Origin: Pseudomonas sp. GGS8
GTDB taxonomy: Bacteria; Pseudomonadota; Gammaproteobacteria; Pseudomonadales; Pseudomonadaceae
DNA length: 64,000 bases
Direction: 5' to 3'
Assembly: GCF_024168645.1 (NCBI RefSeq)
Contig: NZ_JALJWF010000001.1
Location: 1,355,001 to 1,419,000, forward strand
Under the pieces are notes generated by a model that worked only from the letters and a program-made list of their open reading frames with translations, was not told the DNA's origin and did no database searches. The first letter of the stretch is position 1, and each line of letters starts with the position of its first letter. Shown one piece after another: positions 1-64,000 of the stretch. The position numbers were made by a program, and so were the translations under genes.

Positions 1-131
1 GACTTATCATTCGGATTATATACCCACAAAGCCTCGCCAAGGGTTTCCTCACGATCAAAAATAGAAATACCTCCCAACCAATACAACAGTGTCGGCTCGA
101 AAGGAAGATCATACATAGGCCACTTTAACAT
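1..131 (-). CDS. Probable Rhs immunity protein, 5' part only (runs off the window)
   Basis: Reading the minus strand from an ATG at 131, an open frame of 43 codons runs to the window edge without a stop, beginning MLKWPMYDLPFEPTLLYWLG. The ATG lies 11 nt after the stop of the rhs gene, and an AGGA that overlaps that stop sits about 9 nt upstream of it, so the two genes look translationally linked. A small gene directly after an Rhs toxin tip is normally the cognate immunity gene. That role is inferred from position only: the visible part matches no family I know, and base composition is as AT-rich as the toxin tip. Confidence 0.6.
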   Translation of the reverse strand, partial: MLKWPMYDLPFEPTLLYWLGGISIFDREETLGEALWVYNPNDK

Positions 132-142
132 TTTCACTTATC

Positions 143-3100
143 CTAATCTGGGAATGCAGTATAGGGTTTAACTACACCACCTTGACGAAACCTAACCTCT
201 GAATAATTTAACTCATCTATATATTTCGGGTTTTGTAAATCCTTTTTATTAGGCTTATACCCTCTACCGCCACCCGGCATTTCTCTCCTTACAACGGGAT
301 CCCCTGATTGAGTAAAACCCGTGGGAGCTGGAGGCTTTCGACTCATTCTAGAAACAGCATCATTTATTGCATGCATCTGGAGCAACCAGCTTTTAAACTG
401 GGAACTGGGGTTAATCTTCTCCTTTTTGCCTTTCTTTGTTGGGTGACTGCCATCAATAGATCTCTGCTTTAGCGCTTTGCCAGGTATTTCCGGATTATGT
501 TTTGCCACGGTGTGCATGCCGTACTTTTTCTCAAACTCTATGACCCGCCTCTTAGCATTTGCTTCAGCCAACTCATCAATCCGCGCCCTCCGCTGATCAC
601 CTGTCAGCTTCGGCAGCGGCGGCTCACCCTCATCAACCCCAACGCCAGTCGTATCATCCGGTGCCCCACACCCCGGCTTATTCGGCGGCGGGCAATTCCC
701 GCTCAACCCCAACGGATCAACCCACCCCGTCGGGTTCGGCGTGTACTGGTACTGGTTCAGCCCGCCCGCTAACTTGATCGGATCCGGCGTCAGATACCGA
801 CCAACCTCCGGATCATAGTATCGATGCCGGTTGTAGTGCAGGCCGCTCTCGGCGTCGAAGTATTGGCCCTGAAACCGTAACGGTTGTTCAAGTTGCTCGC
901 CCCCGCCGAATGTTTGGCGCGTGACTTTGCCGTAGGCGTTGTACTTTGCCGACCAGACAATCTCGCCACCGAAATCCGTCAGTTCCTGCGGTGTACCGAG
1001 ATGATCGAGTTGGTAGTAGAACGGGCAAGCCTTGCGCGGGCCTTTGCCGTCGAGCATGGCCAGCGGGCGGAAGCTGCCCGGTTCGTAGACGTAGCTGCGG
1101 TAATGCTCCTTGCAGCTTTCAGCGACGACTTGGTCGCCCTGCCAGAAGAACTCGGTGGTTTTGCCGTCGACGGTTTTGCTGATGCGGCGGCCGAAGGCAT
1201 CGTAGCGGTAGCTTGAGCAACGACCGTCCGGCGTGGTGACGCCGATCAGCCGATGCTGGCAGTCATAGCGGTACTCGGTGACGAGTTTCTGCCCGGTGCC
1301 GCGACGTTCGCGGATGAGGTTGCCGAAGGCGTCGTAGTCGTAATGGCAGTCGCCTTGCATGAGCAGGCGATTACCCAGCACCTTCGCGGCGCCGGGGCGG
1401 TCCTGCATCAGCAGGTTGCCGGCCGGGTCGTGGGCGAAGGTTTCCGGTGGGTCGTCGCGGGTGTGGCGCACCCGCGTCAGGCGGTTGAGTGCGTCGTAGT
1501 AATAGTTGCGCTGGCCATGACGGCTGTCGGCGATGCTCGCCAGGTTGCCGTTGACGGCGTAGCTGTAGTGGCGCAAGTACAGCGGTTTGGTTGACTGGTT
1601 GATCGCGTGGGCTTGCAACCGGCCTTGTTCGTCGTAGTGGTACTGGCTGGTCAGCTGTCCTTGCTGGCGTTGCTGTTCGCGGCCGAAGACGAATTGGTGG
1701 CTGGTGAGCCGTGCGCCGTTAAGGTCGATAGCCGTGAGCGCGCCGCCCTTGGCGTGGTGGTAATCGAGTTTGCTGCCGTCCGGCAGGCGCAGGCGGTTGA
1801 GCTGGCCGCAGGCGTCGTAGCCATAGCGCAGGGTGCCCCAGCCCTGATGCTCGGTGATCAGCCGGTCCTGCTGGTCGTACTCGAACTCCAGCGGGTGATC
1901 GTGGCCGTCGTCGACGCCGGTCAGTCGGCCCAGCGAGTCGTAGCGGTATTCGACCTGGATGCCATCGGGCAACGTTTTGACCAGCAACCGTCCGGCCGAA
2001 TCCCGCTCATAAGCCGTCACCAGCTGCGAGCCGTCGTCGCCGAACTCGGTTTTTTCCAGCAGGTGGCCATTGAGGTCGTAGACGTAGGCGGTGCGGCGGC
2101 CGTCGAAACCGGTTTCCTGTCGGATCAGGCCGTTGGGCGTGTAGTCCAGGCTATATTTTTCGCCGGACTCGTTTTCGATTTCCGTGAGCAGTAGCTGCGC
2201 GTTGTCGTAGCGGTATTGGAGCTGGGTGCCATCGGGGTTGATCCGGCGGCTGACCAGGTGCAAATCGTCGACGTATTCGTAACGGGTGACGCGGCCCAGT
2301 TCGTCGCGTTCGGCGGTGATCTTGCCGTAGGCGTTGTAGCTGAACGCGCGCGTGGCGCCGTTGGGTAGCGTCGTCTGGATCAGTCGGCCGACGGCGTCCC
2401 ATTGGTACTGGGTGACCGCACCGTGTTCGTCCTGACGAGTAAGCTGCCGCCCCAGCACATCGTAGGAAAACCGCCGCTGACCACCGTCCGGCAAGGTTTC
2501 TTCGAGCAGTTGCCCCAAGCCATTCCAGACAAACACATGCCGGCTGGTGTCCGGGTAACGGATCGACAGCAACTGACCGTTGTCGTCGTAGTGATAATGG
2601 GTGACCTGGCCCTCCGGATCGGTCGCTTCGGTGACATCACCCTGGGCATTGCGCCGATATTTCCACACCGCTTTGCCGCAATAGCGCGCATACAGGAAAC
2701 CGTTGCGGTATTCGTAGGACGTCGGTTCGTCTTCCGGCGGAATCAGCGCCACCAACCGTCCGACGTCGTCATAGCGGTATTCGGTGACAGCCCCCAACGG
2801 ATCCTGCTCGGCGACCAACCGGCCCTGCTCGTCATAGGCCTTGAGGTGTTCGCCGCCGTCCAGTTCGACCTTGCGCACCAGTCGCGCTCGGTCGTCGTGG
2901 ACGTAAACCTCTTCGCTGCCATCGATGTTCTGGACCGTGACGCTGCCCTGATCGTCCCAGACATAACGCGTGTCCATCTGCGCAAACGACGCCCAGTGCC
3001 GGATGCAACGCGCCGCCTTGCCAGACCGTTCCCACTCCCAGAAGAAACTCGCGCCACCGGCCAGTTGCCGCTGCAAAATTACGTGGTTGTCGTCGTAGTC

Positions 3101-4927
3101 GTAACGCTCGCTTTCGCCGGCGGCGTTGCTCGCTTCGATCAGTTGATCGCGTTCGTCGTAGTGGTAACTGACCAAGGTTTGTTCGGTGTGCCACGCCTCG
3201 GCGAGGGTCTGGGCCGGACGAAAACACTGGTAATCGACGGCGATCAGATGAGCGCGGTCATAACGCAACAGCAAGGCGCGGCCGGCACCGTTGTCGAGGC
3301 GCTGGATGCGTTCCTGGCGGTCGCGGGTGATGCGCAATCGGTTGTCGTACGCGTCGCTGATTGCCGTCAGCCGACCGCTATGAAAGTGGTAGAACCGCGT
3401 GTCGTCGCCAGCCTGGGCGAGGATCAGTTCCTCGGGGTCATCGCCGAGATAAATCGCCGCGCGCGACAGGCTGTTGTGGATCGCCGGGCGTTCGCTGCTC
3501 GGCAATGGAAACGTCGTGCGGCGGTTTTCGTGGTCGATCCAGATGACCGTGTCGCTGTCGATTTCCAGCCGATGGGCGAGCGAATGACTCCAGCCAAAGC
3601 CCAGGCCACAGTCGATCTCGGCGGCGCTGGTGCGGTAGAGCCGGGTGAAGTCGAACGGCAGGAGGCCGTCCAGCGAACCGTCGGTGAGGGTCAGCAGTTC
3701 TTCGCCGGTGACCATCGACACCGGGCAGCCGTTCTTGCAGGTGGACGGCACGCACGTGGCGCTGTCGCCGTTGGGATTTTTCGCCTGATCCGGGGAGTCG
3801 TCGTGGTGTTCGTCTTTTTTCAGCGTGGTATTGCGTTTGGCATCCCAGCGCAGTTGCATCCGACCTTTTTTCAGACCCGCTGCAATGCCACGGGCGGCGA
3901 CTTTTTTGTAGCGGTCGACGTAGCTGATGAAGTTATTGATGATCGTGAACATCGCCTTCACGAGACGCAGAACGGCACTGAGCAACTGCGCGGCTCGATC
4001 AGCCAGACGCATCGTCAAATAGGCGATGCCGGCGCCCGCCCCGGCGAACGTCAGGACGAGGCCAATCAGGATGTCGATCAGCAACTGCACCACCACCATC
4101 GACACCGCTTCGGCGGTTTTGCCGGCGATTTCGCTCGGTGGCAGCATGTCCAGCCACAGGCTGGCGCAACGCACCAGCAGGCACAGCGCTGCTTCGTCAC
4201 TGACTAGCAACTGCGCTTTTTCCATGACATCCGGTGCGGTTTTGGCGAGCTTCTCCAGCTCTGCGGCGCTTTCGCCCAACCGCTCTCCAAACTTCGCCGG
4301 ATCCTTGAGAATGCCCGACAGCAGGCCGATGCTGTCCCACACGCCCTCGATCGCTGCCCAACTGCCCGCGAGCATTCCATTGCCTACAGCCACCGAAGAC
4401 GATTGCGACCACTTCGGCTTGAACGTCTGCCATTCCTCACGCAGCCAGCTGTCGAGTTCCTTCGTCAGGCCATCGTAGGAAGAGAAAAGATCTTCAACGT
4501 GCTGCGCTGTGACTTCGTTGTGAATGTGAATGCGGTAGAACTTGCCGGGTGTACCGGTGAACTGTCCCTTACCGTGTTCATCGAGCGTGACCGGCGTCGA
4601 CTCCCCGCTCTCCTGCGCAATCACATCGACCTGAATATTCCCCACGGGAATGTCATAAACCGATTCGAACTTGCTCTCGATCTCGAGCTTTCCGCCTTTC
4701 GGGCACTGGACGACGGTGGAGAAAAAATCATCGTCGCTGCTGCTGACTGCGGTGCTGGAGCTTCCGAACCGGATGATCCGTTCCATGCCCATCAGCGATG
4801 GCAGATCCACCACATGGCTGGCCTTGTCGGCGGCCTGGTTGAACCAGTGCTTGAGTTGTTCACGGTAGAGGGACAGGGTGTTCGGAAAACTGTCGAGCTC
4901 CTGCTCGATGCGCACAATCTGATCCAT
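143..4927 (-). CDS. Rhs-repeat polymorphic toxin, probable T6SS effector
   Basis: A 1594-residue Rhs protein. Residues 1-395 are a non-repeat N-terminal region with a strongly hydrophobic stretch near 276-306. The cage begins around a Cys-rich segment ending GCPVSMVTGEE (near 395-415) and carries many YD repeats (for example YRYDDVGRL, YRYDSLGRL). The core closes with the conserved RYLTPDPIKLAGG...WVDPLGLS signature, the usual autocleavage site. After it comes a 185-residue tip (1410-1594) encoded by DNA more AT-rich than the core, the expected variable toxin domain. I cannot assign the tip to a family; it is basic, and its His, Arg, Ser and Thr residues would suit a nuclease. No PAAR domain is visible. 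The start overlaps the stop of the DUF4123 gene by 1 nt (TGATG), with GGAG upstream. The delivery partner is presumably the VgrG encoded upstream. Confidence 0.93.
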   Translation of the reverse strand: MDQIVRIEQELDSFPNTLSLYREQLKHWFNQAADKASHVVDLPSLMGMERIIRFGSSSTAVSSSDDDFFSTVVQCPKGGKLEIESKFESVYDIPVGNIQVDVIAQESGESTPVTLDEHGKGQFTGTPGKFYRIHIHNEVTAQHVEDLFSSYDGLTKELDSWLREEWQTFKPKWSQSSSVAVGNGMLAGSWAAIEGVWDSIGLLSGILKDPAKFGERLGESAAELEKLAKTAPDVMEKAQLLVSDEAALCLLVRCASLWLDMLPPSEIAGKTAEAVSMVVVQLLIDILIGLVLTFAGAGAGIAYLTMRLADRAAQLLSAVLRLVKAMFTIINNFISYVDRYKKVAARGIAAGLKKGRMQLRWDAKRNTTLKKDEHHDDSPDQAKNPNGDSATCVPSTCKNGCPVSMVTGEELLTLTDGSLDGLLPFDFTRLYRTSAAEIDCGLGFGWSHSLAHRLEIDSDTVIWIDHENRRTTFPLPSSERPAIHNSLSRAAIYLGDDPEELILAQAGDDTRFYHFHSGRLTAISDAYDNRLRITRDRQERIQRLDNGAGRALLLRYDRAHLIAVDYQCFRPAQTLAEAWHTEQTLVSYHYDERDQLIEASNAAGESERYDYDDNHVILQRQLAGGASFFWEWERSGKAARCIRHWASFAQMDTRYVWDDQGSVTVQNIDGSEEVYVHDDRARLVRKVELDGGEHLKAYDEQGRLVAEQDPLGAVTEYRYDDVGRLVALIPPEDEPTSYEYRNGFLYARYCGKAVWKYRRNAQGDVTEATDPEGQVTHYHYDDNGQLLSIRYPDTSRHVFVWNGLGQLLEETLPDGGQRRFSYDVLGRQLTRQDEHGAVTQYQWDAVGRLIQTTLPNGATRAFSYNAYGKITAERDELGRVTRYEYVDDLHLVSRRINPDGTQLQYRYDNAQLLLTEIENESGEKYSLDYTPNGLIRQETGFDGRRTAYVYDLNGHLLEKTEFGDDGSQLVTAYERDSAGRLLVKTLPDGIQVEYRYDSLGRLTGVDDGHDHPLEFEYDQQDRLITEHQGWGTLRYGYDACGQLNRLRLPDGSKLDYHHAKGGALTAIDLNGARLTSHQFVFGREQQRQQGQLTSQYHYDEQGRLQAHAINQSTKPLYLRHYSYAVNGNLASIADSRHGQRNYYYDALNRLTRVRHTRDDPPETFAHDPAGNLLMQDRPGAAKVLGNRLLMQGDCHYDYDAFGNLIRERRGTGQKLVTEYRYDCQHRLIGVTTPDGRCSSYRYDAFGRRISKTVDGKTTEFFWQGDQVVAESCKEHYRSYVYEPGSFRPLAMLDGKGPRKACPFYYQLDHLGTPQELTDFGGEIVWSAKYNAYGKVTRQTFGGGEQLEQPLRFQGQYFDAESGLHYNRHRYYDPEVGRYLTPDPIKLAGGLNQYQYTPNPTGWVDPLGLSGNCPPPNKPGCGAPDDTTGVGVDEGEPPLPKLTGDQRRARIDELAEANAKRRVIEFEKKYGMHTVAKHNPEIPGKALKQRSIDGSHPTKKGKKEKINPSSQFKSWLLQMHAINDAVSRMSRKPPAPTGFTQSGDPVVRREMPGGGRGYKPNKKDLQNPKYIDELNYSEVRFRQGGVVKPYTAFPD

Positions 4928-5664
4928 CAGTTCAGCTCCGCCATCAGGTAATCCACCAACGCTTGTTTCGGTGCATGGGGCAGGTCCGACGCCTCAAGAA
5001 AACTCGCGACCTTGTGCCGCAAAACACTTTCGGAAAACGCTTCAAACAGGTCTGGGCGGTCTTCGCTCAACCACTTCAGCAGGTTGTTGATGTGTGTTGT
5101 CGCGGACTCGGTGGCGAGGTGTTTGAGCAGCGATTCAGAAACTTCCCACCAAGGGAAAACCCTGGCGGTTTTAAGCGCACTGCCACCGACTTCAAAGGCT
5201 TGGCCATTGATCAGGCAGCGCCCGATCACCGGCATCAGTTGCGCGGCATCAACCTCGGCAGACTGCAGAATCGGCAGCCAATAACGCCCATCCCAATAGC
5301 GAAAAAACACCGCGTTGCCATTGGGCATCAGGACTTGTGTAAGGCTGCGCAAATGCTCGACCAGCGCGTCTTGAGTGGCAGAAGAAACCGCCAGCCAACC
5401 CCAATCGCGGGACTCAGCGGCGGCGACCCACTCCAGAAACTCACTGTCAGCGGCGACGATTCCGACATAGGGCATCACCGCTTCCCACTCGGCGTAGGCA
5501 GTGCCGGCCCAGATCGGGCTTGGCGCTTGTGCAGTGATCGAGCACTGCCAGGCTTTCAGCGGTTCAGCGGCACTGGCGCCGCTGAAAATCGCGAACAGTT
5601 GCTCCGACGGTTGCAGTGGCTGGCGTTCCAGCCAGGCGCGAGGGGACAGGACATCAGGCGGCAC
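4927..5664 (-). CDS. DUF4123 adaptor protein for VgrG/Rhs loading
   Basis: About 245 residues with the DUF4123 pattern: an N-terminal segment LSPRAWLERQ...LFAIFSGASA, a central PYVGIVAADSEFLEWV...WGWLAVSS stretch, the VLMPNGNAVFFRYWDGRYWLP core, and a helical C-terminus. DUF4123 proteins act as chaperones that mount a T6SS effector on its cognate VgrG. The frame stays open far upstream inside vgrG, so the start is a judgement: GTG at 5664 lies 8 nt after AAGGA and gives a short overlap with the vgrG stop; GTG at 5670 is the alternative. Its position between vgrG and rhs, overlapping both, supports a role as the dedicated adaptor of this effector. Confidence 0.85.
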   Translation of the reverse strand: MPPDVLSPRAWLERQPLQPSEQLFAIFSGASAAEPLKAWQCSITAQAPSPIWAGTAYAEWEAVMPYVGIVAADSEFLEWVAAAESRDWGWLAVSSATQDALVEHLRSLTQVLMPNGNAVFFRYWDGRYWLPILQSAEVDAAQLMPVIGRCLINGQAFEVGGSALKTARVFPWWEVSESLLKHLATESATTHINNLLKWLSEDRPDLFEAFSESVLRHKVASFLEASDLPHAPKQALVDYLMAELN

Positions 5665-7672
5665 AGACACCGTCCTTGCAGCGCTCGCACTCTTCGCAGA
5701 ACGGCGCGTCGCTTTGCAGGCTGAGAATCTGCGCGGCACTGAGCAGCGCCGCCGGGGCGGCTGCGAGTTTCAATGGCACATCCGGCAAGCTCGGTACTGA
5801 AGCCATGGCCGCCATCGGTGCGCCGCCGACCTGAATCGGCACGCTGCTGAAAATTCCGCCGGGGCCGATGCTGATCCACTGCCCGCCCGCCTGAATGGTC
5901 GCGCTGGCGCCGCCGTCGATGACCACTTGCTGGCCGGCGCTGACGTGGAATTGCTGACTGGCGTTGAGGGCCTGACTGGTCACGCGAATGTGTCGGTCAC
6001 CGACCACCACCAGGTGATCGTCCCGCCGCACTTCGGTCTGGCGTTGAGCGTGGGTGATGCGCTTTTCGTCGGACTTCAACTCATGGCGGGCGGTGCCGGT
6101 GACGACGATGCTGCGCTGGTTATCGACCTGCACCTGTTGATCGTTCAGCACGTGCTGAGTCCAGTTTCGCTGGGCGCGCAGATAGATTTCCTCGGCGCCC
6201 TTACGATCCTCGATGCGCACTTCGTTGTAACCGCCGCCACCGGGACTGCTTTGGCTGCGGAAGATGCTGCGGGTCTTGTCGGCCGGCAGATCGAGGGGCA
6301 CCGGCGTCGCAGCGTTGGGCAGACAACCCATCAGCAGCGGTTTGTCGGCATCGGCATCGATAAACCCCACCAACACTTCCATGCCGACGCGAGGAATCAA
6401 CACGCTGCCGTAACGGTCGTGAGCCCAACCTGTGGCTACGCGCAGCCAGCAGCTGGAGTGTTCGTTGAGCTGACCGTCGCGGTCCCAGGCGAGCTGAACC
6501 TTGACCCGACCGTACTCGTCGCAATGGATTTCGCTGTCAGCCGGGCCGGTGACCACGGCGGGTTGATAGCCGAGCATCCGTGGTTTTTCCGGCCCCAGCG
6601 GTGGGCGAAAAGAAACGTCCCACGGCGTCGCCAGAAAGGTATTGCGGTAGCCCTGGAAATCATCCGGGCTGTCGCTGGTGGCCGACTCCTCCAGCACTTG
6701 CGGCTGACGGCCACGGTGTTCGATTTCGGTGATCAGCCACAGGTCATTCCACGTCTGACGCGGGTGTTCGGCCAGGTGTAGGAAATGCCCGCTGACCAAA
6801 GCGGATTCGTCACCTCGACCTTCGGCCTGACGGTAATCCGCGCCGTGCCGCTCCAGCGCTCGTTGAGTCAGGTGTTTGCCGTGTTCACGGTCAGTGAATT
6901 GGCCGGGGAAGTGGTAGTCCTCCAGCACTGGCCGCTGTTCGCTGTCGAGGCGGCTTTCGAGTTGCAAACGCGGTTTCTGGAAGTCGTAGTCCCGACGGGT
7001 GACTGCGGTGGTGCGGGTTTCCAGCCGTACATTGAAACGCTTGATCGCCGGTGCATCCGCGGCCATCCCGCTGCCCGGCAGATACAGCGTCGGCTCGGGC
7101 AGTCGGGGGAAAATTGTCTGGTCATCGCCAAACACCAGCAGATGCCCGTCGAGGCTGTGCTGAAAGTGGTAGTGGATGCCGACCTCGGCACACAAGCGCT
7201 GGATGAACGCCAGATCGCTTTCGGCGTATTGCACGCAGTACTCGCGATCGGGGTAGTCGCTGCCGAGCCGGAACTCGAAGGCATCGCGCTGGATGCCATG
7301 GTCTTTGAGGATTCGCGCGACGATCGCCGGCACGCTTTTATGCTGGAAAATCCGCTGATTGATACGCCGCCCGAGGTACGTCAGGCGCGGTACCAGACTG
7401 ATCTGGTAGCCCGTCAGACGGTGTCCGGAATCGCTCTGGCCGACGCGAAAAATCTGACCATGAATACCGGAGCCTTGCGCATCGAAACTCAGAAACGCCT
7501 GACGATGCAGCAGGCTTTCGAGCTCTATGTCGGGCCGCTCGCTAACCAGTTCCAGGTCAAAACGGTAGGGTTGGCTGATGGCTTCCTTGCCCGTGAACTC
7601 AAGCACCTTGAGCTCATTCTGGACGCCGTCGAGGGTCAACGTGAAACGCGGTTGATTGGCAGGCGCGAACAT
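5654..7672 (-). CDS. vgrG: VgrG, type VI secretion spike protein
   Basis: A 672-residue VgrG/TssI. The N-terminal half is the gp27-like Rhs_Vgr domain (FTLTLDGVQNELKVLEFTG; later EYCVQYAESDLAFIQRLCAE). It is followed by the gp5-like OB fold (VTGPADSEIHCDEYGRVKVQ, then HSSCWLRVATGWAHDRYG) and the RVGMEVLVGFIDADADKPL signature. The C-terminal needle shows alternating-residue beta repeats. It forms the trimeric puncturing tip of the T6SS tube. The last 15 residues are unusual: four cysteines (659, 662, 665, 670) in CEECERCKDGVC, perhaps a metal site or adaptor-docking tail. It is first in the vgrG-DUF4123-rhs operon. No other T6SS structural genes are in the window, so this is an orphan vgrG island. 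Confidence 0.95.
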   Translation of the reverse strand: MFAPANQPRFTLTLDGVQNELKVLEFTGKEAISQPYRFDLELVSERPDIELESLLHRQAFLSFDAQGSGIHGQIFRVGQSDSGHRLTGYQISLVPRLTYLGRRINQRIFQHKSVPAIVARILKDHGIQRDAFEFRLGSDYPDREYCVQYAESDLAFIQRLCAEVGIHYHFQHSLDGHLLVFGDDQTIFPRLPEPTLYLPGSGMAADAPAIKRFNVRLETRTTAVTRRDYDFQKPRLQLESRLDSEQRPVLEDYHFPGQFTDREHGKHLTQRALERHGADYRQAEGRGDESALVSGHFLHLAEHPRQTWNDLWLITEIEHRGRQPQVLEESATSDSPDDFQGYRNTFLATPWDVSFRPPLGPEKPRMLGYQPAVVTGPADSEIHCDEYGRVKVQLAWDRDGQLNEHSSCWLRVATGWAHDRYGSVLIPRVGMEVLVGFIDADADKPLLMGCLPNAATPVPLDLPADKTRSIFRSQSSPGGGGYNEVRIEDRKGAEEIYLRAQRNWTQHVLNDQQVQVDNQRSIVVTGTARHELKSDEKRITHAQRQTEVRRDDHLVVVGDRHIRVTSQALNASQQFHVSAGQQVVIDGGASATIQAGGQWISIGPGGIFSSVPIQVGGAPMAAMASVPSLPDVPLKLAAAPAALLSAAQILSLQSDAPFCEECERCKDGVCAA

Positions 7673-7882
7673 CCGATGTGTCTCTGCAGAATGAAGGCGG
7701 GCGATTCTGCATGAGCGACAAGGGCTGTTGATGGAGGGACAGGGAAATCAGATTCTCCCTACTTTTTTAGGGATTTTTCCTTCAAAAATCGGAATAAAGC
7801 ACTACAGACATTCCCTCAAAAGCGACCCCGCTCCCACAGAGGAACTTCGATGCTTCGCGCCTTGCGCCAAACGTAAAAGCGC
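7673..7882. other. vgrG leader region, no gene seen
   Basis: About 210 bp upstream of vgrG. It holds an inverted repeat, GCAGAAT at 7686-7692 against ATTCTGC at 7704-7710, 13 nt before the vgrG start; this could be a regulator site or a 5' hairpin. No convincing promoter hexamers and no coding frame with a ribosome binding site were seen. Confidence 0.3.
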
Positions 7883-7922
7883 AAAAAAAACGGCCCGCCT
7901 CCAAAAGGAAGCGGACCGTTTT
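7883..7922 (-). terminator. Rho-independent terminator after putP
   Basis: An imperfect stem of about 14 bp (AACGGCCCGCCTCC against GGAAGCGGACCGTT) with an AAAA loop, flanked on the putP-distal side by eight A residues, which read as a U tract in the putP transcript. It begins about 40 nt after the putP stop. The T run on the other side means it could also stop transcription arriving from the left. Confidence 0.8.
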
Positions 7923-7960
7923 CATGTTCAGCGAAAGGTCAGAGCATCAGCTCATCCCCC

Positions 7961-9445
7961 TCACTGGTTCAGGCGGAAATCCTTCTCGGCCGCGGCAAAG
8001 CGCAGCAACATGCCGCTGGTCGGCGCGCCCATTTTGCTGACGATGTAGATCGCCAGGCTGGCGAAGATGAACCCAGGAATGATTTCGTACAGGCCCAGCA
8101 GTTCGAAGTGTTTCCAGACGATCACAGTGATCGCGCCCACCAGGATGCCGGCCAGTGCGCCGTTGCGGGTCATGTTTTTCCAGATCACGGAGATCAGGAC
8201 AACTGGACCGAACGCGGCACCGAAACCTGCCCAGGCGTAGCTGACCAGACCCAGTACACGGTTTTGCGGGTTAGCCGCCAGAGCGATAGCAATCAGCGCA
8301 ACCAGCAGCACCATGGCACGGCCGACCCAGACCAGCTCAACCTGGGAAGCACTTTTACGCAGGAAGGTTTTGTAGAAGTCTTCGGTCAGGGCACTCGAGC
8401 ACACCAGCAATTGGCAGCTCAGGGTACTCATCACCGCCGCCAGAATGGCCGACAGCAACACACCGGCAACCCACGGGTTGAACAGGATTTTCGCCAGTTC
8501 GATGAACACACGCTCGTGGTTTTCGCTCACCGGCAAGGCCAGGGCTGGGTTTGCCGAGAAGTAAGCGATGCCGAAGAATCCTACAGCGACGGTACCGCCC
8601 AGGCACAGGATCATCCAGGTCATGGAGATGCGACGAGCGTTGGCGATCGACTTGACCGAATCCGCCGCCATGAAACGCGCCAGGATGTGCGGCTGGCCGA
8701 AGTAGCCCAAGCCCCAGCCCATCAGCGAAATCACGCCAATGAAGGTGGTGTTTTTCAGCATGTCGAAGTTGCTTGGGTCTTGCGCTTCGATGGCCAGGAA
8801 CGTGGTGTCGATGCCGCCAGTGGCCAGCAGCACGATGATCGGCGTCAGCAACAGGGCGAAGATCATCAGCGTGGCTTGTACGGTGTCGGTCCAGCTCACT
8901 GCCAGGAAACCGCCAACGAAGGTGTAGGCAATCGTCGCCGCAGCACCGGCCCACAGCGCTGTTTCGTAGGACATGCCGAAGGTGCTTTCGAACAGACGGG
9001 CACCAGCCACGATGCCGGACGCGCAGTAGATGGTGAAGAACACCAGGATCACGACCGCGGAGATGATCCGCAGCAGGCCGCTTTTATCTTCGAAACGACT
9101 GGAGAAGTAGTCCGGCAGGGTCAGTGCATCGCCGTTGTGCTCGGTCTGCACGCGCAGACGGCCGGCGACGAACAGCCAGTTCAGGTAAGCACCGACGATC
9201 AGGCCGATGGCAATCCAGCTTTCGGAAAGACCAGACATGTAGATAGCGCCCGGCAGGCCCATCAACAACCAGCCGCTCATGTCGGAAGCACCGGCAGAGA
9301 GTGCGGTCACGACGCTGCCCAGGCTACGACCGCCCAGAATGTAGTCAGAAAGGTTGTTGGTGGAGCGATAGGCCATGAAGCCGATCAGCACCATTGCTGC
9401 GATGTAGATCACGAACGTGATCAGGGTTGGATTGCTTACGCTCAT
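7961..9445 (-). CDS. putP: Sodium/proline symporter PutP
   Basis: A 494-residue inner-membrane symporter of the SSS family that imports proline with Na+. The sequence is almost entirely hydrophobic helices and carries the family landmarks DYILGGRSLGSVVTALSAGASDMSGWLLMG near the N-terminus and the GWGLGYFGQPHILARFMAA stretch centrally. The open frame extends 31 codons further, but ATG at 9445 (MSVSNPTL) gives the usual PutP length and follows a GGGCG ribosome binding site. It is divergent from putA across a 462-bp control region with five GTTGCA motifs, so PutA autorepression probably governs both genes. Confidence 0.96.
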   Translation of the reverse strand: MSVSNPTLITFVIYIAAMVLIGFMAYRSTNNLSDYILGGRSLGSVVTALSAGASDMSGWLLMGLPGAIYMSGLSESWIAIGLIVGAYLNWLFVAGRLRVQTEHNGDALTLPDYFSSRFEDKSGLLRIISAVVILVFFTIYCASGIVAGARLFESTFGMSYETALWAGAAATIAYTFVGGFLAVSWTDTVQATLMIFALLLTPIIVLLATGGIDTTFLAIEAQDPSNFDMLKNTTFIGVISLMGWGLGYFGQPHILARFMAADSVKSIANARRISMTWMILCLGGTVAVGFFGIAYFSANPALALPVSENHERVFIELAKILFNPWVAGVLLSAILAAVMSTLSCQLLVCSSALTEDFYKTFLRKSASQVELVWVGRAMVLLVALIAIALAANPQNRVLGLVSYAWAGFGAAFGPVVLISVIWKNMTRNGALAGILVGAITVIVWKHFELLGLYEIIPGFIFASLAIYIVSKMGAPTSGMLLRFAAAEKDFRLNQ

Positions 9446-9907
9446 TGAGTTACGCCCTGGCATTGTTTTTATGTAGCGGCGGCTGGTGAACTGCTCGCAA
9501 ACGACGACGTTTGACAGACGATTCGGGGGCCCGCGCATTTATGACTGATGTTTCCCCAGGAAAGCCATCAGCCGGTGCACCGATCTTTTTGACCAGGTTG
9601 CACCTTGGCCGCGAATGCTATTCAACAAAGCAAATAAGGTGCAACCAGTTTCGCTCGAATAAGTTGCACCTAGTCGGATTTACCTGCAAACAGTCGGTTT
9701 TTGCTCCTTTTTAGGGCGTTTTCCGGATTGTGCTAGAAGCAAAAGCACCAAGCAGGCGCGGGATGGATGAACCAGAATTTATTTCCTGACGAGCTGCTTA
9801 TTATTCCGGCAAAAAAAGGGTTGCACCCGGTTGCACCTCAACCAGCGCACAGCTAATCTTGCCGTCAGCTGATGCCACGCGGTCGTGGCAAACATGAGGA
9901 TAAAAAT
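9446..9907. promoter_or_regulatory. putP-putA divergent control region with GTTGCA operator motifs
   Basis: The shared 462-bp upstream region of putP and putA. The hexamer GTTGCA occurs at 9597-9602, 9663-9668, 9820-9825 and 9830-9835, and in reverse orientation at 9640-9645; most are extended to GGTTGCACC or its complement. GTTGCA is the motif known to be bound by the ribbon-helix-helix domain of enterobacterial PutA, and that domain is present in this PutA. Three sites lie on the putP side and two, spaced exactly 10 bp apart, lie about 75 bp before putA. Repression relieved by proline is inferred from those systems. Promoter hexamers could not be placed with confidence. Confidence 0.75.
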
Positions 9908-12900
9908 ATGGCTACCACCACCCTTGGGGTCAAACTTGACGACCCGACCCGCGAACGCCTCAAGGCCGCCGCGACCTCGATTGATCGCACGCCGCACTGG
10001 CTGATCAAGCAGGCAATTTTCAATTACCTGGAAAAACTCGAGGGTGGTGCAACCCTGTCCGAGCTGAATGGCTTGAACGGCAAGGAAGTTGACGAGGTGG
10101 GCGAGGTCCACGTCGATCACGCGCACCAGTGCTTCCTGGAATTCGCTGAAAGCATCCTGCCTCAATCGGTACTGCGCGCCTCGATCACTGCCGCTTACCG
10201 TCGTCCGGAACCTGAAGTGGTGCCGATGCTGATCGAACAGGCGCGCCTGCCGGCACCGATGGCCGAAGCGACCAACAAGCTCGCCGCCTCGATTGCCGAG
10301 AAACTGCGCAATCAGAAGAGCGCCGGCGGCCGTGCGGGGATTGTTCAGGGCCTGTTGCAGGAATTTTCCCTGTCGTCCCAGGAAGGCGTGGCGCTGATGT
10401 GCCTGGCCGAAGCGCTGCTGCGCATCCCGGACAAAGGCACCCGCGATGCCTTGATCCGCGACAAGATCAGCACCGGCAACTGGCAGCCACACTTGGGCAA
10501 CAGCCCGTCGCTGTTCGTCAACGCCGCCACCTGGGGCTTGTTGCTGACCGGCAAACTGGTCGCCACCCACAACGAAGCCGGCCTGACCTCCTCCCTGAGC
10601 CGCATCATCGGCAAGAGCGGCGAGCCGATGATCCGCAAGGGCGTCGACATGGCCATGCGCCTGATGGGCGAACAGTTTGTCACCGGTGAAACCATCGCCG
10701 AAGCCCTGGCCAACGCGAGCAAGTTCGAAGCCAAAGGCTTCCGCTATTCCTACGACATGCTGGGTGAAGCCGCCCTCACCGAACATGACGCCCAGAAGTA
10801 CCTCGCTTCGTACGAACAAGCCATCCACTCGATCGGTAAAGCCTCCCACGGTCGTGGGATTTATGAAGGCCCGGGCATTTCGATCAAGCTGTCGGCATTG
10901 CACCCGCGTTACAGCCGCGCCCAGTACGAGCGCGTGATGGAAGAGCTGTACCCGCGCCTGCTGTCGCTGACCCTGCTGGCCAAGCAATATGACATCGGCC
11001 TGAACATCGACGCCGAAGAAGCCGACCGCCTCGAGCTGTCGCTGGATCTGCTGGAGCGCCTGTGCTTCGAGCCGCAACTGACCGGCTGGAACGGCATCGG
11101 TTTCGTGATTCAGGCTTATCAGAAGCGTTGCCCGTATGTGATCGACTACGTGATCGACCTGGCGCGCCGCAGTCGTCATCGCCTGATGATCCGTCTGGTG
11201 AAAGGCGCGTACTGGGACAGCGAAATCAAGCGCGCCCAGGTCGAAGGCCTGGAAGGCTATCCGGTGTACACCCGCAAGGTGTACACCGACGTTTCCTACA
11301 TCGCCTGCGCGCGCAAGTTGCTGTCGGTGCCGGAAGTCATCTACCCGCAGTTCGCCACGCACAACGCCCACACCTTGTCGGCCATCTACCACATCGCCGG
11401 TCAGAACTATTACCCCGGTCAGTACGAGTTCCAGTGCCTGCACGGCATGGGCGAACCGCTGTACGAACAGGTTGTAGGTAAAGTTTCCGAAGGCAAGCTG
11501 AACCGTCCATGCCGTGTGTACGCACCGGTCGGTACTCACGAAACACTGCTGGCGTACCTGGTACGTCGCCTGCTGGAAAACGGCGCGAACACTTCGTTCG
11601 TCAACCGCATCGCCGACCAGTCGATTTCGATCCAGGAGCTGGTGGCCGATCCAGTGGCCAGCATCGAGCAGATGGCGACGCTGGAAGGCGGCTTCGGCCT
11701 GCCGCACCCGCGCATCCCGCTGCCGCGTGACCTGTACGGTGCCGAGCGCGCCAACTCCAGCGGCATCGACATGGCCAACGAACATCGTCTGGCGTCGCTG
11801 TCCTGCGCTCTGCTCGCCACCGCTCATAACGACTGGAAAGCCGCGCCGATGCTCGGTTGCGCGTCCAGCACTGAAACCCCGGCGCCGGTGCTGAATCCAT
11901 CGGATCTGCGTGACGTGGTGGGCCATGTGCAGGAAGCCACCGTCGAAGACGTCGACAACGCGATCCAATGCGCCCTGAACGCTGCACCAATCTGGCAGGC
12001 CACGCCGCCGGCCGAACGCGCCGCGATTCTGGAACGTGCCGCCGATTTGATGGAAGGCGAGATCCAGCCGCTGATGGGCCTGTTGGCTCGCGAAGCCGGC
12101 AAGACCTTCGCCAACGCCATCGCCGAAGTGCGTGAAGCCGTGGACTTCCTGCGTTATTACGCGGTGCAGGCACGCAACGATTTCACCAACGACGCCCACC
12201 GCCCGTTGGGCCCAGTGGTGTGCATCAGCCCGTGGAACTTCCCGCTGGCAATCTTCAGCGGCCAAGTGGCTGCTGCTTTGGCCGCCGGTAACCCGGTGCT
12301 GGCCAAGCCGGCCGAACAAACCCCGCTGGTCGCCGCTCAAGCCGTGCGCCTGCTGCTCGAAGCCGGGATTCCGGAAGGCGTGCTGCAACTGCTGCCGGGC
12401 CGTGGCGAAACCGTCGGTGCGCGCCTGGTCGGCGATGATCGGGTCAAGGGCGTGATGTTCACCGGCTCCACCGAAGTTGCGCGCCTGCTGCAACGCAACG
12501 TCGCCGGTCGCCTGGATGCCCAGGGCCGTCCGATTCCGCTGATCGCTGAAACCGGCGGCCAGAACGCGATGATCGTCGACTCTTCGGCACTGACCGAACA
12601 GGTAGTGATCGATGTGGTGTCGTCGGCCTTCGACAGCGCCGGTCAACGTTGCTCGGCACTGCGGGTGCTGTGCTTGCAGGAAGATTCCGCCGACCGTGTC
12701 ATCGAAATGCTCAAGGGCGCCATGGCGGAATGCCGTCTCGGCAACCCGGAGCGCCTGTCCGTGGACATCGGCCCGGTGATCGACGCCGAAGCCAAGGCTG
12801 GCATCGAGAAGCACATCCAGGCCATGCGCGACAAAGGTCGTAATGTGTACCAGGTGGCGATTGCCAACAGCGAAGAAGTCAAACGCGGCACCTTCGTGAT

Positions 12901-13861
12901 GCCGACCCTGATCGAACTGGAAAGCTTCGACGAGCTGCAACGGGAGATCTTCGGGCCGGTGCTGCACGTGGTGCGCTACAAGCGCAAAGACATCGACCAA
13001 CTGATCGGCCAGATCAACGCGTCCGGCTACGGCCTGACCCTGGGCGTGCACACTCGCATCGACGAGACCATCGCCAAGGTGATCGACAACGTCAACGCCG
13101 GTAACGTCTACGTCAACCGCAACATCGTTGGTGCCGTGGTCGGCGTGCAACCGTTCGGCGGCGAAGGTCTGTCGGGTACCGGTCCGAAGGCCGGTGGCCC
13201 GCTGTACCTGTACCGTTTGCTGTCGACACGTCCTACCAATGCGATCGAACAATCCTTCGCGCGCGGCGACGCTATCGCCGCACCGGACGTGCGTCTGCGT
13301 GACGCCATGAGCAAACCGCTGACCGCGCTGCAAGCCTGGGCCGACAGCAACAAGCTCACGGACCTGAGCGCCCTGTGCGTACAGTTCGCGGCGCAATCGC
13401 AAAGCGGGATCACCCGCGTGCTGGCCGGCCCGACCGGCGAGCGCAACAGCTACGCCATCCTGCCGCGCGAACACGTGCTGTGCCTGGCGGACGTCGAAGG
13501 CGATCTGCTGACTCAACTGGCGGCGGTGTTGGCTGTCGGCGGCTCGGCGGTGTGGCCGGATGCTGAACCGGGCAAGGCGTTGTTCGCACGCCTGCCGAAG
13601 GAAATTCAGGCGCGGATCAAGCGGGTGGCCGACTGGACCAAGGACGAAGTGGTGTTCGATGCGGTTCTGCATCATGGCCATTCCGACCAGTTGCGTGCGG
13701 TGTGCCAGCAAGTGGCCAAGCGTGCCGGTGCGATTGTCGGGGTTCATGGGTTGTCCCAAGGCGAAACCAACATTGCGCTGGAACGTTTGGTGATCGAGCG
13801 GGCGTTGAGCGTGAACACCGCTGCGGCGGGTGGTAATGCCAGCCTGATGACCATCGGTTAA
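9908..13861 (+). CDS. putA: Bifunctional proline dehydrogenase / L-glutamate gamma-semialdehyde dehydrogenase and repressor PutA
   Basis: A 1317-residue trifunctional PutA. It oxidises proline to P5C with FAD, then glutamate semialdehyde to glutamate with NAD+, and represses put genes when proline is absent. Residues 1-45 form the ribbon-helix-helix DNA-binding domain (TTTLGVKLDDPTRERLKAAA). The proline dehydrogenase barrel follows (about 180-560; YEGPGISIKLSALHPRY, MIRLVKGAYWD). The aldehyde dehydrogenase domain (about 640-1110) has FTGSTEVA and catalytic Cys915 in SAGQRCSALRV. A C-terminal ALDH-like domain completes the long type. ATG 9908 is preferred over the upstream in-frame start because it begins the RHH domain directly. 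Confidence 0.97.
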   Translation: MATTTLGVKLDDPTRERLKAAATSIDRTPHWLIKQAIFNYLEKLEGGATLSELNGLNGKEVDEVGEVHVDHAHQCFLEFAESILPQSVLRASITAAYRRPEPEVVPMLIEQARLPAPMAEATNKLAASIAEKLRNQKSAGGRAGIVQGLLQEFSLSSQEGVALMCLAEALLRIPDKGTRDALIRDKISTGNWQPHLGNSPSLFVNAATWGLLLTGKLVATHNEAGLTSSLSRIIGKSGEPMIRKGVDMAMRLMGEQFVTGETIAEALANASKFEAKGFRYSYDMLGEAALTEHDAQKYLASYEQAIHSIGKASHGRGIYEGPGISIKLSALHPRYSRAQYERVMEELYPRLLSLTLLAKQYDIGLNIDAEEADRLELSLDLLERLCFEPQLTGWNGIGFVIQAYQKRCPYVIDYVIDLARRSRHRLMIRLVKGAYWDSEIKRAQVEGLEGYPVYTRKVYTDVSYIACARKLLSVPEVIYPQFATHNAHTLSAIYHIAGQNYYPGQYEFQCLHGMGEPLYEQVVGKVSEGKLNRPCRVYAPVGTHETLLAYLVRRLLENGANTSFVNRIADQSISIQELVADPVASIEQMATLEGGFGLPHPRIPLPRDLYGAERANSSGIDMANEHRLASLSCALLATAHNDWKAAPMLGCASSTETPAPVLNPSDLRDVVGHVQEATVEDVDNAIQCALNAAPIWQATPPAERAAILERAADLMEGEIQPLMGLLAREAGKTFANAIAEVREAVDFLRYYAVQARNDFTNDAHRPLGPVVCISPWNFPLAIFSGQVAAALAAGNPVLAKPAEQTPLVAAQAVRLLLEAGIPEGVLQLLPGRGETVGARLVGDDRVKGVMFTGSTEVARLLQRNVAGRLDAQGRPIPLIAETGGQNAMIVDSSALTEQVVIDVVSSAFDSAGQRCSALRVLCLQEDSADRVIEMLKGAMAECRLGNPERLSVDIGPVIDAEAKAGIEKHIQAMRDKGRNVYQVAIANSEEVKRGTFVMPTLIELESFDELQREIFGPVLHVVRYKRKDIDQLIGQINASGYGLTLGVHTRIDETIAKVIDNVNAGNVYVNRNIVGAVVGVQPFGGEGLSGTGPKAGGPLYLYRLLSTRPTNAIEQSFARGDAIAAPDVRLRDAMSKPLTALQAWADSNKLTDLSALCVQFAAQSQSGITRVLAGPTGERNSYAILPREHVLCLADVEGDLLTQLAAVLAVGGSAVWPDAEPGKALFARLPKEIQARIKRVADWTKDEVVFDAVLHHGHSDQLRAVCQQVAKRAGAIVGVHGLSQGETNIALERLVIERALSVNTAAAGGNASLMTIG

Positions 13862-13871
13862 ACCGCATCAA

Positions 13872-13900
13872 AACCAGGCACCCGCAATAGATGCCTGGTT
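13872..13900 (+). terminator. Hairpin after putA
   Basis: AACCAGGCA at 13872-13880 pairs perfectly with TGCCTGGTT at 13892-13900, 10 nt after the putA stop. There is no clear T tract, so it may be a weak terminator or an mRNA 3'-end stabiliser. Confidence 0.5.
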
Positions 13901-13910
13901 CACCAAACCC

Positions 13911-13999
13911 TGTGGGAGCGAGCCTGCTCGCGATAGCGGTCTGTCAGCCGCATCTTTCTTGGATGTGCAGCCGTCATCGCGAGCAGGCTCGCTCCCACA
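13911..13999. repeat. REP-type inverted repeat pair (GAGCCTGCTCGCGAT type)
   Basis: TGTGGGAGCGAGCCTGCTCGCGAT at the left end is repeated as its exact reverse complement at the right end, separated by about 41 bp. This is the arrangement of Pseudomonas REP doublets mobilised by REP-associated tyrosine transposases. It lies between putA and the acyl-CoA dehydrogenase gene. Confidence 0.85.
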
Positions 14000-14104
14000 T
14001 TTGATTAGCGTTGCCCGCACCCCACCATCACCCTCATCAATCATCCTGTTCAACCTCTATTCCCCCGCCTAGACTCGGTCCATCCCAAATAAAGGTAGGC
14101 CGCC

Positions 14105-15907
14105 ATGTCCGAGACGTTGCTCAGTTCCCGCAATCTGGCTTTCGAGCTGTATGAAGTCCTCGATGCCGAGGGCCTGACCCAGCGTGAACGTTTTGCCGAG
14201 CACAATCGCGAGACCTTCGATGCCGCCATCGGCACCGCCCGCAGCATCGCCGAAAAGTTCTTCGCCCCGCACAATCGTAAGGGTGACGAGAACGAGCCGC
14301 GCTATGAGGACGGTCAGGCGATTCTGATTCCGGAAGTGAAACCGGCGGTGGATGCCTTCCTCGAAGCCGGGTTCCTCAACGCCGCGCGCAGTTTCGATGC
14401 CGGCGGCATGCAACTTCCTACACTGCTGTCCCAGGCTTGCTTCGCGCATTTTCAGTCGGCCAACGCGGCGTCGACCTCCTACCCGTTCCTGACCATGGGC
14501 GCGGCCAACCTGATCGAAAGCTTCGGCACCGATGAGCAGAAGCAGCGTTTTCTGCAGCCGATGATCGACGGTCGCTTCTTCGGCACCATGGCGCTGACCG
14601 AGCCCCACGCCGGCTCGTCACTGTCGGATATTCGTACCCGCGCCGAGCCGGCGTCCGACGACACCTATCGACTCAAGGGCAACAAGATCTTCATCTCCGG
14701 CGGCGATCACCCGCTGTCGGAAAACATCGTGCACATGGTGCTGGCCAAGTTGCCGGACGCGCCGGCCGGGGTGAAGGGGATCTCGCTGTTTATCGTGCCC
14801 AAGTTTTTGGTCAACGATGACGGCAGTCTCGGCAAGCGCAACGATGTGCTGCTGGCCGGGCTGTTCCACAAGATGGGCTGGCGCGGCACCACCTCCACCG
14901 CGCTGAACTTTGGCGATAACGGCGAGTGCGTCGGCTATCTGGTGGGCAAGCCGCACCATGGCTTGAGCTACATGTTCCAGATGATGAACGAAGCGCGAAT
15001 CGGCGTCGGCATGGGCGCGGTGATGCTGGGTTACGCCGGCTATCTGTATTCCCTGGAATACGCCCGCGAGCGTCCGCAAGGTCGGGTGCCGGACAGCAAG
15101 GATCCGACCATCGCACCGGTGGCAATCATTCAGCACGCCGACGTCAAACGCATGCTGCTGACCCAGAAAGCCTACGTCGAAGGCGCGTTCGACCTCGGCT
15201 TGTACGCGGCGCGGCTGTTCGACGACACCACGACCCTTGAGAGCGAGGCCGAGCGCAAACAGGCCCATGAGCTGCTGGATTTACTGACGCCGATCGTCAA
15301 ATCCTGGCCCTCGGATTTTTGCCTGAAGGCCAACGAACTGGCGATCCAGATTCTCGGCGGTCACGGCTACACCCGTGAATACCCGGTGGAGCAGTATTAC
15401 CGCGACAATCGCCTGAACCCGATCCATGAAGGCACCCACGGCATTCAGTCGCTGGACTTGCTGGGGCGCAAACTGGCGCAGAGCGGTGGCGCGGGACTCA
15501 AGCAACTGATCCGCCTGATCGCCGACACCGCCGAGCGGGCACAGGCGTACGAAACATTAAATGCATTGCGTGAACCACTGGAAAAACTGGTGGCTCGCCT
15601 GCAAACCGTGACCATCGGCCTGCTGACCGATCTGGCCCACGGCAAGGTCAACAGCAGCCTGGCGAACTCGGCGCTGTACCTGAAAGTGTTCGGTCATACG
15701 GTGATCGGCTGGCGCTGGCTGGAACAGGCAATTCGCGCCGAGGAAGGGTTGGCCAAGGGGAATGCGGCGGATGTGAGCTTCTATAAAGGCAAGCTGCAGG
15801 CGGCGCGGTATTTTCTGACGTGGGAAGTGCCGGGTTGCCACCATGAGCTGGCGATTCTGGAGGCGCGGGATGATGTGTGCCTGAGCATGCAGGATGAGTG
15901 GTTTTGA
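14105..15907 (+). CDS. Long-form acyl-CoA dehydrogenase (DmdC-like group)
   Basis: A 600-residue acyl-CoA dehydrogenase, longer than the roughly 380-residue short-chain forms. FAD-domain landmarks are present: MALTEPHAGSSLSDIRT, KGNKIFISGGDH, and the later LGGHGYTREYPVEQYYRDNRL. NPIHEGTHGIQSLD contains Glu442, in the position of the catalytic base of this long group. A further C-terminal helical domain (about 470-600) is typical of the group that includes 3-methylmercaptopropionyl-CoA dehydrogenases and FadE-like enzymes. The substrate cannot be deduced. The gene stands alone: REP elements lie on both sides, and the chemoreceptor gene downstream is convergent. Confidence 0.9.
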   Translation: MSETLLSSRNLAFELYEVLDAEGLTQRERFAEHNRETFDAAIGTARSIAEKFFAPHNRKGDENEPRYEDGQAILIPEVKPAVDAFLEAGFLNAARSFDAGGMQLPTLLSQACFAHFQSANAASTSYPFLTMGAANLIESFGTDEQKQRFLQPMIDGRFFGTMALTEPHAGSSLSDIRTRAEPASDDTYRLKGNKIFISGGDHPLSENIVHMVLAKLPDAPAGVKGISLFIVPKFLVNDDGSLGKRNDVLLAGLFHKMGWRGTTSTALNFGDNGECVGYLVGKPHHGLSYMFQMMNEARIGVGMGAVMLGYAGYLYSLEYARERPQGRVPDSKDPTIAPVAIIQHADVKRMLLTQKAYVEGAFDLGLYAARLFDDTTTLESEAERKQAHELLDLLTPIVKSWPSDFCLKANELAIQILGGHGYTREYPVEQYYRDNRLNPIHEGTHGIQSLDLLGRKLAQSGGAGLKQLIRLIADTAERAQAYETLNALREPLEKLVARLQTVTIGLLTDLAHGKVNSSLANSALYLKVFGHTVIGWRWLEQAIRAEEGLAKGNAADVSFYKGKLQAARYFLTWEVPGCHHELAILEARDDVCLSMQDEWF

Positions 15908-15936
15908 TCGCAGCTTTGTGGCGAAGCTGACATCCA

Positions 15937-16028
15937 ATCGCGGGCAAGCCCGCTCCCACAGGGATCTCTGTTGTTCACAGATAATGTGCTCAACACCTAA
16001 ATCCTGTGGGAGTGGGCTTGCCCGCGAT
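15937..16028. repeat. REP-type inverted repeat pair (GGGCTTGCCCGCGAT type)
   Basis: The ATCGCGGGCAAGCCCGCTCC CACA block at 15937-15960 is matched by its near-perfect reverse complement at 16005-16028 (one mismatch, GGAGTGGG for GGAGCGGG). It lies in the convergent gap between the acyl-CoA dehydrogenase and chemoreceptor genes. Confidence 0.85.
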
Positions 16029-16053
16029 GGCGTCGGCACTGCCAACATAATTT

Positions 16054-18003
16054 TTAGCTGAGTTTGAAACGACTCATCTGCCGCGCCAAATCATCGGCCA
16101 GACGCTGCAACGTCTGACAGTCTTCACGACAAGCCCTGACTTCCCCCGCCGTGGCCCGCGCCAGATCGGAAATCCCCTGAACGTTGCGGTTGATCTCTTC
16201 CGTCACCGCCGACTGCTCTTCCGTCGCCGTGGCCACCTGATGATTCATGTCGCTGATGCGCTCGACCTGCCCGGTAATCGTCGTCAACGACACCCCGGTG
16301 CGTTGGCTCGACTCAACCCCCGTGCCGGTTGCCGATTGCCCGGCGTGCATTGAAGACACCGCGTTCTCCGCGCCCTGCTTAAGGCTGCCGATCATCTGCT
16401 GAATCTCGTCAGTGGACGACTGAGTCCGCCGCGCCAGGGTCCGCACTTCATCGGCCACCACCGCAAACCCGCGCCCCATGTCCCCGGCCCGCGCCGCTTC
16501 AATGGCAGCGTTGAGCGCCAGCAAATTGGTCTGCTCGGAAATCCCGCGAATCACCGCCAACACTTGATCGATGGACGCCACCTGATGGGCCAACTCGCCC
16601 ACCGCTCCAGCGGCGACGCCAATTTCGTCGGACATGCTTTCGATGTGCCGGATCGACCCACCCACCACTTCCCGTGCCTGCAGCGCTTCATCCCGCGCGG
16701 TCTGCGAAGCGACCGCCGCATTGCCAGCGTTCTGCGCGATTTCCTGCACGGTCAGCCCCATCTCGTGAACGGCGGTGGCGACCATGTCGGTCATTTCCTG
16801 CTGACGCCCGGAACGCTCAGCGGTGTTGTCCACCACCCGCGCCACCTGACCGACCGCCGTGCGCAAACGCTCACTGGTGGTCAGCACTTCGCCGATCATG
16901 TCGCGCTGACTTTCCAGAAACCGATTGAAACCACGAGCCAGGTCTCCCAGCTCATCGGCGCGGCTGGAATCTAACCTGTGGGTCAAATCTCCACCACCGC
17001 TACCGATGGCAACCAACGCCGCTGTTACCTGACGAATCGGCCGCACCAATCCACGAGCCAGCAACACCACCAATAAAAGACAAACCAACGCCACCGCCAG
17101 ACCAATGCCGCTGCTCATCCACATCGCGCGTCGGGCTTCGGCGTAGATCTGCGACTGCGGCACTTCGGCCACCAGGGTCCAGCCCAGATCACGCAGTGGC
17201 AGGCTCAAGGCCAGAAACTCTTCGCCATCGCGGGCAAAACTGCTGCTGGCAGACGCGGTGGAGGTAGAGAGCTGCCCCATCACCGCTTGCGCCGCCGAAG
17301 CGCCGATTTGCTCGACCAGCGTACGTTTGCCGCTGAACTGCGCCTCGGGATGAACCTGGATCAAACCGTCGGAACGCACGAGATAGACCTTGCCGCGCTC
17401 ACCGAAGTTGAAGTGGTGGATCAGCTCCGACAGCTCTTTCATGCTCAGGCCCAGCCCGGCAACGCCCACGACTTTGCCGGCCTGCTCGACCTTGAGGTCG
17501 ATGAACAGCGCCAACTCGCCAGTGGCGGTGTCATTGTCGATATTGAGGGTGCGCGGCTGATTGCTGTCGAGGAACGAGTAAAACCAGGCGTCGTTGGGAT
17601 TGGAGCGGCTGAGCGTGCGGTCCAGGCCCTTTTCGGTGAAGTAATGGTTTGAAGCGGTGCCTATGATCAGCGCGGTAAAGGCTTTGTGCTCGGCACGGAT
17701 GCCTTCCAGATAACTGACGAAGCCGACGGTTTGGGCGCTGTTTTCGCCCCCGGCCAGCCAGTCACGCACCATGCTGTTACTGGCAATGTCCTTGGCGGCG
17801 GTGAGGGGTTGAACGAGGATGCGTTCGATGTCGTTGCGCATCGCTTCGATGCTCGACGGCAGCGCCTGCTCGACCAGATAGCGCTGGGCGAGGCGGTTGA
17901 CCACGAGGGTATAAATGCCAACCACGATCAGAATACTGACCAGCAGGGCGGCGCCCATGCTCAGAATCAACTGCCATTGAATACTGCGTCGCCAGAACTG
18001 CAT
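16054..18003 (-). CDS. Methyl-accepting chemotaxis protein, large periplasmic sensor (dCache-like)
   Basis: About 649 residues. A first membrane segment (about 10-33, [22 protein letters not shown]) is followed by a sensor region of about 240 residues with two apparent Cache-type subdomains ([20 protein letters not shown] and [20 protein letters not shown]). A second membrane segment ([17 protein letters not shown]), a HAMP domain and the signalling hairpin [32 protein letters not shown] follow. It would report a periplasmic ligand to CheA/CheW. I do not see the amino-acid-binding motif of PctA-type sensors clearly, so the ligand is open. ATG 18003 is chosen over the extended frame from 18063 because it places the membrane anchor normally. 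There is no C-terminal CheR-tether pentapeptide. Confidence 0.9.
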
Positions 18004-18103
18004 GGAGCACCCCCAAAGAATAAAGGGCTGAAACACTGCAACAGCCATGCCGATTGTATACAACTAAATCGACAATTTATTCTTTGGTTGTGCGCAAAGC
18101 CGC

Positions 18104-18406
18104 TCAGGCCTGGTTGATCGTCTTGGCGATCACTTCAACCGTGGCGCTGACTTGCTCTTGGTAACGGTCGAGTTCCTGCTGGTGACGCTTTTGCATTTCG
18201 ATCTGCTGCGAGCACAGATTCATCGCCGCCAGCACCAGCAAGCGGTCACCGATCAGCGTCGGGTATTTCTTTTTGGTCTCGGCCAGAGCGGCCTTCAACA
18301 TTAAGGCGGCGTCCAGCAGGGTCTGCTCTTCCCCGGCCGGCGCCTTGATCGAATAGTCTTCACCCAGAATCGAGACGACTTTTACCCCTGCGGCGCCGTA
18401 ACTCAT
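18104..18406 (-). CDS. zapA: Cell division protein ZapA
   Basis: A 100-residue ZapA. This cytoplasmic protein crosslinks and stabilises FtsZ filaments at the division ring. The N-terminal globular part reads VKVVSILGEDYSIKAPAGEEQTLLDAA and the C-terminal part is the expected long coiled coil (QQIEMQKRHQQELDRYQEQV). Its start overlaps the stop of the TIGR02449 gene by 4 nt (ATGA), so the two are co-translated. In other pseudomonads 6S RNA and ygfA follow zapA. Here only 100 bp separate it from a chemoreceptor gene and no 6S RNA fits. Confidence 0.92.
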   Translation of the reverse strand: MSYGAAGVKVVSILGEDYSIKAPAGEEQTLLDAALMLKAALAETKKKYPTLIGDRLLVLAAMNLCSQQIEMQKRHQQELDRYQEQVSATVEVIAKTINQA

Positions 18407-18633
18407 GCGCTGACAGGGCCGGCGCTGACGCGCTCAACCAAGGCCTGAATGCGTGCAACGGTGGCGCCTTGTTTCTCTTCCTGTTCCATCAGGCTCAGTT
18501 GCAGGCTTTCATTTTCATCCTTGACCTGGGCCAGCTCCGCACTCAGGGATTGGTTGGTGCCGAGCAGAGCTTGGTTCTGTTGCACCAGGTCACTGACCAG
18601 TTGTTCCAATTGGCTTAGGGATGCTTCTAACAT
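18403..18633 (-). CDS. TIGR02449-family small coiled-coil protein, zapA partner gene
   Basis: A 76-residue protein, almost entirely coiled coil (MLEASLSQLEQLVSDLVQQN, then heptads through SLMEQEEKQGATVARIQAL). It matches the TIGR02449 type always found beside zapA in pseudomonads and is reminiscent of ZapB in size and architecture. The open frame extends 26 codons upstream, but ATG 18633 with GGAAAA just before it gives the usual product. A role in division-ring organisation is inferred from the neighbour, not from a catalytic motif. Confidence 0.85.
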   Translation of the reverse strand: MLEASLSQLEQLVSDLVQQNQALLGTNQSLSAELAQVKDENESLQLSLMEQEEKQGATVARIQALVERVSAGPVSA

Positions 18634-18908
18634 TTTGATTTTCCGGGCATTTTCGAAGGGCGCGTACGATAAAGAAAAGTCACTGTGGATGCCAGGGTTA
18701 TGCAGGCGCAAGGCCTTGATTTTCCTGGCGGTCGACCTTCCTCGTGAGCTTTAGAGACTGTGATTGGCGGTTCTGGTTCCTGCACTTCGTCGTCGCGGCC
18801 CTTCTGCGACAAATGCGCACAGCGACTCAAGACTTTAGTCGTATGACCGATAAGTCATTCATACAACAGTCTCAGCCTCGCACGGAGGCGCTTTTTTCGG
18901 TGAACACC
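18634..18908 (+). promoter_or_regulatory. Divergent leader with a terminator-like hairpin before the second chemoreceptor
   Basis: The 275-bp gap between the TIGR02449 gene and the plus-strand chemoreceptor. GCCTC at 18875-18879 pairs with GAGGC at 18885-18889 and is followed by GCTTTTTTC, an intrinsic-terminator shape ending 12 nt before the proposed ATG. Two weaker hairpins precede it (around 18824-18842 and 18842-18865). It may end a short leader RNA or attenuate the chemoreceptor gene. No known riboswitch consensus was recognised. Confidence 0.4.
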
Positions 18909-20534
18909 ATGTCCCTACGAAATATGAATATCGCACCGCGGGCGTTCCTCGGTTTCACCCTGATTGGCGCCATGATGCTGATCCTGGGTGTGTTCGCCCT
19001 GAACCAGATGAGCAAAATCCGCGGCGCCGCCGAGGAGATCACCTCGAACAGCGTACCGAGCATCAAAAGCCTCGACGAATTCACCCAGCTGACCCTGCGC
19101 CTGCGCGTCCTGGCTTACCGCCTGTTGGTGAATCGCGAACCGGACGTCCAGCAGAAAACTATCGAGCTGCTGGAAACCCGAAACCAGCAGATTCGGGCGG
19201 CTCAGGCCGGCTACGAAAAACTGATCGCCAGCCCGCAGGAGCGTGCAGCCTATGATCAGTATGTGCAGTTGCTGGGGCAGTACCGCCAGATCGAAGACCG
19301 GATGAAGAGCCTGTCGCGCAACAATCAGATCGACGAACAGCGCACACTGGTCAATACCGATTTGCTGAACAACTCTGAAGCCATGAACACCGTGCTCAAT
19401 CGCTTGCTGGAGATCAACACCCAGCAGACCATCGACACCAACCAACAAGCCGCCGACCAGTATTCCTCGGCGTTCAACCTGGTGGTGACCCTGTTGGTCA
19501 TCGCCACCGGCCTGACCCTGCTGTTCGCCTGGCTGCTGACTAACAGCATCACCCAGCCGATCGCCAACGCCCTGAGCGCCGCCGAAGAAATCGCCGAAGG
19601 CAACCTGACGCGGCCGATCACCGTCGATGGCGAAGATGAAGCCGGTCGTCTGCTCGCCGCGATGGCGAAGATGCAGGAAAAACTGCGTGACACCCTGCAA
19701 CGGATTTCCGGTTCGGCCACACAACTGGCCTCCGCCGCGGAAGAGCTCAACAGCGTCACCGACGAAAGCGCCCGTGGCCTGACCCAGCAGAACAACGAAA
19801 TCGAACAGGCCGCCACCGCCGTCAACGAAATGACCAGCGCCGTGGAAGAAGTCGCTCGCAATGCCGTGAGCACTTCCGAAGCCTCGAAGAACGCCACCAC
19901 TTCGGCGGGCGACGGCCGTGACCTGGTACAGGAAACCGTCAGCGCCATCGAACGCATGAGCGCCGACGTGCAGAGCACCGCCACCCTGATCGGCGATCTG
20001 GCTAACGAGTCGCGAGACATCGGCAAAGTGCTGGACGTGATTCGCGGCCTGGCCGACCAGACCAACCTGTTGGCGTTGAACGCTGCCATCGAAGCGGCCC
20101 GTGCCGGTGAAGCCGGTCGTGGTTTTGCGGTGGTCGCCGATGAGGTGCGTGCCCTGGCCCATCGCACCCAGCAGTCAACCAGCGAAATCGAACGCATGAT
20201 CGGCAGCATCCAGAGCGGCACCGAACACGCCGTGGATTCGATGCGTAACAGCACCGAGCGTGCCGAGTCGACCTTGAACATCGCGCGTGGTGCCGGCCTG
20301 TCGCTGGACACCATCAACAGCGCCATCGTCGAAATCAACGAGCGCAACCTGGTGATCGCCAGCGCGGCCGAAGAGCAGGCGCAAGTGGCCCGTGAAGTGG
20401 ACCGCAATCTGGTGAACATTCGCGATCTGTCGGTGCAATCGGCCACCGGTGCCAACCAGACGAGTGCGGCCAGCAACGAACTGTCGCGCCTGGCGCTGGA
20501 CCTGAACAACATGGTTGGGCGGTTTAGCCTGTAA
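18909..20534 (+). CDS. Methyl-accepting chemotaxis protein with four-helix-bundle sensor
   Basis: About 541 residues. Membrane segment 1 ([19 protein letters not shown]) is followed by a purely helical periplasmic domain of about 155 residues without Cache landmarks, fitting a 4HB_MCP sensor. Membrane segment 2 ([20 protein letters not shown]), a HAMP domain ([20 protein letters not shown]) and the signalling tip [35 protein letters not shown] follow. It senses an unknown small ligand and feeds the CheA pathway. The frame is open back to 18744; ATG 18909 starts the standard MSLRNMNI N-terminus. GTG 18900, better spaced from a GGAGG, is a plausible alternative. Confidence 0.9.
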
Positions 20535-20541
20535 CGGCTGC

Positions 20542-20680
20542 CCCCTGTGGCGAGGGGGCTTGCCCCCGTTCGGCTGCGAAGCAGTCGCAAATTAACCCAC
20601 GCGTTGAACCTGGCGCACCGCAGCGCCGGCTTTGGGGTCGCTGCGCGACCCAACGGGGGCAAGCCCCCTCGCCACAGGGG
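20542..20680. repeat. Long REP-type inverted repeat
   Basis: CCCCTGTGGCGAGGGGGCTT at 20542 begins an arm of 29 nt that is repeated as an exact reverse complement ending at 20680. A shorter palindromic region (GGGTCGCTGCGCGACCC) lies inside. It sits just after the chemoreceptor stop and could also act as its transcription end. Confidence 0.8.
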
Positions 20681-20793
20681 ATGATCGCCGTCAAAAGCTT
20701 TTTGACAGCATCACATTTCAACAGGTTAGAATCGCTGGCACGCGGACTGCATGGTCAGTGTGCGCCCGCCTTTACGCTTCTGGAGTACTGCCT

Positions 20794-22536
20794 TTGAATG
20801 CAACAACCATCAACAGCCTGTTCTTGATCGGCGCGTTGCTGGTAGGTGCGAGCATTCTGGTGAGCTCACTTTCATCGCGCCTCGGGATCCCGATTCTGGT
20901 GATCATCCTCGCGGTGGGCATGTCGGCCGGTGTCGACGGCGCCGGTATTATTTTCGATAACTACCCCACGGCCTATCTGGTCGGCAACCTCGCCCTGGCA
21001 GTGATCCTGCTCGACGGCGGTTTGCGCACCCGGGTGGCGAGTTTTCGCGTGGCGTTGTGGCCGGCGCTGTCGCTGGCCACGGTCGGCGTGTTGATCACCA
21101 CCGGACTGACCGGCATGGCAGCGGCCTGGTTGTTCGACCTTAACCTGATTCAGGGCCTGCTGATCGGCGCCATCGTCGGCTCCACCGATGCCGCGGCCGT
21201 GTTCTCGCTGCTGGGCGGCAAAGGCCTGAACGAACGGGTGACCGCGAGCCTGGAGATCGAATCCGGCAGCAACGACCCGATGGCGGTGTTCCTCACCGTA
21301 ACCTTGATCGACATGCTCGCCAGCGGCCAGACCGGCCTGCACTGGAGCCTGCTCGGGCACTTGCTGCGTGAGTTCGGTATCGGCGGCGTCATCGGCCTCG
21401 GCGGCGGTTGGCTGATGCTGCAACTGGTCAACCGTATCCACCTGGCCACCGGCCTTTATCCGATTCTGGTGATTGCTGGCGGCCTGGTGGTGTTCGCCCT
21501 GACCAACGCCCTGCACGGCAGCGGCTTTTTGGCGGTGTACCTGTGCGGTCTGGTGATCGGCAACCGCCCGGTGCGCAGCCGTCACGGCATTTTGCATATG
21601 CTCGACGGCATGGCCTGGCTGGCCCAGATCGGCATGTTCCTGGTGCTGGGGCTGCTGGTCACGCCCCATGACCTGCTGCCGATTGCTTTACCGGCGCTGG
21701 GCCTGGCGCTGTGGATGATTCTGTTTGCCCGCCCGCTGTCGGTGCTGGCTGGCCTGCTGCCTTTCAAGGCATTCCATGGACGCGAGAAGGCCTTCATTTC
21801 CTGGGTTGGCCTGCGTGGCGCCGTACCGATCATTCTGGCGGTGTTCCCGTTGATGGCAGGGCTGCCCAACGCGCAGCTGTATTTCAATCTGGCGTTCTTT
21901 ATCGTGCTGGTGTCGCTGTTGGTGCAGGGCACAAGCCTGCCGTGGGTCGCCAAGCTTTTGAAAGTGACCGTCCCGCCGGAGCCCCTGCCGATCTCCCGAT
22001 CGGCGCTGGAAGTGCATGTCACCAGCGAGTGGGAGCTGTTCGTGTATCGCCTCGGTGCCGAGAAATGGTGCATCGGCTCCCCCCTTCGCGAGCTGAAAAT
22101 GCCCGAAGGCACCCGTATCGCAGCCCTGTTTCGTGGCCAGCAACTGCTCCATCCGTCGGGTAGTACGGTGCTCGAAGTCGATGATTTGCTCTGCGTGATC
22201 GGCCATGAACACAACCTTCCGGCCCTCGGAAAACTCTTCAGCCAGGCACCGCAACGGGGGCTGGATTTGCGTTTCTTCGGCGACTTCGTACTCGAAGGAG
22301 ATGCCCAGCTGAGCGCGGTTGCTGCCCTGTACGGATTGAAAGTCGAGGGCATCGATCCGAACATGTCCCTGGGTCACTTCATTGCCCAGAAAGTGGGCGG
22401 CGCTCCAGTCGTCGGTGACCAGGTGGAGTGGAACAACACCCTCTGGACCGTCGCGGTCATGGAAGGGAACAAGATTGGTAAAGTAGGCGTCAGATTCCCC
22501 GAAGGAAGTCGCCCGGGTCCCGGCTTGTTCCTCTAA
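20794..22536 (+). CDS. nhaP2: K+/H+ antiporter NhaP2 (CvrA type)
   Basis: A 580-residue CPA1-family antiporter that exports K+ in exchange for H+ and limits K+ loading under low osmolarity. The N-terminal two thirds form the membrane domain ([21 protein letters not shown], then [23 protein letters not shown] and [14 protein letters not shown], holding the conserved acidic ion-site residues). The cytoplasmic tail has an RCK_C/TrkA-C domain (about 405-490) and a CorC/HlyC-type end. The start is TTG 20794, 8 nt after GGAG, giving [10 protein letters not shown], the usual NhaP2 N-terminus and length. The mechanosensitive channel gene follows 34 bp later, and both serve turgor control. Confidence 0.93.
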
Positions 22537-22570
22537 ACTCCATCCTTCATCTCGTTTTCGATCGGTTTCT

Positions 22571-25921
<3,351 letters not shown>

Positions 25922-25934
25922 GCGCGCTATCCCT

Positions 25935-27433
<1,499 letters not shown>

Positions 27434-27549
27434 GTGAACGCGGCCCTCTGCACAACTGAAAAAGGTAAGGGCCCTGAAACCTATCTCCTTGATAAAGACC
27501 ACCTTCGACTCCAGATCAGTTTCATGGACTGCCCAACTGAGAGCCAATC

Positions 27550-27984
27550 ATGACCGACCCACTCCTCATCCCCTGCCCCCACTGCAACGGCCTGAACCGC
27601 ATTCCCGCCGAGCGCCTCAACGATCATCCAAAGTGCGGCCGCTGCAAGGCTGAGGTCTTGTTGAGCCAGCCGTTCGAGTTGAAACAAGGCGATTACGCCA
27701 GTCAGATCAAGGGTGACCTGCCGTTGCTGGTGGATGTATGGGCGGATTGGTGTGGGCCATGCAAATCGTTTGCGCCGGTGTTCGAGCAGGCGGCGGGGCA
27801 GTTGGCGGGCAAGTGTCGGCTGGCCAAGCTGGACAGCGAGGCGAATCAGCAGTTGTCGGCGCAGTTGGGGATTCGCTCGATCCCGAGCCTGATTCTGTTC
27901 AAGAACGGCCGGGAAGTGGCTCGTCAGAGCGGGGCCTTCCCGTTACCGCAGTTGATGAACTGGTTGCGCAGTCAGGGGATCTGA
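27550..27984 (+). CDS. trxC: Thioredoxin 2 (TrxC)
   Basis: A 144-residue thioredoxin 2. The N-terminal zinc ribbon has Cys9/Cys12 (CPHC) and Cys29/Cys32 (CGRC). The thioredoxin fold follows with the catalytic WCGPC at Cys68/Cys71 and the cis-Pro in SIPSLILF. It is a cytoplasmic disulfide reductase, in E. coli induced by OxyR and zinc-dependent. No OxyR site could be identified here. It converges on the parA gene with only 33 bp between the stops and no clear terminator. Confidence 0.95.
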   Translation: MTDPLLIPCPHCNGLNRIPAERLNDHPKCGRCKAEVLLSQPFELKQGDYASQIKGDLPLLVDVWADWCGPCKSFAPVFEQAAGQLAGKCRLAKLDSEANQQLSAQLGIRSIPSLILFKNGREVARQSGAFPLPQLMNWLRSQGI

Positions 27985-28017
27985 TAACGATCCCGAAATC
28001 CCTGAACAATGTAGAAG

Positions 28018-28788
28018 TCAGGCATTTTCCAGCAGAGCATGCAGATCGACGAATTGCTGGGTCAGTTTGTGCCGTGGGTCGAGGTGGATCAGCGGCGTGT
28101 TGGCCTGATGGGATTCGCGCATGCGCACCGAACTGGCCAGGTACACCGGTAGCACCGGCAGCCCTTCGGCGATCAGTTCGTCGAGGATTTGCTGCGGCAG
28201 ACTGGCGCGGGCCTGGAACTGGTTGACGACGATGCCTTCGACTTCCAGCCCTTCATTGTGGTCGTCCTTCAACTCTTCGATTTCCGCCAACAGACCATAC
28301 AGCGCCTGGCGCGAGAAGCTGTCGCAGTCGAAGGGGATCAGCACACGATCAGCGGCGATCAAGGCCGAGACGGCATAGAAATTCAGCGCTGGCGGGGTGT
28401 CGAGGTAGATCCGGTCGTAATCACCGTCCAGCTCATCGAGCAACTTACGCAGCTTGTTTATCTTGTGTTTGGCCTCAAGCTTGGGCTGTAAGTCTGCCAG
28501 CTCGGCGGTGGCAGTGATGACGTGAAGGTTGTCGAACGGAGTTTCGTAGATGTCGACCTGACCTTTCTTCGAGAACGGCCCGGACGACAAGGTCTGCTTG
28601 AAGAAGTCGGCGATACCCATCGGGATATCCTCACCGGTAAGCCCCGTCAGGTATTGAGTGGAGTTGGCCTGGGCATCGAGATCCACCAACAGCGTGCGAT
28701 AGCCTTCGCTGGCGCTGACCGCCGCCAGATTGCAGGCAATACTTGATTTGCCCACGCCACCTTTCTGATTGAACACCACGCGCCGCAT
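28018..28788 (-). CDS. Orphan ParA-family ATPase
   Basis: 256 codons of a ParA/MinD-type ATPase. The deviant Walker [15 protein letters not shown] is at the N-terminus, the switch region [12 protein letters not shown] follows, and [32 protein letters not shown] is the Walker B and following strand. Such proteins position DNA or protein cargo on the nucleoid or membrane. No parB or parS-like sequence is adjacent, so this is not the chromosome segregation ParA, which sits near the origin with parB. ATG 28788 has a strong GGAGG 7 nt upstream and is preferred over the frame start at 28836. The cargo is unknown. Confidence 0.88.
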
Positions 28789-29142
28789 GTCTAAACCTCC
28801 GTGTATCAAAGAATGACCGAGTGTAGTAGTCCACATCGCTGCTTAGCTACCTCGCCAGCATCTAGACTACACAGTCATAGGCAAATCTCTGGCCGGAAAA
28901 GCTGCCAACTCGTCCATTGATAGCCGACAGTGCCGACAGACATGTCCGCCGCATTGAGGATAATGGCCAAACGACAGCCTTTCGCGAACCAGACGGTACA
29001 TTTCGTTGCGCAAAATGTAACCAGTATTTGCTACACGCCCGCAGCACCGGGATAATGCGCGCCACTCGGCGTTAAGCGCCATGTCAGGTCAGCCGCGGTT
29101 TTGCGACTCACCACGTCAAGGAAGCCCGCAGGGGCGGGATGA
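28789..29142. promoter_or_regulatory. Divergent region between parA and the aryl polyene operon
   Basis: This 354-bp gap must hold the promoter of the 18-kb pigment operon. Directly before the first start there is a small CCCGC/GCGGG hairpin (29126-29138) that overlaps the purine-rich ribosome binding site. Candidate promoter elements could not be placed reliably. A weak minus-strand reading frame (28867-29082) is listed separately. No regulator gene is linked to the operon. Confidence 0.4.
28867..29082 (-). CDS. Doubtful small Cys-rich protein
   Basis: A 71-codon frame starting MALNAEWRALSRCCGRVANT with a CGGHVCRHC cluster resembling a zinc knuckle. Codon third positions are only moderately GC-rich and no good ribosome binding site precedes the ATG, so it may be a chance frame inside the regulatory gap. 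It is kept because the clustered cysteines are unusual for a random frame. Confidence 0.2.
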   Translation of the reverse strand: MALNAEWRALSRCCGRVANTGYILRNEMYRLVRERLSFGHYPQCGGHVCRHCRLSMDELAAFPARDLPMTV

Positions 29143-29868
29143 ATGTCTGTGATCAACTTCAACATCGCCCAATGGCGCGCGTGGGCCCCGGGGCTTGAAA
29201 GCGTGGATGATTGGCAGGCTTGGAGCCGACAACCGGTCGTGCTCGAGCCCAGCGATGCCGCCCCGGATGTGTCGTTCCTGCCGGCCATGCAGCGCCGGCG
29301 ACTCAGCCGCCTGGCGCGGATGGCGTTCAGTGTCGGCTGGCCCTTGGCCGATGGTCGCCAGGACCTACCGCTGGTCTTTATTTCCCGCCACGGCGAAACA
29401 CCGCGCACCTTCGAGATTCTCAGCGATCTGGCGACCGACCAACCGTTGTCGCCCACCCAGTTCAGCCTGTCGGTGCACAACGCGGTGATCGGCCTGTGGT
29501 CGATCATGCGCGGCGAAACCAGCGAAATGACCGCCCTCGCCGCCGCCGGCGATGGCCTTGAACACGGCATGCTGGAGGCCGCGACGCTGCTTGAGGAAGG
29601 CGCGCCCGCGGTACTGCTGATCGTCACCGAAGAGCAACCGCCCGCCGCCTACTCGACCTGGATCGATGATGTGCCTTTCCCTTACGCGATCGGCCTGCTG
29701 ATTACCCCCGGTAATCAGTGGCAGCTGTCGCTGAACAGCACCTCGCAAGCGTTGTCCAACCCCCACTGGCCGCATGCACTGAATCTGATGCACACCCTGC
29801 TCGGCCAGCAGACTACCTGCCAACATGCCTGGAAAAATCGTGTATGGACCTGGCAACGCAACCCGTAA
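29143..29868 (+). CDS. apeC: Aryl polyene chain length factor (ketosynthase-like, ApeC type)
   Basis: A 241-residue truncated ketosynthase-fold protein (Ketoacyl-synt_2 type). The VDDWQAWSRQP and SFLPAMQRRRLSRLARMAF stretches correspond to the ketosynthase N-terminal half. Where a ketosynthase has its active Cys, this protein reads FSLSVHNAVIGLWSI, so it cannot catalyse condensation. In studied aryl polyene systems such a protein pairs with the ApeO ketosynthase and helps set chain length. It is the first gene of the operon and overlaps the next by 25 nt. The start lies among several close candidates (ATG 29143, GTG 29149) after a GC-rich hairpin. Confidence 0.85.
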   Translation: MSVINFNIAQWRAWAPGLESVDDWQAWSRQPVVLEPSDAAPDVSFLPAMQRRRLSRLARMAFSVGWPLADGRQDLPLVFISRHGETPRTFEILSDLATDQPLSPTQFSLSVHNAVIGLWSIMRGETSEMTALAAAGDGLEHGMLEAATLLEEGAPAVLLIVTEEQPPAAYSTWIDDVPFPYAIGLLITPGNQWQLSLNSTSQALSNPHWPHALNLMHTLLGQQTTCQHAWKNRVWTWQRNP

Positions 29869-30656
29869 CCGATAAAAACCGCGACGCCTACTACTGGCGC
29901 CTGCTGGCCACTGCCGCAAGCTTCACCCTGTTCGGGTTGAGCAGCCTGTGCCTGCGACTGGTGGTGTTCCCGCTGCTGAATTGCCTGCCGGGAGGCGTCC
30001 AGGCCCATCGTCTGCGAGCGCGGCAGACGGTCAGCCGGTGCTTCTGGTTTTTCATTCGTTTCATGGCGCGCAGCGGCGTGCTGACTTATGACATACAGGG
30101 GGCGGAAAAACTCGGACGGCCAGGCCAGATGATCGTCGCCAACCACCCTTCATTGATCGATGTGGTGTTTTTGATCGGTCTGGTGCGCCACGCCAATTGC
30201 GTGGTCAAGAAAAGCCTCTGGGAAAACCCGTTCACCCGCGGTCCGCTACGCTGTACCGAATACATCAGCAACGATGGCAGCATGGACATGCTCGACGCCG
30301 CTGCCGAGGCGCTGAAAAGCGGTCAGACCCTGATCATTTTCCCCGAGGGCACCCGGACCCAGCCCGGCCAACCGCCGGCCTTTCATCGGGGGGCGGCGGC
30401 AATCGCCCTGCGCGGTGCGAGAATCCTCACCCCGGTAATTATCAAGGTCAACCCGACCACATTGACCAAGGCCGAACCCTGGTATCGGATCCCCAAACGC
30501 CGCGTGCACTTCAGTTTCTGCGTCGGGGCCGATATAGACCCACAGGCCTTCGCTACGCAAGGACCTGCACCCCAGGCCTCGCGCAAGCTCAATGACTATT
30601 TGCACTCTTACTTTATCAAGGAGCTCGCCGAAGATGAGCGATCAGAACACCGTTAG
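29844..30656 (+). CDS. Membrane 1-acylglycerol-3-phosphate acyltransferase-like protein of the aryl polyene cluster
   Basis: About 270 residues. An N-terminal hydrophobic anchor (FTLFGLSSLCLRLVVFPLL) is followed by the PlsC acyltransferase motifs: NHPSLID (the H-x4-D catalytic pair) and FPEGTR. In aryl polyene clusters this enzyme is thought to transfer acyl groups in assembly of the lipid anchor that holds the pigment. ATG 29844 with GGAAAAA upstream starts inside the previous gene (25-nt overlap), and the frame further upstream is a by-product of that gene. It overlaps the first ACP gene by 23 nt. Confidence 0.88.
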   Translation: MDLATQPVTDKNRDAYYWRLLATAASFTLFGLSSLCLRLVVFPLLNCLPGGVQAHRLRARQTVSRCFWFFIRFMARSGVLTYDIQGAEKLGRPGQMIVANHPSLIDVVFLIGLVRHANCVVKKSLWENPFTRGPLRCTEYISNDGSMDMLDAAAEALKSGQTLIIFPEGTRTQPGQPPAFHRGAAAIALRGARILTPVIIKVNPTTLTKAEPWYRIPKRRVHFSFCVGADIDPQAFATQGPAPQASRKLNDYLHSYFIKELAEDERSEHR

Positions 30657-30909
30657 CCTGATGCAGGAAATCAAAGAGCTGATCATCGAAGCCCTGGGCC
30701 TCGAAGACATCAGCGTCGACGACATCGGCGACGACCAGACGCTGTTCGGCGAAGGCCTGGGCCTGGATTCGGTAGACGCGCTGGAACTCGGCCTGGCGAT
30801 CCAGAAAAAGTACGGCATCAAAATCGATGCCGACGCCAAAGACACCCGTAAACACTTCAGCAACGTGGCGAGCCTTGCGGCGTTCGTCAGTGCAACACAG
30901 GCAGCTTGA
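30634..30909 (+). CDS. apeE: Acyl carrier protein 1 of the aryl polyene cluster
   Basis: A 91-residue acyl carrier protein. Ser46 in GLGLDSVDALEL is the phosphopantetheine attachment site, surrounded by acidic helices typical of ACPs. It carries the growing polyene or a precursor as a thioester in the cytoplasm. ATG 30634 follows AAGGAG by 10 nt; the gene overlaps the preceding stop by 23 nt. It is one of two consecutive ACPs. Assigning the names apeE and apeF to the first and second copy is by order and could be reversed. Confidence 0.88.
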   Translation: MSDQNTVSLMQEIKELIIEALGLEDISVDDIGDDQTLFGEGLGLDSVDALELGLAIQKKYGIKIDADAKDTRKHFSNVASLAAFVSATQAA

Positions 30910-30918
30910 GACCGGACC

Positions 30919-31173
30919 ATGCAAACTCGTGACGATATTTTCAACACCCTGCGCGATGCTCTGGTCGAACTCTTCGAGCTGGACCCCGAGCGCATCAGCC
31001 TGGAATCCAACCTGTACCAGGATCTGGAAATCGACAGCATCGATGCAGTCGACCTGATCGATCACATCAAACGCCAGACCGGCAAGAAAATCGCCGCCGA
31101 AGAATTCAAATCAGTGCGCACCGTCAGCGACGTGGTCGAGGCGGTCTACCGTCTGGTTCAACCCGCCGCATGA
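30919..31173 (+). CDS. apeF: Acyl carrier protein 2 of the aryl polyene cluster
   Basis: An 84-residue acyl carrier protein with Ser40 in LEIDSIDAVDLIDHI as the phosphopantetheine site. The sequence differs clearly from the first ACP (LEIDSID against LGLDSVD), so the two probably serve different partners, for example starter loading and elongation. It begins 9 nt after the first ACP, the only intergenic gap in the operon, and its stop overlaps the next start by 4 nt. Confidence 0.88.
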   Translation: MQTRDDIFNTLRDALVELFELDPERISLESNLYQDLEIDSIDAVDLIDHIKRQTGKKIAAEEFKSVRTVSDVVEAVYRLVQPAA

Positions 31174-31715
31174 GCCGACTGATTGGCCTTGGCCTGCTGC
31201 TCGCAGGCCTGCTGTACCCCTTTGCGGTGTATTTCGGCATGGAGCATTTTGCCCCGTGGCAGTTCGGTCTGCTGCTGGGCAGCCTGTGGCTGGCGCGAGC
31301 GCTGACCGGCGAACGGCGCCCCGGCAGCCTGTGGATGTCCACGGCCGCCATCGCGTTCTGCCTGCTGCTGGCAGTGTTCGACAGCCCGGTGCTGCTGCGC
31401 TGGTACCCGGTGCTCATCAGCGCGTTCATGCTGGCGCTGTTCGGTCTTAGCCTGAAATACGGCCCGCCGATGGTCGAGCGCCTGGCCCGCCTGCGGGAAC
31501 CGGAATTACCGCCCAGGGCCATTCGCTACACCCGCCAGGTGACAATTGCCTGGAGCGTGTTTTTTCTCTGCAACGGTTTGTGCGCCGCCGCCCTGACCCT
31601 TTGGGCGCCGCTGAGCTGGTGGATGTTGTACACCGGCCTGATCTCCTATGGATTGATCGGCCTGATGTTCGCCATTGAATGGCTCATACGACAACGGGTA
31701 CGAGGCCACCCATGA
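31170..31715 (+). CDS. COG4648-type inner-membrane protein of the aryl polyene cluster
   Basis: A 181-residue hydrophobic protein with about five to six membrane helices (LIGLGLLLAGLLYPFAVYF; WYPVLISAFMLALFGLSL; IAWSVFFLCNGLCAAAL; WWMLYTGLISYGLIGLMFAI). It resembles the small membrane protein regularly found between the ACPs and the ligase in aryl polyene clusters. No catalytic motif is visible; a scaffold or export role is inferred from position. It has ATGA overlaps at both ends. Confidence 0.75.
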   Translation: MSRLIGLGLLLAGLLYPFAVYFGMEHFAPWQFGLLLGSLWLARALTGERRPGSLWMSTAAIAFCLLLAVFDSPVLLRWYPVLISAFMLALFGLSLKYGPPMVERLARLREPELPPRAIRYTRQVTIAWSVFFLCNGLCAAALTLWAPLSWWMLYTGLISYGLIGLMFAIEWLIRQRVRGHP

Positions 31716-33394
31716 ATTGGATAAAACTTGAGCAACTGTTGCTCAAGGCTCAGCCGGAGCGTGCCGTGACGGCCGAACCGGCGTTGAATCACGCGCAATT
31801 GTGCGACCGGGCCCTGAGCCTGGCTGCCGGCCTGCACGCCCAGGGTGTGCAGCGCATCGCCGTACACCTTGAAGACGCCGCCGACCTGGCCATTGCCCTG
31901 CTCGGCGCCTGGCGTGCCGGGGTCAGCGTATTGCTGCCCGCCGACCTGCAAGCGCAGACGCGCCAGCGCTGGTCGACCGAGGTCGATCTGTGGCTGACCG
32001 ATCAGGCCGACGATGCACACCTGAGCGATTATCGGCATCCGCCGCTGCCGGCCCACCCGCTGGACCTGGATCGTTGTCAGCTGAGCCTGTGCACCTCCGG
32101 CTCCAGTGGTGAACCCAAGCGCATTGACAAAACCCTGCGCCAACTGGCCAATGAAGTCGAAGCGCTGGAGCACCTGTGGGGCGCGGATCTGGGCGAAGCC
32201 TGCATCATTGGCAGCGTCGCCACCCAGCACATCTACGGGTTGCTGTTTCGGGTGCTGTGGCCGTTGTGCGCCGGGCGTTCGTTCGTGCGCAAGCAACTGG
32301 CTTTCCCGGAAGACTTGCAACGCGCCAGCCGTGAACACCCGGCCTTCGCCTGGGTCGCCAGCCCGGCATTGCTCAAGCGCATGGGCGACAACCTCGACTG
32401 GCCAGCGCTGAGCGCAGTGCGCCGAGTGTTCTCCTCCGGTGGCGCGTTACCCGCCGAAGCCTCGCAAAGCCTTTACGAACGCCTGCAACAATGGCCGACC
32501 GAGATCCTCGGCAGCTCGGAAACCGGCGGCATCGCCTGGCGTCAGGGCCAGGATCTCTGGCAGCCCTTCGCAGGCGTGGAGTTGAGCCAGGACAGCGATG
32601 GCGCGCTGCTGATTGCGTCGCCGTACTTGCCGGCCGGCTATATCGAACACACCGCCGATGCCGCGCGCATCGCCGCCGACGGCCGTTTCGAGCTGTTGGG
32701 GCGACTGGACCGGATCGTCAAACTGGAAGAAAAACGTATCTCGCTACCGATGCTCGAACACGCGTTGATGGCTCACGCCTGGGTCGCCGAAGCGCGCCTG
32801 GGTGTGGTTCAGGAAAATCGCGCCTCATTGGGCGCGCTGCTGGTGCTCAGCGAGCAAGGCCTGCATGCCTTGCGCAATCAGGGACGACGCAGCCTCACGC
32901 AAGCGTTGCGTCAGCATCTGAACCAGCATTGTGAAACGCTGGCCCTGCCACGACGCTGGCGCCTGTTGCGACAACTGCCGCTGAACGCGCAGGGCAAACT
33001 GCCCCAGGCAGAGGTTGAAGCCTTGCTGCTGGCGCCCCGCCCAAAGGTGCCGCAAGTGCTGGAGCAGGTCGAAGTCGAAGGTGAGTGGAACCTGCAATTG
33101 GCGGTCCCGCCAGACCTGGCGTACTTCAGCGGGCACTTTCCCCGGGCGCCGGTACTGCCCGGCGTGGTGCAGGTGGATTGGGCATTGAGCCTGGCCCAGC
33201 AATTGATGACCCTGCCAGCAAAATTCGCCGGCATGGAAGTGCTGAAATTCCAGCAACTGGTGCGCCCTGGCGATGAAATCCAGTTACACCTGCGCTTCGA
33301 TCCGGCGCGCGGCAAATTGTATTTCGCCTATCGCAACGAAACCGCCACCTGCTCCAGCGGGCGGATTTTGCTGGAGGCTGCCAGCGATGCATAA
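31712..33394 (+). CDS. Fused acyl-ACP/CoA ligase and hotdog dehydratase (ApeH-ApeI type)
   Basis: A 560-residue two-domain protein. Residues 1-450 are an adenylating ligase: [14 protein letters not shown] near 127 is the P-loop, [10 protein letters not shown] follows, then [17 protein letters not shown] and a terminal [13 protein letters not shown] with the catalytic Lys. Residues about 455-560 are a FabZ/FabA-like hotdog domain with [20 protein letters not shown], including the His of that dehydratase family. In characterised aryl polyene pathways the ligase (activating the aryl acid) and the dehydratase subunit are separate proteins. Here they are joined. It probably loads an aryl acid on an ACP and contributes to dehydration. 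Confidence 0.88.
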
Positions 33395-34121
33395 CCCCTG
33401 CGCCATAATCCCGGTCTACAACCATGAAACCGCCATCACTGCCGTGGTCGATGCGCTGCTTGCCTGCGACCTGCCCTGCATTCTGGTGGACGATGCCAGC
33501 AGCGCCGTCTGCGCCAAGGTACTCGACCAACTGGCCCTGCGCGACAGGGTTTATCTGATCCGGCTCACCGTCAATCAAGGCAAGGGTGGCGCGGTGATGA
33601 CCGGACTGCGGGAAGCTTCGCGCCTGGGCTTCAGCCATGCCTTGCAGGTGGACGCCGACGGCCAGCACGACCTGCAAGACGTCAAAGTCTTCATCGAATA
33701 CTCGCGCAACCATCCCGAGGCGGTGATCTGTGGCTATCCGCAATACGACGCCAGCGTGCCGAAAGGTCGTTTGTACGCGCGCTACCTGACTCACGTCATG
33801 GTCTGGATCAACACCCTGTCGCTGCAGATTCGCGACTCGATGTGCGGTTTCCGTGTCTATCCATTGCCACCGACCCTGGCACTGATCGACTCGGCCAGGA
33901 TCGGCAAACGCATGGACTTCGACTCCGACATCCTGGTGCGCCTGGCCTGGCGCAATCTGCCGATGCAGTGGCTGAAAACCAGGGTCCATTACCCGCTGGA
34001 TGGCGTTTCGCATTTCCGGCTGTTCTACGACAACGTACTGATTACGAGCATGCACACCCGGCTGTTCTTCGGCATGTTGCTGCGGGCACCGGTGATCCTC
34101 TGGCGACGGTGGCGGGCATGA
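33387..34121 (+). CDS. Family 2 glycosyltransferase of the aryl polyene cluster
   Basis: 244 residues with a GT-A fold: AIIPVYNHETAI at the N-terminus, DDASS, and HALQVDADGQHD with the metal-binding DxD. It is cytoplasmic and membrane-associated and probably adds a sugar or similar head group to the lipid that anchors the pigment. The donor and acceptor are not deducible. ATG 33387 overlaps the ligase stop by 8 nt; the longer frame upstream lies inside the ligase gene. Confidence 0.88.
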   Translation: MHNPCAIIPVYNHETAITAVVDALLACDLPCILVDDASSAVCAKVLDQLALRDRVYLIRLTVNQGKGGAVMTGLREASRLGFSHALQVDADGQHDLQDVKVFIEYSRNHPEAVICGYPQYDASVPKGRLYARYLTHVMVWINTLSLQIRDSMCGFRVYPLPPTLALIDSARIGKRMDFDSDILVRLAWRNLPMQWLKTRVHYPLDGVSHFRLFYDNVLITSMHTRLFFGMLLRAPVILWRRWRA

Positions 34122-35065
34122 ACGGCAACGCAGACAAACAGCACTGGGCCGACCGCCAGGAACGCGGCAGTTTCTGGCTGATGAAGTTCACCGCATTCTG
34201 CGCAAAAGTGCTGGGCCGACGACTGTTGAGCCCGCTGCTGTACGGCATCGTGCTGTACTTTTTCCTGTTCGGGCGCAGCGCCCGCCAAAGCGCCTGGCAA
34301 TATCAACAGCGGCTCGCCGACTGGAGCGGACGCAACGAATTGCGCCCGACCCATTGGCGGGTGTTCGGCCAGTTCATGGCCTTCGCCGACTCGATGCTCG
34401 ACAAACTCGACGTGTGGAACGGCAAGCTGAGCATCGAGCAGATCGAAATCATCGACCCGGCGCTGCTGCGCAATAAACTGCGCGGCACACGCGGGCAAAT
34501 GCTGGTGGGCGCGCACCTGGGCAATCTTGAAGTCTGCCGGGCACTGGCCGAAATCGGCGAGAAAGTCACCATGAACGTGCTGGTGCACACCAAGCACGCC
34601 GAACAGTTCAACCGTCTGCTGGGCGAAGCCGGGGCGACCAATCTGCGGCTGATTCAGGTCAGCGAGCTCGACCCGATGATCATGCTGCAACTGCATGAAC
34701 GCCTGGAACGCGGCGAATGGCTGGCAATTGCCGGCGACCGTGTGCCGTTGCATGGCGGGCGCAGTGTGACGGTGGATTTTCTCGGCCATCAGGCAGCCTT
34801 CCCTCAAGGCCCTTGGCTATTGGCCGGTCTGCTGAAATGCCCGGTCAATCTGCTGCTGTGCCTGAAGAAGCCCACGGGCGACTATCGACTGACCCTCGAG
34901 CCGTTCACCGAGGCGGTGGCATGGAAACGCAGCGACCGCGAACAGGTCATTCATCAGTGGGCTTCACGCTACGCCGAACGCCTGGGTCACTATTGCCTCG
35001 AAGCGCCCCAACAATGGTTCAACTTTTACCCTTTCTGGAAGACCGATGACGACGCCAACGCTTGA
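34118..35065 (+). CDS. Lipid A acyltransferase-like (LABA/HtrB family) protein
   Basis: 315 residues with one N-terminal membrane segment (LLSPLLYGIVLYFFLFG) and the HtrB/LpxL-type catalytic block GAHLGNLEVCRAL (an H-x4-E motif). AIAGDRVPLHGGR and FPQGPWLLAGLLKCPVNLL correspond to later family motifs. It likely transfers an acyl chain, possibly the aryl polyene itself, to the glycosylated lipid at the inner membrane. It is joined by an ATGA overlap to the glycosyltransferase and by 20 nt to the ammonia-lyase gene. Confidence 0.85.
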   Translation: MNGNADKQHWADRQERGSFWLMKFTAFCAKVLGRRLLSPLLYGIVLYFFLFGRSARQSAWQYQQRLADWSGRNELRPTHWRVFGQFMAFADSMLDKLDVWNGKLSIEQIEIIDPALLRNKLRGTRGQMLVGAHLGNLEVCRALAEIGEKVTMNVLVHTKHAEQFNRLLGEAGATNLRLIQVSELDPMIMLQLHERLERGEWLAIAGDRVPLHGGRSVTVDFLGHQAAFPQGPWLLAGLLKCPVNLLLCLKKPTGDYRLTLEPFTEAVAWKRSDREQVIHQWASRYAERLGHYCLEAPQQWFNFYPFWKTDDDANA

Positions 35066-36590
35066 GCCGGTAACCTTCGGCGAACTCCCATTGCGCATCG
35101 AAGACGTGCTGGCCCTGGCCAACCGTCAGGTGCCGACGCAGTTGCAGGGCGACCCCGAGTTTCGCCAGCGCATCGCCAAGGGTCCGCAATTCCTTGATTC
35201 CCTGCTGGACAAGGAAGGCGTGATCTATGGCGTGACCACCGGTTATGGCGACTCCTGTGTGGTGGCCGTGCCGCTGCACCACGTCGAGGCGTTGCCCCGT
35301 CATCTGTACACGTTCCACGGCTGCGGTCTGGGCAAACTGCTCGACGCCCAGGCTACCCGCGCGGTGCTGGCGGCGCGTTTGCAGTCACTGTGCCACGGCG
35401 TGTCCGGGGTGCGCGTGGAGTTGCTGGAGCGCCTGCAAGCGTTCCTTGAACACGACATCCTGCCGCTGATTCCGGAAGAAGGTTCCGTGGGCGCCAGCGG
35501 TGATCTGACGCCGCTGTCCTACGTCGCCGCGACTTTGTCCGGCGAGCGAGAAGTAATGTTCCGCGGCGAACGCCGGCAAGCGGCTGATGTGCACAAGGAA
35601 CTGGGTTGGCAACCGCTGGTATTACGCCCCAAGGAAGCCTTGGCGCTGATGAACGGCACCGCCGTGATGACCGGCCTTGCGTGCCTGGCTTACGCCCGTG
35701 CCGACTACCTGCTGCAACTGGCTACGCGCATCACCGCGCTGAACGTGGTCGCTTTGCAGGGCAACCCGGAGCACTTCGACGAGCGTCTGTTCGCCGCCAA
35801 ACCCCATCCCGGGCAGATGCAAGTTGCCGCTTGGTTGCGCAAGGATCTGGCGATCGACGCGCCGACCGCGCCGCTGCATCGCCTGCAAGACCGTTACTCC
35901 CTGCGTTGCGCGCCACACGTGCTCGGTGTGTTGGCCGACAGCCTGAACTGGCTGCGCTCGTTCATCGAGATCGAGCTCAACAGCGCCAACGACAACCCGA
36001 TCATCGACGCCGAAGCCGAACGCGTGCTGCACGGTGGACACTTCTACGGCGGCCACATCGCGTTCGCCATGGACAGCCTGAAAAACCTGGTGGCCAACGT
36101 CGCTGACTTGCTCGACCGTCAGCTCGCGCTACTGGTGGACGAACGCTACAACCACGGTTTGCCGAGCAACCTGTCGGGCGCCCCCGCCGACCGAGCGATG
36201 CTCAACCACGGTTTCAAGGCGGTGCAGATCGGCACCAGCGCCTGGACCGCCGAAGCCCTGAAGAACACCATGCCAGCCAGCGTCTTCTCGCGCTCCACCG
36301 AGTGCCACAACCAGGACAAAGTCAGCATGGGCACCATTGCCGCCCGCGACGCCATCCGCGTGCTGGAGCTGACCGAACAGGTCGCCGCTGCCACGCTGCT
36401 GGCCGCCAATCAAGGCGTCTGGCTGCGCGGCCAGGCTGAAGACGCGCGTCCACTGCCACCGGCCTTGGCCGCGATGCACGAAGAATTGGCCAAAGACTTC
36501 CCGCCAGTCATCGAAGACCGTGCCCTGGAAGGCGAATTGCGCCTGTGCCTGCAACGCATCGCCGAGCAACACTGGAGGCTGCATGCGTAG
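35046..36590 (+). CDS. Aromatic amino acid/histidine ammonia-lyase family enzyme
   Basis: 514 residues of the HAL/PAL/TAL family. Ala150-Ser151-Gly152 in GSVGASGDLTPLSYVA form the MIO electrophile. YGVTTGYGDS supplies the catalytic Tyr loop, and ELNSANDNPIID and NQDKVSMG complete the site. In this operon it should deaminate an aromatic amino acid to an acrylic acid used as polyene starter. The specificity pair, which is Ser-His in HAL, Phe-Leu in PAL and His-Leu in TAL, reads Phe90-His91 by eye alignment, so the substrate is uncertain. It overlaps both neighbouring genes. Confidence 0.88.
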   Translation: MTTPTLEPVTFGELPLRIEDVLALANRQVPTQLQGDPEFRQRIAKGPQFLDSLLDKEGVIYGVTTGYGDSCVVAVPLHHVEALPRHLYTFHGCGLGKLLDAQATRAVLAARLQSLCHGVSGVRVELLERLQAFLEHDILPLIPEEGSVGASGDLTPLSYVAATLSGEREVMFRGERRQAADVHKELGWQPLVLRPKEALALMNGTAVMTGLACLAYARADYLLQLATRITALNVVALQGNPEHFDERLFAAKPHPGQMQVAAWLRKDLAIDAPTAPLHRLQDRYSLRCAPHVLGVLADSLNWLRSFIEIELNSANDNPIIDAEAERVLHGGHFYGGHIAFAMDSLKNLVANVADLLDRQLALLVDERYNHGLPSNLSGAPADRAMLNHGFKAVQIGTSAWTAEALKNTMPASVFSRSTECHNQDKVSMGTIAARDAIRVLELTEQVAAATLLAANQGVWLRGQAEDARPLPPALAAMHEELAKDFPPVIEDRALEGELRLCLQRIAEQHWRLHA

Positions 36591-37008
36591 CAAGGGAGTG
36601 CTTCACACCGATACGGAAATCCTCGTCCCGTTCTTTGACGTCGACACCATGAACGTGGTCTGGCACGGCCATTACGTCAAATACCTGGAAGTCGCCCGTT
36701 GTGCGCTGCTGGACAGGATCGGCCACAACTACGACGCCATGGTTGCGTCGGGTTACGCCTGGCCGGTGATCGACTTGCAATTGCGCTATGTGCGCGGCGC
36801 CGTGTTCGGCCAGAAGCTGAATGTGCGCGCCAGTCTGGTGGAGTGGGAAAACCGCCTGAAGATCAGTTATCTGATCAGCGATCTGAGCACCGGCGAACGC
36901 CTGACCCGCGCCTGTTCCGTGCAGGTCGCGGTCGACATGAGCAGCCGCGAAATGCAGTTGGCTTCACCCAAGGTGTTTACCGACGCGGTTGAAAGGGTGC
37001 TGTCATGA
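36583..37008 (+). CDS. Hotdog acyl-thioesterase (4HBT/YbgC type)
   Basis: A 141-residue single-hotdog thioesterase. FFDVDTMNVVWHGHYVKYLE contains Asp21 in the position of the catalytic Asp of YbgC-type enzymes. It would release the finished or stalled polyene from an ACP or CoA thioester, or proofread it. ATG 36583 overlaps the ammonia-lyase stop by 8 nt and is followed by a 4-nt overlap with the LolA-like gene. Confidence 0.88.
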   Translation: MRSKGVLHTDTEILVPFFDVDTMNVVWHGHYVKYLEVARCALLDRIGHNYDAMVASGYAWPVIDLQLRYVRGAVFGQKLNVRASLVEWENRLKISYLISDLSTGERLTRACSVQVAVDMSSREMQLASPKVFTDAVERVLS

Positions 37009-37607
37009 ATGCAGTTTTCAAATACCTAGGCGCTTTCGCGTTGCTCGGGCTTTCATCATTGGCGCAGGCCTTCGATCTGCAGCAACTGAGCGATCAACTG
37101 GCCAAACCCGATGTGATCCACGGCAATTTCATCCAGGAAAAACACCTGCGCGCCCTACCCCAGCCGCTGACCAGCAAGGGCACCTTCGTTCTGGCGAAAA
37201 ATCACGGCCTGCTCTGGCTGCTGAAAACGCCGCTGCAACAGGACTACCGCATCAGCGACAAGGGCATTGCCCGGCGGGATACCAGCGGTTGGCAAATGCT
37301 GCCGAACAAGAGTGCCGGCGCCGAACAGAACCGTTTGTTCCTCGCCGTGTTGCAAGGCGACAGCAGTGGCCTGCAACGGGATTTCGAGCTGTCGCTGAGC
37401 GGCGATGCCCAGAACTGGAAACTGACCCTGACCCCGCGCTCGATGCTGCTCAAGCAGGTGTTCAATCAGATCAACATTGACGGCGGCGAGCTGGTGCACA
37501 ACATCGAGCTGCTCGAAACCCAGGGTGACCGAACCCTGTTGCGCATGCAGGACAGTACCAGCGCCCAACCTTTGAGCGATGCGGAGCAACATGACTTTGC
37601 CGAGTGA
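37005..37607 (+). CDS. LolA-like periplasmic lipid/lipoprotein carrier
   Basis: A 200-residue protein with a signal peptide (YLGAFALLGLSSLAQA, cleavage before FD) and a LolA-like half-barrel sequence (LAKPDVIHGNFIQEKHLRAL; LTLTPRSMLLKQVFNQINID). Aryl polyene clusters contain such a protein next to an MMPL exporter, and it presumably ferries the lipidated pigment across the periplasm. It is distinct from housekeeping LolA. The gene is translationally coupled on both sides. Confidence 0.85.
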   Translation: MNAVFKYLGAFALLGLSSLAQAFDLQQLSDQLAKPDVIHGNFIQEKHLRALPQPLTSKGTFVLAKNHGLLWLLKTPLQQDYRISDKGIARRDTSGWQMLPNKSAGAEQNRLFLAVLQGDSSGLQRDFELSLSGDAQNWKLTLTPRSMLLKQVFNQINIDGGELVHNIELLETQGDRTLLRMQDSTSAQPLSDAEQHDFAE

Positions 37608-39930
37608 ACGGATGCTGCCACGGCTGTTTCTGATCCTGCTGCTGGCGGTGCTCGCGCTCGCCGGTTGGCAGTGGCGCGACGGCGCTCCGCTGTCCGCCAA
37701 CCTGATGGAACTGGTGCCAGGCAGCGCGCCGGACGCCCTGGAACTGCGCGCCGAACAACGCATGCAAGAACCGTTGAACCGGGAAATGCTGGTGCTGGTC
37801 GGCCATAAGGATCGCCAGCAAGCCATCGCCATGGCGCAAAAACTCGGTGAACAGTGGCAAGCCAGCGGTGTGTTCGAAAAGGTCAAATGGAACCTGCAAG
37901 CCGACTTGCCGGCACTGCGCACGCAATTGCTGCAAGGCCGACTGGCGATGCTGTCCGCAGCCGATCGCCAGCAACTCATCGAGCATCCAGACGCCTTTAT
38001 CCAGCAACGGGTGCAAGCCCTGTTCGACCCGTTCAGCGGGTTCAGCCTGGTGCCGAGCCAGGATGACTGGCTTGGCTTGACCGGGCGCATCCAGAACAGC
38101 CAGCCACAGCGCGGTTCGGTGCAACTGGACATCGGGAGCGGCGCATTGGTCGCCGATGCCGATGGCAAGAGCTGGGTGATGCTGCGGGCGCGAACCGCCG
38201 GCAACGCGTTCGACATGAACCTGCCGCTGCAAGTGGCCGACCTGCTCCAGCACAGTCGCGAAGAAGCCGCCCAGGCGGATGTGCAACTGCTCGCCGCCAG
38301 CGGCCTGCTGTATGCCGCCAGCGGTCAACGGCAAGCCGCTCGTGAGATTACCTGGGTCGGTGGCGGCGCCACCATGGGGATTCTGTTGTTGCTGTTGCTG
38401 GCCTTCCGGCGTTGGCGGGTGTTGCTGGCGTTCGTTCCGGTGTTGGTGGGCATGCTGTTCGGCGCGGTGGCCTGCGTGGCGCTGTTCGGTCAGATGCATG
38501 TGATGACGCTGGTGCTGGGCTCAAGCCTGATCGGCGTGGCGGTGGATTACCCGCTGCATTACCTGTCCAAAAGCTGGAGCCTGAAACCCTGGCACAGCTG
38601 GCCGGCCTTGCGCCTGACCCTGCCGGGGCTGACGCTGAGCCTGATCACCAGTTGCATCGGCTACCTGGCACTGGCCTGGACGCCGTTCCCGGCCCTGACT
38701 CAAATTGCCGTGTTCTCCGCCGCCGGCCTGCTCGGCGCCTATCTGTCGGCGGTGTGCCTGCTGCCGGCGCTGCTCAAGGGCGTGCAGTTGCGTCCGGCGC
38801 AATGGCCGATGCGCATTGCCGAATTTTTGCTGAATCTGCGTGAAACAGTACTCAAATACGTTCGCACGCCAGTGCTGCTGGCGCTGCTGATCGCTTTCTG
38901 TGTCGGAGGGCTGTTGCAGCTGCAGACCAAAAACGACATTCGCCAATGGATCGGCACACCGCAGCAGTTGACCGACGAAGCCCAGGCCATCGCACGCATC
39001 ACTGGCTATCAACCCACCAGCCAGTTCTTCCTGATACGCGCGGCCAATCAGCAGGAACTGCTCGAACGCCAGACGGCCCTGAACGAGCGCCTGGATCAGT
39101 TGGTCAACCTGGAGAAACTCCAGGGCTACCTGTCGCTCAACCAACTGGTCAGCCAGCCGAGCGAACAGCGCAAAGTGCGTGAAGCACTGAGCAAGCTGCC
39201 GCAGTTCTGGCAACCGTTGCTCGACCTTGGCGTGCCTGTTGACGCCTTGCAAGCCGAGTTGGCGAAGTTGCAGGCACTGCCCGTCGAAGACATCGACACA
39301 GCGTTGGCCGGCCCATTGGCCGAGCCCTATCGCACCCTGTGGCTGGGGCCTGCCGATGACGGCGTGGCCGCGATGGTCAGCCTGCAAGGCTTGAACAATC
39401 CCGCGCTGTTGCAGGTCCAGGCGCTGGACTTGCCGGGTGTGCAACTGGTCGACCGCCTCGGCGACCTGAACAAGGTGTTCGCCGCAACTCAAATCAGCGC
39501 CGCTGAATTGAAACTCGCCTCCTGCGTATTGATCGTGCTGGTGCTGATCCTGCCATTCGGTCTCGGCGGCGCGTTGCGAATCGTCTCCCTGCCACTGCTG
39601 GCGGCCCTGTGCAGCCTGGCAAGCCTCGGCTGGCTCGGTCAGCCGCTGACGCTGTTCAGCCTGTTCGGCCTGCTGCTGGTGACGGCCATCAGCGTCGACT
39701 ACGCGATCCTCATGCGCGAACAGATCGGCGGCGCCGCGGCGAGCCTGTTGGGCACCATGCTGGCAGCCGCAACCACATGGTTGTCGTTTGGCCTGCTGGC
39801 AGTGTCCAGCACGCCGGCGGTGAGCAACTTCGGCCTGTCGGTGAGCCTCGGCCTGGCGTACAGCTTCATCCTGGCGCCGTGGGCCGGACGCCAAGCCCAC
39901 GCCGCCCCGGTTGCGGAGCCTGCAGCGTGA
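37591..39930 (+). CDS. MMPL/RND-type exporter of the aryl polyene cluster
   Basis: About 780 residues with two repeats, each a periplasmic loop followed by a block of five to six helices: helix 1 at LFLILLLAVLALAGW, block 1 around 255-420 (GATMGILLLLLLAFRRWRVLLAF; GSSLIGVAVDYPLHYLSKSW) and block 2 around 640-770 (LASCVLIVLVLILPFGLGG; TAISVDYAILMREQIGG). The paired GxxVDYxxH/L-type motifs are typical of MMPL proton-driven lipid exporters. It probably extracts the lipid-linked pigment to the LolA-like carrier. ATG 37591 is chosen after GCGGAGC; ATG 37579 is possible. Confidence 0.88.
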   Translation: MTLPSERMLPRLFLILLLAVLALAGWQWRDGAPLSANLMELVPGSAPDALELRAEQRMQEPLNREMLVLVGHKDRQQAIAMAQKLGEQWQASGVFEKVKWNLQADLPALRTQLLQGRLAMLSAADRQQLIEHPDAFIQQRVQALFDPFSGFSLVPSQDDWLGLTGRIQNSQPQRGSVQLDIGSGALVADADGKSWVMLRARTAGNAFDMNLPLQVADLLQHSREEAAQADVQLLAASGLLYAASGQRQAAREITWVGGGATMGILLLLLLAFRRWRVLLAFVPVLVGMLFGAVACVALFGQMHVMTLVLGSSLIGVAVDYPLHYLSKSWSLKPWHSWPALRLTLPGLTLSLITSCIGYLALAWTPFPALTQIAVFSAAGLLGAYLSAVCLLPALLKGVQLRPAQWPMRIAEFLLNLRETVLKYVRTPVLLALLIAFCVGGLLQLQTKNDIRQWIGTPQQLTDEAQAIARITGYQPTSQFFLIRAANQQELLERQTALNERLDQLVNLEKLQGYLSLNQLVSQPSEQRKVREALSKLPQFWQPLLDLGVPVDALQAELAKLQALPVEDIDTALAGPLAEPYRTLWLGPADDGVAAMVSLQGLNNPALLQVQALDLPGVQLVDRLGDLNKVFAATQISAAELKLASCVLIVLVLILPFGLGGALRIVSLPLLAALCSLASLGWLGQPLTLFSLFGLLLVTAISVDYAILMREQIGGAAASLLGTMLAAATTWLSFGLLAVSSTPAVSNFGLSVSLGLAYSFILAPWAGRQAHAAPVAEPAA

Positions 39931-41087
39931 TGGTCGCGGCGTTTTGGCTGATGGCCCTGGTGTTGTTCGCCGTGGCCACCCGCGTAGGCCGACGTTTCGG
40001 TCTGATTCCGATCGTCAGCCAGTTATTGCTGGCAACCTTCGGCCTGCCGCTGCTGATGTACTTCTGGATCGAACCGGGCTGGCAATTGAGCGGTGCCGAA
40101 CTGATCTCGCCGGGTTGGCTGAAAAACCTCTACAGCCTGAGCTTTGCCTTGCTGCTGGGGCACATCCTCAGCGACGTGATCGACCTGCGACTGGATCGCC
40201 AGAGCCTGAAAATCGCCCTGCCGAGTTTCTGCATTCCGTTTGCCTGCGGGCTGGCGACAGCGGTCTGGCTGCTGCCGCCGCAGCCGTGGATCAGTTCGTT
40301 GGCGGTCGGCCTGCTGTTCGCCATCACCGCGATTCCGGTGTTGTACCTGTACCTGCGACACATCAATTACCCGCCCGCCGCCACCCGGCGGCTGGTGCAG
40401 ACCGCGATCCTGATCGACCTGACTTGCTGGACCCTGTTCGCGTTCGCCCAAGGCAGCCTGCATTTGAGCAGCCTGTTGCTGCCGCTCGCCGGTGCCTGCC
40501 TGCCGTTGTTGCTGCGACTGCTCGGTTTGCGCCAACCGTTGCTGTACTGCGGCTGCTTCTTCGCACTGCTGGTGGTCGCCGAACACTTCAAGCTCAATGC
40601 GCTGATTTTCGGCATCGGTTACCTGCTGTGCATGGCCGCGCTCAAGGTGCCATTGGTGCTGCCATTGCCGACGGCGTGGATGAGTCGCTTGCAGACCTGG
40701 ATCGCCATCCCGCTGATCCTCACGTTCGGCATCGTGCAGATCAACGTGCACAGCGCCCTCGACAGCCTCGGCGGTATGCAACTGGTCGCCCTTTTGCTGT
40801 TGCCGATTGCCAGCAAACTGTTGGGCAACTGGCTGGGCCTGGGCTGGGCCGGTGTCTCGTTTGAAGGTGCCAGCCGCTGGCGGGAAAGCCTTTTACTGAA
40901 TATCCGCGGCTTGAGCGAGATCGTCTTTCTCAACCTGCTGCTGCAACAACAACTCATCAGCCCGGCACTGTATTTCGCGCTGATGTTGATGGGCCTGATC
41001 GCAACCCTGCTGCCGGCACTCGCCGGCATGCACCGAATTCCTTTGAACATCGCCGCCCCGGCAAGGAGCTCCCGTGCCAACAGTTGA
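39930..41087 (+). CDS. CPA2-type cation/proton antiporter-like membrane protein
   Basis: 385 residues with about 11-12 hydrophobic helices and no cytoplasmic RCK domain. The stretch ITAIPVLYLYLRHI...TAILIDLTCWTLFAF aligns by eye with the ion-site region of KefB/NapA-type antiporters and keeps one Asp. NIRGLSEIVFLNLLLQQQLI resembles the RG-x-E signature near their C-terminus. Transport of H+ or cations is inferred; another cargo is possible. I know no equivalent in the enterobacterial aryl polyene clusters. ATG 39930 overlaps the exporter stop by 1 nt. Confidence 0.75.
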   Translation: MVAAFWLMALVLFAVATRVGRRFGLIPIVSQLLLATFGLPLLMYFWIEPGWQLSGAELISPGWLKNLYSLSFALLLGHILSDVIDLRLDRQSLKIALPSFCIPFACGLATAVWLLPPQPWISSLAVGLLFAITAIPVLYLYLRHINYPPAATRRLVQTAILIDLTCWTLFAFAQGSLHLSSLLLPLAGACLPLLLRLLGLRQPLLYCGCFFALLVVAEHFKLNALIFGIGYLLCMAALKVPLVLPLPTAWMSRLQTWIAIPLILTFGIVQINVHSALDSLGGMQLVALLLLPIASKLLGNWLGLGWAGVSFEGASRWRESLLLNIRGLSEIVFLNLLLQQQLISPALYFALMLMGLIATLLPALAGMHRIPLNIAAPARSSRANS

Positions 41088-42321
41088 AATGGAACATCGT
41101 CAGGTGGTGGTGATCGGTGCCGGCCCCTCGGGGGCCATCGCCGCTGCGCTGCTCAAGCGCAAAGGTCATGATGTGCTGATGATCGAACGCCAGCATTTCC
41201 CACGGTTTTCCATCGGTGAAAGCCTGCTGTCCCACTGCCTGGATTTCGTCGAAGAAGCCGGCATGCTCGAGGCGGTAAACGCGGCCGGTTTCCAGTTGAA
41301 GAACGGTGCGGCATTCGCCTGGGGCGATCAGTACAGCACCTTCGATTTCGGCGAGACCTTCAGCAACGGCAAGCCGACCACTTTCCAGGTCCAGCGCGCC
41401 GACTTTGACAAGCTGCTGGCCGATCAGGCTGAGCTGCAAGGTGTCGATGTCCGCTACGGCGAGGCCATCGTCAGCGTCGATTTCAGCTTGGCGAAACCGC
41501 AGCTCGATGTGCTTCGCGAAGACGGCAGCCAATACCGCGTCGAGGCCGATTTCGTGCTCGATGCCAGCGGCTACGGTCGCGTGCTGCCGCGCTTGCTGGA
41601 CCTTGAAGCACCGTCAAACTTTCCGGTGCGCCAGGCGGTATTCACCCACGTCGAAGACTGTATCGACAGCCCGGCTTTCGAACGGGAAAAAATCCTCATC
41701 ACCACCCATCCGACCCAACGCGACATCTGGTTCTGGACCATTCCGTTCAGCAACGGCCGTTGCTCGGTGGGCGTGGTGGCGGCCGCCGAACACTTCGCAG
41801 GCCGCACTGAGAATCTGGACGATTGCCTGCGCGGCTTCATCAATGAAACCCCAAGCCTGGCCGGGGTGCTGAACAACGCCGTATGGGATACCCCAGCGCG
41901 GACCATCGGCGGCTATTCGGCCAACGTCAAAACCCTGCATGGCCCTGGCTTCGCCTTGTTGGGTAATGCCGCAGAATTTCTCGACCCGGTGTTCTCCTCC
42001 GGCGTGACTATCGCCATGCGCTCGGCGAGCATGGCCGCCGGCGTACTGCACCGCCAACTGCAAGGTGAAAGCGTCGACTGGCAAACCGAGTTCGCCGAAC
42101 CGCTCAAGCGCGGCGTCGACACCTTCCGCTGCTACGTCGAAGGTTGGTACGCCGGGACCTTTCAGGATGTGATTTTCTATCAGGGCGGCACAGCAGATAT
42201 CCGCCGCATGATCAGCTCGATCCTCGCCGGTTACGCCTGGGATGAACGCAACCCGTTCGTCAGCGAAGCCAAACGTCGACTGCGGATGATCTCGGACCTG
42301 TGCGCCGGGGATGCGACATGA
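41074..42321 (+). CDS. FAD-dependent oxidoreductase (tryptophan halogenase/geranylgeranyl reductase-like)
   Basis: A 415-residue flavoprotein. VVVIGAGPSGAIAAALLKRKG is the N-terminal FAD site, IERQHFPRFSIGESLLSHCLDFVEEAG is typical of the flavin halogenase/reductase group, and LLGNAAEFLDPVFSSGVTIA is the GD-type FAD motif with Asn in place of Asp. The WxWxIP halogenase motif reads FWFWTIPFSNG, so halogenation is possible but not shown. In this cluster it probably oxidises or reduces the aryl or polyene part. The start is GTG 41074, 5 nt after AAGGAG. Confidence 0.85.
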   Translation: MPTVEMEHRQVVVIGAGPSGAIAAALLKRKGHDVLMIERQHFPRFSIGESLLSHCLDFVEEAGMLEAVNAAGFQLKNGAAFAWGDQYSTFDFGETFSNGKPTTFQVQRADFDKLLADQAELQGVDVRYGEAIVSVDFSLAKPQLDVLREDGSQYRVEADFVLDASGYGRVLPRLLDLEAPSNFPVRQAVFTHVEDCIDSPAFEREKILITTHPTQRDIWFWTIPFSNGRCSVGVVAAAEHFAGRTENLDDCLRGFINETPSLAGVLNNAVWDTPARTIGGYSANVKTLHGPGFALLGNAAEFLDPVFSSGVTIAMRSASMAAGVLHRQLQGESVDWQTEFAEPLKRGVDTFRCYVEGWYAGTFQDVIFYQGGTADIRRMISSILAGYAWDERNPFVSEAKRRLRMISDLCAGDAT

Positions 42322-43043
42322 GTTACTTGAGCGATAACTACGTCGAAGAAACCCGTTTCGGTTTCTGGTTCCTGCGCAGCCATACCTGGCAGCACCATGT
42401 ATTGCGAGTGGCGATCAATGATTTACGTGGTCTGTTCAGCACACCGTTGCCCAGTCATCCGGTCTTGCTGGATGCCGGTTGCGGTCAGGGCAAGTCGTTC
42501 CAGTACCTGCGCCAGACCTTCGCGCCCAAGCATCTGATCGGGCTGGATGCCGACCCTCACAGCCTGAACCTGAGCGGCGAAGAAGCAGCCCGCCAGGGCA
42601 TGGAGGTAGAGCTGATCGGCAGCGACTGCGCCAGCATCAACGTGCCGGACGCCAGCGTCGATTTGCTGTTCTGTCACCAGACCTTCCATCACCTGGTCGA
42701 GCAGGATCAGGCCCTGGCCGAGTTCTATCGGGTGCTCAAGCCGGGCGGCTATTTGCTGTTCGCCGAGTCCACCGAGGCTTACATTGATACGTGGGTGATT
42801 CGCTGGCTGTTCCGCCACCCGATGCACGTGCAAAAGAGCGCCGCTGGCTACCTGGAGATGATTCGTCGGCAGGGTTTTGAATTCGGCCCGCAGAACGTGT
42901 CTTACCCTTACTTGTGGTGGAGTCGCGCCAAGGATTTCGGCCTGCTCGAACGCTTCGGCCTGCGCCAGCCAAAACCCTTTGGCCAACGGGAAGAAACCCT
43001 GGTCAATGTGGTCGCGCGCAAGCCCCTTGAAGAGGGTGTCTGA
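42318..43043 (+). CDS. SAM-dependent class I methyltransferase
   Basis: 241 residues with the Rossmann SAM motif VLLDAGCGQGKSFQYLR, the acidic LIGLDADPHSLNL strand and FYRVLKPGGYLLFAEST. It probably methylates the aryl head (the O-methyl or C-methyl group known from aryl polyenes), but the target is inferred from context. ATG 42318 overlaps the flavoprotein stop by 4 nt; the stop overlaps the lipoprotein start by 1 nt. Confidence 0.9.
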   Translation: MSYLSDNYVEETRFGFWFLRSHTWQHHVLRVAINDLRGLFSTPLPSHPVLLDAGCGQGKSFQYLRQTFAPKHLIGLDADPHSLNLSGEEAARQGMEVELIGSDCASINVPDASVDLLFCHQTFHHLVEQDQALAEFYRVLKPGGYLLFAESTEAYIDTWVIRWLFRHPMHVQKSAAGYLEMIRRQGFEFGPQNVSYPYLWWSRAKDFGLLERFGLRQPKPFGQREETLVNVVARKPLEEGV

Positions 43044-43540
43044 TGATCCGTTTGCTGCTTCTGGGTTGTGTCCTGTTGCTGAGCGCCTGCGCCAGCCAGA
43101 CGCCGTTGCCCGAGCGAACCCCGAACCTGGCGTTGCCGCTGCAATTGCACATCGAACGGCAGATGGCCGAGCAGCGTCAGGACTGGCTGCTGGTGATCCA
43201 GCGTGAAGGCCCGGGCATTCGCTGGTCGATGATGGACCCGCTGGGGATTCCCGTGGCACGACAGAAACTGATCGATGGCCAATGGCAAGCTGACGGTCTG
43301 CTACCGCCCAATCCGGAAGCACGGGAGCTGTTCGCCGCCCTGTTGTTTGCATTGACCCCTGAAGGCGAATTGCACGGCAACTATCCCACCGCCCGGCAGC
43401 ATGACGGACAACGGTCGTTGTCAGCGCGCTGGAACATCCGCTATTCACAACCAAATCTTTCGCAACCACCGAGCTTTGAATTGAACGTGTCCCAAGGCCC
43501 GCACTATCGCGTCACTCCGTTAGGCGAAAACACGCCATGA
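43043..43540 (+). CDS. DUF3261 lipoprotein of the aryl polyene cluster
   Basis: 165 residues starting with a lipoprotein signal (LLLLGCVLLLSAC; lipobox LSAC, lipidated Cys14). The body resembles DUF3261, a family I know mainly from aryl polyene clusters; its beta-rich character recalls LolB. A role in receiving the LolA-like cargo at the outer membrane is plausible but inferred. Overlaps both neighbours by 1-4 nt. Confidence 0.8.
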   Translation: MIRLLLLGCVLLLSACASQTPLPERTPNLALPLQLHIERQMAEQRQDWLLVIQREGPGIRWSMMDPLGIPVARQKLIDGQWQADGLLPPNPEARELFAALLFALTPEGELHGNYPTARQHDGQRSLSARWNIRYSQPNLSQPPSFELNVSQGPHYRVTPLGENTP

Positions 43541-44733
43541 CCGCTTACCTGAACGCTCTCGGGATAATCTGTGCCCTCGGCCGCGACAAGCAGGAAGTCG
43601 CCCGCAACCTGTTTGCCGGCGATTGCTCGGGCATGCGCAGCGAGGCCGGCTGGGTGATGGAACGCTCGTTGCCAGTGGCGGCGGTGCGCGGTGAACTGAC
43701 GCCGATTCCGCCTGAGCTGGCTCATCAAAGCAGTCGCAACAATCAATTGCTGCTGGAGGCCGCGCTGCAAATTCGCCAAGACATCGAGCAGGCGATCCAG
43801 ACCTATGGCCGTGACCGTATCGGCGTCGTTCTGGGCACCAGCACCTCGGGCATCGACGAGGCCAGCCGCGGCCTGGCCCATTACATCCGCGAACATCAGT
43901 TCCCCGCCGATTATGACTATCAGCAGCAGGAGCTCGGCGCACCGGCGACATTTCTCGCCGACTGGCTGCAATTGAGCGGTCCGGCCTATGTGATCTCCAC
44001 CGCCTGCACCTCCAGTGCCCGGGCGCTGATGAGTGCCCAGCGACTGCTCGACCTGGGCATGTGCGATGCCGTGTTGTGCGGTGGAGTCGACAGCTTGTGC
44101 AAGCTGACCCTCAACGGTTTCTCGGCCCTGGAAGCCGTATCCGAACAGCGCTGCAACCCGTTTTCGGCAAACCGCAACGGCATCAATATCGGCGAAGCCG
44201 CGGTGCTGTTCCTGATGAGTAAAACCGCCGGTAACGGCCAGCCAATTGCCCTGCTCGGCAGTGGCGCCAGCTCCGATGCGCACCATATTTCCGCGCCGGA
44301 ACCCACCGGCCGTGGCGCCCGGCAAGCGATGCACAAAGCCTTGAGCCGTGCAGGCCTGCAACCCCAACAGATCAGCTATCTGAACCTGCACGGCACCGCC
44401 ACCCAACACAACGACGCCATGGAAAGCCTGGCCGTGACGGCTCTGTTTCCGCAAGGCGTACCCTGCTCGTCAACCAAACCGATGACCGGCCATACCCTCG
44501 GCGCGGCTGGTGCCCTGGAAGCGGCGTTCTGCTGGTTGAGCCTGAGCGCGGATAACCACGAGCATGCCCTGCCGCCTCATGTCTGGGATAGTCAGCCCGA
44601 CCCCGAGTTGCCGGCGTTGCATTGGGTGACCCCGACCGACCACCTGACGTCCATTGCACGCCGCTACCTGATGAGTAATTCCTTTGCCTTTGGTGGCAAT
44701 AACGTCAGCCTGATTATCGGAGACGCCCCATGA
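43537..44733 (+). CDS. apeR: Beta-ketoacyl-ACP synthase (ApeR type)
   Basis: A 398-residue ketosynthase with the complete Cys-His-His triad: Cys157 in VISTACTSSARA, His in LNLHGTATQHND near 285, and His in MTGHTLGAAGALEAA near 318. It would condense an acyl primer with malonyl-ACP. Studied aryl polyene systems contain a homodimeric ketosynthase (ApeR) beside the ApeO-ApeC pair; this one is assigned as ApeR because the other ketosynthase is last in the operon. Cytoplasmic. Confidence 0.85.
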   Translation: MTAYLNALGIICALGRDKQEVARNLFAGDCSGMRSEAGWVMERSLPVAAVRGELTPIPPELAHQSSRNNQLLLEAALQIRQDIEQAIQTYGRDRIGVVLGTSTSGIDEASRGLAHYIREHQFPADYDYQQQELGAPATFLADWLQLSGPAYVISTACTSSARALMSAQRLLDLGMCDAVLCGGVDSLCKLTLNGFSALEAVSEQRCNPFSANRNGINIGEAAVLFLMSKTAGNGQPIALLGSGASSDAHHISAPEPTGRGARQAMHKALSRAGLQPQQISYLNLHGTATQHNDAMESLAVTALFPQGVPCSSTKPMTGHTLGAAGALEAAFCWLSLSADNHEHALPPHVWDSQPDPELPALHWVTPTDHLTSIARRYLMSNSFAFGGNNVSLIIGDAP

Positions 44734-45188
44734 TTGCCTGGCCGATCGCCGAACTGTTGCCCCATGCCGGCGACATGATCCTCATCGATCAGATCCTGTC
44801 GTTCGACGACGAGCAGATCTACACCCGACTCACCGTCAAGCCCGGCGGCCTGTTCAATCGCCCCGACGGCAGCCTGCCGGCCTGGGTCGGCATCGAGCTG
44901 ATGGCCCAGAGCGTCGCCGCTTACGCCGGCTGCCATGCGCGCCAGAAAGGCAATGCGGTGGAACTGGGCTTCCTGCTCGGCAGCCGCAAATTCGAATGCA
45001 ACGTAGAACACTTCCCTGCCGGCACCGAGCTGACCATCCATGGGATACGCTCGCTGGAAGACGACAACGGCATGGGCGTGTTCGAATGCCACATCACCGC
45101 CCCCGGCATCCACGCGACCGCCCGGCTGAACGTGTTCCGCCCGCCTCAAGCCGCTCAATATCTACATGAATCCCAAGGAGTCGAGTGA
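44730..45188 (+). CDS. apeP: Hotdog 3-hydroxyacyl-ACP dehydratase subunit (ApeP type)
   Basis: A 152-residue hotdog protein. LLPHAGDMILIDQI carries the family His and GIELMAQSVAAYAGCHA the catalytic acidic residue. In the characterised pathway ApeP works with a second hotdog subunit, ApeI, to remove water and create each double bond; here the ApeI-like domain is fused to the ligase encoded at 31712. The start overlaps the apeR stop by 4 nt. Confidence 0.85.
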   Translation: MIAWPIAELLPHAGDMILIDQILSFDDEQIYTRLTVKPGGLFNRPDGSLPAWVGIELMAQSVAAYAGCHARQKGNAVELGFLLGSRKFECNVEHFPAGTELTIHGIRSLEDDNGMGVFECHITAPGIHATARLNVFRPPQAAQYLHESQGVE

Positions 45189-45916
45189 TGACTGAATCCG
45201 TACTGGTCACCGGTTCCAGCCGTGGTATCGGCCGCGCTATCGCGTTGCGTCTGGCCCGGGCCGGGCATGACATCGTGCTGCACTGCCGCAGCGGCCTGGC
45301 GGACGCCGAAGCTGTCAAAACCGAAGTGCAAGCCTTGGGCCGTAACGCGCGCATCCTGCAATTCGACGTCAGCAACCGCGCCAGCTGCAAAGCCATCCTT
45401 GAAGCCGATGTCGAAGCCCATGGCGCTTATTACGGCGTAGTGCTCAACGCCGGCCTGACCCGCGACGGTGCTTTTCCGGCCCTGAGCGAGGACGATTGGG
45501 ACGTGGTGATGCGCACCAACCTCGACGGTTTCTACAACGTGCTGCACCCGGTGATGATGCCGATGATCCGTCGTCGCGCCGCCGGGCGGATTGTCTGCAT
45601 TACTTCGGTGTCCGGATTGATCGGCAATCGTGGACAGGTCAATTACAGCGCATCCAAGGCCGGTTTGATCGGCGCGGCCAAGGCGTTGGCGATTGAGCTG
45701 GGCAAGCGCAAAATCACAGTTAACTGTGTCGCACCCGGCCTGATCGACACGGCGATGCTCGATGAAAACGTGCCGGTGGAAGAACTGATGAAAATGATCC
45801 CCGCACAACGCATGGGCACCCCGGAAGAGGTGGCCAGCGCAGTGAATTTCCTGATGTCGGCGGAAGCCTCGTACATCACCCGCCAGGTTCTGGCCGTCAA
45901 CGGAGGCCTGTGCTGA
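45188..45916 (+). CDS. apeQ: 3-ketoacyl-ACP reductase (ApeQ, FabG-like)
   Basis: A 242-residue short-chain dehydrogenase. VTGSSRGIGRAIAL binds NADPH, NAGLTRDG is the structural motif, and ITSVSGLIGNRGQVNYSASK supplies the catalytic Ser near 139, Tyr near 153 and Lys near 157. It reduces each 3-keto intermediate before dehydration. ATG 45188 is taken rather than the adjoining GTG 45185; AAGGAG lies 8-9 nt upstream. Confidence 0.9.
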   Translation: MTESVLVTGSSRGIGRAIALRLARAGHDIVLHCRSGLADAEAVKTEVQALGRNARILQFDVSNRASCKAILEADVEAHGAYYGVVLNAGLTRDGAFPALSEDDWDVVMRTNLDGFYNVLHPVMMPMIRRRAAGRIVCITSVSGLIGNRGQVNYSASKAGLIGAAKALAIELGKRKITVNCVAPGLIDTAMLDENVPVEELMKMIPAQRMGTPEEVASAVNFLMSAEASYITRQVLAVNGGLC

Positions 45917-47142
45917 TGAAGCGCGTCGTCGTCACCGGCATGGCCGGCATCACCTCACTGGGCAGCGACTGGGACACCATCGCCGGCAACTTCGCCGCCA
46001 ACCGCAGCGGCATCCGTCGCATGCACGAGTGGGATCGCTTTACCGAACTCAATACCCGCCTGGCCGGCCCGATCGACGACTTCCAGGTGCCCGGCCACTG
46101 GACGCGCAAGCAACTGCGCAGCATGGGCCGGGTATCGCGGCTGGCCGTCGGCGCAGCGGAAAAAGCCCTGGAGGACGCCGGGCTGCTGGGTGATGAGTCG
46201 ATCAAGGACGGGCGCATGGGCGTGTCCTGCGGCTCGTCCACCGGCAGCACCGACGAGATCAAGGCGTTCGGCAAAATGCTGCTCAATTCGGTGGCCGAAG
46301 GCCTGAACGCCAACTCCTACGTGCGGATGATGCCGCACACCACGGCAGCGAATATCAGCATCTTCTTCGGCCTCACTGGCCGACTGATCCCGACCTCCAG
46401 CGCCTGCACCAGCGGCAGCCAAGGCATCGGTTACGCCTACGAGTCGATCAAGTTCGGCCGCCTGCCGCTGATGCTCGCCGGCGGCGCCGAAGAGCTGTGC
46501 CCGACCGAGGCCATGGTGTTCGATGCGCTCTACGCGACCAGCCTGAAAAACGATGCCCCGCAAACCAGTCCACGACCTTACGACAGCGGCCGCGATGGCC
46601 TGGTCATTGGTGAAGGCGGCGGCATGCTGGTGCTCGAAGAACTCGAACACGCCCTGGCGCGTGGCGCCCGCATCCACGCCGAGATCGTCGGTTTCGGCAG
46701 CAACGCCGACGGCCAGCATGCCACCCGTCCCGAGCTGATCACCATGCGCAGGGCCATGGAGCTGGCTTTGGAAGACGCCGGGCTCGACCCAAGCGCCATC
46801 GGCTATGTAAATGGTCACGGCACGGCGACAGAACAGGGCGACATTGCCGAAACACTGGCGACCAACAGTTTGTTCGGCGAACACATGCCGATCAGCTCGC
46901 AGAAGAGCTTCCTAGGCCACACCCTGGGAGCCTGCGGCGCGCTGGAATCCTGGTTCAGCATCGAAATGATGAACCGCGACCTGTACGTGCACACCTTCAA
47001 CCTCGATGAGGTCGATCCACAGTGCGGCAAGCTCGATTACCTGCGCGGTGAATTCCGGCAGATGAGCAACCAGTACGTGATGAACAACAACTTCGCTTTT
47101 GGTGGGGTCAACACCTCGTTGATCTTCCGCCGCTGGTCGTAA
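45916..47142 (+). CDS. apeO: Aryl polyene ketosynthase (ApeO type)
   Basis: A 408-residue FabF-like ketosynthase, last gene of the operon. The triad is intact: Cys164 in TSSACTSGSQGIG, His in NGHGTATEQGD near 302, and His in FLGHTLGACGALE near 335. In known systems it is the elongating subunit bound to the ApeC chain length factor, encoded here 16 kb upstream at the start of the same operon. ATG 45916 follows GGAGG by 9 nt and overlaps apeQ by 1 nt. The frame just after its TAA stays open into the duplicated element at 47181. Confidence 0.87.
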   Translation: MKRVVVTGMAGITSLGSDWDTIAGNFAANRSGIRRMHEWDRFTELNTRLAGPIDDFQVPGHWTRKQLRSMGRVSRLAVGAAEKALEDAGLLGDESIKDGRMGVSCGSSTGSTDEIKAFGKMLLNSVAEGLNANSYVRMMPHTTAANISIFFGLTGRLIPTSSACTSGSQGIGYAYESIKFGRLPLMLAGGAEELCPTEAMVFDALYATSLKNDAPQTSPRPYDSGRDGLVIGEGGGMLVLEELEHALARGARIHAEIVGFGSNADGQHATRPELITMRRAMELALEDAGLDPSAIGYVNGHGTATEQGDIAETLATNSLFGEHMPISSQKSFLGHTLGACGALESWFSIEMMNRDLYVHTFNLDEVDPQCGKLDYLRGEFRQMSNQYVMNNNFAFGGVNTSLIFRRWS

Positions 47143-47352
47143 ACGAAATACCAGGGTCAAGGAGACCAGCATGCCGGCGCCAACGCCGTGACCAACATCG
47201 TCAGCTTCTACAAGCGCAACGAGCGCAACGAGCGCAACGAGCGCAAGGATGCCAAGACCTATGAATGCCACGCAGGGGCGATCATGGCTGGGGTTGCGTT
47301 GAGGGGGGATTTGGCGAAGGTTTAGTAACTCAAGACTCGCCCCCTGTTCCGA
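47143..47352 (+). other. Gap after the aryl polyene operon with a duplicated short element
   Basis: This gap holds copy 1 (47181-47256) of a sequence also found at 50750-50807. In the plus frame it reads AVTNIVSFYKRN followed by repeated NER and KDAK. A possible small gene starts at GTG 47188 (MTNIVSFYK...) and ends at the TAG at 47323-47325, about 45 codons, without a well-placed ribosome binding site. No terminator hairpin for the operon was recognised. Confidence 0.4.
47181..47256 (+). repeat. Copy 1 of a 58-bp duplicated element, expanded by a 9-bp tandem repeat
   Basis: Aligned with 50750-50807 it matches 51 of 58 positions after removing two extra 9-bp units. Four of the seven differences are silent third-position changes in the AVTNIV-FYK frame. 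The 9-bp unit GAGCGCAAC (Glu-Arg-Asn) occurs at 47221-47229 and 47230-47238, with a variant at 47239-47247. Confidence 0.75.
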
Positions 47353-48267
47353 TCAGTCTGGTTCTACCTGAGGTGCACGAATCTTCCCTTCTAATACCGC
47401 TGGGCCCTCGAACTCTGTCTGCAGTAGCGCCAAAAACGCCTCCCGAGCAGGGTGTCGACCTGAGTTTTCATGCCAGTAAAACAGGTTGTCGATACTCGTC
47501 AGCTCCGGGAATTCGTATCCTTGCCAACCTGCAGTGTGGCGGTATTGCTCATAGATCCCGCGAGGTACCAGCGAAACGCCGGCACCGGCACTGACACAGC
47601 CAACTATGGCGCCATAGCTTGCGATGCTGACAATCGGCAACACCTGGTCATGGCGCAACAGCCATTGTTCGAGCGCGAAGCGGTATGGGCAGCCTGGAGG
47701 CCACATGAAAATCTCCTTGCCTTGCAGATCCGCCGCCGTGCGTAAAGGCCCATGGGATGCGGACGCGATGAGGATTAAATCTTCACGGTACACCACTGCA
47801 CGCTTGAGCCCGGGGCGTTCAATGTTCACCGCCACGATCACCCCATCAAGTCGGTGATGCTGCGTATCATCCAGCAGTTGAGCCCAAGTGCCAGTGCTCA
47901 ACTCCAGCGACACCTGCGGGTACAGCGCATGGTACTTGGCCAATAACCGGGGCAGCCGTCCCGTAGCACTAGACTCAATGGCGCCAATGCGCAGAGGGCC
48001 GCCAGGCGTATTGGTAGGCGCTACCGCGCGCCGGGCCTCATCAGCCAAACCCAGGATTTTCGTCGCGTAATCAAGAAATACCTCCCCGGCAGGAGTGATC
48101 CGCAGCCCTCGACCGTCGCGGAAAAACAGTGGCGTGCCAAGCTCCCGCTCCAAGGACTTGAGGCGTGCGGTGATATTGGACGGCACGCAGTGCAACAACT
48201 CGGCGGCGCGCGCGATGCTGCCAAGGTCGTAAACCGTCTTGAACATGCGCAGTTGGGACAATTCCAT
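47353..48267 (-). CDS. LysR-family regulator of the di-iron oxidase module
   Basis: A 304-residue LysR-type regulator. The N-terminal winged helix is clear (LRMFKTVYDLGSIARAAELL...SNITARLKSLERELGTPLF) and the effector-binding domain begins near 90 (GPLRIGAIESSATGRLPRLL). It is divergent from the gene at 48400, and a T-N11-A dyad lies between them, so it probably controls that module in response to a small molecule. The effector is unknown. Confidence 0.92.
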   Translation of the reverse strand: MELSQLRMFKTVYDLGSIARAAELLHCVPSNITARLKSLERELGTPLFFRDGRGLRITPAGEVFLDYATKILGLADEARRAVAPTNTPGGPLRIGAIESSATGRLPRLLAKYHALYPQVSLELSTGTWAQLLDDTQHHRLDGVIVAVNIERPGLKRAVVYREDLILIASASHGPLRTAADLQGKEIFMWPPGCPYRFALEQWLLRHDQVLPIVSIASYGAIVGCVSAGAGVSLVPRGIYEQYRHTAGWQGYEFPELTSIDNLFYWHENSGRHPAREAFLALLQTEFEGPAVLEGKIRAPQVEPD

Positions 48268-48302
48268 GACTCACCCAGAGTGAATGTTTAGATCAGTTTA
48301 AG

Positions 48303-48315
48303 TCACTTGTAGTGA
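48303..48315. promoter_or_regulatory. Candidate LysR box
   Basis: TCACTTGTAGTGA is a 5-bp dyad with exactly the T-N11-A form of LysR sites. It lies in the 132-bp gap between the LysR gene and the di-iron oxidase-like gene. A wider GTCAC...GTGAC repeat surrounds it. Confidence 0.55.
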
Positions 48316-48399
48316 GGTGACGTGTTTTTGATACTCCAATTAGCACGCATCGCGTGACGCCGTCGCCCTTTCATATCCCTTGATGAGCAGGAGTTTTTT

Positions 48400-49170
48400 A
48401 TGGAGTTAGTTGAGCGAAAAATCCAGTCCCTCGCCGAAAGTGTGTTCACCCATAAAGCATTGAATAACGCGTTCTACCAACGATGGATGGGTGGCTCGCT
48501 CCCCCTCGCCGACGTTGAGGTGTTTGCTCGAAACTATCTGGCCCGTACCACGCAGACCTCTCGTATGGTTGCCCTGTCATTTATAGGCACTGACGACCTA
48601 TACGCTCAGGTCGAAATCGTCAAAAACCTGTACTCCGAGATGGGCTACGGCAACCCGGAAAAGGCCCACCTTGCCCTGCTGGAAAGTTATTTGATTGACC
48701 TTCTCAGTCGTCTCGCTGATCGACCGTACAGCATGGATGAACTTATGTCCGTGCCTGTGCTTGAAAGCACTATTGCGTTCAGCCGCGAGCAGTTGAGTCT
48801 TTATACCGACGGTGGTGACAGCAATAATCCGCGCCACGTGCTCGGCACATTGTTGGCTCAGGAGTGGCTGGCCTATTCGATGCTCACCCGTTTGTACGAA
48901 GGAGCACGTAACTATCAGCACCTGTATGCCAATAACGACGACTTTCATGAGCACTGCGAGTATTTCTACATCCACATCGGGGATGCAGAAAAAGAACACA
49001 AGATCCAGGCCGTAAAAGCCGCCACCCAGGAATGCACCACCGACCAACACATAGAGGAAGTCAGCACGTCATTCAACCGCTTCCTGGTCATCACCGAGCA
49101 GTACTGGAACGGCATAGCCCATGCCATGCCCAGCATGCAAAATCGTGTTGCGTCCGGGATGACGATTTGA
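48400..49170 (+). CDS. Haem-oxygenase-like di-iron oxidase candidate (PqqC/TenA-like fold)
   Basis: A 256-residue all-helical protein. EMGYGNPEKAHLALL contains Glu80 and His90 in the E-x-G-x-G-x5-H arrangement seen in UndA- and SznF-type oxidases. AQEWLAY supplies Glu155, and the last core helix EYFYIHIGDAEKEH has His192, Asp195 and His200. The usual final triad is H-x3-D-x2-H; here the spacing is different, so metal binding should be treated as probable, not proven. Such enzymes use two irons and O2 to cleave C-C bonds or N-oxygenate amino acids and fatty acids. The substrate is unknown. It is the first gene of a group with an exporter and a 2Fe-2S protein. Confidence 0.75.
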   Translation: MELVERKIQSLAESVFTHKALNNAFYQRWMGGSLPLADVEVFARNYLARTTQTSRMVALSFIGTDDLYAQVEIVKNLYSEMGYGNPEKAHLALLESYLIDLLSRLADRPYSMDELMSVPVLESTIAFSREQLSLYTDGGDSNNPRHVLGTLLAQEWLAYSMLTRLYEGARNYQHLYANNDDFHEHCEYFYIHIGDAEKEHKIQAVKAATQECTTDQHIEEVSTSFNRFLVITEQYWNGIAHAMPSMQNRVASGMTI

Positions 49171-50066
49171 TGAATACAAGGCCCAGCGTAAAAGTCGCTT
49201 TGGCGGCGGTTTTTGTAATCCTTTGCTGGGCCTATTCCCCCATTGGAATCCACATCGGGCTAAAGGCTTACGAGCCCGGTCATCTCGCGCTGGTGCGATT
49301 TCTCATCGCCTCAACGTTCATGGCCGGGGTCGCGTTGGTGGTGCGTATTTCCCTGCCCCGCCTTAAAGACCTGCCACTGCTGGCCGTGCTGGGATTCCTC
49401 GCCGTCAGCCTGCATCACATAGCCCTCAACTATGGCCAACAAGGCGTTAGCGCCGGGGCCGCCAGCGTACTGGCACAATCCACGCCGCTGTTCAGCACGC
49501 TATTGGCGCATTTCGCGTTCAAGGACCGGGTGAACGGCTGGCAATGGATCTGTGTGCTGTGCGGCCTACTCGGTGCCGCTGTGGTAGTCACCGGGGACCG
49601 TGGTTTTGGTGAGCTGGACGCGCACGGGCTGCTGATCCTGTTGGCGGCGCTGTCCTGGAGTCTGTATTTCGCCTTGCAAAAACGCCACTCCCAACGTTAC
49701 GACGGGCTGACGATGGTGTGTTACACCATTTGGTCCGGCACGGTGCTGCTCCTTGTGTATGTCCCGGGCCTGTGGAGCGAAGCGCAAAACGCTTCAACTT
49801 CGGCCAACTTGGCGGTGCTCATTCTGGGCATCTTCCCCAGCGCCCTTGCGTACCTCGCCTGGGCATACGTACTGGCGCACAGCAATGTGAGCCGCGCCTC
49901 CATTTCGCTTTACCTGATACCGCCCACAGCGATGTTGATGGCCTCGTTGGTTCTGAGTGAACGCCCTTCGGCCATGGTCATCGTCGGAACGATCATTGTG
50001 CTGACGAGCGTACTCGCCCTCAATCTGGAACCATCGCAAGTCGCGGTTCCTGCCGACAAAGTTTGA
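49170..50066 (+). CDS. EamA/DMT-family transporter
   Basis: 298 residues with ten hydrophobic helices in two EamA halves (ALAAVFVILCWAYSPIGIHI; later LLILLAALSWSLYFALQKRH; IFPSALAYLAWAYVLAHSNVSRAS). Family members usually export amino acids or metabolites. ATG 49170 overlaps the stop of the oxidase-like gene by 1 nt, so the pair is coupled, and it likely exports the product, or a toxic analogue, of that enzyme. Confidence 0.9.
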   Translation: MNTRPSVKVALAAVFVILCWAYSPIGIHIGLKAYEPGHLALVRFLIASTFMAGVALVVRISLPRLKDLPLLAVLGFLAVSLHHIALNYGQQGVSAGAASVLAQSTPLFSTLLAHFAFKDRVNGWQWICVLCGLLGAAVVVTGDRGFGELDAHGLLILLAALSWSLYFALQKRHSQRYDGLTMVCYTIWSGTVLLLVYVPGLWSEAQNASTSANLAVLILGIFPSALAYLAWAYVLAHSNVSRASISLYLIPPTAMLMASLVLSERPSAMVIVGTIIVLTSVLALNLEPSQVAVPADKV

Positions 50067-50085
50067 ACAGAGATCGTGACCACCT

Positions 50086-50397
50086 ATGAATGATGCAGAA
50101 AATCCGACCCTGGCCTACGAACACCATGTGCTGATCTGCACCAACCTGCGCCCTGATGGTCGCCGTAGTTGCTCGGGCTCAGGCGCTCATGAATTGCTCA
50201 GCGCAGCAAAACGCAAGCTCGCCAAAATGGGTGCACCAGGAACATCGCGCGCCAACGCATCGGGCTGCCTTGGCCGCTGCGACCACGGCCCGGTCATGGT
50301 GATTTACCCAGCTAACCTGTGGTTCTCGTGCAAGACGCCGCAACAGGTTGAACGCATTCTCAATCAACACCTCTTCCGTCCCGATAAGCCGTTGTGA
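50086..50397 (+). CDS. Thioredoxin-like 2Fe-2S ferredoxin domain protein
   Basis: A 103-residue protein of the (2Fe-2S) ferredoxin family related to the NuoE fold. VLICTNLRPDGRRSC supplies two cysteines about 11 residues apart, and ASGCLGRCDHGPVMVIYP supplies the C-x3-C pair with the typical following HGP. It could deliver electrons to the neighbouring di-iron protein, which would otherwise need an external reductase. It begins 19 nt after the transporter stop in the same direction. Confidence 0.87.
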   Translation: MNDAENPTLAYEHHVLICTNLRPDGRRSCSGSGAHELLSAAKRKLAKMGAPGTSRANASGCLGRCDHGPVMVIYPANLWFSCKTPQQVERILNQHLFRPDKPL

Positions 50398-50426
50398 CCC
50401 AAGTGGCCTAAGCAGGAATCCACGCC

Positions 50427-50705
50427 ATGACCTGGACAGATGAAGACATGCGCATCGCCCAATGGATGTTGGCCGAATACCGTAAACAAGACTATCTACC
50501 GCAAGCCTTCGCCGTGCGGGAGATCCGTCTGATGTTCGGTGAAGCTCATGTGTACCAAAATCGCCACGGCAACTGGGCCGTGAACAAGCCGATCCTCGAA
50601 GCCTTTAAAGCACTGACTGCTGAGTACGTGGTATGGAGCCGAAGCTTTCAACGATGGAGGCAAAGAACCGCACAAGATCCGGTAGGCATACGCGTGAGCC
50701 GCTGA
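50427..50705 (+). CDS. Small protein of unknown function (DUF6953-like by appearance)
   Basis: 92 residues: an acidic helical N-terminus (MTWTDEDMRIAQWMLAEYRK), then AFAVREIRLMFGEAHVYQNRHGNWAVNKPILEAF, which looks like a small winged-helix or DUF6953-type fold, then a basic tail. AGGA lies 9 nt before the ATG. It is the last gene of the oxidase/exporter/ferredoxin group. After its TGA the same frame stays open through the duplicated element to 50862. Confidence 0.7.
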   Translation: MTWTDEDMRIAQWMLAEYRKQDYLPQAFAVREIRLMFGEAHVYQNRHGNWAVNKPILEAFKALTAEYVVWSRSFQRWRQRTAQDPVGIRVSR

Positions 50706-50926
50706 CAGGATATCCCGACGGCAATCATCAGTCTGCATCAAACGACAAACAACGCTGTGACCAACATCGTCTGTTTCTACAAAAGCAATGAACGCAAGGA
50801 TGCCAAGAAACAAAAGGAAAGCGGAGCATGTCATTTCGGAAACGTCCCACAGCCAGAGTTTTAGCTTCCCGGTAGGGTCCATGTTCCCCAGCGACATGTC
50901 GGGATTACCCCAAGGATGAGAACAAC
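50706..50926 (+). other. Gap before queC holding copy 2 of the duplicated element
   Basis: Contains 50750-50807 (see repeat). A possible 35-codon gene runs from GTG 50757 (MTNIVCFYKSNERKDAKK...) to the TAG at 50862-50864. There is no obvious ribosome binding site. AAGGA at 50912-50916 serves queC. No preQ1-riboswitch pattern was recognised. Confidence 0.4.
50750..50807 (+). repeat. Copy 2 of the 58-bp duplicated element
   Basis: Matches copy 1 (47181-47256) at 51 of 58 positions in the same orientation, reading NNAVTNIVCFYKSNERKDAK. The two copies bracket the LysR/oxidase/exporter/2Fe-2S group. Confidence 0.75.
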
Positions 50927-51625
50927 ATGAATAACAAGGCAGTCATTGTTTTTAGTGGCGGACAAGACTCAACAACCTGTTTGATCCATGCATTGCAAAC
51001 TTATGATGAAATACACTGCATTACGTTTGATTACGGTCAGCGCCATCGCGCAGAAATTGAAGTGGCGCAACAGCTTTCGGCAAAACTTGGTGTGACAGTG
51101 CACAAGGTGCTCGACGCTTCATTATTAAATGAGTTAGCGATCAGCAGCCTGACTCGCGACAACATTCCCGTCCCAACCACCGCCAGTTCAGGGGGGAGCC
51201 TGCCAAACACTTTCGTACCCGGTCGAAATATTCTTTTTTTAACGCTGGCTTCTATTTATGCCTATCAAGTTGGCGCCACATCTGTAATCACAGGTGTTTG
51301 TGAAACCGACTTTTCAGGCTATCCGGATTGCAGGGATGAATTCATCAAAGCGATGAATACAGCCGTTGAATTGGGGATGGACTATAAACTACGAATTGAA
51401 ACACCGCTCATGTGGCTGAACAAGTCTGAAACTTGGGCTCTGGCCGATCATTATGGAAAGCTTGAATTGATTCAGCACCACACACTGACTTGCTACAACG
51501 GAGTAAAAGGCAGTGGATGTGGTGACTGTGAGGCGTGCAATCTTCGAGCAAAAGGCTTTAATGTGTATCTCGAAAACAAATCAACGGTGATGAAAAGCCT
51601 GAAGGAAAAACTGCAAATTAAATAG
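50927..51625 (+). CDS. queC: 7-cyano-7-deazaguanine (preQ0) synthase, QueC family
   Basis: A 232-residue Que[19 protein letters not shown] is the PP-loop that activates the carboxylate with ATP, FDYGQRH follows, and [21 protein letters not shown] holds the four zinc-binding cysteines. QueC converts 7-carboxy-7-deazaguanine and ammonia to preQ0, the precursor of queuosine and of other deazapurines. No queD, queE or folE genes are near. Codons are clearly more AT-rich than in the surrounding chromosome, which suggests transfer and a copy additional to the housekeeping queC. Confidence 0.93.
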
Positions 51626-51636
51626 CGTTTAACCGT

Positions 51637-51665
51637 GCAGGGGGGAGCCTCATCCCCTGCCTTTT
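51637..51665. terminator. Terminator between queC and the convergent VUT gene
   Basis: GCAGGGG at 51637-51643 pairs with CCCCTGC at 51654-51660 over a 10-nt loop, followed by CTTTT. It lies 12 nt after the queC stop and touches the end of the opposing gene. Confidence 0.75.
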
Positions 51666-52536
51666 ACGCAGCCTGTGTTCCAGCCACATACCTCTTAAAC
51701 AAGGATCTTGCTCCATACGCAGGCAAAACGTTAAAAACAGCGAAACACATTTTTATGGCGATCTGGACATAAACGATATTAAGTAACTCCGCATTCGTCA
51801 TGGTGCCGTAAAACGCAACAAAACAAAAAATAAAACTATCTATTATCACCGCAAAAAACGTACTTAAAAACACTCGCAAAAATAACAACCTTGCATTCGT
51901 AAGCTCCTTTATTTTGCTCAGCAAAAATGAATTTACATATTCAGAAAAAATAAAAGACACTGAGGATGCTATCAACACCGAGGACACGTGCGTCATGACC
52001 TCGCCGTAAGGCGCATCAAGCTTCCAACCTGACAAGCCAGGAAGATAGCTGGTCGCACTCAGCAAAACAGTAATGAGCGCATTACTTGCGAATGCAAACA
52101 ATATGGCTTTTCTTGCCAATCTAAGACCATAAAACTCATTTAACATATCGACTATTAAAAATGTCAGCGGGTACAGAAAAACTCCAGGCGTCACGACAAC
52201 ACCAAGCAATCCAATATACACAAGCTTTGTCGCGGCAATATTAGTGAAGATATATAGTGCAAACAGCAGTAGATTGAGAGCGACATAAACCATCCACGAC
52301 CTTTCATGCCGATCATTTACCTCATACGCTGTCAATGCAGCTCCGCCAGAATAAAACTTCCTGTACACCGACTTCATCTCTGACCTGCTTAAATCATCCA
52401 GTATTTCACTTTTCAATAAATCATCGAGCCTAACTTTGATGACCTTTCCCGTTGAGACAATCATGACAACGGCAAGTCCCTTACTATTCTCAAACCCTAA
52501 CAGCTTATACTTTTTGTTTTCCGAAACACTATCCAT
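51664..52536 (-). CDS. VUT-family (YhhQ-like) queuosine-precursor transporter with N-terminal extension
   Basis: 290 residues. About 80 N-terminal residues are soluble (KYKLLGFENSKGLAVVMIVS...VRLDDLLKSEILDDL) and precede a six-helix membrane domain with the VUT/YhhQ landmarks TNIAATKLVYIG, YPLTFLIVDMLNEFYG and ARKAILFAF. YhhQ imports preQ0/preQ1, matching the adjacent queC. The extension is absent from E. coli YhhQ and may bind a ligand or partner. The start overlaps the regulator stop by 8 nt, so the two form an operon. AT-rich. Confidence 0.87.
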   Translation of the reverse strand: MDSVSENKKYKLLGFENSKGLAVVMIVSTGKVIKVRLDDLLKSEILDDLSRSEMKSVYRKFYSGGAALTAYEVNDRHERSWMVYVALNLLLFALYIFTNIAATKLVYIGLLGVVVTPGVFLYPLTFLIVDMLNEFYGLRLARKAILFAFASNALITVLLSATSYLPGLSGWKLDAPYGEVMTHVSSVLIASSVSFIFSEYVNSFLLSKIKELTNARLLFLRVFLSTFFAVIIDSFIFCFVAFYGTMTNAELLNIVYVQIAIKMCFAVFNVLPAYGARSLFKRYVAGTQAA

Positions 52537-53125
52537 TGAACCTCTCCCCCATTAACTCCCCAATTACAAGAACAACGTCAGAGCAACAGCAAGGTTCACT
52601 GGTTATGGACAACCGTTTCGTCGTCTTGTCGTACACCAATTTTTCTTTATTGCTACTCGGCAAGCCCTTTTTAACTATTAACAAATCCCCCGGATCATTT
52701 ACACCGCTAATTTCATTTTCCAGAAGCACACCGATTAAATTGCAGGCCGTACCGAAGTAGTAAGTCAGCGGATGGGTTGCGACCAATTCGCCAATCCTCT
52801 TGCCAAGACTCTGCTCAAGCAAGCTCTCTTTAATAATAGGGACAGCTGCTGGGTTCATATTGCCTTGCAAAGATACGCTATTTTCTATGATTTCCTTTTC
52901 TTCAAAATCAACAGTTTCTATCTCTTTATAAGACACTCCAAAAAAATCAGAAATCTTGCGAATTGTAGATTGTTGAACATTCACCACCCTCCCTTCCAGG
53001 ATATTGTATATCGTAGTTCGGGTTAGCCCACTTGCATTGCACAAGGACAGCTGCGTCTCCCCACGACTTTTTATCAAGTATTTAATATTATTCTTCAAGT
53101 TTTCTGTTTTTTCTTTCTTATACAT
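52529..53125 (-). CDS. XRE-type regulator linked to the queC/transporter block
   Basis: 198 residues. Residues about 8-65 are a Cro/CI helix-turn-helix (NNIKYLIKSRGETQLSLCNASGLTRTTIYNILEGR). A C-terminal domain of about 110 residues ends SEPCCCSDVVLVIGELMGER, with three adjacent cysteines that could sense metal or redox state. It probably controls the transporter gene downstream, and perhaps queC, in response to a deazapurine; that is inference. The gene is markedly AT-rich, and the 413-bp region upstream even more so. Confidence 0.85.
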   Translation of the reverse strand: MYKKEKTENLKNNIKYLIKSRGETQLSLCNASGLTRTTIYNILEGRVVNVQQSTIRKISDFFGVSYKEIETVDFEEKEIIENSVSLQGNMNPAAVPIIKESLLEQSLGKRIGELVATHPLTYYFGTACNLIGVLLENEISGVNDPGDLLIVKKGLPSSNKEKLVYDKTTKRLSITSEPCCCSDVVLVIGELMGERFNG

Positions 53126-53538
53126 TAAATATCAACCACTTATTGCCTGAGCCAACTGCACCCTTGCTGAAGCTACAGAGGCGCCGCTGTGAGATACCAG
53201 CATCCTACACCTCCAGGAGCTGTACAAAAATTAATGTCGCGAACTTGGCAAACAATCGTTAAATAATATTTCACTCCCGACTCTTGAAATGCCATCCCGT
53301 TGTTATTGATCACTCAACCTTGCGAAACTTCCCACATTCATTTCTTACAGCAAATCCCTACAGAATTTACTTGACAAGAAATGAATCATTTAATTGTGCA
53401 AATGTTCATTTATTTGATTAATTAAATAGAATTTTCTGGTAATAAATCTACCGCTCCACTCTCCTTTGCACGCCGCCAATCAATCTTGGCTTACTGCATG
53501 GGGTTAGTGGCTTCTTAAATCTTGAAGGGAATTCCAAT
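53126..53538. promoter_or_regulatory. AT-rich divergent region, right edge of the transferred block
   Basis: A 413-bp gene-free stretch, the most AT-rich of the window, particularly 53370-53450. It contains TTGACA at 53371-53376 without a convincing partner, and no clear gene, attachment site or IS end. It presumably carries promoters for the regulator on the left and the DUF6124 gene on the right, and is a likely target for a silencer such as MvaT. Confidence 0.45.
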
Positions 53539-53919
53539 ATGAAAAAGATCCCCCCTACCCCCTCGGATTCGCAAAATTCATCATCCGACAACACCGTCGA
53601 CTTACCCAAGCTCTCCGAAATCACCGAACGCCGCGTCAGCGCCCGCCTGCGCAATCCAGACCGTCCCGATCCTGTCAGCCACGTCTTCACCATCGTCCCC
53701 GATGCCGACACGGAATCCCTGCTCTGTCATGCCTGCGAAACCCTCGCATCGCTGAATGTCATGAGCACCGATCTGGCCGGCGAACTCGAAGGCTCGCGCC
53801 GCAATGTGGCGTTGGCAATCCAGCAACTGGCCGTGCTGGGGGAGTTATTGGTCAATCGGGTGCTAGACAAACTGGACCTGTCCGATGGGTCGGCAGCTCC
53901 CTCAAACAGCCAATGCTGA
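53539..53919 (+). CDS. DUF6124-family small Pseudomonas protein
   Basis: 126 residues. A disordered N-terminus (PPTPSDSQNSSSDNTVDLPK) precedes the family core HVFTIVPDADTESLLCHACETLASLNVMSTDLAGELEGSRRNVALAIQQLAVLGELLVN. This core is the pattern of the short Pseudomonas proteins grouped as DUF6124 (also called DUF3077-like). Function unknown; likely cytoplasmic and helical. Confidence 0.8.
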   Translation: MKKIPPTPSDSQNSSSDNTVDLPKLSEITERRVSARLRNPDRPDPVSHVFTIVPDADTESLLCHACETLASLNVMSTDLAGELEGSRRNVALAIQQLAVLGELLVNRVLDKLDLSDGSAAPSNSQC

Positions 53920-53956
53920 GTAGTACCGTTCTGTTACCAAATGGAGGTTTTTTGTC

Positions 53957-54211
53957 ATGGATCGATACATGCCTATCACCGGCATCGACTGCACCATCGC
54001 ATCGTTGGTGATCGACACCGAAGCACCGCTGGACGTGTTGCACGAAACCGCGGCCTACCGCATTCGCACCGCGACCCAACTGCTGGAAAATTTCGCGTCT
54101 AGCGAGGGCATTTACAGTGAGCTGGCGCGGGTGTTGGTGACGTCGTTGCGCGATGGCTGCGATTTGATGGATGTCATTGGTCGACGATTGCAGGTGCAGG
54201 TCTCGGTGTAG
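53957..54211 (+). CDS. Small protein related to the DUF6124/DUF3077 type
   Basis: 84 residues. APLDVLHETAAYRIRTATQLLENFASSEGI...LVTSLRDGCDLMDVIGRRL has the same helical layout as the core of the preceding DUF6124 protein without its disordered N-terminus, so the pair may be paralogues. GGAGG lies about 12 nt before the ATG. Function unknown. Confidence 0.7.
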   Translation: MDRYMPITGIDCTIASLVIDTEAPLDVLHETAAYRIRTATQLLENFASSEGIYSELARVLVTSLRDGCDLMDVIGRRLQVQVSV

Positions 54212-54227
54212 TGCCTGGTAAAGAAAA

Positions 54228-54254
54228 ACGGGTGACCTCAGTGAGGTCACCCGT
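54228..54254 (-). terminator. Terminator after the LysR gene
   Basis: ACGGGTGACCTCA and TGAGGTCACCCGT form a 13-bp perfect stem, and on its left is AAGAAAAA, a U tract on the minus strand. It begins directly after the LysR stop at 54257. Confidence 0.85.
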
Positions 54255-54256
54255 CG

Positions 54257-55159
54257 TTACCGCTTCAAAGGCTCAATCTTACGCGTCAACAACTCCACAA
54301 ACGCCTTCGCCATCGGCGACTTTTGATCCTTGCGCTGCACCAGCCACACCGCCGACACTGCTTCCGGATCGAGCAACGGCCGATACACCACACCATCGAT
54401 ACGCATCCGCTGATACGACGCCGGCAACACCGACACCCCCAAACCCGCCGCCACCAGCCCGATGATGGTCATTGCCTCGCCAGCCTCCTGAGCAAAGTGC
54501 GGGCTGAAGCACGCGTCCCGCGCCAGGCTGAGCAGCTGTGCGTACAGACCGCTGCCATAGCTGCGTGGGAAAAAGACAAACGGTTCGAGGGCCAGGGCTG
54601 ACAGGAACAGGCCTTCTTCGCTGCCATCCACCAGCGGATGCTTGGAACTGAGCACCGCCACCAATGGCTCGCGCATCAGTTCCACCACGCTGAGGGAGTC
54701 CGGCAAGCCCAACGGTCGCATGATGCCGACTTCGATCGACTCATCCACCAACGCATCGGCCACTTGCGTGCTGCTCATTTCCCGCAGATTCAGGTGCACC
54801 GCCGGGAAGCGCTGGCGAAACGAGAAAATTGCCTGGGGAATGGTCGAGTTGAACGGTGCCGACGAGGTGAAGCCGATCTTCAGTTCACCCAGTTCACCGA
54901 GTTGTGCCCGCCGTGCCACATCCGCCGCTTTGTCGACCTGTGCCAGCACCAGCCGCGCCTCTTCCAGAAACAACCGACCGGCCTCGCTGAGTTCGACCCG
55001 ACGATTGGTCCGTTCGAACAGACGCGCCCCCACTTCCTGCTCCAGCGCCTGAATCTGCTGGCTCAGCGGCGGCTGCGAGATGCCCAGCACTTGGGCGGCG
55101 CGGCCAAAATGCAGCTCTTCGGCGACGGCGATGAAGTAGCGCAGGTGACGCAATTCCAT
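54257..55159 (-). CDS. LysR-family regulator divergent from the MFS gene
   Basis: A 300-residue LysR regulator: MELRHLRYFIAVAEELHFGR...SQPPLSQQIQALEQEVGARLFER is the winged helix, and the effector domain starts near 90 (GELKIGFTSSAPFNSTIPQA). The sequence is of the BenM/CatR-like group by its N-terminus, but its effector is unknown. Its position opposite a YnfM-like transporter suggests it controls that gene, as such pairs usually do. Confidence 0.92.
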   Translation of the reverse strand: MELRHLRYFIAVAEELHFGRAAQVLGISQPPLSQQIQALEQEVGARLFERTNRRVELSEAGRLFLEEARLVLAQVDKAADVARRAQLGELGELKIGFTSSAPFNSTIPQAIFSFRQRFPAVHLNLREMSSTQVADALVDESIEVGIMRPLGLPDSLSVVELMREPLVAVLSSKHPLVDGSEEGLFLSALALEPFVFFPRSYGSGLYAQLLSLARDACFSPHFAQEAGEAMTIIGLVAAGLGVSVLPASYQRMRIDGVVYRPLLDPEAVSAVWLVQRKDQKSPMAKAFVELLTRKIEPLKR

Positions 55160-55170
55160 GAAAACTCCAT

Positions 55171-55186
55171 TAGGTCGTTAAACCTA
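55171..55186. promoter_or_regulatory. Candidate regulator dyad between LysR and MFS genes
   Basis: TAGGT at 55171-55175 and ACCTA at 55182-55186 form a dyad 12 nt upstream of the LysR start; related half sites (ACAGGT, CCTATC) lie next to it. This is a plausible LysR site; it does not fit T-N11-A perfectly. Confidence 0.35.
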
Positions 55187-55277
55187 TCAAACAGGTCGAA
55201 CAATATATTGGATAGAAACATTAGCCAGCTATATGATTTTTTCACTGCCTGATCGGCTGCACCCTCCGAGGTCCGAA

Positions 55278-56552
55278 GTGAAAACTGCTGTCGCCCCACT
55301 CGTCCATGAAACTCCGCCCGCCGCGCTGAATGATGTTGTCGCTGAACGAAACGACATTTACATCGAAAAAGGCACACCGATGTTCATGCGCACGGTGCTG
55401 GCGCTGTTCTGCGGCGGCTTCGCGACCTTTGCCCTGCTCTACTGCGTGCAGCCGATGATGCCGCTGCTGTCGCGAGAGTTTTCCATCAATGCGGCCCAGA
55501 GCAGCCTGATCCTGTCGGTCGCCACCGGCATGCTTGCCATCGGCTTGCTGATCACCGGCCCCATCTCCGATCGTATCGGACGCAAACCGGTGATGGTCGC
55601 CGCACTGTTCGCTGCCGCACTGTGCACCATCGCCAGCGCGATGATGCCGAGCTGGCAAGGCGTGCTGGTGATGCGGGCACTGGTGGGGCTGTCGTTGAGC
55701 GGTCTGGCGGCGGTGGCGATGACTTACTTGAGCGAAGAGATCCACCCGCAGCACATCGGCCTGGCCATGGGCTTGTACATCGGTGGCAACGCCATCGGCG
55801 GTATGTGTGGACGATTGATTGTCGGGGTGCTGATCGACTTTGTCAGCTGGCATACGGCAATGCTGGTCATCGGCGTCCTGGCGCTGGTTGCCGCAGCGGT
55901 GTTCTGGAAAATCCTTCCCGAGTCGCGCAACTTCCGCGCTCGTTCATTGCACCCGCGCAGCCTGCTCGACGGCTTCGCCATGCACTTTCGCGACGCCGGC
56001 CTGCCGCTGTTGTTTGTCGAAGCGTTCGTGCTGATGGGCGCGTTCGTTACCCTGTTCAACTACATCGGCTATCGCTTGCTGGCCGAGCCGTATCACATGG
56101 ACCAGGCCTTTGTCGGGCTGCTCTCGGTGGTGTACCTGTCGGGCATCTACAGCTCGGCGAAGATCGGCGCCCTGGCCGACCAGCTCGGCCGGCGCAAAGT
56201 GCTCTGGGCAACCATTGTGGTGATGCTCGCAGGCCTTGCGTTGACGATGTTTACCCCGCTGCCGGTGGTGATCATCGGCATGCTGATCTTCACCTTTGGC
56301 TTCTTCGGCGCGCATTCGGTGGCCAGTAGCTGGATCGGCCGCCGGGCGGTCAAAGCCAAGGGCCAGGCATCATCTCTGTACCTGTTCAGCTATTACGCCG
56401 GCTCGAGTATCGCGGGTACGGCGGGCGGTGTGGCCTGGTACTTGGGTGGCTGGAGCGGGATCGGGCTGTTCATCAGCGGATTGCTGGTGATTGCACTGTT
56501 GGTGGCGTTGAAGCTGGCGAAGTTGCCGCCGTTGGAGAATTTGAAAGCCTGA
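55278..56552 (+). CDS. MFS transporter, YnfM-like
   Basis: About 424 residues with 12 helices. GPISDRIGRKPVMVAALFAA is the major-facilitator loop motif and the second half repeats it as ALADQLGRRKVLWATI. The sequence MRTVLALFCGGFATFALLYCVQPMMPLLS is characteristic of the YnfM (arabinose efflux-like) group. The substrate is unknown. The start is GTG 55278 after GAGG, which leaves a 34-residue cytoplasmic N-terminus as in YnfM; a later ATG (55381) would remove it. Confidence 0.87.
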   Translation: MKTAVAPLVHETPPAALNDVVAERNDIYIEKGTPMFMRTVLALFCGGFATFALLYCVQPMMPLLSREFSINAAQSSLILSVATGMLAIGLLITGPISDRIGRKPVMVAALFAAALCTIASAMMPSWQGVLVMRALVGLSLSGLAAVAMTYLSEEIHPQHIGLAMGLYIGGNAIGGMCGRLIVGVLIDFVSWHTAMLVIGVLALVAAAVFWKILPESRNFRARSLHPRSLLDGFAMHFRDAGLPLLFVEAFVLMGAFVTLFNYIGYRLLAEPYHMDQAFVGLLSVVYLSGIYSSAKIGALADQLGRRKVLWATIVVMLAGLALTMFTPLPVVIIGMLIFTFGFFGAHSVASSWIGRRAVKAKGQASSLYLFSYYAGSSIAGTAGGVAWYLGGWSGIGLFISGLLVIALLVALKLAKLPPLENLKA

Positions 56553-56562
56553 CGCACAACCC

Positions 56563-56652
56563 TGTGGAAGCGGGCTTGCCCGCGATAGCAATGGTCGGTC
56601 CAGCATATGTGTTGTATGAAATGACGCCATCGCGGGCAAGCCCGCTCCCACA
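56563..56652. repeat. REP-type inverted repeat pair
   Basis: TGTGGAAGCGGGCTTGCCCG CGAT at the left end and its near-perfect reverse complement at the right end (one mismatch), about 42 bp apart. It lies between the MFS gene and the hemE terminator. Confidence 0.85.
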
Positions 56653-56690
56653 ATGAACTGCATCCACTTATCATTTTCTGAACCACACAC

Positions 56691-56720
56691 AAAAACGCCC
56701 GGCAGATGCCGGGCGTTTTT
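56691..56720 (-). terminator. Bidirectional terminator after hemE
   Basis: AAAAACGCCCGGCA and TGCCGGGCGTTTTT form a 14-bp stem with a 2-nt centre, with A and T runs at both ends. It starts 15 nt after the hemE stop and also faces the MFS gene. Confidence 0.9.
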
Positions 56721-56735
56721 GTTATTGGGCGACGA

Positions 56736-57803
56736 TCACTCGTGATACTGCGCCGACAGCTCATGCACCGCGCGCAAGAAGGCGCCTGCGTGCTCCGGAT
56801 CAACTTCCGGCGTAATGCCATGGCCGAGGTTGAACACGTGGCCGCTGCCCTTGCCGTAACTGGCGAGGATCCGACCGACTTCGGCGCGGATGGCTTCTGG
56901 CTTGGCGTAAAGCACGGTCGGGTCCATGTTGCCTTGCAGGGCGACTTTGTTGCCGACGCGTTGGCGGGCTTCGCCAATGTCGCAGGTCCAGTCCAGGCCC
57001 AGTGCATCAGCGCCGGCGTCGGCGATGCTTTCCAGCCACAGGCCGCCGTTCTTGGTGAACAGGATGACTGGCACTTTGCGGCCTTCATGTTCGCGGATCA
57101 GGCCGCTGACGATTTTGCGCATGTAGGCCAGGGAGAATTCCTGGTACGCCGCCGCCGAGAGATTACCGCCCCAGGTGTCGAAGATCTGCACCGCTTGCGC
57201 GCCGGCCATGATCTGGCCGTTGAGGTACGAAGTCACCGACTGCGCCAGCTTATCCAGCAGCAGGTGCATGGCTTGCGGGTTGTCGTAGAGCATGGCCTTG
57301 GTCTTGCGGAAGTCTTTCGACGAACCGCCTTCGACCATGTAGGTGGCCAGGGTCCATGGGCTGCCGGAGAATCCGATCAGCGGCACGCGGCCGTTCAGTT
57401 CGCGGCGGATGGTGCTGACTGCGTCCATGACGTAGCCGAGGTCTTTCTGTGGATCAGGAATCGGCAGGGCTTCGATGTCAGCCAGGGTGCTGACGACTTT
57501 TTTGAAGCGCGGACCTTCACCGGTCTCGAAGTACAGGCCTTGGCCCATCGCGTCGGGAATGGTGAGGATGTCGGAGAACAGGATCGCCGCGTCCAGTTGT
57601 GGATAGCGGTCGAGCGGTTGCATCGTGACTTCGCAAGCGAACTCCGGATTCATGCACAGGCTCATGAAGTCACCGGCGTGGGCACGGCTGGCGCGGTATT
57701 CCGGCAGGTAGCGGCCGGCCTGACGCATCATCCACACGGGGGTGACGTCTACGGGTTGCTTGAGCAGGGCGCGGAGGAAACGGTCGTTCTTCAGGGCAGT
57801 CAT
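56736..57803 (-). CDS. hemE: Uroporphyrinogen III decarboxylase (HemE)
   Basis: A 355-residue HemE, normal length. It removes four carboxyl groups from uroporphyrinogen III to give coproporphyrinogen III in haem synthesis, in the cytoplasm and without cofactor. [20 protein letters not shown] holds the substrate-binding Arg residues, and [16 protein letters not shown] the central Asp. [17 protein letters not shown] and [12 protein letters not shown] are further signatures. Upstream lies a REP element and then gltD in the same direction, too far (249 bp) for tight coupling. Confidence 0.97.
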
Positions 57804-57934
57804 GTCGGCATCCGGAAAAAAAGTGCGGGCATTTTCTCAGAGCGCGACGCAAAAGGCACGGTAAGAGCCGTTCCTTTTGTCTATCGGGTCAATTTGTCGC
57901 GGCGAAAATGCAGTTTCGTCACACCGCAAAGCAC

Positions 57935-58021
57935 TGTGGGAGCTGGCTTGCCTGCGATGCAGACAACTCGGTTTGTCAGGCTGACCGAGGTGATGCTATC
58001 GCTGGTAAGCCAGCTCCCACA
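57935..58021. repeat. REP-type inverted repeat pair (GCTGGCTTGCC variant)
   Basis: TGTGGGAGCTGGCTTGCCTG CGAT on the left; GGTAAGCCAGCTCCCACA on the right, separated by about 45 bp. The arms differ from the other REP families in this window (AGCTGG for AGCGGG or AGCGAG). It lies between gltD and hemE. Confidence 0.8.
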
Positions 58022-58051
58022 GGTATTGCATTTCAATCAGGTGGAACGTGA

Positions 58052-63949
<5,898 letters not shown>

Positions 63950-64000
63950 AGACACTTTCTCACCAGGCTGCCTCTTACCGAGGCAAATTTCTTTTCAATT

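Follow-up and report, generated by a model that had tools for sequence, protein, structure and literature searches.

A predicted haem-oxygenase-like di-iron oxidase gene lies between divergent regulator and exporter genes in two bacterial phyla

The gene of a haem-oxygenase-like oxidase (HDO), predicted to be a di-iron enzyme, sits exactly between a divergent regulator gene and an exporter gene in two phyla, and it is mainly in this evolution that the novelty lies, the same family having taken this place in two separate clades of the Pseudomonas LysR-EamA pair and, with unrelated partners, in actinobacteria. Its position inside such pairs in both Pseudomonas and Streptomyces relatives suggests a very small system which makes and secretes an unusual amino acid. 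The locus analysed here belongs to a window (the whole stretch of DNA under study) of 64 kb out of a 6.72-Mb one-contig genome. Taken as a whole, a regulated HDO-exporter system, the steps of which are given below, is in our opinion a moderately probable explanation of this locus. No description of the gene set was found in open-licence PMC titles and abstract openings, among the matches listed. All five genes named in an earlier note on this DNA were recovered in the window, together with candidate regulatory sites and flanking gene remnants:

47353..48267, minus strand: LysR-type regulator (Pfam HTH_1 and LysR_substrate), divergent from the operon
48400..49170, plus strand: HDO (haem-oxygenase-like di-iron oxidase), 256 aa, likely ligands E80, H90, E155, H192, E197, H200
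49170..50066, plus strand: EamA-family (DMT) exporter, 298 aa (PF00892, 146.9 bits)
50086..50397, plus strand: thioredoxin-like [2Fe-2S] ferredoxin, 103 aa (PF01257, 25.0 bits), proposed electron donor
50427..50705, plus strand: DUF6953 small protein, 92 aa (PF22266, 79.1 bits), module membership uncertain
48271..48283, no strand: candidate LysR site, T-N11-A dyad TCACCCAGAGTGA, identical in the window and L007-L013, altered in L014
48303..48315, no strand: candidate LysR site, T-N11-A dyad TCACTTGTAGTGA with perfect 5-base arms, identical in the window and L007-L014
47158..47322, plus strand: left remnant, the C-terminal end of the coding sequence of a small gene found after fabF in L101
50712..50846, plus strand: right remnant, same gene family as the left one

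The span given in that note begins right after the LysR gene and ends at the DUF6953 stop. The overlap of the second operon gene with the first, which the note had also reported, amounts to one base shared by EamA and HDO if the EamA start is placed at 49170, and relatives of the exporter align from about that point.

The assignment of the 48400 protein to the HDOs is well supported. The superfamily is marked by a haem-oxygenase-like helical fold, by three histidine and three carboxylate ligands on core helices (PMC13108848), and by a di-metal site that activates O2; the protein has this fold, and six candidate ligands can be placed in it at the sequence level. Pfam profile PF14518 matched 64 of the 64 family members. 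The motif E-x-G-x-G-x5-H, noticed earlier, is present as E80-M-G82-Y-G84-NPEKA-H90. The family of the window protein is little studied and its members are probable iron enzymes, most like one which remodels lysine; as judged from its ligands, the window protein would be a di-iron one. Only about a dozen HDOs with a validated reaction are counted in a 2026 review, in which fatty acids or amino acids are the predominant substrates of the characterised ones (PMC13108848).

In an alignment of 125 sequences (the window protein, 120 of the 349 homologues and four locus proteins), each of the six candidate ligands was kept in 114-124 sequences, namely E80 in 114, H90 in 117, E155 in 121, H192 in 124, E197 in 120 and H200 in 119, and 20 of these 125 sequences departed from the set at one position at least. 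Position 195 in the same alignment is occupied by E (76 sequences), D (45), N (3) or A (1). The protein of locus L046 has A195, yet retains E197 and H200; in the Actinomadura loci L039-L041, E197 and H200 are lost together and an acid is retained at 195. The conservation of E197 (120 of 125 sequences), the variability of position 195 and the presence of E197 and H200 beside A195 in L046 make E197 a better candidate than D195 for the acid of the last helix, giving H192-x4-E197-x2-H200. The non-standard spacing of the last-helix ligands, claimed in the earlier note, was retained, while D195, proposed there as one of them, is disfavoured by the conservation. This spacing is unusual because in the profile alignment BesC is one residue shorter between the first histidine and the acid of the last helix, and gaps are needed in both CADD and BesC between the glutamate and the histidine of the first motif. 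The protein is regarded as a member of its own subfamily with shifted ligand spacing, of which no characterised member was found.

Gene context was compared in 40 loci, 39 from a scan of genome contigs, which requires two conserved peptides, contains many near copies and leaves out the myxobacterial P0043 and P0044, and one plasmid locus at 42% identity (L046), the single record of plasmid carriage. The proposed tie between HDO and exporter proved recurrent: in 26 of the 40 loci a gene for a drug/metabolite-superfamily exporter begins at most 400 bases downstream of HDO and on its strand (L045, where both matches are only partial, is counted among them). Upstream of HDO lies a divergent regulator gene, LysR or CGNR, in 25 loci (in L022 as a fragment), and both partners are present in 21. 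Many of the 26 exporter-bearing loci are near copies of one another. The remaining 14 loci, having no adjacent exporter, speak against the best explanation. Two of them, L017 and L020, end 235 and 84 bases past HDO; in L034-L037 an RhtA-like gene and its CGNR partner lie nearby, turned round, with the exporter on the opposite strand; and in L019, L021, L022, L026, L039-L041 and L046 no match to these exporters was detected nearby, other transporter genes being present in L026 and L046. Loci L029, L032, L033 and L038 have the exporter and no CGNR match upstream. An apparent HDO-exporter fusion in L031 was not accepted, because its near relatives L025 and L030 carry a stop at that place. Among 18 pattern matches in viral contigs there were no relatives, and none of the five module proteins had a match to the PADLOC phage-defence profiles at E<=0.001.

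In Pseudomonas, LysR and EamA form a pair that exists independently of HDO and is common without a close one. Relatives of EamA at E<=1e-60 occur in 126 of 298 Pseudomonas genomes, and only five of those 126 also carry an HDO of 58% or more. In all 12 HDO-less regions fetched, LysR (58-89%) adjoins and diverges from EamA (61-85%), and no HDO, ferredoxin or DUF6953 match was found there. When trees of LysR and of EamA are drawn, the pairs that carry an HDO take up two separate positions, each of which has HDO-less pairs as closer neighbours; at least two changes are required by the starred branches, and a single change suffices in 0% of 200 bootstrap trees. In the HDO tree, in which 26 rows are unlabelled, the same rows need one change. 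The actinobacterial pair is unrelated to LysR-EamA and consists of a zinc-finger regulator of the CGNR type and an exporter which scores best with the NCBIfam model RhtA (141 bits, below the cut-off of 354). In Streptomyces this exporter occurs at E<=1e-70 in 4 of 199 genomes, three of which (the query genome aside) showed no HDO in a set that holds no positive control; in the three regions CGNR and exporter are adjacent and divergent, with no nitroreductase match. The core is best explained by insertion of HDO into regulator-exporter pairs. Judging from the trees, HDO may have been inserted twice, or once at an early stage with several later losses; either course is possible, the second because the HDO tree needs only one change.

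The placement of HDO between pairs in two phyla is the strongest evidence that its product would be exported: as the same family lies between unrelated pairs, the evidence is independent of the single operon and points to a product that is both exported and amino-acid-like. The divergent systems NCgl0581-SerE, LysG-LysE and ArgP-ArgO, which serve amino-acid export, likewise pair a LysR gene with an exporter gene, NCgl0581 being divergent from SerE, an EamA homologue, as LysR is from EamA here; unlike the module, they have no oxidase mentioned between the two genes in the available part of that source (PMC7260847). Beta-alanine and lysine are among the compounds exported by EamA proteins (PMC11005379, PMC9048822); AexA, one such protein, exports beta-alanine and 2,3-diaminopropionate (PMC11005379). 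Two loci have further neighbours: in L046, HDO is near genes for a LysE-family translocator, for a diaminopimelate decarboxylase whose score exceeds the cut-off, for a cystathionine-gamma-synthase-like enzyme and for two ATP-grasp proteins, and in L026 it is followed by an open frame read as aminotransferase-like. Because of these LysR-exporter pairs, EamA exporters, HDO substrates and neighbours in L046 and L026, we favour, with low confidence, an amino acid as the substrate, lysine or a relative in the first place.

On the established genes, gene order, family, ligand columns, selection and recurrent placement, the following sequence of events can be proposed. The HDO, with its predicted di-iron site, would use O2 to oxidise a small metabolite, probably of the amino-acid type; electrons would reach this site from the 2Fe-2S protein, and the EamA exporter would pump the product out. 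LysR would sense the substrate or the product at the T-N11-A sites and turn on HDO and the exporter together, one promoter driving both enzyme and exporter as a result of the position of HDO between the pair. The cassette itself would have arisen by placement of the HDO gene between an existing regulator and exporter. The entire candidate pathway may consist of one oxidase, an exporter, a regulator and an electron donor, and it would then be so small that a comparison of metabolites could lead straight to substrate and product.

Among the NCBIfam models the regulator scores best with PtrR (253 bits, below the cut-off of 400). The earlier note had seen one T-N11-A dyad between LysR and HDO; dyads are indeed there, not one of them but two conserved ones, as judged by at least 4 of 5 matching arm bases in the close loci L007-L014 (n=8), and the window has a third, unconserved. 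In L015-L018 and L020 no dyad between LysR and HDO reaches 4 of 5 arm bases, and L019 has only unrelated T-N11-A dyads.

The thioredoxin-like 2Fe-2S protein, recognised as such in the earlier note, exceeds the curated cut-off of PF01257 narrowly (25.0 bits vs 24.8). Its four cysteines C18, C29, C61 and C65, which we take to be the ligand pattern of thioredoxin-like ferredoxins, are kept in all eight homologues found, and the last pair has the form C-x3-C in seven of the eight, P0125 having three extra residues. The gene tracks HDO: a ferredoxin of at least 87% is present in exactly four of 298 Pseudomonas genomes, the same four that have an HDO of at least 87%, and the next match beyond them is at 36%. 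A search of 5.8 billion proteins, which reaches only relatives with shared short exact words, yielded eight relatives (clusters), seven of them at 76-95%. Downstream of HDO a redox gene was found in 16 of the 40 loci, eight being ferredoxins and eight nitroreductases (that of L046 a fragment); each lineage has a different small redox gene with HDO, a 2Fe-2S protein or a nitroreductase, and in the HDO-less regions the former was found in 0 of 12 (Pseudomonas) and the latter in 0 of 3 (Streptomyces). Against the best explanation stands the lack of a ferredoxin match in L015-L022.

It is also opposed by the statement of the review that the HDOs studied to date need no protein effector like that of the ferritin-like oxygenases (PMC13108848). 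In favour of it, MboB shows that an HDO can need a dedicated redox partner (PMC13185094). The likeness of the module to the mangotoxin system MboA-MboB, an HDO acetylenase with a dedicated reductase, is that the redox partner gene lies in the same operon (PMC13185094). However, MboB is a reductase with flavin and Fe2S2 in contrast to the small 2Fe-2S protein of the module, and MboA acts on a peptide built by ATP-grasp ligases, none of which is encoded by the module genes. A donor role of the 2Fe-2S protein, if real, would make it, after MboB, the second type of redox partner dedicated to an HDO.

A fixed four-gene set, as claimed in the earlier note, could not be upheld, nor could a five-gene one: the close ferredoxin belongs to a single Pseudomonas clade, and DUF6953 occurs apart from HDO. 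What is conserved is the core regulator-HDO-exporter, the order of which recurs elsewhere, and the module reading is right in outline. DUF6953 was detected in 8 of 199 Pseudomonas genomes, four of them without a close HDO; in the close loci L009 and L011 it is truncated, with just a short N-terminal match, and no literature on it was found in open-licence PMC, among the matches listed.

A broader view of the same evidence, possible in our judgement and put forward tentatively, is that HDO is a portable gene which has entered resident amino-acid regulator-exporter pairs again and again, joining unrelated partners in the two phyla, and that a single enzyme thereby converts the response of exporting amino acids into the production of a non-protein amino acid. 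Each time HDO would bring or recruit its own redox donor (2Fe-2S protein or nitroreductase) and catalyse a reaction new among HDOs, and strains losing E80 would keep a regulated exporter, like an immune non-producer.

The enzyme might instead serve detoxification, LysR sensing a toxic amino-acid analogue which EamA expels and HDO destroys, so that HDO is a chemical arm added to an existing efflux response. The independence of LysR-EamA, with the exporter in 126 of 298 Pseudomonas genomes and a close HDO in five, is in line with this, as are the protection that EamA exporters can give against toxic amino acids (PMC11005379) and the protective role of the HDO-like DtpC in oxidative stress (PMC13232832). 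But the reviewed HDOs are mainly biosynthetic (PMC13108848), and the 42% relative of L046 lies in a biosynthetic-looking cluster with lysA, the cystathionine-gamma-synthase-like gene and the two ATP-grasp genes, and we consider this function rather doubtful.

Returning to the regulated HDO-exporter system, its special case for lysine, in which HDO would fragment or oxidise lysine like BesC or HrmI and the cell would export allylglycine, a nitro or hydroxylamino acid or the like, appears unlikely. BesC is indeed the closest match among solved chains in the profile search (E up to 10), the fold matches come in the order BesC, CADD-like protein, HrmI and CADD, and in L046 a LysE-family translocator and diaminopimelate decarboxylase are close to HDO. 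However, the four top fold matches are within 1 Z unit, that is, tied; identity to BesC (4-chloro-allylglycine synthase, an HDO; 7TWA) in the structural alignment is 18%; no lysine gene is among the five module genes; and L046 stands on a deep, long branch. The protein scored 20.4 bits with the BesC model NF042919 (curated cut-off 500), and differs from BesC in a longer first motif (E-x9-H), in one extra residue between H192 and E197 of the last helix, and in the five module genes, among which there is no halogenase or any other bes-type gene. It differs also from CADD, a self-sacrificing pABA synthase, with 28.8 bits against the NCBIfam cut-off of 200 (TIGR04305), and from the lysine N-oxygenase HrmI (rmsd 2.9, 14% identity), which is absent from the profile matches at E up to 10.

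The HDO is clearly under purifying selection, dN/dS being 0.07-0.23 over residues 96-256 against 12 relatives, among which the pairs L008/L060 and L014/L062 do not differ in their values, each pair probably being one and the same strain. In some strains its activity may nevertheless have been lost, and often, by more than one route, because E80 is replaced by K in 10 of the 125 aligned sequences, and L022 and G108 carry other changes. E80K is found in L010, L013 and L014, where the matches to LysR, EamA and the ferredoxin are all intact (L010 and L014 share one branch of the HDO tree and L013 is separate); in L013 dN reaches 0.19 at residues 44-95, compared with 0.052 before and 0.035 after them. 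L022 has an HDO at 77%, only fragments of LysR and no EamA match, and in G108 the EamA gene is broken by an apparent frameshift, possibly an assembly error, with HDO intact. The G108 frameshift and the E80K sequences, like the single change needed in the HDO tree, also weigh against the regulated HDO-exporter system. These E80K loci, the high dN of L013, the state of L022 and the gene remnants flanking the window locus might be taken to mean that HDO is an idle or decaying passenger gene at a variable site. Yet the six ligands are intact in the window and in most of the 125 sequences (20 deviate), dN/dS is about 0.1, and repeated placement between regulator and exporter is unlike drift, which makes an idle gene improbable.

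A metal-free PqqC- or TenA-type enzyme of cofactor metabolism is next to excluded by the profile matches and ligand conservation, since the six di-iron ligand positions are conserved, PF14518 matches the whole family, and the solved-chain profile search to E 10 gave nine matches with no PqqC synthase and no TenA (8w1q, an entry titled PQQ biosynthesis protein C, is FlcD). By sequence comparison the protein does not group with either enzyme, which, with the gene order recurring elsewhere, means that neither outcome named in the earlier note as overturning its reading came about. To PF03070 (TENA_THI-4) the window protein has no match at E<=0.1, five of the 64 family members matching weakly (best E 3e-4).

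As for the genomic site, L101 (in G047), which has no close HDO, carries a fabF homologue followed by an intact 148-aa gene. The left remnant aligns with this gene at 73% over 55 aligned aa, the right one at 53% over 49 aligned aa, and the 26-base core which they share has just two copies in the genome when as many as 3 mismatches are allowed. The module lies within the remains of an L101-type gene region, because coding tails flank it on both sides and the core is found only there. The flanking direct repeat was also considered as a target-site duplication, which was ruled out because the repeat is the coding tail of the gene after fabF in L101. Loci L007-L014 retain upstream genes of the same fabF-like cluster, and L015, L016 and L018 have different surroundings.

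The predicted metal ligands of the haem-oxygenase-like di-iron oxidase (HDO) are not uniformly retained among its relatives. In the HDO alignment, E80 is replaced by Lys in three of the close Pseudomonas loci, namely L010, L013 and L014, as well as in the homologue sequences P0010, P0014-P0017, P0020-P0023 and P0033. The remaining operon is intact in all three loci, and the HDO of L013 is devoid of H90 in addition to E80. Both E197 and H200 are lost in the Actinomadura relatives L039, L040 and L041. According to a review (PMC13108848), an HDO without two ligands of the last ligand helix binds one metal; by analogy, the Actinomadura proteins might hold a single metal. Downstream of the HDO relative in L039 lie genes for a DUF3616 protein and an acyl-CoA dehydrogenase, with homologues carried by L041.

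Irregularities were also revealed in the exporter genes. In one actinobacterial locus the exporter and the HDO read as one apparent open frame:

L031 7923-9680: HDO and RhtA-like exporter in a single open frame of 585 aa, Parafrankia EUN1f

In its near relatives L025 and L030 a stop separates the two. In L061 (genome G108) an apparent frameshift splits the EamA gene; matches to the HDO, LysR and ferredoxin are complete there.

Immediately 3' of the module in the window lies a queuosine-related block:

50927-53125: QueC gene, queuosine-precursor transporter and Cro-type regulator

The QueC of the window scored above the family cut-off in the profile search. Since a QueC match was found in L007, L010, L011, L012 and L014 but not within the examined stretches of L008, L009 and L013, the queuosine genes appear to be separate variable cargo.

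A different environment surrounds the HDO relative on a Streptomyces plasmid:

L046 5851-16728: gene cluster around the HDO relative

The HDO neighbours here are a LysE-family translocator, diaminopimelate decarboxylase, a cystathionine-gamma-synthase-like enzyme and two ATP-grasp genes; an MFS protein, a methyltransferase and an isochorismatase-family hydrolase are also encoded, together with a nitroreductase fragment. The cluster has the appearance of a pathway for a peptide or an amino acid.

In L017 and L020 the contig end is reached shortly after the HDO, and what is presumably a 5S rRNA gene lies close to the HDO end in L017. In the whole genome of the window, PF14518 matches (contig G000:C1) number six in total, one of them within a 740-aa open frame and one with an internal stop.
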